Shown here one piece after another: positions 1 through 30,005 of a stretch of 30,005 nucleotides of DNA. The stretch is taken from positions 1 through 30,005 of IMG/VR virus record IMGVR_UViG_3300017989_000327. One strand, given 5' to 3'. The translations under genes were made by a program, and so were the position numbers. The stretch comes from a virus. Below the pieces are notes generated by a model. That model saw nothing but the letters and a program-made list of their open reading frames with translations, ran no database searches and had not been told where the DNA came from. Positions within the stretch are counted from its first letter, which is position 1; each line of letters begins with the position of its first letter.

Positions 1-2
1 AT

Positions 3-287
3 TGGAAACGGAAAGTGCCGCAAGGGCAGGAGTTCATGGCGGCAGCGGAGCAGTACGGCGCGGAGCAGTGTACGAAGCCGACGATCAGGGTCGGGACGAT
101 CCATTCGGCGAAAGGGGAAGAGGCGGAGAACGTAGGGCTGTTGACCGACTTGACGCAACAGGTATATCGGGCGGCGACGATGTCGACCGAGCAGATGGAC
201 GAAGAACGGCGAATTCGGTACGTCGGCATCACTCGTGCAAGCCGACGGCTCTATATGTGCAACGGAGGTTCGAGGTATCAGATATGA
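3..287 (+). CDS. UvrD/Rep-family DNA helicase, C-terminal fragment (5' end outside window)
   Basis: The reading frame is open from the left edge, so only the last ~94 residues are seen. They hold two hallmark motifs of superfamily 1A helicases: motif V (VGTIHSAKGEEAENV) and motif VI (EERRIRYVGITRASRRLY), whose arginines contact ATP. In the family these lie in domain 2A at the C-terminal end of the motor, and the enzyme unwinds DNA 3' to 5' in replication or repair. The protein ends about 20 residues after motif VI, which suggests a compact phage helicase without the long C-terminal tail of cellular UvrD. The stop overlaps the next start (ATG at 284), so the two are probably translated together. 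The family is clear; the cellular role is inferred. Confidence 0.85.
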   Translation, partial: WKRKVPQGQEFMAAAEQYGAEQCTKPTIRVGTIHSAKGEEAENVGLLTDLTQQVYRAATMSTEQMDEERRIRYVGITRASRRLYMCNGGSRYQI

Positions 288-517
288 AAAGAATCGAATT
301 CATTTTGGCGAACTTGGATGACGAAGGCGGTGAGGATACCCTGATCGACGCCGGGCATGAAACGTTCTTCGTGCAAAATGCTTCGGCGATCAAACCGACG
401 AAGGGGCAGAAACTTGCGGTTACGCTGCTCCTGTCGGCGAAGTCGGGAGATGCGGATGATATCGACATTGGCGAGGTTCGGGACTTTGTGCAACACCTAT
501 TGGAGTCGATAGCATGA
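284..517 (+). CDS. Small hypothetical protein, 77 aa
   Basis: I do not recognise this protein. It starts MKRIEFILANLD, is acidic (runs such as DDEGGEDT and GDADDIDIGE) and has no membrane segment. The ATG at 284 is preferred over longer in-frame readings because a GGAGG lies at 264-268 and because the ATG overlaps the helicase stop. Its own stop overlaps the ATG of the VRR-NUC gene (ATGA). Position between helicase and nuclease suggests an accessory factor in DNA metabolism, but this is only context. Confidence 0.7.
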   Translation: MKRIEFILANLDDEGGEDTLIDAGHETFFVQNASAIKPTKGQKLAVTLLLSAKSGDADDIDIGEVRDFVQHLLESIA

Positions 518-861
518 GCGAGAAAACAATCGAAACGAAAATCAAAAACAACCTGAAGGCGGGCGGCATATGGTTCATAAAAGTGCATGGATCGCAGTAT
601 CAGCAGCCCGGCGTTCCCGATCTAATCTGCTGTTACCGTGGCATGTTTCTGGCGATCGAGGTCAAACAGCCGGGGAAACGGCTGACGGAGATCCAATGTC
701 GAATGTGCCATCGGATGGTTACGTCGGGTGCGTGGATCGTTACGGCTCGTTGCTGGGAGGATGTCGAAGAAGTGCTCGGTAAGATGGATTCATGGGCAAA
801 ACGGCACGGGATTCCGAACGTCGATGGGATTTTGTTTGACAAGTTTATGGAAGCGGGGTAA
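514..861 (+). CDS. VRR-NUC domain nuclease, 115 aa
   Basis: A stand-alone VRR-NUC (PD-(D/E)XK superfamily) nuclease. The pattern is well conserved: Glu7 in the first helix, PGVPDLI with Asp36, FLAIEVK with Glu49 and Lys51, and a Gln at 61 after the PGKRLTE segment. In the family these residues bind metal and cut phosphodiester bonds. Phage copies of about 100-120 residues are usual and act on branched or recombination DNA; some are Holliday-junction resolvases. It is joined to the upstream gene by an ATGA overlap. The exact substrate cannot be read from sequence. Confidence 0.88.
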   Translation: MSEKTIETKIKNNLKAGGIWFIKVHGSQYQQPGVPDLICCYRGMFLAIEVKQPGKRLTEIQCRMCHRMVTSGAWIVTARCWEDVEEVLGKMDSWAKRHGIPNVDGILFDKFMEAG

Positions 862-874
862 ACTTTGGGACAGA

Positions 875-889
875 TAGAACAGCGTTCTA
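875..889. promoter_or_regulatory. Perfect 6-bp inverted repeat upstream of the methyltransferase gene
   Basis: TAGAAC and GTTCTA flank an AGC spacer, forming a dyad 24 bp before the preferred GTG start at 913. A TCTAAT hexamer (886-891), one mismatch from a sigma70 -10 box, overlaps its right arm, and TTGGGA at 865-870 could be a poor -35 but with only a 15-bp spacer. It could be an operator over a weak promoter. The spacer is one base short of the GAAC-N4-GTTC LexA box. Confidence 0.3.
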
Positions 890-912
890 ATTCTTGGAAA
901 CGGAGAGCAGTC

Positions 913-2253
913 GTGTCAGAAAAAAACGGGAACGGGTTCCACGTGGAGATGATGTCGATTGATGACGTCGTTCCGTATGAACGTAACCCGCGAATCAACG
1001 AGGGTGCCGTGGTGTCGGTTGCGAATTCGATCCGTGAATTCGGGTTCCGTCAGCCGATCGTCGTCGACGAGTCGATGATAATCATCGTAGGGCACACTCG
1101 GCTTCTTGCCGCCCGGTCGCTCAGCATGACCGAGGTTCCAGTCCACGTCGCGACCGGATTGACCGAATCGCAGAAACGTGCGTATCGGATCGCGGATAAC
1201 AAGGTCGCCGAGCTTTCCGGCTGGGATGACGACCTTCTTGCCTACGAACTGAACGCGATCGCGGGTGATATCGACATGCAGGCGCTGGGATTCACTGGCG
1301 ACGAGATCAACCATCTTGTAGATGGTGACGATCTAACGGAAGACAAGCAGAAGGCGGCGACACTTTCCGACGACTTCCTCGTCCCGCCGTTCTCGGTGCT
1401 CGATGGTCGCCAAGGCTACTGGCGCGACCGGAAGCGGCGTTGGATCTCGCTGGGGATCAAGAGCGAAGAGGGCCGTTTCGACGGCGAGGGGAAGAAGACG
1501 TTCGGCACCGAGGGCTACTTGGGCGATAGCGGCAACGTGAGCATCTTCGACCCGGTCCTATGCGAATTGGCCTACCTTTGGTTCACGGGCCCGGGGTTCC
1601 ATGTCTTGGACCCGTTCGCGGGCGGCAGCGTGCGCGGCCTGGTCGCGTCGATCCTCGGGCGGAAGTACACCGGCGTCGATCTCCGCGAATCGCAGGTCGA
1701 AAGTAACCGTGACCAGGCATCGGAGATCTTGACCGGCGCGAAGCCGATCTGGATCGTCGGCGATTCCCGGAACATCGGCGACTTGGCGCCCGGCGCGTAC
1801 GACTTCGTCTTCTCGTGCCCGCCCTACGGCGACTTCGAGGTCTACAGCCACACGCCGGGCGACCTGTCGAACATGCCGGTCGACGAGTTCGACACAACGT
1901 ACCGCGAAATCGTCGCCCGATCGTGCGCGATGCTCAAGGATAATCGGTTCGCGATCTTCGTGGTCGGCGACTACCGGGGCCGCGACGGCGCGTTTCGGAA
2001 CTTCGTCTCGAAGACGATCGGCGCGTTCCAAGACGCCGGGCTTCGGCTTTGGAACGAGGCGATCTACCTTAACCCCAACGCGACGTTGCCGTTACGCGCC
2101 CGGCGTCCGTTCGAGCAGACCCGCAAGTTGGGCAAGGGCCACCAAAACGTGTTGGTCTTCGTCAAGGGCGACGCCCGCGCCGCGGCCGAAGCGTGCGGCA
2201 ACGTCCATCTTTGCGATTCGATCTTCGGCGACGAACCGGCGGAGGCGCGATAG
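913..2253 (+). CDS. ParB-like N-terminal domain fused to DNA methyltransferase, 446 aa
   Basis: The first ~100 residues form a ParB/Srx-type domain (NPR near the start, FGFRQPIVVD, GHTRLLAA at about 60-67). The C-terminal half is an AdoMet-dependent DNA methyltransferase: motif I VLDPFAGGS (Asp233) and catalytic motif IV SCPPYG (Pro303-Tyr305), the [DNS]PP[YW] signature of N6-adenine or N4-cytosine methylation. Such ParB-methylase fusions are common in phages and prophages beside terminase genes; they may modify phage DNA to resist host restriction. GTG 913 is preferred over TTG 865 because GGAGA lies at 902-906 and the TTG version adds a non-conserved leader. The methylase part uses visibly more C-ending codons than the ParB part. 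Target sequence unknown. Confidence 0.87.
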   Translation: MSEKNGNGFHVEMMSIDDVVPYERNPRINEGAVVSVANSIREFGFRQPIVVDESMIIIVGHTRLLAARSLSMTEVPVHVATGLTESQKRAYRIADNKVAELSGWDDDLLAYELNAIAGDIDMQALGFTGDEINHLVDGDDLTEDKQKAATLSDDFLVPPFSVLDGRQGYWRDRKRRWISLGIKSEEGRFDGEGKKTFGTEGYLGDSGNVSIFDPVLCELAYLWFTGPGFHVLDPFAGGSVRGLVASILGRKYTGVDLRESQVESNRDQASEILTGAKPIWIVGDSRNIGDLAPGAYDFVFSCPPYGDFEVYSHTPGDLSNMPVDEFDTTYREIVARSCAMLKDNRFAIFVVGDYRGRDGAFRNFVSKTIGAFQDAGLRLWNEAIYLNPNATLPLRARRPFEQTRKLGKGHQNVLVFVKGDARAAAEACGNVHLCDSIFGDEPAEAR

Positions 2254-2288
2254 ATGGTTACGGAAAAACACTAGAACGATTGAATGCC

Positions 2289-2705
2289 ATGCCTGAGAAC
2301 ATCCCAGTAGGCGAAGACGAAGAACTAAGGCGGTCTGACATGGTATTGATCGGTGCGTCTATCCGTCGCGGGTGGAACATCCCCGAGGAACTGAAGGACG
2401 CATTGCCGAAGAAGCTCGTTCAGATCATAGCAGACCCGAATTCCACAAACCGGACCCGCATATCGGCAACTAGGTTGCTGGTGATAATGGAAGCGAACAA
2501 TCGTCAATGCGAGCAGCCGCAGCAGAACATAAACGTAAACGTTGATGCTGCCGATCCGGCGACAGCCGTCGAGATAGCTAGGCTGATACGTGAGGAAGAC
2601 GCGGACTATGCTGAGTACCAAAGAAGCCGCATTGAGGATACTGACACCGGCGACTTGGGCGGCGAGCCGCCTACCGTGGTGGAGCCCGGCGAAACATCTT
2701 CTTGA
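2289..2705 (+). CDS. Putative small terminase subunit, 138 aa
   Basis: No clear family motif. The protein has a mostly helical N-terminal part (IPEELKDALPKKLVQII, then a segment with TRISATRLLVIM resembling the helical N-terminal part of some terminase small subunits), an NINVNVDAADP linker and an acidic, charged C-terminus rich in E and D. Its place directly before, and overlapping, the large terminase is where small terminase subunits that recognise packaging sites normally lie. The ATG at 2289 is preferred; a longer frame back to 2193 would overlap the methyltransferase by 60 bases. No good ribosome binding site is visible. It overlaps the terminase by about 98 bases. The name is by position more than by sequence. 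Confidence 0.5.
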   Translation: MPENIPVGEDEELRRSDMVLIGASIRRGWNIPEELKDALPKKLVQIIADPNSTNRTRISATRLLVIMEANNRQCEQPQQNINVNVDAADPATAVEIARLIREEDADYAEYQRSRIEDTDTGDLGGEPPTVVEPGETSS

Positions 2706-3999
2706 GCTTGATCGTCATGTCGTTCGAGCGATTACCGGACGCGGCCCCCGCAACCTATTCGTCGAGATGCCGCCACGGCATGGAAAGTCGGAGTATTCGA
2801 GCCAGATTCTACCAGCGTGGTTCATGGGCACGTTCCCACGAAAATCGGTCATCATAACGGGATATAACACGGATTTCGTCAAGGGGTTCGGCGGCGTTTG
2901 CCGGGATCGCTTGAATAAGTTCGGCGAAGCCGACTTCGGCGTTCGGTTGACGAATCGCCAGGCTGGTAAGGGCAATTGGCAGGTCATCGATCGTGAAGGC
3001 GATTACGGCGGTTGGTGCCGAAGCGTCGGACTAGGCGGAGCGATCACCGGACGCGGTGCGGATTTGCTCGTGATGGACGATGTCATCAAGAACGCCGAGG
3101 AAGCGTATTCCGAGCGAGTCCGAGAAACGACGTGGCAGTGGTTCGAGACGACGGCATTGACCCGAGTCGAGGCTGGCGGTGCGATCATCGGCGTGATGAC
3201 GCGATGGCACAAAGACGATCTGTTTGGTCGGTTGATTCGGCACTACGATGAGAAGGGGATCGCGTATCATCGGGTGCGGATGCCTGCGATCGCGAAGGCT
3301 GACGATCCGCTCGGAAGATTGCCGGGCGACCCGCTTTGGCCGCAACGGTGGCCGCTTGAAGAACTCGAAGTCAAGCGAAAGTCGATGTCGACCTACGCTT
3401 GGTCGGCGTTGTTCGACCAAGACCCGAAAGACCACGAGAACACGCAGTGGCCGTGGGAATACTTCGAGGACATCTTGGTCGATCCGCACGAGTGGCCCAG
3501 TGTGTTCGAGGAATCGTGCGTTGCGGTCGACCCGTCGCTGGGCAACGACCAACGGAAAGGCGATTACTCGGCGGTAATTTTTACGGGCAAATCAAAGGGC
3601 AAGTATTATGTTGATGCCGACATCAGGCGTCGGCCACCGTCGGAGATCGTTGACGCGGCGTTGTCGATGGCGAAGCGGCACGGGGCGAAGCGGATTGGCT
3701 ACGAGTCGAACCATTTCCAGTCGATGCTCGGCGAGGTGTTCGCAGAGCGGATGCGGGCGACAGGGATTCGATGCCCGGTGTGGGCGATCCATAGCTCGAA
3801 GAACAAGGTTCAGCGGATCACGGAAACGCTAGACAGTTTTCTTCGTGACCGTGAGTTCCGAATTCTCAGGTCGGAAAGCGCCGATTTGCTGATTCAGCAA
3901 ATGCGTGACTTCCCTACGGCGGAACACGATGATGGGCCGGATGCGTTGCAGATGACGATCGAACTTCTCTACAAGGTAGCAATCGGCGAGGTTGAATGA
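2608..3999 (+). CDS. Terminase large subunit, 463 aa
   Basis: The DNA-packaging motor ATPase and nuclease. Walker A is PPRHGKSE (about 55-62) and Walker B LLVMDDV (Asp157-Asp158), followed by the GVMTRWHKDDLFGRL segment typical of this terminase group (coupling region). The RNase H-like nuclease has VAVDPSLG (Asp308), GYESNHF (Glu366) and DDGPDAL (Asp445), giving the expected acidic triad. Length is normal for the family. The motor docks on the portal, pumps DNA into the prohead and cuts the concatemer. ATG 2608 is chosen; a GTG at 2590 would add six residues. The stop overlaps the following ATGATG. Confidence 0.96.
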   Translation: MLSTKEAALRILTPATWAASRLPWWSPAKHLLELDRHVVRAITGRGPRNLFVEMPPRHGKSEYSSQILPAWFMGTFPRKSVIITGYNTDFVKGFGGVCRDRLNKFGEADFGVRLTNRQAGKGNWQVIDREGDYGGWCRSVGLGGAITGRGADLLVMDDVIKNAEEAYSERVRETTWQWFETTALTRVEAGGAIIGVMTRWHKDDLFGRLIRHYDEKGIAYHRVRMPAIAKADDPLGRLPGDPLWPQRWPLEELEVKRKSMSTYAWSALFDQDPKDHENTQWPWEYFEDILVDPHEWPSVFEESCVAVDPSLGNDQRKGDYSAVIFTGKSKGKYYVDADIRRRPPSEIVDAALSMAKRHGAKRIGYESNHFQSMLGEVFAERMRATGIRCPVWAIHSSKNKVQRITETLDSFLRDREFRILRSESADLLIQQMRDFPTAEHDDGPDALQMTIELLYKVAIGEVE

Positions 4000-4286
4000 T
4001 GGGACAAGGTCAGCGGCTTTCGGAAACAATGATCATCCAGATTCGGCAGCTACGACAATCGGGGCGGTCGATTCGAGAGATCGCACTGATCACCGGCGTG
4101 AACAAGAATTCCGTCGAAAAATACGTGAATTTTGGAAATTCTCGAAAAAAGGCGTTGAACTTTGGGACACAATCGCAGTATGGTGTGGGGGACGACTCAC
4201 CCGAACCAGAGGCGGAGAATGCCGAAAACGTCGACGAAAACGCGGTTGACCGACCTGAAACGACAGCAAGACGAGTTGCTGGCTGA
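3999..4286 (+). CDS. Small helix-turn-helix protein between terminase and portal, 95 aa
   Basis: Residues ~7-45 form a helix-turn-helix of the resolvase/homeodomain-like type: IIQIRQLRQSGRSIREIALI, then TGVNKNSVEKYV as turn and recognition helix. The rest is polar and acidic (PEPEAENAENVDEN) and probably disordered. GAGG at 3988-3991 favours the second ATG of an ATGATG pair. It could be a second DNA-binding packaging factor (small terminase-like), a late-gene regulator, or a remnant of a transposase/resolvase HTH. The 3' end overlaps the portal start by 68 bases, an unusually long overlap for this window. Confidence 0.65.
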   Translation: MGQGQRLSETMIIQIRQLRQSGRSIREIALITGVNKNSVEKYVNFGNSRKKALNFGTQSQYGVGDDSPEPEAENAENVDENAVDRPETTARRVAG

Positions 4287-5787
4287 GGCGGAAATTCGCG
4301 TATTGCAGCGAGCCATCGAGACGGATGAACATGCGAGACATCTTGTCGAGTCCGTCGACATGTCCGTTGTTTCGGACCGCATCGACGCCTATTCTCATTA
4401 CGGCACGAACGTCGGCGGCACGATCATATCGCGACCGCAGGACCGCAAGGACGGCGACAACTACCCGTTCTGGACGACCGAATACGAGATCGCCCAGATA
4501 CGCGGAATATCTCGATATCTAGCATCAGTCGCCGAAGTCGGTTTTTCCGCGATCGATACGCTATCAAACTACGTTATCGGCGCCGGGTTGCAGCGTGACA
4601 TTTCGTCACCGGACCCCGCGTTGCAACGCAAGGCTGAGGCGATCCTTCAAGAGTTCGACGATCGGAATCAGTTCTGCGGCGACCTCGACGTCGAGATGTA
4701 CAAGCGGTCGATACGCGATGGTGAGTCTTTCTTGTGGCTCCGTCCGTGCGGTAGCGGCAGGACCGAGGCCGTTGTCATCGAGCCGGATTGTGTGACGGAG
4801 CCTGCCCAGCCTGGCGACCTCGAAGAGTACCACGGTTGGCCGTCGATGAATTGGAAATATGGCGTTGCTACCGAAGGCCGGAACCACTCGAAGGCGCTGG
4901 CATATTTCATCGAATGGTTTGGCGACTCGAACGACTGGGATGCGATCCCAGCCACCGATATGATGCGGAAACGTCGAAACGTCGATCGCGGCATTAAGCG
5001 CGGCATGTCGGATTTCTTCCCGACGTACGAGAATATCCAACGGGATGATAAACTGCTCGCAAACATCGCTCAGTCGGCAGCGGTACAAGCGTCCATCGCC
5101 GGTATCCGCAAACACGCACAGGGAACATCGAATACGTCGATGCAATCGGTCCAGTCGGCTCTTGCGACTCTAGGCACAAACGCCGTTACAGGAAACGCCG
5201 AGTATCAGGCGAACATCAATCCTGGCCAGATTCTCGACACGAAGAACTTCGACTGGGCATACGGCCCGATCGGAACACCCGGCGGATCGAACTTTCTGCC
5301 GATAACCAATTCACTGAAGAAACAGATTGGCATCCGCTGGCACATGCCGGAGTACATGATTACGAGCGATGCGGCGAACGGCAACTTTTCGAGCACGCTG
5401 GTTGCCGAGAGTCCGTTCGTGCGGTTCATCGAGCGAGAGCAGTCGGCGGAATGCACGGCGGCGATCAATCTGTATTATCGCGTACTCCATAACGCGGCTA
5501 TTGCCGGCAGGTTGCCTTGCGAGCCGAACCGCGTTCGGGACTACATCAACATCGACGTAATCGGACCTGAGATCGAGACACGGGACGCCGCAGCGGAACA
5601 CGTCGTGCTGACCGGCCAGTATGAGCATGGCGTCATCGACAAGGACACTTGGCGGGCCAAGGCCGGATACGATCCAGAGAAAATCAAAGAGAAGATCGAA
5701 ACTGAGGGACCGAAGACCGTACCGTTCACTGAGCAGATCGACGCGGCATGTGTTTGCTGCAAAGACGGCTGGGAGGGGTACCCGTAA
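4219..5787 (+). CDS. Phage portal protein (lambda-type family), 522 aa
   Basis: The dodecameric ring at the head vertex through which DNA enters and leaves. Recognised by position after terminase, by length, and by lambda-portal-like segments: YPFWTTEYEIAQIRGISRYL near the N-terminus, the RDGESFLWL strand in the stem/wing region, the PEYMITSDAANGNFSST segment in the C-terminal half, and a crown region near ETRDAAAEHVVLTGQYEHG. The C-terminus has a cysteine cluster (ACVCCKDGW). ATG 4219 is the most reasonable start; GGCGGAG sits right before it with very short spacing, so initiation may be weak or coupled to the HTH gene. A TTG at 4162 would add 19 unconserved residues. Confidence 0.9.
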   Translation: MPKTSTKTRLTDLKRQQDELLAEAEIRVLQRAIETDEHARHLVESVDMSVVSDRIDAYSHYGTNVGGTIISRPQDRKDGDNYPFWTTEYEIAQIRGISRYLASVAEVGFSAIDTLSNYVIGAGLQRDISSPDPALQRKAEAILQEFDDRNQFCGDLDVEMYKRSIRDGESFLWLRPCGSGRTEAVVIEPDCVTEPAQPGDLEEYHGWPSMNWKYGVATEGRNHSKALAYFIEWFGDSNDWDAIPATDMMRKRRNVDRGIKRGMSDFFPTYENIQRDDKLLANIAQSAAVQASIAGIRKHAQGTSNTSMQSVQSALATLGTNAVTGNAEYQANINPGQILDTKNFDWAYGPIGTPGGSNFLPITNSLKKQIGIRWHMPEYMITSDAANGNFSSTLVAESPFVRFIEREQSAECTAAINLYYRVLHNAAIAGRLPCEPNRVRDYINIDVIGPEIETRDAAAEHVVLTGQYEHGVIDKDTWRAKAGYDPEKIKEKIETEGPKTVPFTEQIDAACVCCKDGWEGYP

Positions 5788-6419
5788 TGGATATCCCGAA
5801 CCGGATCGGGCGAGAACGCCGTTTGACCGACAAAATAGCGGCGGTGTTCGACGGCATGGCGAGATCACCGGGGCGGATCGATTGGGGAGCGAGCCAATCG
5901 GTGTTGGCATCGGCGATCGAGTCGGAACTTGAAGATACATATTCGACGATGTATTTGTTGTTGCTCGATGATAGTTTGCCGCGAACGGACGCGGGGCAGA
6001 TGTCGAGTCGGTACGCTAGGCTCGTTTCGGGCACGGTCGCGTCTGGTGTGATGAACAATGCGAGGTCGGATATCCAGGGTGGTGCGGCACCGGCTGACGT
6101 ATTGAACCGATCGAGGGCCGAACGGATCGCGACGACGGAAACGACGCGGGCGGGAACGCAGGCATCGGAAGTTGCGGTCGCTCGCAATATTGCGGTTGGA
6201 GTCATCGCGGCAACGCAGATCGACGAGGATGATGAACTTATCGGTGAGCGAGAACCGATCGAATATGACGAACGGTGGAATGCGATCAACGATTCGCGAA
6301 CTTGCCAGATTTGTGCGGCACTCGACGGTAAGCTGAGACCCGATTGGTCGCAGCAATATCCACAGGGACCACCGGCGCATCCAAATTGCCGATGCTTCAT
6401 AGACTACGAGGAACGATAG
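5787..6419 (+). CDS. Head morphogenesis protein, Mu gpF / SPP1 gp7-like, 210 aa
   Basis: A minor head protein made next to the portal. The N-terminal part is helical. The C-terminal third shows the family signature: an IATTETTRAGTQ helix, WNAINDSRTCQICAALDGK with a Cys pair, and PPAHPNCRCFIDY with the conserved His and two Cys, probably a metal site. Family members bind DNA or portal and are needed for correct head filling or DNA ejection. The start at 5787 overlaps the portal stop (TAATG) and has GGAGGGG at 5772-5778. It is short for the family but all core motifs are present. Confidence 0.87.
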   Translation: MDIPNRIGRERRLTDKIAAVFDGMARSPGRIDWGASQSVLASAIESELEDTYSTMYLLLLDDSLPRTDAGQMSSRYARLVSGTVASGVMNNARSDIQGGAAPADVLNRSRAERIATTETTRAGTQASEVAVARNIAVGVIAATQIDEDDELIGEREPIEYDERWNAINDSRTCQICAALDGKLRPDWSQQYPQGPPAHPNCRCFIDYEER

Positions 6420-6420
6420 A

Positions 6421-7575
6421 ATGAAGATTCGTGAATCCAATACCGGGGCTCCGAAGTCGATCGACCGTGAATCCAAGGTGATTCGTGGCGTGAAGATTTG
6501 CGGCAGCGACTCGAAGAACGGTCGGCAGTATTCGCAACAGGCGCTGACCGAAGCGGCGGCACTGTACGAAGGTTGTGAAGTGAACTGCGATCACCCGGAG
6601 CTTGAGCGATCGGACGAACCCCGCAAACTGGCCGATAATTTCGGCTACCTTCGCGGGGTGAAAGTGCAGGAAGGCGCAGTGTTCGGCGACTTGCATTACA
6701 TCGAATCGCATCCTTTGAGCGGAGCGATCCTCGAAAGGGCGGAACGATTTCCCGACAAGTTCGGGTTGAGCCATAACGCGGACGGCGTAGTTACGGCAGG
6801 CGATGACGGCATCGCCATAGTCGAATCCATATCGAGCGTGCATTCGGTTGATATCGTGAGCCGTCCGGCCACGAACGCCGGGCTGTTCGAGCACGCACAA
6901 CCGAAAGGCAGAAAAATGAAAGTACGTGAACTGTTGACGCGGCATCGCTCGCATCCCTACGCGAAGGCGATGCTTGAGATGGAAGACGAAGCGGCGGTTG
7001 CTGAAGTGATGGATGCGGAAGTCCCCGCCGAAGTCGCGGCAGCAGAAGAGTCGGCGGCACCGCCGTCGGACGAAGAAGCGGTAAAGGCCGCATTCAAGGC
7101 GTCGATCATCGCGGCGGTCGACGACCCGGTGTTGGACTTGAAGGCGACGGTCGCGAAGATCAAGGAAATCCTCGCTGCTCAAGAGAAGGTCGCTGGCCCG
7201 GTCGGTGGCGAAGCGCCCGCCGATGATGCCCCGGCGACACCGGCCGCCGAAGGTGGCGATTCCGAGGAAGTCAAGGAAGAAATTCGCAGCATGCGGGCCG
7301 AACTCGCCAAGATGAAACGCGACAACGATATCCGGGCGTTGCTCGAAGAGTTCGGATGCCAGCCGTCCGACACCGTCGTCCGCATCCTCGAACGGTGCGA
7401 GTCGCCGAAAGAAATGCGGGAAGTGCTCGGCGAAATGAGCCCTGCACAACTCGGGATGCAGAAACCGGCGATCAGTCGTCTGCACGAGTCGGGTGGATCG
7501 GCACCGAATTACGGCGAGTCGATGAAGTCGATCGCCGAGAGCGGCGGGAACCGAGTCATCACGCGGAACGGCTAG
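6421..7575 (+). CDS. Prohead maturation protease with C-terminal scaffold region, 384 aa
   Basis: The first ~160 residues resemble the T4 gp21-like / herpes-assemblin-fold prohead protease family: DSKNGRQYSQQAL, NCDHPE with His58, FGLSHNADG with Ser117-His118 and SVHSVDIVSRPATNAGLFE near 140-158. His/Ser arrangement fits a serine protease that trims capsid and scaffold. The remaining ~220 residues are low-complexity, acidic and Ala-rich with a coiled coil (EEVKEEIRSMRAELAKMKRD), as expected for a scaffold. It lies where protease/scaffold genes lie, before decoration and capsid genes. Exact catalytic residues are my reading, not tested. Confidence 0.82.
   Translation: MKIRESNTGAPKSIDRESKVIRGVKICGSDSKNGRQYSQQALTEAAALYEGCEVNCDHPELERSDEPRKLADNFGYLRGVKVQEGAVFGDLHYIESHPLSGAILERAERFPDKFGLSHNADGVVTAGDDGIAIVESISSVHSVDIVSRPATNAGLFEHAQPKGRKMKVRELLTRHRSHPYAKAMLEMEDEAAVAEVMDAEVPAEVAAAEESAAPPSDEEAVKAAFKASIIAAVDDPVLDLKATVAKIKEILAAQEKVAGPVGGEAPADDAPATPAAEGGDSEEVKEEIRSMRAELAKMKRDNDIRALLEEFGCQPSDTVVRILERCESPKEMREVLGEMSPAQLGMQKPAISRLHESGGSAPNYGESMKSIAESGGNRVITRNG
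6916..7575 (+). CDS. Probable nested scaffold protein from internal in-frame start, 219 aa
   Basis: An in-frame ATG at 6916 begins the scaffold-like half of the protease gene, right after the PATNAGLFE end of the protease domain. AAAGG at 6904-6908 lies about seven bases before it. The product would start MKVRELLTRHRSH and contain the acidic Ala-rich region and coiled coil. Lambda C/Nu3 is the known model of such nesting. Direct evidence is limited to the start codon, the weak binding site and the domain border. Confidence 0.45.
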   Translation: MKVRELLTRHRSHPYAKAMLEMEDEAAVAEVMDAEVPAEVAAAEESAAPPSDEEAVKAAFKASIIAAVDDPVLDLKATVAKIKEILAAQEKVAGPVGGEAPADDAPATPAAEGGDSEEVKEEIRSMRAELAKMKRDNDIRALLEEFGCQPSDTVVRILERCESPKEMREVLGEMSPAQLGMQKPAISRLHESGGSAPNYGESMKSIAESGGNRVITRNG

Positions 7576-7635
7576 TCCGTTCGGCGTTTCGCGATACGGG
7601 AAAATCCAATCACACGAGGATAGAGGGATACTGAG

Positions 7636-8367
7636 ATGGTTATGAAAATGATCGATCCGGCGCTGTTGGCGAACGGTGTGAAGTACATCCAATTCGAGGA
7701 TGACTTCTTCACCTACGTCGACGCCGACGAATGGACCCTGACCGCGACGGATAGCGGCACGGCGGCAGTCACCGACGCGGTCGGTGGTGTGCTGTTGCTC
7801 GCAGCTTCGGACGGCACTGTCGCTGACAATGACGAGTCGTATTTACACACGACCCACGAAATCTTCAAGTTCGCGGACGAAAAGCCGCTGATCTTCGAGG
7901 CCCGTCTTCAATGGACCGAAGCGAACGCCGGAGCGGTCGCGAACGTCGCGGCGGGACTCTGTAACGCGGTCGCGGCGAATACGATCGTCGACAACGGCGC
8001 GGGCATGCGTGCCGATTTCAGTGGCGCGGTCATCTACCGCAAGGACGGCTCGACGAACTGGAACGTCATCTACTCGGACAGCACGACGCAAACCGATGTC
8101 GAATTGACCGCCGCGAATTCGTTGACCGGCGCCGCGATTTCGGCAACCAAGTCGACCGATTACACGTTGCGGATCGAGTGCATTCCGCGATCGTCGACGA
8201 AGATGAACGTTTCCTTCTGGATCGACGGCGTGAACGTTTACGTCATGAACGACGTGACGTATGCGTCGGCAACCGAAATGGAAGTGTTTTTCGGCGCGAA
8301 GACCGGAGCCGCGACGGAAGCGTTGGTCGTGAAACCGGACTACGTGCAATGCGTCCAGGCCCGATAG
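7636..8367 (+). CDS. Putative head decoration/structural protein with lectin-like beta fold, 243 aa
   Basis: No family name is certain. The sequence is beta-rich with patterns of concanavalin/LamG-like jelly rolls: FEDDFFTYVDADEWTLT at the start, a KPLIFEARLQW strand, then DYTLRIECIP, NVSFWIDGVNVYVM and a terminal LVVKPDYVQC strand. Its place between protease/scaffold and capsid is that of decoration proteins (lambda D), but it is about twice as long. The start has AGAGGG at 7622-7627; further in-frame ATGs at 7642 and 7648 are possible. It is likely a virion surface protein that stabilises the head or binds carbohydrate. Confidence 0.6.
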   Translation: MVMKMIDPALLANGVKYIQFEDDFFTYVDADEWTLTATDSGTAAVTDAVGGVLLLAASDGTVADNDESYLHTTHEIFKFADEKPLIFEARLQWTEANAGAVANVAAGLCNAVAANTIVDNGAGMRADFSGAVIYRKDGSTNWNVIYSDSTTQTDVELTAANSLTGAAISATKSTDYTLRIECIPRSSTKMNVSFWIDGVNVYVMNDVTYASATEMEVFFGAKTGAATEALVVKPDYVQCVQAR

Positions 8368-8381
8368 CTTGATACGGTAGT

Positions 8382-8396
8382 CCCGACCGAGTCGGG
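8382..8396 (+). other. Perfect 6-bp hairpin in the gap before the capsid gene
   Basis: CCCGAC and GTCGGG pair around a CGA loop, 36 bases before the capsid start. There is no T-run after it, so it is not a good intrinsic terminator. It may protect the 5' end of a processed capsid mRNA or tune expression of the two genes. Function is inferred. Confidence 0.4.
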
Positions 8397-8432
8397 CTGT
8401 GAACTGGAACCAACCAATTAGAGGTGAATACA

Positions 8433-9629
8433 ATGGCATCGAGAGAAATCACGCGGGACATCTGCAAGCTGTGCGAACAGGCCGTTCGCACTCGAACTGT
8501 CCCGCAGTTCGTTTCCCACTTGCGGGAAAGCCTGCGGAAGAAGGAACTTCGCGGAAGCGACTTCAGCATCCGCGACCTCGCGGCGGGCACGATCTTCAGC
8601 GGCAACGCTTCGGTCGGCGTCGAGGGGATCATGGAGTTCTACAACCCGAACGACCCGGGCGGCTCCGTCCGGCTGATGGAAGCGGGCGGGGCCGTGAACA
8701 CGGCTCTGTTCTCGAACATCACCGGCCAGATTTTCTATAACGAAATGATGGAGGAATACGAGGCCCAGAATTTCATCGGCGACAACCTGGTCACGTCGAT
8801 CCCGACGGACCTCGACGGCGAGAAAATCCCGGGCATCGCCAACCTTGGCGACGTCGGTGAAACGGTCGCCGAGTCCGAAGAGTACCCGCGTGCCGGTACT
8901 GCCGAGGACTACATCGAGACGCCGCAGACCACGAAGCGCGGCTTCATTGTCGACGTGACGAAGGAAGCGGTTTTCTTCGATCGAACGGCGATGCTGCTCG
9001 AAAAGTGCCGCAAGACCGGCGAGGCGTTGGGGCTCGCCCGTGAGAAACGGATTCTCAACGTCGCGACCGGCCAGACGAATAACTACAAGTGGCGAGGAAC
9101 GGCGATCGACACGTATGGGGACAACAGTGGTTCGCATTCGTGGGACAACCTGGCAGCGTCGAATGCGTTGCAAGATTGGACAGACATCCAAGCGTCGTGG
9201 CTGTTGTTCGACGGCATGACCGATCCGAACACCGGCGAACCGATCACGGTCGTTCCGGATACCCTGCTTGTCCCGTCGGCGCTGCTTTGGACCGCCCGGA
9301 ACATCATCCAGGCAACCGAAGTTCGGACGTCGACGGCGTCGGCCGCGAACCTCACGATCCACGGGAACCCGACCTCGAACCTGCCGAGTCCGCTCGGTGT
9401 CCAGTCGAACGCGTTCGTTTACAACGCGACGAGTTCGGCCACCACTTGGTTCGTCGGCAACTTCAAGAAGGCGTTCGTCGAGATGGTGAACTGGCCGATC
9501 ACGGTCGTCGAGATGCCGCCGAATTCGTACCCCGAATACAACCAGGACATCGTTGCCTCGTTCAAGGCAAGCGAACGTTCGGTTGTTGGTGTCAAGGAAC
9601 CTCGCTACGTCGTCAAGAACACGGCGTAG
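8433..9629 (+). CDS. Major capsid protein (HK97 fold likely), 398 aa
   Basis: The main shell subunit. Identified by location after protease/scaffold, length, and segments typical of Mu/HK97-like capsid proteins: an N-terminal charged helical arm, the FYNEMMEEYEAQNFIGD helix with DNLVTSIPTDLDGEKIPG strands, a long helix (FDRTAMLLEKCRKTGEALGLAREKR, in part), and the C-terminal P-domain (DTLLVPSALLWTA, VVGVKEPRYVVKNTA). ATG 8433 is chosen because GAGGTG at 8421-8426 is a well-placed ribosome binding site; a GTG at 8424 falls inside it. Hairpins flank the gene on both sides, consistent with high and separately controlled expression. Confidence 0.85.
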   Translation: MASREITRDICKLCEQAVRTRTVPQFVSHLRESLRKKELRGSDFSIRDLAAGTIFSGNASVGVEGIMEFYNPNDPGGSVRLMEAGGAVNTALFSNITGQIFYNEMMEEYEAQNFIGDNLVTSIPTDLDGEKIPGIANLGDVGETVAESEEYPRAGTAEDYIETPQTTKRGFIVDVTKEAVFFDRTAMLLEKCRKTGEALGLAREKRILNVATGQTNNYKWRGTAIDTYGDNSGSHSWDNLAASNALQDWTDIQASWLLFDGMTDPNTGEPITVVPDTLLVPSALLWTARNIIQATEVRTSTASAANLTIHGNPTSNLPSPLGVQSNAFVYNATSSATTWFVGNFKKAFVEMVNWPITVVEMPPNSYPEYNQDIVASFKASERSVVGVKEPRYVVKNTA

Positions 9630-9639
9630 GCGTCAGCTT

Positions 9640-9696
9640 GCAGCCGTCCCGTTTTGCAACATGGGCGGGGCGGCTGCTTGATTATTACTCTTTTGC
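9640..9696 (+). terminator. Intrinsic terminator after the capsid gene
   Basis: A 12-bp stem (9640-9651 with 9666-9677, one G-T wobble) with a 14-base loop is followed by a T-rich stretch ending CTCTTTT at 9696. It begins 11 bases after the capsid stop. This is the clearest terminator of the window. The T tract is interrupted, so it may be partial and let some polymerase reach the tail genes. Confidence 0.72.
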
Positions 9697-9711
9697 TGAG
9701 GTATCGTAAGA

Positions 9712-10134
9712 ATGGCAAAAACAAAAACTCCCGAACACATTGACCGAGGAATCACGCTCAGCAACAGACGAGCGAAGAATCCGCGATTGCCGGAAGACAA
9801 AGAACGCTGGTACACCCGCGACGACGTGTGGTGGGAAGTACCGGACGACTACAACGCCTGGCATGGAGTGCCGCAGAACCCGGACATTCGACGCGAGATG
9901 GCATTCGAGTTCCAGCGAGAACGCGGATTGCCGATCCGCACGATCCCGTTCCGTGTCACGTTGAACCGGATCAAGGAGCGGAAACCCGAGAACCAGAACG
10001 ATCCGCCCGGTCTGATGCCGCCCTACGAATGTTTCGCGGTCGACGAATCCGAGGCGATCCTGTTCGCTATGAAGACCTACGGGTATACCGACGCAAGTCG
10101 GTTCCGAGGCAACGAGGTCGTTCGACTGACATGA
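9712..10134 (+). CDS. Hypothetical protein after capsid, 140 aa
   Basis: Not recognised. Lys/Arg/Glu-rich start (MAKTKTPEHIDRG) followed by WYTRDDVWWEVPDDYNAW and a C-terminal part ending FRGNEVVRLT. No membrane segment. GAGG at 9698-9701 supports the start. It opens the connector gene block after the terminator and shares an ATGA overlap with the next gene. By position it could be a virion or head-completion protein. Confidence 0.72.
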   Translation: MAKTKTPEHIDRGITLSNRRAKNPRLPEDKERWYTRDDVWWEVPDDYNAWHGVPQNPDIRREMAFEFQRERGLPIRTIPFRVTLNRIKERKPENQNDPPGLMPPYECFAVDESEAILFAMKTYGYTDASRFRGNEVVRLT

Positions 10135-10373
10135 GCACCACCGATATCACGAATCTGGAGACACGCCGATCGGCGATCTGCGAGGAATTGGCGAGCCTGA
10201 CCCCGTATTCGGGCAAGGATTTGCCGAATCGAGCGAGCCAGGGTGTCAACGTCGATTACGTCGGCTACCGCAAGAGCCTGCTCGAAGAACTGAAGCAGAT
10301 CGACGAAGCGATCAAATCGATTCGTGATGCCGAAGAGGGATCGGCGGTCTACGTCACGGAGACGAAGATATGA
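10131..10373 (+). CDS. Small helical protein, possible head-tail connector, 80 aa
   Basis: Not recognised by family. Two predicted helices: an N-terminal one (ITNLETRRSAICEELASL) and a C-terminal coiled coil (YRKSLLEELKQIDEAIKSI). Size, helical nature and position between capsid and tail-completion genes resemble gpW/gp6-type adaptor or small structural proteins, but no diagnostic motif is seen. ATGA overlaps on both sides show tight translational coupling. Confidence 0.68.
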   Translation: MSTTDITNLETRRSAICEELASLTPYSGKDLPNRASQGVNVDYVGYRKSLLEELKQIDEAIKSIRDAEEGSAVYVTETKI

Positions 10374-10702
10374 CGTATGCCGTCGATTACTCCGACGATT
10401 ACCTGTACTGCGACGGCATCGAAACGATCAGCATAACGCCTCGTGCAACGGGCGTAGAGCAGACCGGCGTCAAGGCGATTCGCGACACGTTGAGCGTCGA
10501 GCGGATTAACACCGGTGCGTTTTTCGGATTTTCGCCGAATAGTTTGAGTTTCGTCTGCTGGACTGCTACAATGGGTGGCATCAATCCGATACCAGGTGAC
10601 ACGATCGAGGACGCGGATGGCGTGCAATACATCGTGCTGTTCACGCGGTTGATTGCCGACCTCGGGCAATACGAGCTAGTAGCGAACAAGGCGCAGACAT
10701 GA
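10370..10702 (+). CDS. Putative head closure / stopper protein, 110 aa
   Basis: A short beta-rich protein: MTYAVDYSDDYLYCDGIETISI, then SVERINTGAFFGFSP and PGDTIEDADGVQYIV. The PGD-x-I-D-G-x-x-Y pattern and the length are like head-closure (lambda FII/HK97 gp9-like) barrels that seal the portal channel and join the tail. It lies between a small helical protein and the virion morphogenesis protein, fitting such a role. The call rests on context and general pattern. Confidence 0.6.
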   Translation: MTYAVDYSDDYLYCDGIETISITPRATGVEQTGVKAIRDTLSVERINTGAFFGFSPNSLSFVCWTATMGGINPIPGDTIEDADGVQYIVLFTRLIADLGQYELVANKAQT

Positions 10703-11145
10703 GCGAGTCGATAATGCTCGAAGACCTCGGCGATCATATCGCTGAGATAATCGAAAAGGCTCGGGCCGTCAAGATCGACGATTTCGAGCCGGAGGCTCGT
10801 GGAGTTTTCAACGAGGCGGTTGCCGAGAACTTCCGGGAAACGAAAAACCCGTTCACCGGAGCGATATGGCGACCTCGGCGGATCGTCGGCGACGGGCACC
10901 CGTTGCTGATCGATACATCGGCGATGTTCAACGCGGCGATGGGGACCTCGGCGGGCAGCCTGACCGAGGTGACGACGGATACGATTACGTTTGGGATCGA
11001 CGGCGGCACGATCGACTACGCGGCCAAACACGAGTTCGGGCTGGACGGCATGCCCGTCCGTGCGTTTTTCGGGATGTCACCGCCCTGGGTGTCGGAGATG
11101 GCGGAAGCTGTCGCCGACTATTACTATACGATTTTTGCGGAGTAA
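10699..11145 (+). CDS. Phage virion morphogenesis / tail completion protein (P2 gpS, Mu gpG-like), 148 aa
   Basis: Shows the pattern of the phage virion morphogenesis family: a helical N-terminus, FRETKNPFTGAIWRPRR, HPLLIDTSAMFNAA, the IDYAAKHEFG segment and MPVRAFFGMS near the C-terminus. P2 gpS and Mu gpG members act in tail completion and head-tail joining. It starts in an ATGA overlap with the head-closure-like gene. Length is typical. The following gene begins six bases downstream. Confidence 0.85.
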   Translation: MSESIMLEDLGDHIAEIIEKARAVKIDDFEPEARGVFNEAVAENFRETKNPFTGAIWRPRRIVGDGHPLLIDTSAMFNAAMGTSAGSLTEVTTDTITFGIDGGTIDYAAKHEFGLDGMPVRAFFGMSPPWVSEMAEAVADYYYTIFAE

Positions 11146-11151
11146 AACACC

Positions 11152-11829
11152 ATGTTCGATCGAATCAAGAAACTCAAGTTCGTGATTGACGCGATCACGC
11201 ATATCGACATCAAGGCGTTGCTCGATTTCCCCAACTGGAGCGATCGCGACGAAACGCTCCGCTGGGTGAAATCGCTCGGCGGTCCGATCGGCTGGATCAC
11301 GAGCATCACGCCTACCGAGATCGATGACGAAATCTATCGGATTGTTCGCGATCATCCGATGGAGCCGTTGAGCGGTCTACTAGACCCGCGTGATTTCGTT
11401 GCGTTCGAGTCTGGCCTACGATGCCTCGTGACGTTGTGTGACGAACTCGCCAACCTGACGACATGGACTCAAGCCGACGACAAAGCGGTCGACGCTCTTG
11501 CGGCGTTCATCGATTCCGATTGGTTCGGTCGCGTCTACGATATCGTTCTGCGGCTCGTTGGTGACGGAGCTGCGGTCGGTGCAAACGGCGACGAAATGAG
11601 CGTCGAGTCGATCGTCGACGCATACCTCGCCGAAACGCAACCGGCCGGATCCGAGGGATCGGACGACACGGTCGAGTTCATCGACCCGATGACGATCGTC
11701 GCGGGGATCAATCTGCTGATGCTCGCAATCAAAACGTTCCGCGAATGGCGTGAGGCGAACCCGGACTGGCAACCGGGTGACAACCTCCGCCGTTGGATGG
11801 ACACACGCAGGGAGGCCCGGAGCGAATGA
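11152..11829 (+). CDS. Hypothetical protein, 225 aa
   Basis: Not recognised. The N-terminus is Lys-rich and helical (FDRIKKLKFVIDAI); the middle is acidic; a hydrophobic stretch near the C-terminus (MTIVAGINLLMLAIKTF) could be a membrane helix and is followed by a basic end (RRWMDTRREARSE). It sits between the last clear head-tail gene and a signal-peptide protein, to which it is joined by an ATGA overlap. It could belong to either block. A membrane-associated role in the next cassette is possible but weak. Confidence 0.68.
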   Translation: MFDRIKKLKFVIDAITHIDIKALLDFPNWSDRDETLRWVKSLGGPIGWITSITPTEIDDEIYRIVRDHPMEPLSGLLDPRDFVAFESGLRCLVTLCDELANLTTWTQADDKAVDALAAFIDSDWFGRVYDIVLRLVGDGAAVGANGDEMSVESIVDAYLAETQPAGSEGSDDTVEFIDPMTIVAGINLLMLAIKTFREWREANPDWQPGDNLRRWMDTRREARSE

Positions 11830-12509
11830 CCACGCAGCGCTTCCACACAGTCATCGGCTCGGCTTTCTTGCTCGCTACCTTGGCGGCGTTCGGCGTAACT
11901 GCCGAACCGCCGTCGGGTGGCATCGTCTGCCCTGACAGTGCGGAGGCGGGCGAGTTGATCGTCGCCGAGTCGGCGGTCGCCGGATCGTGGACCGTTTTGC
12001 CCGATTCGTGGAACGGCTGCTATCGAGTCGATTCGGACGGCACCAAGTTGTATTTCGCATCACCGATCGCCGGTGACGTATATATCGTTCACGCTTCGCA
12101 GGGTGATGCGGCCCCGTTGATTTCGACGCATCATCTTGCGAATGGCACCGCACCGGGGCCGGGGCCGTCTCCTACCCCGCCCCCGGTGCCCCCCATATCC
12201 GATTTTGCCGATTTTGTGATGCGTGAAGCATCGAAAGTCAATCGCCCGTCGGAGGCGGAGGCCCGTGCCGTGATATTCGAGCGGATCGCTGACGGGATCG
12301 ATGCGGGCGATTATTCAGACCCGGTCGCGGTCCGGGAGGCGGCCAACGCTGATATTGAGCGTGGGTTTCCGCAATCGTCGGACATCGCGTGGTCGGAGTA
12401 CCAAGAGCGTGTCGGCGAACGGATGGCGGCGATGAACCTAGAAACGTTGTCGGACTACTCGGCAATGTTTCGCGAAATGGTCGACGGGCTACGGAGGTCG
12501 ATACCATGA
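11826..12509 (+). CDS. Exported protein with signal peptide and proline-rich linker, 227 aa
   Basis: Residues 1-26 look like a Sec signal peptide: short polar start, hydrophobic core (IGSAFLLATLAAFG) and a VTA cleavage site before EPP. A beta-rich domain (about 30-105) follows with two cysteines and Ig-like strand spacing (GDVYIVHASQGD). Then comes a Pro linker (PGPGPSPTPPPVPP) and a helical acidic domain. Export of a phage protein from the host is unusual outside lysis, superinfection exclusion or envelope modification. GGAGG lies at 11811-11815. It is tightly linked to the peptidase gene by overlap, so they may work together in the periplasm. Function unknown. Confidence 0.78.
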   Translation: MTTQRFHTVIGSAFLLATLAAFGVTAEPPSGGIVCPDSAEAGELIVAESAVAGSWTVLPDSWNGCYRVDSDGTKLYFASPIAGDVYIVHASQGDAAPLISTHHLANGTAPGPGPSPTPPPVPPISDFADFVMREASKVNRPSEAEARAVIFERIADGIDAGDYSDPVAVREAANADIERGFPQSSDIAWSEYQERVGERMAAMNLETLSDYSAMFREMVDGLRRSIP

Positions 12510-13408
12510 ACACAACCGGTTGGGCTGGATATGATGCCGAATTCAGCGAATGGCATCGAGCTCGCGCCGACGTGATGCGCGGACAGCGTGGCGATCGTCG
12601 GTTCCGCAGACTGGCGGACCGGCTGCGGCTGTTCGATTACGAGGAAGACGAGGCGGCGGAAATCCGCGACTCGTCGCCGAACGTCGATTTCCCGCATCCG
12701 GCACGGATCGCAAAAGAATTCAACAAACCGTTCTGGCGACTGTTCCAGGAAATCGGCGATTGCACGGGATTCGGGCTCGCCCATGCGATGCAAGCAACGA
12801 ACCTGTTCCAGAAACACCTCGGCGACGAGCAGAAAGTGCAGATCGCGCATCCGTCCGACCTGTACGGACAGGGGCGTCAGATATGGCGACGATTCAGCGG
12901 CGACGGCTGCACCGGATCGGCGGTCGCACGTGGCGCGGCGGAACACGGTTTCCTGATGCTCGGCGACGACGGCGTTCCACCGTATTCGGGCGAATTGTCC
13001 CGGAAATGGGGCGGTCGCGGCGGCGATCGTTTTCTGGCCCGATACGATCATCTTCGGGTGGATCGCAAAATCGCACACGTCCATTGTCGCGGCTACACGC
13101 AGGCAATGGATATGTTGACAGGCGGCTGCGGCCTGGCGATTGCGGCCCACTACGGATTCGATTTCGAGACGGACGGCGGCATCACCGTCGGCACGCTGAA
13201 CAAACGCAAACCATGGTCGCACCAATGGGCGGTCGTGTTCGCCGACCGCGAATGGGTATATGCACAAAATTCGCACAAGGACCGCCCCGACTGGATTATG
13301 AGCCACGAGACATTCGACCAGGTCTGTTCGATCGGTTCGACGTGGATCGAGGCGGTGAAAACCTACGACGGCGACGACGGCGGGGCGGAAGACTGGAGCT
13401 TCGCGTAA
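12506..13408 (+). CDS. Papain-like cysteine peptidase, possible endolysin, 300 aa
   Basis: The catalytic pattern of the papain fold is present in order: FQEIGDCTGFGLAHAM (Gln81 oxyanion, Cys86 nucleophile), KPWSHQWAVVF (His239) and VYAQNSHKD (Asn255). In C1-type enzymes these form the Cys-His-Asn triad. It has no signal peptide. The first ~70 residues are charged and helical. No other lysozyme, amidase or peptidase was found here, and the next gene is holin-like, so it may be the endolysin; alternatives are a virion peptidase or a cell-surface protease. GGAGG at 12493-12497 gives ideal spacing to the ATG, which overlaps the upstream stop. Confidence 0.72.
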   Translation: MNTTGWAGYDAEFSEWHRARADVMRGQRGDRRFRRLADRLRLFDYEEDEAAEIRDSSPNVDFPHPARIAKEFNKPFWRLFQEIGDCTGFGLAHAMQATNLFQKHLGDEQKVQIAHPSDLYGQGRQIWRRFSGDGCTGSAVARGAAEHGFLMLGDDGVPPYSGELSRKWGGRGGDRFLARYDHLRVDRKIAHVHCRGYTQAMDMLTGGCGLAIAAHYGFDFETDGGITVGTLNKRKPWSHQWAVVFADREWVYAQNSHKDRPDWIMSHETFDQVCSIGSTWIEAVKTYDGDDGGAEDWSFA

Positions 13409-13779
13409 TGAGACTATACTGCCTTGCTGGTATCGTGATGCTGGCGGCGATAACCAGGTACACCGTGGCGGCATCTATGGATACTGGAATTGTCAAGGCG
13501 ATTTTGGACGGCGGGCTTGCCGCCGTTGCGCTTGCGGCGCTACTGGCCACGTTGTGGATGGCGTGGCAGGAACGGAAAGCGTTCATGGCGACGCTGATAG
13601 CGATCCAAGAATTGCATTCAAAGGAAGTCATCGAGCAGGACGAACGGCACGACACGCAAGTCGTGGGGAAGATCAAGGAGCAACAGGAACTGTGTTGCCA
13701 GTCGCATCAAGCGGCGCACGAGCGAACCGACGAGAAATTGAACTACGTGATAATCAAAGTCGAGGAATTGACTTCATGA
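13408..13779 (+). CDS. Holin-like protein with two membrane segments and coiled coil, 123 aa
   Basis: Residues ~5-22 (CLAGIVMLAAITRYTVAA) and ~27-52 (IVKAILDGGLAAVALAALLATLWMAW, in part) are hydrophobic helices. After them comes a charged helical tail with heptad character (QERKAFMATLIAIQELHSKEV and so on). This layout, small size and the upstream peptidase fit a holin or spanin-like membrane protein, but no family signature was recognised. The first segment could also be a signal peptide. GGAG at 13396-13399 precedes the ATG; the start overlaps the peptidase stop. Confidence 0.7.
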   Translation: MRLYCLAGIVMLAAITRYTVAASMDTGIVKAILDGGLAAVALAALLATLWMAWQERKAFMATLIAIQELHSKEVIEQDERHDTQVVGKIKEQQELCCQSHQAAHERTDEKLNYVIIKVEELTS

Positions 13780-13868
13780 CGCTATTACGGTTCGCGATCG
13801 TGCAGATCATCCGCCTGATTTGGTTCATCGGTTGGCTCCGATCGCTGTTCCGATGGAGAACGAAATAA
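13776..13868 (+). CDS. Membrane microprotein, 30 aa
   Basis: A complete small gene: MTLLRFAIVQIIRLIWFIGW followed by LRSLFRWRTK. One hydrophobic helix ends in five basic residues, which places the C-terminus in the cytoplasm. GAGG lies about nine bases ahead of the start. The ATG overlaps the holin-like stop and its own stop overlaps the next ATG, so translation is coupled on both sides. Size and charge resemble pinholin/antiholin or other membrane-active phage peptides. Function unknown. Confidence 0.6.
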   Translation: MTLLRFAIVQIIRLIWFIGWLRSLFRWRTK

Positions 13869-13984
13869 TGTGGTTCCCCGAGGACATTGGCTGGAAGACC
13901 CGCATAATCTATTGGATACTTACGCCGATTGCTGCTTGCTATTTTTTCGTGTTGAAGCTGTTCGGCGGAAACGAGAGGTATTGA
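13868..13984 (+). CDS. Membrane microprotein, 38 aa
   Basis: MWFPEDIGWKTRIIYWILTP continues into a hydrophobic stretch (IAACYFFVLKLF) and ends GGNERY. One membrane helix is predicted from about residue 12 to 32. The start overlaps the stop of the 30-residue gene (TAATG), and AGAGG for the next gene lies at its 3' end. It completes a row of three small membrane-protein genes. No similarity recognised. Confidence 0.58.
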   Translation: MWFPEDIGWKTRIIYWILTPIAACYFFVLKLFGGNERY

Positions 13985-13988
13985 AAAC

Positions 13989-14318
13989 ATGGTCGACGAA
14001 TACAAAGCACCGGCGACGGTCGCGACTGACGAAGCTGAGGCGAGGCGTCGTCTTCAGAATGGCCCGGACGGCCAAGAAGTGCGGAAATATCCGATCAGCA
14101 CCGAAACGCTGTTCGTGCTGACCGCCGAATCGTCGCGGATACTCACGCCCGAGGAATGGTTGGCGTGCAAAACGGCGTTACAGGACGCGGCACCGGACGG
14201 TGTAAACATCAGCGTCGAGCAGGTATTGGTCGTTGCGCCGGAACATGTTCCAGCAACGGACACATGCACGGTCTACGTCACCGCTCAGCCGCGATTCGAG
14301 GAACGGGTGGAAGCCTAA
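13989..14318 (+). CDS. Hypothetical protein, 109 aa
   Basis: Not recognised. A polar N-terminus (EYKAPATVATDEAEARRRLQ) precedes an alpha/beta part with TLFVLTAESSRILTPEEWLACKTALQ and VSVEQVLVV-like strands, ending in an acidic tail. No signal peptide or membrane helix. AGAGG at 13974-13978 supports the ATG. The stop overlaps the following start. It lies at the border between the membrane cassette and the accessory structural genes. Confidence 0.65.
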   Translation: MVDEYKAPATVATDEAEARRRLQNGPDGQEVRKYPISTETLFVLTAESSRILTPEEWLACKTALQDAAPDGVNISVEQVLVVAPEHVPATDTCTVYVTAQPRFEERVEA

Positions 14319-14932
14319 TGAAATCGATAAACCGAACAGCGGCCACGTTGGTTATTTTGGCAGGGATCGTGGCGGCGATCTTTGTTGGCCATACGTCGGA
14401 AACTCAGCGATCAACATCAGCGTTGATGACGCTATATGCAGACAACGCCGCAGGCGATATCAGCCCGCAAGATTTACGCGACTTTGTCGAGACGTACAAG
14501 GGCGCTCGCGGCGGCATGTCAATTGATTCGTCGGCGGCCACGACGATCAGTACGCCAGGGACGTTTGTAAAGGCGGCTGGCACGACGCAGGCCATATCGA
14601 CACCACAGAAAATGACTGTTGCGACGGATAACAGGATAACATACACCGGTGTGGCTGACATATGCGGTTGTGTCCTTGTCTCTGCGTCGGTAACGGCTGG
14701 TACGAACAACACCGTAATGCAAGCGGCTGTCTACAAAAACGGCTCACCGATCAGTAATGTGAATAACATTCACCGCAAGATTAGCACGGGAACGGATGTC
14801 GGGGCAATCGCTATCACGGCACCGGTGCAGTTGTCGACGAATGACTATATCGAGTTGTGGGTTACGCTCGACGCGGCGTCGACGGTGACGATAGAGCAGT
14901 TGAATTTTTCGATCAGTGGTCACACGCTGTAA
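14318..14932 (+). CDS. Membrane-anchored jelly-roll-like protein, 204 aa
   Basis: Residues ~8-24 form a hydrophobic segment (ATLVILAGIVAAIFVG), an anchor or signal sequence. Next comes LYADNAAGDISPQDLRDFVE, a sequence style often seen in phage tail-fibre proteins. The last ~130 residues are beta-rich, with a C1q/TNF-like order: polar strand, GVADICGCVLVSASV, MQAAVYKNGSPIS, LSTNDYIELWV and a final SISGHTL strand. Such domains form trimers at fibre tips. The mix of a membrane segment and a fibre-like domain is odd. It may be displayed on the host surface or be a virion protein with a hydrophobic start. Confidence 0.62.
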   Translation: MKSINRTAATLVILAGIVAAIFVGHTSETQRSTSALMTLYADNAAGDISPQDLRDFVETYKGARGGMSIDSSAATTISTPGTFVKAAGTTQAISTPQKMTVATDNRITYTGVADICGCVLVSASVTAGTNNTVMQAAVYKNGSPISNVNNIHRKISTGTDVGAIAITAPVQLSTNDYIELWVTLDAASTVTIEQLNFSISGHTL

Positions 14933-14941
14933 GGCCGATAC

Positions 14942-16627
14942 ATGAGCGGTTTTTCAAGCGGATTTTCGAGCGGATTTGGAGCGACCGTGGCACGAACGCT
15001 ATATTGGGTCGGAGACGGTACGTACACGTCGTTTACCAATTCGGTTAATTGGTCGCTGTCTTCCGGCGGAGCCGGTGGCGAGGGATACCCAACTGCGCTC
15101 GATATATTCCATTTCGACGGGAACGGCACCGGCGATTGCGACGTCGACGTTGCGATCGACGTAACGGGCGGCAACTTTGCAGTCGGATACACTGGCACGA
15201 TCACCGGCAACAGCAATAATTTCGGGTTCGGGGCGGGCGGGCTCGATGCCTCGGCGGCGTCAGGCATGACGTGGGATGTCAGCGGCTCCGACCTAATCAG
15301 CTACGGCGATGTGACGATCCACGAGTCGGCGACGATCACTAGCGGCTTCGATTCGATCGAATTGGCGGGTACGGCCGACGTTAATCTCGCCACTCCGATG
15401 ACAACCAACCTGATCAACAGCAAAACGGCAGGCAAGATTACGAACGACGGGTCTGGCACCTATACCGTCACGTCGATGCCGTTCGGCACGTACTCGGCGG
15501 GCGACGGCACCAACCCCCCAACGTACACGGCGACAGGCTACGCGATTGATTGGCAAAGCCTCGGCACGTCGACTAGTTCGATCGATTTCGCGGCAGTCAA
15601 TTCCGAGTGGGACGAATTCGACATCGACGGCGGCAGCGTGGACTACGGCACGTCGAACTTCGCGGCGAGGTCGCATACAATCGCGTCCGGCGTCACCGTC
15701 ACGAAGGGGACGGCGAACATTGTTGGATACGGTACAGGAGAGCTGTCAAATAACACAGCTGCGGCGTTCGACTTCTACCGGATCGACATTGCGACCGGTG
15801 CCGACCTACAATGCAACGGTTCGACGGTCGCGCTCGGTTTCGGGAACATGCACAACGGCGGGAAAATCACGCACGGGGCAACGGCTGGCGATCCGTACAT
15901 GAGAATATATCTCGCAGGCGGCACATATCGCGGCTACGATGGCGGCGAACGTGCGACGAACAACGCGGGATCGATCGCGTACACTGTCGGCGTCGTTGGT
16001 GAATTTATCGGCAACGATACGCTGAGCGGCGATGTCTGCCTGGTTCCGTATCTGAACGGCACAACGCAGGCGCAGGGCGATTGGCGACTAGGCTGCATCG
16101 GGCAGCATCTTGCACCATCGCTGACATACGGCTCGGTCGTATTCACTGGCGACACCGATATCGGCGACATCGAATGCTATGCGCCGGATACGAGGACAAC
16201 GGCTGTCGATAACAGCGGCGGTCATCTGGTGCGATGTTACGGCGATATCGAGGCGACGATTGTCGGCACAGGCGTTGCGAATCTCAGCGGCGTTTTGACA
16301 CCGTCGGGAACAGACGCACAGACCGTCGACGTGCAGGCCGCGACAGCGTACCCGTCTCAACTAGTCGTCGACAAAGATGGTGGCGATCTGAATCTCGACT
16401 GGTATCAGGGCAACCTCGAAGGCGATTGCGGGGCTGGTATCGTTTACCTCGACGGCAGCGGCGATGTTACGCTGACGGACAATCTATTCGACGGCGGCTT
16501 GGATCATGAGATCGCCGTCGGCACATACACAGGCGTTTTCGACAAAAACGGATTCGACGTCAACCCGATCGGCGATTCCCGATACGGTGGCGGCGGCGTT
16601 TCGATGTCCATGAGCATGGGATTATAG
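14942..16627 (+). CDS. Large glycine/serine/threonine-rich beta protein, likely fibre or adhesin, 561 aa
   Basis: Starts with a triple repeat (FSSGFSSGFG), then LYWVGDGTYTSFTNSVNWS and a DIFHFDG strand, a beta-helix entry pattern shared with the C-terminal part of the protein at 22591. The rest has many short alternating strands, few charged helices and many G, T, S, N, D residues, as in right-handed beta-helix tail spikes. It ends in a Gly/Ser/Met tail (GGGVSMSMSMGL). No enzyme motif is visible. It lies apart from the tail-tip genes, between the membrane cassette and the tail terminator, so it could be a head fibre or neck whisker. Confidence 0.62.
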   Translation: MSGFSSGFSSGFGATVARTLYWVGDGTYTSFTNSVNWSLSSGGAGGEGYPTALDIFHFDGNGTGDCDVDVAIDVTGGNFAVGYTGTITGNSNNFGFGAGGLDASAASGMTWDVSGSDLISYGDVTIHESATITSGFDSIELAGTADVNLATPMTTNLINSKTAGKITNDGSGTYTVTSMPFGTYSAGDGTNPPTYTATGYAIDWQSLGTSTSSIDFAAVNSEWDEFDIDGGSVDYGTSNFAARSHTIASGVTVTKGTANIVGYGTGELSNNTAAAFDFYRIDIATGADLQCNGSTVALGFGNMHNGGKITHGATAGDPYMRIYLAGGTYRGYDGGERATNNAGSIAYTVGVVGEFIGNDTLSGDVCLVPYLNGTTQAQGDWRLGCIGQHLAPSLTYGSVVFTGDTDIGDIECYAPDTRTTAVDNSGGHLVRCYGDIEATIVGTGVANLSGVLTPSGTDAQTVDVQAATAYPSQLVVDKDGGDLNLDWYQGNLEGDCGAGIVYLDGSGDVTLTDNLFDGGLDHEIAVGTYTGVFDKNGFDVNPIGDSRYGGGGVSMSMSMGL

Positions 16628-16628
16628 C

Positions 16629-16982
16629 ATGGAAACAATCAACAGGAATGCACGCGGACAGTACCTAACGCACGCACCGGCAGCGAACACAGCGGCGACG
16701 AAGACGATCAGCGGGGTTGCGAATTATCGCATCGTCATCAACCGTCTGATTGTTTCGTATAGCGGTACGGCGGTTCCGACGACGGCGAACATCGTCGTTA
16801 CCGAGGCTGGTACGAACAACATCGATGTCGACCTGTCGCGGCTCGACGCCTACGATGTAATCAAGGGAGAAAACGATGCGTACCAAGCGGCAGACGGCGA
16901 AGATGTCACCGTGACGGCGGCGGCTGGTGGTGCGAATACGGAAGCCAAGATCACGATCCGATACTACTACGAGCTTGGCTGA
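16629..16982 (+). CDS. Small beta-rich protein, possible structural, 117 aa
   Basis: Begins with ETINRNARGQYLTHAP, then ISGVANYRIVINRLIVSYSG, TANIVVTEAGTNNI and a final AKITIRYYYELG strand. The pattern is a small beta sandwich without helix or membrane segment. It starts one base after the stop of the large beta protein and ends in an overlap with the tail terminator-like gene. Probably a virion component; no family recognised. Confidence 0.68.
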   Translation: METINRNARGQYLTHAPAANTAATKTISGVANYRIVINRLIVSYSGTAVPTTANIVVTEAGTNNIDVDLSRLDAYDVIKGENDAYQAADGEDVTVTAAAGGANTEAKITIRYYYELG

Positions 16983-17440
16983 TGGCGTCCATTTTCGTCG
17001 ACATACTAGAGAAGGTGCAGACCGACATCCGGGCGCTGTCGCTACCGGTCGGCGTCGGCACGTTGCCGGATGCGCAAGTGTATCTGTACAAAGTGCCGTG
17101 GGACCGCTACTTGGCGAAACCGTGTGTGCTGATCACACCGGTGAAAGAGACGATTACGACGTCGAGCAACCGACAGTACGATGTTGGCTACGGCGTACAG
17201 ATCACGTTAGTGCATGTCGCGAATCAGGCGTTGACGATCACGTCCGAGGATATATGGGAGTGGCGTGAAACGATCATCGCGGCGTTCCAAGACCAACGAC
17301 TTGAAATCCCCGGCGACGAAGACGCCTACATTTGCCGAACGGAACCGGGGACGCCGGTAGACATACAATCATTCGCCGGAGCGAATTGCGACGTCAGCGG
17401 GTTCATCCTGCGGTTCTTCGTCCGACGATCACGAAGTTAA
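16982..17440 (+). CDS. Putative tail terminator / minor tail protein (gpU-like), 152 aa
   Basis: The N-terminus is a helix (IFVDILEKVQTDIRALSL), followed by VYLYKVPWDRYLAKPCVLITP, the DVGYGVQITLVHVANQAL strand and WEWRETIIAAFQDQRL, ending SGFILRFFVRRSRS. This alpha-beta order and length match tail terminator proteins that cap the tail tube. It lies directly before the tail tube gene, as in other siphoviruses. No single diagnostic residue supports it. Confidence 0.62.
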   Translation: MASIFVDILEKVQTDIRALSLPVGVGTLPDAQVYLYKVPWDRYLAKPCVLITPVKETITTSSNRQYDVGYGVQITLVHVANQALTITSEDIWEWRETIIAAFQDQRLEIPGDEDAYICRTEPGTPVDIQSFAGANCDVSGFILRFFVRRSRS

Positions 17441-17452
17441 GAGGTAATTATA

Positions 17453-18331
17453 ATGGCCGACCAAGTCAACCAAGGTGCTCTTTCGCAACTGTGCATGGAT
17501 TCGGCGTTGCCGTTCGACACGAGCAGCATTCCGTTCGAGTTCGCGTCTTCGACGCTCAAGAGTATCGAAGAGTTCGCGCACACTGATGGCGTACGTGGCG
17601 ACATTCAGCAGTATGTAACTCGGCAGAAACTTGTCCGCCATACGGCGGGTGGTCAGGTTTCGATGAACTTCACCGCGACGGAACTCGACTGGCTGATCCC
17701 GTATATCCTTGGCGGCACGACTGCGGGCGGAGTGACCGAGATCGACTCGGACATCCCGCTATTCTATATCTGCGAGGACAAAATCGACGACGTCTACACG
17801 TTCAGCAATTGCGCGATCGTGTCGACGACGCTATCCGGCACGAGCGGACAGCCGTTGACGTTGACGCTGTCAATCGAAGCCGAGAAGGAAGACACGACTA
17901 GCACGGCGGCGTTCCCGTCATTGACCTACGACACCGGTGACCTGTTCGTGATGTCCGATTGTGTGCTCACGATCGATGGGACGGCTCGCGTATTCAACAG
18001 CTTCACGCTGACGATCGATCGTGTGGCCGACGCGGCACGCTGGAATAACAGCCTGTATCGGACGAAGTTTCCGAGCCATAACACAATCGTCGGGCTCGAC
18101 GTATCGATGCCAGCGGGCGGCAACACCGATCTGCTCGGTGGCGGCGTGACCGGCTTCGATGGCACGTTCGCGTTCGGGGACGGCAGCAATACTTACACGG
18201 TATCGACAGGAAAGATCGTGATTCCGCCCGTTACGCCGGAACTACCCGGCAAGTCGGAAATCATGCTGCCGCTATCGATGGGTTTGTTCGCGAGCGGCGC
18301 GACGAAGCAGATCACGATCACAAAGACCTAA
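17453..18331 (+). CDS. Major tail tube protein, 292 aa
   Basis: Inferred as the tube subunit: the N-terminal part carries FEFASSTLKSIEEFAHTDGV and QVSMNFTATELDWLIPYIL, and the C-terminal part shows tube-type beta strands (CVLTIDGTARVFNSFTLTID, then GKIVIPPVT). Proteins of this style and length before the tail chaperones are phage tail tube proteins. GAGG at 17441-17444 is well placed before ATG 17453, as expected for a highly expressed gene. A G+C-rich hairpin lies directly after the stop, with another before the next gene. Confidence 0.75.
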   Translation: MADQVNQGALSQLCMDSALPFDTSSIPFEFASSTLKSIEEFAHTDGVRGDIQQYVTRQKLVRHTAGGQVSMNFTATELDWLIPYILGGTTAGGVTEIDSDIPLFYICEDKIDDVYTFSNCAIVSTTLSGTSGQPLTLTLSIEAEKEDTTSTAAFPSLTYDTGDLFVMSDCVLTIDGTARVFNSFTLTIDRVADAARWNNSLYRTKFPSHNTIVGLDVSMPAGGNTDLLGGGVTGFDGTFAFGDGSNTYTVSTGKIVIPPVTPELPGKSEIMLPLSMGLFASGATKQITITKT

Positions 18332-18345
18332 CCGCCTGACGGCGG
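18332..18345 (+). other. GC-rich hairpin after the tail tube gene, weak terminator candidate
   Basis: CCGCC pairs with GGCGG around a TGAC loop immediately after the stop. A run ATTTT follows only about 17 bases later, so termination would be poor. It may instead mark a processing point that raises tube over chaperone expression. Confidence 0.35.
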
Positions 18346-18362
18346 CGTGACCGGGCGGCGGA

Positions 18363-18408
18363 TTTTGGTGTTTGCCATCGCTCGGTCGCGGAAACGGAAA
18401 CACCGAAA
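18363..18408 (+). promoter_or_regulatory. 11-bp stem-loop in the leader of the tail chaperone gene
   Basis: TTTTGGTGTTT (18363-18373) pairs with AAACACCGAAA (18398-18408), with one G-T wobble and a 24-base loop. It ends 8 bases before the GGAG (18416-18419) of the tail chaperone gene. It could modulate translation of that gene. No T-run follows, so it is not a simple terminator. Confidence 0.4.
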
Positions 18409-18429
18409 CGCCGACGGAGAATGACAACA

Positions 18430-18867
18430 ATGGGACTCAAGATTAATTCGGACGGATACGACCGTAGCGGATACATCAAGGAAGCGGACGGAATCCACGG
18501 CGAATTACGGTTCGTGTACCGGCCAGCGACGGCGATCGAATTCAGCCGGGTGCAGAAGAAACTCGAAGACGAAAAGACGCCGGGCCGCGATATGATCATC
18601 CGGGCTGCGTTCGTCGAATCGCATCTTGTCAGCTGGGACGCGGAACTCGACGACGGCGAACCGGCGACGGCGGATGTGAAAACGCTGCTGCGGATACCGT
18701 ATCTGGTACTGATGGAGCTGTTCCATATCATCGGCGGGCTGTCGGCGAGCGATGTCGATCCGGACGCGAACAGTGACGCCGAACAGGATCAACTGGATGG
18801 GGTCATCGCTTCGATCGAATCGGACACGCCGGGCCAAAAGCTGCTTGAGGAAGAGGTAAAAAACTGA
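18430..18867 (+). CDS. Tail assembly chaperone, short form (gpG-like), 145 aa
   Basis: Lies between tail tube and tape measure, where the lambda G/GT pair lies. The protein is small and mostly helical with an acidic C-terminus; visible parts are YRPATAIEFSRVQKKLEDEK, LRIPYLVLMELFHIIGGLS and the acidic SDVDPDANSDAEQDQL. It probably coats the tape measure before tube polymerisation. GGAG at 18416-18419 fits ATG 18430 better than ATG 18421, which would be one base away. Its last sense codons are GTA AAA AAC, giving a slippery heptamer before the stop. Confidence 0.8.
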   Translation: MGLKINSDGYDRSGYIKEADGIHGELRFVYRPATAIEFSRVQKKLEDEKTPGRDMIIRAAFVESHLVSWDAELDDGEPATADVKTLLRIPYLVLMELFHIIGGLSASDVDPDANSDAEQDQLDGVIASIESDTPGQKLLEEEVKN

Positions 18868-19253
18868 CCGACTCCGTGCGGTTGATGCTGTACCATCCGC
18901 ACATATATCGGATCGACTGCACGGACTGCGAACGATTCGTATACAACATGGAGACGGGCGAGAAGATCAAGCGACGGGCAGGGAACTATGAGCGACGGAA
19001 AACACCGCCACCCTGCGCATCGTGTCCGAAGACTAGTAAACGGCCCATAACTATACGGAACGCGATCACGTATCAGCGATTTCTGGCTGCCGAGGCCGGG
19101 TGTCGTTTGACGGACGAGGAAGCGGCTGACCCGATCATCCAACAGAATTTCGCAACATTGAAGTTCATATTCGACGGGTGGCGGATGGAACACGAGGGTC
19201 AGAGCGTCGGTGCGTCGGTGATGTCCGCGATCCAAACGATACGGGGTTCCTGA
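18430..19253 (+). CDS. Tail assembly chaperone, long frameshifted form (gpGT-like), ~274 aa
   Basis: Reading slips -1 at the A AAA AAC heptamer (18858-18864) and continues from CTG at 18864 through LTDSVRLMLYHPHIYRIDC to the stop at 19253. Predicted length is 145 + 129 residues. The extension has two cysteine pairs (CTDC and CASC), possibly a zinc site, then a helical end. It fills the gap to the next gene exactly. In lambda the GT fusion binds tube and tape measure subunits. Alone, the extension would need a GTG start at 18876 with no Shine-Dalgarno, which favours the frameshift. Confidence 0.78.
18858..18864 (+). promoter_or_regulatory. Programmed -1 frameshift slippery site A AAA AAC
   Basis: The heptamer follows X XXY YYZ with zero-frame codons AAA AAC, immediately followed by the TGA stop (18865-18867). 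The -1 frame is open for 129 more codons. This is one of the strongest known slippery sequences in bacteria. Only a weak 4-bp stem (ACCG 18867-18870 with CGGT 18879-18882) is seen downstream. Confidence 0.78.
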
Positions 19254-19924
19254 TGTTCGAGAAAACGTTCGTAATCAACCTACACCGCAGGCCGGAACGG
19301 CTTGCGGCATTTTACGATCAGCTACCTGGCGACTTGCCGTTCGGTCGCCCGGAACGGTTCGCTGCGATCGACGGCGACCGCGTGAAAAAACCGCTATGGT
19401 GGGGCGGCTTGGCTGGTGCGTGGGGCTGCCTGCTGTCGCATGCCCGCGTGCTTGAACAGTGCCTTAACGATGGGGTCGATTCGGTGCTGATATTCGAGGA
19501 CGATGCGGTGTTCCGCGACGATTGGCGTGACATTTGGGACCGGGCAATACCGAGCGTACCGCGTGATTGGGACATGCTCCTATTCGGTGGCGATCATGTT
19601 TTGCTCCACGAGCGGAAGCCACGAAGGGTGTCGTCACATTGGTATTCGCCACACACATGTTTGGAGTCGCACGCTTACGCAGTTCGCGGCAGATTCATGC
19701 AGATACTGTACGATCGTTTGACTGGGATCGACTGGACTGATGACGCGGCGGAGCCGGGCCATTATTCGCCCGACGTGAGAGCGTCGCACTTACAGCGGAT
19801 CGACCGGCACGGCATCTACTGCATAGATCGATGGATCGCGTACCAGTCGGTGGGGATGTCGGACACGGGCGATTACGAAAAAACGAAAGTGCCACGTGAC
19901 ACGGTGGAAATAGCAAATGGTTGA
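19253..19924 (+). CDS. Glycosyltransferase family 25-like protein, 223 aa
   Basis: Has the GT25 pattern: FVINLHRRPERL at the N-terminus, RFAAIDGDRV, AWGCLLSHARVLEQCL, and the metal-binding acidic motif LIFEDDAVF (Glu82-Asp83-Asp84). Family enzymes transfer a sugar (galactose in LPS enzymes) from a nucleotide sugar to LPS or collagen-like acceptors. The gene sits inside the tail operon, with TGATG at its start and an 8-base overlap with the tape measure gene, so it is co-expressed with virion genes. It could glycosylate a tail protein or alter the host surface. The C-terminal part (HLQRIDRHGIYCIDRWIAYQ) is typical of the family. Confidence 0.85.
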   Translation: MFEKTFVINLHRRPERLAAFYDQLPGDLPFGRPERFAAIDGDRVKKPLWWGGLAGAWGCLLSHARVLEQCLNDGVDSVLIFEDDAVFRDDWRDIWDRAIPSVPRDWDMLLFGGDHVLLHERKPRRVSSHWYSPHTCLESHAYAVRGRFMQILYDRLTGIDWTDDAAEPGHYSPDVRASHLQRIDRHGIYCIDRWIAYQSVGMSDTGDYEKTKVPRDTVEIANG

Positions 19925-21860
19925 TGCTGCCGAAAGAGACGTAATTTACAATCTGCGGTTCGTCGTCGATGACGAAGCGAAGCGTACGGTCGACAAGTTC
20001 ACCCGCGAATCGACGGAAGCTTACAAGTCGATCCAAGCGGCCCAGGAGAAACTTACGCAGACGACAAAGAAGGGGGCGAAGGATTCGGCGAGCGAGCAGA
20101 TAGAGCAGGTCGATAAAGTCGAAAAGGCCAGGAAAGCGGCGGCAGCGAAAGAAGCGGCCCGTCAGAAAAAGGCCCATGAGGACCAGAAACGTCGCATGGA
20201 GGAAGCGAAGAAACTATCCGAGCAGGCGGCGGCGAAACAGCTTGAAGCAGCGGGGAAAACTAAGGATGCGTTCGCTCAGGGTACACAAGGGCTCCTTTCG
20301 ATGGGGCGCGGCGTCGCGCTTCTCGGCTTGGCTTCGGAGGAATCGAGCAAGAAAGTAGTCGAAGGCCTGATCAAAGTGCAGGCCGCTTTCGACCTGATGC
20401 GAGGATCGCTTGAACTGTGGTGGGCGTTGCGGCAGGCGGCTATCGCCTACCAGGTGTCGCTAGAAGGCGTCGCGGCGGCCCAAACGGCGGTCGCGATATC
20501 TGGCGGGGCCGCCGGTGCAGGCGGCGCGGCCGGTGGCGCGGCTGGCGGCGCGGCAAGCAAGCTGACTAGCGGTGCCCTATGGGGCGGCAGTGCGGTCGCG
20601 GGCGGCAAGCTAATGGGGCGATTCGGACGTGCAGCGAAGTTCGGGCGAATGTGGAGTGCTGCGGGCGGCGCGGCTAAAATCGGAGCGGGTGGATCCCTAT
20701 TAGCGAAGGGCGGCGGCATGGCTGCTGCCGGTGCCGCGATTGCGGCCAAGGGTGCGTTGATCGTTGGCGGCACTTATCTTGGTGCCAGGACAGGGATGGA
20801 GACGATCAGCGGAATCGGCAAATATGGCTTTATGGGCGGAGTGGCTCCAGGGTCGCTTTCGGAGCGGATAGCAACCCGTGAAGTAAAGATCGCCGATTGG
20901 CTTGGTGGTTTCGCGGGCATGGACATTTCCGGCAACGAACGAGGTCGGCAAGATTCACTTCGTGGCGCGAAACGGACAATCGACATCGACCTTGCTCGTG
21001 CGAGTGCAACCGACCGTTTTTTGGGCGCTGGGCTCGCTCGTGAAGCCCGAGCGGCGAGCATATTGGAACGTGGCGAGCTTGGCAGCGACCAGGATCGATT
21101 GCAAGCAATCCAAAGAGCATCACGGATGGCGGCGGCGGAAGAACGCCATTTGAGGGGGATGCGGCCCGACGTAACCGGCGGAGCCGTGACCGTCGAACAG
21201 AAAGCGTTGACGGAGCGGATCGCTCAGGTCGCCCGCGAACAGATCGATTTGGCGAAACAGCGGTTGTCGATCGAAAAGCAGATCGGGCAGGAACGGATCG
21301 ACGCGGCAGAAAAAGCGGTCGCGAAGACCGAGCAGGAAATCGAGATACGCAAACGGGCGATCGACACGATTAAAGCCCAGATCGAGAGCGGTGCCGTTGC
21401 GTTCGGCATGATGACGAAAGAGCAGCAAGCCCGGTCGTTGCGGATATTCCAGCGGGCTCAACGTGGTGACGAGCTTTCGCTGGAAGATATTCGCAGCTTA
21501 TCCGCGATCCGGACCGAGGCGGCTCAAGATATCGTCACGGAGCAGGCGACCCGTCGAGCCCGCGAAGGCGGTTTTTTCGGCGAACTGATCGGAGGCGAGT
21601 CGGCCCGGTTGCGTCAGCAGACGCAAGAGAAGATGAACCTCGACGTCACGCTGCAACGGCAACAGGTTGACGTACGAGTCGCGATGGCGGACCTAGACAA
21701 GGTGACGTCGACGATCGTCGACGAGATCAACCGAGCGTTGCGTGAAGAAGAGGGTCTCTTGAAACAGCAGATCGAGGCCGCGATGAACGAGCGGCAGGAG
21801 CAGATCAAAATGGAAACGCAACGGCAATACGAGCAGGCCGAGCAGATGTACAGGAAATAA
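19917..21860 (+). CDS. Tape measure protein, 647 aa
   Basis: Long, mostly helical and Ala-rich. The N-terminal ~130 residues are coiled coil; then a glycine/alanine hydrophobic part (GGAAGAGGAAGGAAGG, and AAAGAAIAAKGALIVGG) that can insert into membranes; then a charged coiled-coil second half (QKALTERIAQVAREQIDLAK and so on). This is the normal tape measure layout; it sets tail length and enters the host envelope at infection. At about 1.5 Angstrom per residue the tail would be near 95 nm. It follows the chaperones and the glycosyltransferase. Confidence 0.88.
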   Translation: MVDAAERDVIYNLRFVVDDEAKRTVDKFTRESTEAYKSIQAAQEKLTQTTKKGAKDSASEQIEQVDKVEKARKAAAAKEAARQKKAHEDQKRRMEEAKKLSEQAAAKQLEAAGKTKDAFAQGTQGLLSMGRGVALLGLASEESSKKVVEGLIKVQAAFDLMRGSLELWWALRQAAIAYQVSLEGVAAAQTAVAISGGAAGAGGAAGGAAGGAASKLTSGALWGGSAVAGGKLMGRFGRAAKFGRMWSAAGGAAKIGAGGSLLAKGGGMAAAGAAIAAKGALIVGGTYLGARTGMETISGIGKYGFMGGVAPGSLSERIATREVKIADWLGGFAGMDISGNERGRQDSLRGAKRTIDIDLARASATDRFLGAGLAREARAASILERGELGSDQDRLQAIQRASRMAAAEERHLRGMRPDVTGGAVTVEQKALTERIAQVAREQIDLAKQRLSIEKQIGQERIDAAEKAVAKTEQEIEIRKRAIDTIKAQIESGAVAFGMMTKEQQARSLRIFQRAQRGDELSLEDIRSLSAIRTEAAQDIVTEQATRRAREGGFFGELIGGESARLRQQTQEKMNLDVTLQRQQVDVRVAMADLDKVTSTIVDEINRALREEEGLLKQQIEAAMNERQEQIKMETQRQYEQAEQMYRK

Positions 21861-21863
21861 CCG

Positions 21864-22580
21864 ATGCACGTTCGATACGGAAATTTCAACCACGAGACGG
21901 GCGGCGTGAATCTATCGGTTTCGCGTGACACGGTCCGCGACTCCGGGGGGATCGCGATTTCGATCCGCCAGAGTTGGAACGTATCCGGCGACCTGATCGG
22001 CACGTCGCAATCGGATATCGATGCGAAAGTCGCGGCGTTGACGACCGCGTACAATAGTGACGGACACGACATCGCGTTGGTGCTAGATACCGGGCAGGAC
22101 AGTTCACTGGCTCTGTATTCCGCCGACTGTATCGGCGGCACGAAGGTCACGAAAATCCCATCATTCCCGTCGATGCGTGACGCGGCGTACCAGACGTTTC
22201 TGCCGTTCACGTTGGTCGTCACCGGCGAACAGCGGATCGCGGATCGAGATGCGCTGATATCGTCCTGGAACGAGTCGATCACGACGAGCGGCGGCGGTAG
22301 CCGATATACGCTGATCGAGACGTTGACCGGCAGGCCGATCAAACAACGGACCCGGCGGTACACGATATATCGGGCAACCCAGAGCGGGCAGGCGACGGGT
22401 CGGGACGCATACCCGACACCGCCGTTGCCGTTGTGGCCCGCAGCGTTGATGGAGTCGCCGACGGTGACGCGATCAGCTCCGACCCGTCGCGGTGGTGGCG
22501 ATTATCAGGATTTTACGATAAGCTGGTCGTATCGATTCGAGTCGGCGGTGCCGCTGCTCGGCAACCCGAACACAATATAG
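21864..22580 (+). CDS. Putative distal tail protein, 238 aa
   Basis: Beta-rich protein directly after the tape measure, where distal tail proteins are found. Visible segments: RYGNFNHETGGVNLSVSRD, GIAISIRQSWNVSGDLIG, a LPFTLVVTGEQRIADRDALI stretch and the terminal YQDFTISWSYRFESAVPLL. The pattern could form the tail-tip ring that links tube and hub. No defining family motif was recognised, so the name depends on gene order. Confidence 0.6.
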   Translation: MHVRYGNFNHETGGVNLSVSRDTVRDSGGIAISIRQSWNVSGDLIGTSQSDIDAKVAALTTAYNSDGHDIALVLDTGQDSSLALYSADCIGGTKVTKIPSFPSMRDAAYQTFLPFTLVVTGEQRIADRDALISSWNESITTSGGGSRYTLIETLTGRPIKQRTRRYTIYRATQSGQATGRDAYPTPPLPLWPAALMESPTVTRSAPTRRGGGDYQDFTISWSYRFESAVPLLGNPNTI

Positions 22581-22590
22581 GAACCTCGAA

Positions 22591-25500
22591 ATGGCAGTCA
22601 ACAAATGGCAGGGTGGCGCGGCAAGCATCCCTCAGGTCGACCGGATCACGTTCGCTGAGATTCGCAGCGGTGACACCGTCGTGTTCACGATCGGCACGAA
22701 AACGGTTTCGGTCGAATCGACGAGCGATAGTATCCCGACGTTCATCGCGGATTGCGTTACGGCGATCGGTCAGTACAGCAACACGATCGCGGAATTCGCG
22801 GAAGTGTCGGCGTCGGCTGGCACAAACGAGGCCGGGCAGGCCGATTCTCTGCTGATCACCGGCCCGACGGACGGGAAACCGTTCACGTTGTCGACCTCGG
22901 CGGACACGGCGGGGGTTACGATATCGCGGCGTCAGAAATATGACGGCGGTCAGGCCCATGTGCAGACGGTGAACGTGTCCCCGGCGACCGGCGGCACGTT
23001 CACGTTGACGTTCGACGGGCAGACGACGGCGGCGATCGCGTACAACGCGGCAGCGGCGACCGTCGCGGCTGCGCTCGAGCTATTGAGCAACATCGACGAT
23101 GTGAGCGTTACGGGCAGTGCCGGCGGTCCGTGGGATGTCGAATTCAACGGACGCTACAACCGCTCCGACGTCTCGCTGATGAGTGGTGACGGTAGCAGCC
23201 TGACGATCACCGGATCGTATACGATGGACATCTCGAACATCCAGAATGAGCGGATTGGCTCGAACCAGGTGCAACGAATCCAGTTGATGGATACGCCGAC
23301 GGGCGGCACGTTCACCGTGACCTACGCGGGGCAAACGACGGCGGGGATCGCGTACAATGCGTCGGCTTCGACCGTTGAAACCGCGATTACCGGCTTATCG
23401 ACCGTCGGAGCGGGGAATGTGAGCGTTACACAGATCGAAGATTTCGCGTATCTTGTCGAATTCATTGGCGATTTTCGAGGCGTTGATGCCGACGTGCTCG
23501 TTGTAGACGGCGATAGCCTGACGGGCGGAACGCTCGGAACAGTGACGCGGTCCCAGGCGGCACGGGACGGCACGAACGCCGTCTACAAAATCGAGCAGAA
23601 TGGATCGGCGTGGAAAATCACTCTGACCGAAGAAAACGGCAGGACATCGACAACGCAGGCAATTTCGGCGACCGCTACGGCGATCGATGTGCATCAATCG
23701 ATCCGCAACACGATCGGCGACGGTGCGTTCGTCACGAACGTGAACAGCGAGGACCGAGCGGATCATCGTGGCGGCCCGTGGAATGTCGAGTTTTCTGGCC
23801 AATTCGCAGGCACGACGTTGACGGCCGCGAACAGCGAGAATGCGACCGTCACTCAGGTTACGGCGGGCTCGAATACGCAGGTTGCCGAGGTCCAGAAAAT
23901 CACATTCGTGGGGAACAACCAGAACGTCATCGTCGCCGGTTCGGCGACGAAAAACCAAGGTTGGGTGGTCAATTTCGCTGGCGGCACGAGCTACGGCATA
24001 TCGTTCGGAATCGACGCGACCGATATCGACACGTCGTATATCACGAACAGCCTGGCGTTGTGCGGTGCGACAGCGACGGTGACCTACGAACTGCTCGCAA
24101 ACGCGACGGTGTTTACGATCACATTCGACACGGATGAGCACAAACAAGACGTTCCGCTGCTCACGATCGCCGAGGCGACAACGTCAGACAGCATCCTGAC
24201 CGACCCGAGTGGCCCGACGACATCGAACGTCACGAGCCAGACGACGATCGGCGTCGGCGACTCGGAGATCGTGACCGACGCGACACCGACGCAGAACGCT
24301 ATCCGTCGGCTCGAATTCGAGACAACCCCGCCCGGCGGCGGCACGTTCACGCTGACCCAGAACTCGAACACGACGGCGGCGATCGCATACGATGCGTCTT
24401 CGGAGGATGTCGAGTCGGCCCTTGAGGCGATCGCGTCGATCACGGATGTCGCTGTCGCCGGAAACGTCGGCGGTCCGTGGGAGATCGAGTTTATCGACTA
24501 CACCGGCGATCCGACGATTACGAGCACGCTCACGAGCCTATCGGGCGTCGGTGTCGATGTGTCACAGGCCCAGGCTGCGATCGCTCCGACACCGGACATT
24601 CAGCGGCTCACGCTGGAGGGGTCGCCGATCAGCGGGACGTATACGCTCACCTACGGAGCGGTTACAACATCGGCGATCAACTATAATGCATCGGCCACGT
24701 CGATCCATCGTGAACTTCGGGACAGCCTGAGCGGCGTGCTGATCGCTCAAACTGTGACGGTGTCCCAAGTCGACGATTACAACTACGATATCGTGTTCGC
24801 GTGGACCTCGGGCACGAACCCGGGGACAGTATCGCTGTTATCGGCCACGTCGAGTCTGACAGGGGCGACAACGACGCGGATCAACGAGGTGACGGAAACA
24901 TCGCCGCAGTCGCCGTTCCATTTCGACGCAGACGACAACTGGTCCAGCGGCACGGCCCCGACGACTGGCGACGATGTCTATTTTGAGTCGAGTGACGATG
25001 ATTGCCTGTATGGACTGGATCAATCGGCGGTCACGCTGACGAGTCTGCACATTGCGTCGAGCTACACGGGTGATATTGGGCTCAAAAACCGGAACGAGGA
25101 TTACTACGAGTACCGAGATACAATGTTGGCCATCGGAGCCACAAACGTATATGTGGGCGAGGGCGAGGGGACCGGCAGCGGTCGCGTGAAACTCGACTTT
25201 GGGGCAATTCAGACGACCGTGCTCGTTCGCAACACGGGCGTCGCCGAGGACGAGGCGATCGGCGCGTTGGTGGTCGCGGGTACGCACGCCAGCAACGTGC
25301 TACGGGTGCTGCGTGGCAGCGTCGGCGTTGCGACGAACGAGCCGGAACAACTGAGCACGTTTGCGACGATCGACGAGAGTTGGATCGATGCCCAGGATAC
25401 CGACGCGGAGATCATCGTCGGCTCGGATGTGACGCTCACGACAGTTACGCAATCTGGCGGATCATTCGACTGCCGGTCGAATATCACAACCTATACCAAC

Positions 25501-25809
25501 CGTGGCGGCACCGGCACGATCGCCGGATCGGCGACGGTTGCAACGCTCGACGCATCGGGCGGCACGGTCTACTACGAATCGAGTGGCACGCTGTCCCAAG
25601 GTTACGCACGAGCCGGCGCCACAGTCAGTTTCGACCGTGATTTGCGGTCGCGGACTGTTACCGATCTTACCGTCTTTGCCGGTTCTACCGTTTCGGACCG
25701 GTCGCGGACGGTGACATGGACGAATCCGATCAAGGTTTCGGGTTGCAGTTTGCAAGATTTGGACCTCGAATTGGGGACCAATATCTCTGTCGCAGTCGCC
25801 TCTCTATAA
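22591..25809 (+). CDS. Giant tail protein with seven ~100-residue beta repeats and beta-helix end, 1072 aa
   Basis: Repeats begin near residues 17, 124, 227, 331, 434, 571 and 670. The core pattern is GTFTLTFDGQTTAAIAYNA, a helix of the type VAAALELLSNI, and a GGPW-x-(V/I)EF strand. The N-terminal unit is the most diverged. A 33-residue Ser/Thr/Asp-rich insertion follows unit 4. From residue ~770 a different part begins with FHFDADDNWSSGTAPTTGD, the same entry pattern as in the 561-aa protein, then short beta-helix-like strands. Such repeat proteins are probably extended fibres for adsorption. AGGAA precedes ATG 22591. A terminator overlaps its stop. Confidence 0.75.
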   Translation: MAVNKWQGGAASIPQVDRITFAEIRSGDTVVFTIGTKTVSVESTSDSIPTFIADCVTAIGQYSNTIAEFAEVSASAGTNEAGQADSLLITGPTDGKPFTLSTSADTAGVTISRRQKYDGGQAHVQTVNVSPATGGTFTLTFDGQTTAAIAYNAAAATVAAALELLSNIDDVSVTGSAGGPWDVEFNGRYNRSDVSLMSGDGSSLTITGSYTMDISNIQNERIGSNQVQRIQLMDTPTGGTFTVTYAGQTTAGIAYNASASTVETAITGLSTVGAGNVSVTQIEDFAYLVEFIGDFRGVDADVLVVDGDSLTGGTLGTVTRSQAARDGTNAVYKIEQNGSAWKITLTEENGRTSTTQAISATATAIDVHQSIRNTIGDGAFVTNVNSEDRADHRGGPWNVEFSGQFAGTTLTAANSENATVTQVTAGSNTQVAEVQKITFVGNNQNVIVAGSATKNQGWVVNFAGGTSYGISFGIDATDIDTSYITNSLALCGATATVTYELLANATVFTITFDTDEHKQDVPLLTIAEATTSDSILTDPSGPTTSNVTSQTTIGVGDSEIVTDATPTQNAIRRLEFETTPPGGGTFTLTQNSNTTAAIAYDASSEDVESALEAIASITDVAVAGNVGGPWEIEFIDYTGDPTITSTLTSLSGVGVDVSQAQAAIAPTPDIQRLTLEGSPISGTYTLTYGAVTTSAINYNASATSIHRELRDSLSGVLIAQTVTVSQVDDYNYDIVFAWTSGTNPGTVSLLSATSSLTGATTTRINEVTETSPQSPFHFDADDNWSSGTAPTTGDDVYFESSDDDCLYGLDQSAVTLTSLHIASSYTGDIGLKNRNEDYYEYRDTMLAIGATNVYVGEGEGTGSGRVKLDFGAIQTTVLVRNTGVAEDEAIGALVVAGTHASNVLRVLRGSVGVATNEPEQLSTFATIDESWIDAQDTDAEIIVGSDVTLTTVTQSGGSFDCRSNITTYTNRGGTGTIAGSATVATLDASGGTVYYESSGTLSQGYARAGATVSFDRDLRSRTVTDLTVFAGSTVSDRSRTVTWTNPIKVSGCSLQDLDLELGTNISVAVASL
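22960..24870 (+). repeat. Six tandem coding repeats (~300 bp each) in the giant tail protein
   Basis: Unit starts are at 22960, 23269, 23581, 23890, 24301 and 24598. Units 1, 3 and 5 contain GGPW before the V/I-EF strand, while units 2 and 6 have a D(F/Y)-x-Y pattern there (EDFAYLVEF and DDYNYDIVF) and unit 4 has neither clearly. This alternation points to duplication of a two-unit block. A further, more diverged unit lies near 22640-22930. Confidence 0.7.
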
Positions 25810-25837
25810 GAGATAGAAGAGGCATATTATGGTTTTT
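25798..25837 (+). terminator. Intrinsic terminator overlapping the end of the giant tail gene
   Basis: GCCTCTCTAT pairs with ATAG and AGAGGC (25798-25807 with 25813-25823), a 10-bp stem with one bulged A (25817) and an AAGAG loop. A T-rich stretch with TTTTT at 25833-25837 follows. The stem covers the last codons and the TAA stop. Confidence 0.68.
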
Positions 25838-25954
25838 CTTGTAGACAGTTAGACAGTAGATGTAAGTTGTTGATTATTATAGGTTTATCTGTTCTATACG
25901 ACGTCGTTTTTTGAAGTAGCGTATTAGCGCATGTAAATAAAGGGGGATTTCGGA
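25824..25954 (+). promoter_or_regulatory. AT-rich intergenic region with candidate promoter
   Basis: The only strongly AT-rich stretch of the window. It holds a tandem TAGACAGT repeat (25842-25857), a TAGACA at 25850 with TATTAT at 25875 (19-base spacing), TTGATT at 25870 with TCTATA at 25893 (17 bases), and a perfect palindrome ACGACGTCGT at 25898-25907 followed by six Ts. AGGGGG at 25941-25946 serves the next gene. Promoter boxes are weak matches; composition and the terminator before it support a new transcription unit. Confidence 0.45.
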
Positions 25955-27574
25955 ATGGCGAACCAGGGTGTGTTCCGGTTCCCCGGCGTGTCGGGTGTGA
26001 TGGCGGCGTCGTTGACCAGGACGGGCGGTGTGGCCCCGAATGTGGCGACGTTACAGGTACCGCCACAGGCAACGAAGCTCGGCACCGGTGATTTGACGAT
26101 CGAATATGGTGGCACGACGATTCGGCTTCGAGACTGTCGCCCGGACAAAGTATCGACGGCGACGGCGGCGGACGGTCGCACGACGTGGATCCTATCGATC
26201 GTGGATCGCCGCTGGCGATGGGCGGAAACGGGGCAGGTCAGCGGCGTCTATACCGAGTCGGCTCGCGACCTTGCGGGGTGCTGCCTGGATGCGATGGGCG
26301 AGCAGCGGTACGATGTGAGCAAAATGCCGACAACCGAAATTGACGTCGACTGGGATTACGAACGCCCGGCGGAGGCCCTGGCACAGATTTGCGGCGAGGT
26401 CGCCTGTGAGATCATTCTGGGGCTTGACGATCGGGTGCGAGTCGTGCCGCTGACCCAGCGGGGGAAATTGCCGAATAAACGGTTCGCGACATCGTTCCAG
26501 CAGACTATCGATCCACCCGAACTCCCCGGCGCGATCGTGGCGGTCGGTGGACGTTCGCTTGTCCAGTTCGATTTCAAGCTGGAGCCAGTCGGCTTGGAGC
26601 TTGATGGCTCGATTCTGCCGATCGACCGGTTGAGCTATCGCCCGAAACGCGGGTTGCCGAACAATGCGTGGGCCTACTGTGACACTCGCAACATGAGCTA
26701 CATCAAGGAGGCTCAGGCCCGGCAGCTGGCGACGCAAACCGTTTTTCGATGGTATCGAATCCAGACGCCGATAATCAACACGGGCGTCTTGGCCCGTGAT
26801 TTCGGGCGAATCACGGACAGGAACCGAGTTCTGCCGCTGGAGAATACGCAGCTGGAGAGGATGCCCGAGCCTGGCGAGATCGGCAGCACTGTTCGCCGTC
26901 CGCCGTGGGTGCATGGAATTTGGTATGACAACGTGACGAGCGGAAAGCCGACGAACGAGACGGACCCTGACAACATCGACCTGCGGAACCGCCCGGAGGC
27001 GATCTATCCGTATCCGTTCACCGTCGATGTGGATCGTGGCATCGTGCAGTTCGCGAATCCCGTGTTTTCGGTCGGGAAAAACCAGGTGGATGACGGCACC
27101 GGCGGTTTCCCGATCCAACCGGCGGACATCCGGCTGCGGATCGCGTCTGGCATCCGCGACGTGGAAACCGGCAAATTTCTCCGCTACGAGGAAAAACGCA
27201 GCACCGGCGGGCTGAGAACGAAACCGCGATATGAGATATACGACGACATTCAGCGGCAACTATACCGAGACTACGAGGCAAACGGGCTGGAGGTCGATAA
27301 TATCGACTCCGTTCGCCGAGCGTTGCAGTCGAGGATCGATGCCGTCGAGGATGAGTATACAGCGGACAAACCGAATGTCGCGACGTATGTGGGGTTCCAC
27401 GCGACGGAACTATCCGGCACGATCAGGCAGGTGAGCTACGAGTTGCCGGAGGCGGGAGTCGCCATGACGCGGGTCGCGGTTGAAACGGAGGAACTGAACC
27501 GGGCAACGTCGCGTCGCCAACGCGAATGGTTCGAGCGGGTATCGCGGAAAGTGCGGGGACGATCGAGTGGATAG
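25955..27574 (+). CDS. Putative tail hub / baseplate-type protein, 539 aa
   Basis: Mixed alpha/beta protein in the place of the tail hub, after the fibre-like gene. The N-terminal part has TLQVPPQATKLGTGDLTIEY and LSIVDRRWRW (common in tail-tip hub beta barrels), then ALAQICGEVACEIILGLDDR, a pattern also seen in gpD/gp27-like hubs, and later ARQLATQTVFRWYRIQTP. The C-terminal part is charged with coiled-coil character (YRDYEANGLEVDNIDSVRRA). AGGGGG at 25941-25946 is a very good ribosome binding site. The identity is inferred from order and weak patterns. Confidence 0.58.
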   Translation: MANQGVFRFPGVSGVMAASLTRTGGVAPNVATLQVPPQATKLGTGDLTIEYGGTTIRLRDCRPDKVSTATAADGRTTWILSIVDRRWRWAETGQVSGVYTESARDLAGCCLDAMGEQRYDVSKMPTTEIDVDWDYERPAEALAQICGEVACEIILGLDDRVRVVPLTQRGKLPNKRFATSFQQTIDPPELPGAIVAVGGRSLVQFDFKLEPVGLELDGSILPIDRLSYRPKRGLPNNAWAYCDTRNMSYIKEAQARQLATQTVFRWYRIQTPIINTGVLARDFGRITDRNRVLPLENTQLERMPEPGEIGSTVRRPPWVHGIWYDNVTSGKPTNETDPDNIDLRNRPEAIYPYPFTVDVDRGIVQFANPVFSVGKNQVDDGTGGFPIQPADIRLRIASGIRDVETGKFLRYEEKRSTGGLRTKPRYEIYDDIQRQLYRDYEANGLEVDNIDSVRRALQSRIDAVEDEYTADKPNVATYVGFHATELSGTIRQVSYELPEAGVAMTRVAVETEELNRATSRRQREWFERVSRKVRGRSSG

Positions 27575-28466
27575 AGAACAACGAGCAATTGCAGTCTACA
27601 ACACCTCGACGACGGATTTCATTCCGGCGTTCGCGATGGTGTGGATACATTCGAGCTACTACGAGCCGAACGGGCGGATCGTTTACAGCGTGCAGAAGAT
27701 CAGCGACGACACGGCGTTTTCTTCGCGGCTCGCATTGACGAACCAGGGTATGGGGCGGCTGGCCGTCGTGATGTCGACGCCGATCCCGCCGGAGGGGCGT
27801 GGGCTCGCAACCCAGGACTGGCCGACGCAATGCCTGCATGATTACGCAAACGATGATGCTTGGACCGGCGCCGATGTTGTCGAGGTCGGTCCGGTGTCCG
27901 ACAGCTGGGGTGTCGTCGCTGGCGGAGTCGGATTCAGCCGGGTGGCTGACGATTCTGGGCTCGATTCTGATCGACCTCAATATTATGACGACCGATACCG
28001 GGCGATCTGGATCGCTCCGAAGATCGGCAACACGGCGTCAACCAAATACACCGGCATCATTGGCGGTGCGACCGTCGGCCCTGGGCAAAACCTACCGCTG
28101 TCTTCGGCGTACCGAACCGGCGACTTCGAGTTCGATGCGTCGGCCCGGACAGTGACCGCGAAGCGGAGCGGGCTCTGCTTCTTCTCGGCTGGCTGCACAA
28201 TCAGCAGTACGACGGCGAGCAACGGTGACGTGCTGCGGATGCGGCTGTATCAGGGTGACGACGCTAGGTATCTGCACGCCTATCGGCTGCAATGTATCGA
28301 GTGGAGCGGTACGACCGTGAGCCCGACGCTGTTCTATACCGGCGAGAATGTCGCGTTCCAGGGACCACTGAACATCGAGAAGGGTGACGTTATTAGCGTG
28401 CGGAACGACACGAGTTTGACCTACATCGTCGGCGGCTTCATTTTCTCGGCAACATTCACGGGGTAA
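27567..28466 (+). CDS. Tail protein with C-terminal C1q/jelly-roll-like domain, 299 aa
   Basis: The first ~170 residues form an unrecognised alpha/beta domain (AIAVYNTSTTDFIPAFAMVW; later SDSWGVVAGGVG). The last ~115 residues are beta-rich: FEFDASARTVTAKRSGLCFF, VLRMRLYQGD, NIEKGDVISVRND and a final GGFIFSATFTG. That order is typical of C1q/TNF-like trimeric tips, also seen in the protein at 14318. It starts with GTG, overlapping the hub stop by 8 bases. Probably a receptor-binding or tail-tip component. Confidence 0.6.
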   Translation: MDREQRAIAVYNTSTTDFIPAFAMVWIHSSYYEPNGRIVYSVQKISDDTAFSSRLALTNQGMGRLAVVMSTPIPPEGRGLATQDWPTQCLHDYANDDAWTGADVVEVGPVSDSWGVVAGGVGFSRVADDSGLDSDRPQYYDDRYRAIWIAPKIGNTASTKYTGIIGGATVGPGQNLPLSSAYRTGDFEFDASARTVTAKRSGLCFFSAGCTISSTTASNGDVLRMRLYQGDDARYLHAYRLQCIEWSGTTVSPTLFYTGENVAFQGPLNIEKGDVISVRNDTSLTYIVGGFIFSATFTG

Positions 28467-28467
28467 T

Positions 28468-29568
28468 ATGACGATCATCGATATAGCACAGGCGGCGGAG
28501 AGTTACGGACTAGGCACGATCCCCGAGGGTTTCGGGCGGATGAAGGAATCCGAGCAAACGCGGATCGCGACTGAGATCATCGACGCCGCGCGGGAGAAAG
28601 CGGCGGGCGGCGACCGAACGGCGACCGATTTTTTCGAGGTTTTCAACCGGTCGCAGCCGGTCCCGACGGCGGGGATCGAGACGTTCACGCCGATCGATCG
28701 CGAAACGCGTTTCGTTGGCACGGACGAACTGGTTGCCGATACGCACCGGCTGATCGAAACACTACCGCATATTTCAGCAGTCGCGGCGATGCCTCGGAGC
28801 GGGTTCTTCCCAGCTTCGATCATCGCGATGCGGTTGCACGTTCCGATGTATCACGTTCGGTCGCATGACGACGGGTGGATCGGATCGGGGAACCGGACAA
28901 CGTTGGAACCGATCAGCCATGGAATGCGGCTACAGGTTCGGTCGGAATATAGCGGGCCGGTGTTAATCGTGGACGACACCGTAGGTCGCGGCGGGACCGT
29001 TTCGGCGGTCCGGTCGTCGCTGGATACCGGCGGCGTTTCGACGGCCTACGCGGCTGTGTACGTCCACCCGAACAGCACGCACCTCGTGGATTATCATGTC
29101 GGCGTCCTGCGGGAACCGCATCTGCTCGAATGGAATTTCGCGAACAGTCCGTTCGCGGCACATTGTGGCACCGACATGGATGGCATAATCTGCGACGATT
29201 TCGCGCAATACGAAGATGACGACGGCGAACAATACATAGAGGCGATGCGATGCCGCCGACCTCGGCACCTGTTCCGGCGCGGCGTCCGGGCGATCGTAAC
29301 GAGCCGCCTGGAGAAATACCGGCGTCAGACTGTCGCGTGGCTCGAACAGCACGGCGTGCGGTATGACTCGCTGATCATGGGACCGTGGCGAACGCAGGCG
29401 GAGCGAGCGGTGGCGGATGTCGCGGGCTGGAAAGCCGAGCAGTGCCGCAACCACGGCGTTGCGGCATACTTCGAGAGCGATCGGGCGACAGCCGAGCAGA
29501 TGGCCGGGCGGTCCGGCTGTCCGGTATGTTGTCCGGAGTCGCGTCGAATCTATTGGGGGACCGAATGA
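28468..29568 (+). CDS. Phosphoribosyltransferase-HAD phosphatase fusion, 366 aa
   Basis: Two enzyme domains. Residues ~90-230 form a type I phosphoribosyltransferase with the PRPP-binding motif VLIVDDTVGRGGTVSA (Asp169-Asp170). Residues ~233-345 form a HAD hydrolase: motif I DMDGIICDD (Asp236, Asp238), motif II VTSR (Thr278), motif III Lys322 in GWKAEQC, and motif IV acidic ESDRATAEQM (Asp338). The PRTase could add or remove phosphoribose and the HAD part dephosphorylate the product. PRTase and HAD genes also occur together in ter-type biosynthetic clusters proposed to make a nucleoside-like compound. An N-terminal ~85-residue helical part is unassigned. It lies in a late tail operon, which is unusual for a metabolic enzyme. 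Confidence 0.85.
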   Translation: MTIIDIAQAAESYGLGTIPEGFGRMKESEQTRIATEIIDAAREKAAGGDRTATDFFEVFNRSQPVPTAGIETFTPIDRETRFVGTDELVADTHRLIETLPHISAVAAMPRSGFFPASIIAMRLHVPMYHVRSHDDGWIGSGNRTTLEPISHGMRLQVRSEYSGPVLIVDDTVGRGGTVSAVRSSLDTGGVSTAYAAVYVHPNSTHLVDYHVGVLREPHLLEWNFANSPFAAHCGTDMDGIICDDFAQYEDDDGEQYIEAMRCRRPRHLFRRGVRAIVTSRLEKYRRQTVAWLEQHGVRYDSLIMGPWRTQAERAVADVAGWKAEQCRNHGVAAYFESDRATAEQMAGRSGCPVCCPESRRIYWGTE

Positions 29569-29639
29569 TGGACGCTCAATTCGTTTTGATGTTGGTGGTG
29601 CTGTTTTTCATCGGATTCGCGCTGGCAGATCAACTATGA
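29565..29639 (+). CDS. Membrane microprotein, 24 aa
   Basis: MMDAQFVLMLVVLFFIGFAL ends ADQL: a single hydrophobic helix with little else. GGGGGA lies five to ten bases before the ATG, a good binding site. It overlaps the PRTase-HAD stop and its own stop overlaps the sulfotransferase ATG, so it is part of a coupled three-gene set. It may anchor or accompany the neighbouring enzymes; no family known. Confidence 0.58.
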   Translation: MMDAQFVLMLVVLFFIGFALADQL

Positions 29640-30005
29640 TAGTCTGTGACAACCCGGCATTTGTTTTTGTTCATTGCCCGCGAACGAGCGGCATATCGTT
29701 GTCCCGTGCGATCGTTGAGGCGATCCCGTCGGCCCGCTGGATCGACGGGATGTGTATGCACGTTACGGCGTGGCACGCTCGGCTGATGTTCCCGGAGCAC
29801 CGGATGTTCACGATCCTGCGCAACCCGTGGGATTGTTTCGCGTCGCAATATGCACTGGTGCAGCGGTGGGTGGCGGAGCAGTGGGACGCCCGAACCGGCT
29901 CGCATCAGAGTCACATTGAGGCACAAGCGTCGCTGTCGTTCGCTGATTTCGTCGCCAAGAAAATCGATGATGAAGACGGTGTCGTCGACGGCGGCTTTTC
30001 CGTGA
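29636..30005 (+). CDS. Sulfotransferase family protein, N-terminal part (3' end outside window)
   Basis: The 123 residues seen carry both PAPS-binding elements: the 5'-phosphosulfate loop FVHCPRTSGISLSRAI (Arg16-Gly19, of the PRTGGTS type) and the 3'-phosphate strand-helix ILRNPWDCFASQY (Arg62, Ser70). A PAPS-dependent sulfotransferase moves sulfate to a carbohydrate or other hydroxyl. The start overlaps the 24-residue gene by ATGA. It continues past the right edge. Together with the glycosyltransferase it suggests surface sugar modification. Acceptor unknown. Confidence 0.85.
   Translation, partial: MIVCDNPAFVFVHCPRTSGISLSRAIVEAIPSARWIDGMCMHVTAWHARLMFPEHRMFTILRNPWDCFASQYALVQRWVAEQWDARTGSHQSHIEAQASLSFADFVAKKIDDEDGVVDGGFSV

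Follow-up and report, generated by a model that had tools for sequence, protein, structure and literature searches.

A phosphoribosyltransferase-HAD fusion and a sulfotransferase behind the tail genes of a planctomycete-type phage: a candidate glycan-decorating set

Gene layout at the right end of the window

The window, that is, the whole stretch of DNA analysed here, is a complete IMG/VR virus record of 30,005 bases, whose right edge is the contig end. It encodes a head and tail cluster with terminase, portal, head maturation protease-like, and minor and major tail proteins. Sequence comparisons indicate that the phage is related to a planctomycete prophage, and these relatives point to its probable host. 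The features relevant to this analysis are listed below (window coordinates, strand, description).

19253–19924, + strand: family 25 glycosyltransferase (GT25) gene between two tail genes (PF01755, E=7.3e-11)
25955–28466, + strand: two tail-end genes (539 and 299 aa), directly upstream of PRT-HAD
28468–29568, + strand: PRT-HAD fusion gene, 366 aa (ORF, PF00156, AF2 model, Foldseek, conserved residues)
28468–28704, + strand: N-terminal helical extension of PRT-HAD, ~80 aa, missing in most homologues
28960–28998, + strand: PRPP-binding loop VLIVDDTVGRGGT, residues 165–177 (alignment)
29173–29193, + strand: HAD motif I, DMDGIIC (alignment)
29565–29639, + strand: 24-codon hydrophobic ORF, MMDAQFVLMLVVLFFIGFALADQL, ATGA-coupled at both ends
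29636–30005, + strand: PAPS-type sulfotransferase gene, 5' part, 123 aa seen (phrog_3347; homologue in L031)

As the original prediction had described, three overlapping ORFs follow the tail genes, with ATGA overlaps at both the PRT-HAD/24-codon ORF and the 24-codon ORF/sulfotransferase junctions. The PRT-HAD and sulfotransferase ORFs are far beyond chance, and the 24-codon ORF is a possible real gene. None of the relative loci examined had it, with genes called there by a simple longest-ORF procedure that may miss or misplace genes: a prophage of Thalassoglobus neptunius KOR42 (L031) has a 28-nt gap at this place, and in the planctomycete locus L129 the flanking genes overlap instead. The proposed conserved three-gene unit was therefore rejected, since the peptide was not seen elsewhere and the sulfotransferase is optional. 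Since the record extends no further than the window, the contig end truncates the sulfotransferase, of which 123 aa are visible, and no overlapping viral contig that would extend this end was found with an exact 22-mer from its gene.

The 539-aa tail-end gene has a homologue in the tail cluster of the Thalassoglobus prophage. The tail genes that flank GT25 in the window are adjacent to each other, with no GT25 gene between them, in L117 and in the same prophage. This insertion between tail genes adds a third enzyme pointing to glycans, and GT25 probably belongs to the same glycan-modifying equipment as PRT-HAD and the sulfotransferase.

Some further features of the phage were recorded. A 1072-aa protein (22591–25809) gave four separate hits to a major tail protein family, which by sequence suggests a single chain with several tail-tube-like domains. 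Immediately upstream of the terminase gene, a ParB-like nuclease domain and a DNA methyltransferase domain are joined (865–2253). The capsid encoded by the 6,382-base viral contig L113 (3923–5125) is 100% identical to the window capsid; judged by this match, the contig is a second record of the window virus or of a near-identical one.

Domains, conserved residues, and model of PRT-HAD

PRT-HAD consists of an N-terminal helical extension, a type I phosphoribosyltransferase (PRT) domain, and a small-cap HAD phosphatase domain. The PRT domain matches PF00156 above the Pfam gathering score (E=1.7e-6, residues 103–229), no Pfam HAD family passed for the HAD domain, and the PHROGs match of the protein is to polynucleotide kinase (1.5e-5). 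No whole-length family model was found in Pfam, NCBIfam, or PADLOC. Several planctomycete-type loci carry a Cys-rich extension in place of the helical one. Such extensions lie upstream in the PRT-HAD ORFs of L011, L129, L152, and L155, share a recurring Cys pattern, and, by sequence, are possibly zinc-binding.

An alignment of 65 sequences revealed conserved active sites in both domains. The PRT domain has the vicinal acidic pair and the glycine of a type I PRPP loop, with D170 and G175 invariant and D169 present in 64/65 sequences (Glu in one), together with a PPi loop, in which R110 and G112 are invariant, and the type I fold. The HAD domain has the DxD nucleophile (D236, D238), a Thr/Ser motif II (T278 in 64/65, Ser in one), the motif III lysine (K322), and an acidic motif IV (E336), of which D236, D238, K322, and E336 are invariant. 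HAD motifs I and II are separated by 38–42 residues in all 65 sequences, which means that a large cap is absent there. An AlphaFold (AF2) model built on this alignment resolved two domains with a mean pLDDT of 87.7, compared with a pLDDT of 43 from the single sequence. The passing PF00156 match, the HAD motifs, and the two-domain model thus bear out the fused enzyme of the original prediction.

By both sequence and fold, the PRT domain is nearest to XGPRT and HGXPRT, and its model matched XGPRT in a Foldseek search (E=2.7e-8, TM 0.69 on target length). Because of this resemblance to nucleobase PRTs rather than to the gPRT fold, a base-like acceptor is possible. PRT-HAD would then join PRPP to a base-like heterocycle and the HAD domain would dephosphorylate the product, yielding a free nucleoside or a ribosylated small molecule for salvage, DNA hypermodification, or signalling. 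The near-invariant W222, which could stack an aromatic ring, would suit such an acceptor. The residue at position 200 argues the other way: its XGPRT equivalent is the lysine that contacts the 6-oxopurine, and it is His in the window protein and variable across the family. Together with gene neighbourhoods that hold glycan rather than nucleotide genes (see below), this makes the nucleoside alternative unlikely.

Among the viral structures in BFVD, Foldseek found no convincing whole-length counterpart. One distant viral structural match is named PRTase-CE, a domain name used in conflict systems. A part in phage-host conflict had been among the original suggestions, with PRT-HAD as a PRPP- or nucleotide-depleting effector or as a counter-defence enzyme. 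This idea gained no positive evidence: neither PRT-HAD nor the sulfotransferase matched PADLOC at E≤0.01, the genes lie in a late structural location, and the cellular homologues are found in polysaccharide clusters. We regard it as very improbable.

Family distribution, genomic neighbourhoods, and pairing with the sulfotransferase

A profile search detected PRT-HAD in 23 viral loci and, in bacteria and archaea, in at least 498; the viral relatives were reached by the profile alone, as a single-sequence search of viral contigs returned none. Searching 50,697 catalogued phage records at E≤1e-3 gave no match; with the threshold relaxed to E≤10, the best of the matches listed were partial and mainly annotated as polynucleotide kinase/phosphatase. 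PRT-HAD is an unnamed and uncharacterised family, widespread and common in the polysaccharide gene clusters of bacteria. In a sample of 40 diverse cellular loci with 119 neighbouring genes (raw counts), GT1/GT4 and GT2 glycosyltransferases were the most frequent Pfam families, and next came Wzy, Wzx, methyltransferases, and Wzt; single glycosyltransferase families reached up to 23/119, Wzy_C 7/119, and polysaccharide-export families 6/119. The homologues from Paracoccus and Rhodobacter adjoin Wzx-type flippases and glycosyltransferases; one Paracoccus homologue is WP_016338410.1 of pMARC4. The context of the copy on a Rhizobium etli plasmid is less clear, with a glycosyltransferase two genes on. 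Natural fusions of PRT-HAD to FkbM, Methyltransf_11, Methyltransf_24, or radical SAM domains occur in cellular and prophage-like members. One polysaccharide locus on a plasmid of Rhodobacter sp. CZR27 (L002) contains two PRT-HAD paralogues (12085–13059 and 14713–15663), hinting at two different ribosylation steps.

The phage copies are likewise accompanied by glycan-related genes, with Methyltransf_23 (15/119), GT2 (11/119), and Methyltransf_24 (6/119) among their neighbours (raw counts), and capsid and portal genes close by. The window protein belongs to a ten-member, mostly phage clade (support 100/99), which further comprises viral contigs L008, L011, L027, and L028, the Thalassoglobus prophage, and planctomycete loci L129, L130, L147, and L152, some of these being labelled as phage by their neighbouring genes only. 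PRT-HAD directly follows tail-end genes in L011, L014 (a near twin of L027), L028, and L130, and this position is found in most placeable members of the clade; L129 has a similar, Cys-rich gene upstream, and in the Thalassoglobus prophage capsid genes lie on one side of PRT-HAD and tail genes on the other. A second, separate phage clade shows the order methyltransferase, PRT-HAD, GT2, and glycosyltransferase among head genes. The separation of the two clades in the unrooted tree implies at least two acquisitions or exchanges of PRT-HAD by phages.

Of 398 sampled genomes from the class to which Thalassoglobus belongs, 119 also contained the capsid family of the window (8424–9629), nearly always as a single copy. 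Seven of these loci (from L163–L206) were examined and hold a terminase-portal-protease-capsid module, rearranged in one, with no homologues of the window tail genes. A common prophage type is one possible explanation, and a domesticated, gene-transfer-agent-like element is another.

The sulfotransferase contains the PRTSGIS motif of the 5'-phosphosulfate loop and the RNPWxxxxSxY motif of the 3'-phosphate site, both conserved in the Thalassoglobus prophage, and matches phrog_3347 (Galactose-3-O-sulfotransferase, E=1e-5). Complete homologues are encoded in this prophage and in L129, the latter matching phrog_3347 over residues 14–220. Comparison with PDB sequences gave nothing useful, and by sequence the kinship to characterised enzymes appears weak. 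These data agree with the predicted PAPS-type enzyme; the further statement that all key motifs are intact holds for the PRT-HAD catalytic residues and the two PAPS motifs, with the C-terminal part of the sulfotransferase lying beyond the contig end.

PRT-HAD and the sulfotransferase are neighbours in other loci as well. In the Thalassoglobus prophage, PRT-HAD is followed, across the 28-nt gap, by a complete sulfotransferase, which is 33% identical to the window protein over the common part and shares its PRTSGIS motif. The two phages have portal, protease, capsid, and several tail genes in common and in the same order, with capsids 42% identical, but the pair occupies the capsid-tail gap in the prophage and the tail end in the window. 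In L129, a methyltransferase gene and a glycosyltransferase gene come after the overlapping PRT-HAD and sulfotransferase genes, and the PRT-HAD cassette of L011 includes a different sulfotransferase. An adjacent sulfotransferase was found in three loci only, and none was detected in the other PRT-HAD relatives examined. Conversely, L119/L120 (8001–8564) carry, immediately behind a 672-aa phage gene, a sulfotransferase but no PRT-HAD, in a similar genomic niche. The two genes therefore recur as a pair without being obligatory partners. Of the gene order first proposed, the PRT-HAD/sulfotransferase succession recurs in two planctomycete loci, and the peptide does not. Carriage of the genes singly, which had been named as an argument against a system, is in fact frequent for PRT-HAD and also seen for sulfotransferases, which counts in part against one; the catalytic residues of PRT-HAD are conserved across the 65 aligned sequences.

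These neighbourhoods also bear on where a modified glycan would be located. With the same chemistry, the enzymes could act on the host envelope and alter host surface sugars during infection or lysogeny, leading to receptor masking or seroconversion. The cell-surface polysaccharide clusters around the cellular homologues and the prophage setting of the Thalassoglobus copy are in line with this, and phage glycosyltransferases that modify the host serotype are known (PMC12619734). The genes, however, lie inside the capsid-tail cluster and not near a lysogeny region, and the surroundings of the window genes showed no membrane partner of the Wzx, GtrA, or GT-C type. We consider a host-envelope target rather unlikely, if the most serious of the alternatives. 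The location beside tail genes slightly favours the virion over the host envelope.

Proposed function and comparison with known systems

Taken together, we propose, with a probability of roughly 0.58, that PRT-HAD and the sulfotransferase form a small phage glycan-decorating set that combines PRPP-dependent two-step ribosylation with sulfation. The PRT domain would take ribose-5-phosphate from PRPP and transfer it to an acceptor, most likely a glycan hydroxyl, and the fused HAD domain would then strip the 5-phosphate to leave a ribofuranosyl residue. The sulfotransferase would add sulfate from PAPS to the same glycan, the base of which GT25 may build, and the glycan would somewhat more likely be carried by the virion (tail) than by the host envelope. 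This reading builds on the conserved PRT and HAD active sites, the confident two-domain model, and the canonical PRT fold; on the Wzx, Wzy, Wzt, and glycosyltransferase genes beside the cellular homologues and the methyltransferase and GT2 genes beside the phage ones; and on the methyltransferase fusions, the recurring PRT-HAD-then-sulfotransferase order, and the mostly phage clade. PRPP transfer followed by HAD dephosphorylation is, moreover, an established route to Ribf in bacterial glycans. The surface-compound role originally suggested is thereby strengthened by the polysaccharide-gene neighbours and by the pair in two other planctomycete loci; its "nucleotide-linked" variant found no positive evidence.

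The closest functional parallel is offered by the gPRT-PRP ribofuranosyltransferases of Klebsiella O4/O7, H. influenzae Bcs3 (CriT-CrpP), and C. jejuni Cj1432, whose reaction places Ribf-5-P from PRPP on a sugar, with dephosphorylation as the second step (PMC11127046; PMC10299916; PMC12096443). They likewise unite a PRPP-dependent PRT and a HAD domain in one polypeptide, as PRT-HAD does by sequence and model, and by analogy the same two-step reaction is proposed here; PRT-HAD may thus function like them. Their location in polysaccharide clusters is matched by the cellular PRT-HAD homologues, but not by the phage copies. The two families differ in structure. PRT-HAD has a vicinal DD pair in an XGPRT-like fold, in contrast to the split D680/E818 pair of Bcs3 CriT (PMC10299916); its PRT domain precedes the HAD domain, whereas HAD precedes gPRT in Bcs3 and Cj1432; and ~40 residues separate its HAD motifs I and II, where CrpP has a ~100-residue helical cap (393–490). 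No gPRT-named chain appeared among the PDB sequence matches to E=10 or among the best 50 Foldseek matches. As it lacks the split acidic pair, the capped HAD, and the HAD-before-PRT order, PRT-HAD was not filed under gPRT-PRP.

The type I nucleobase PRTases XGPRT and HGXPRT share the fold, the PRPP loop, and the PPi loop with PRT-HAD, but PRT-HAD differs from them in its fused HAD domain, its non-conserved purine-contacting lysine position, and its glycan gene context. The three-component pentofuranose systems of Citrobacter O1/O2 also produce PRPP-derived ribofuranose with a HAD PRP domain (PMC11127046). They rely on a membrane-embedded polyprenyl phosphoribose synthase, a flippase, and a GT-C enzyme (PMC11127046), none of which was seen near the window genes.

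With respect to phages, glycan enzymes of mycobacteriophages Che8, Corndog, and Myrna decorate capsid and tail tube proteins, according to Freeman et al. (2023) as cited in PMC12619734 and PMC12363180. That virion glycosylation involves other enzyme classes in other phages; the window set has PRPP and PAPS as predicted donors. The sulfotransferases of the window, L031, and L129 match the phage family phrog_3347, and the pairing with PRT-HAD is the feature described here. The literature searched gave no example of PRPP- and PAPS-based decoration by phages, and none on phages of planctomycetes was found with the phrases tried.

Ribofuranose occurs in some bacterial polysaccharides, and its prototypical known transferases represent one fold. 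Against this background, we tentatively suggest, as a possibility to which we give lower odds than to the decorating function itself, that PRT-HAD evolved independently as a second class of PRPP-dependent ribofuranosyltransferase, with an ordinary type I PRT in place of the gPRT fold, which phages acquired at least twice and which would provide ribosylated and sulfated virion glycans in planctomycete-type phages. As a candidate for a second solution to glycan ribosylation, the family can be tested directly and, if this holds true, phage PRT-HAD and the sulfotransferase would decorate virions or hosts by a chemistry based on PRPP and PAPS.
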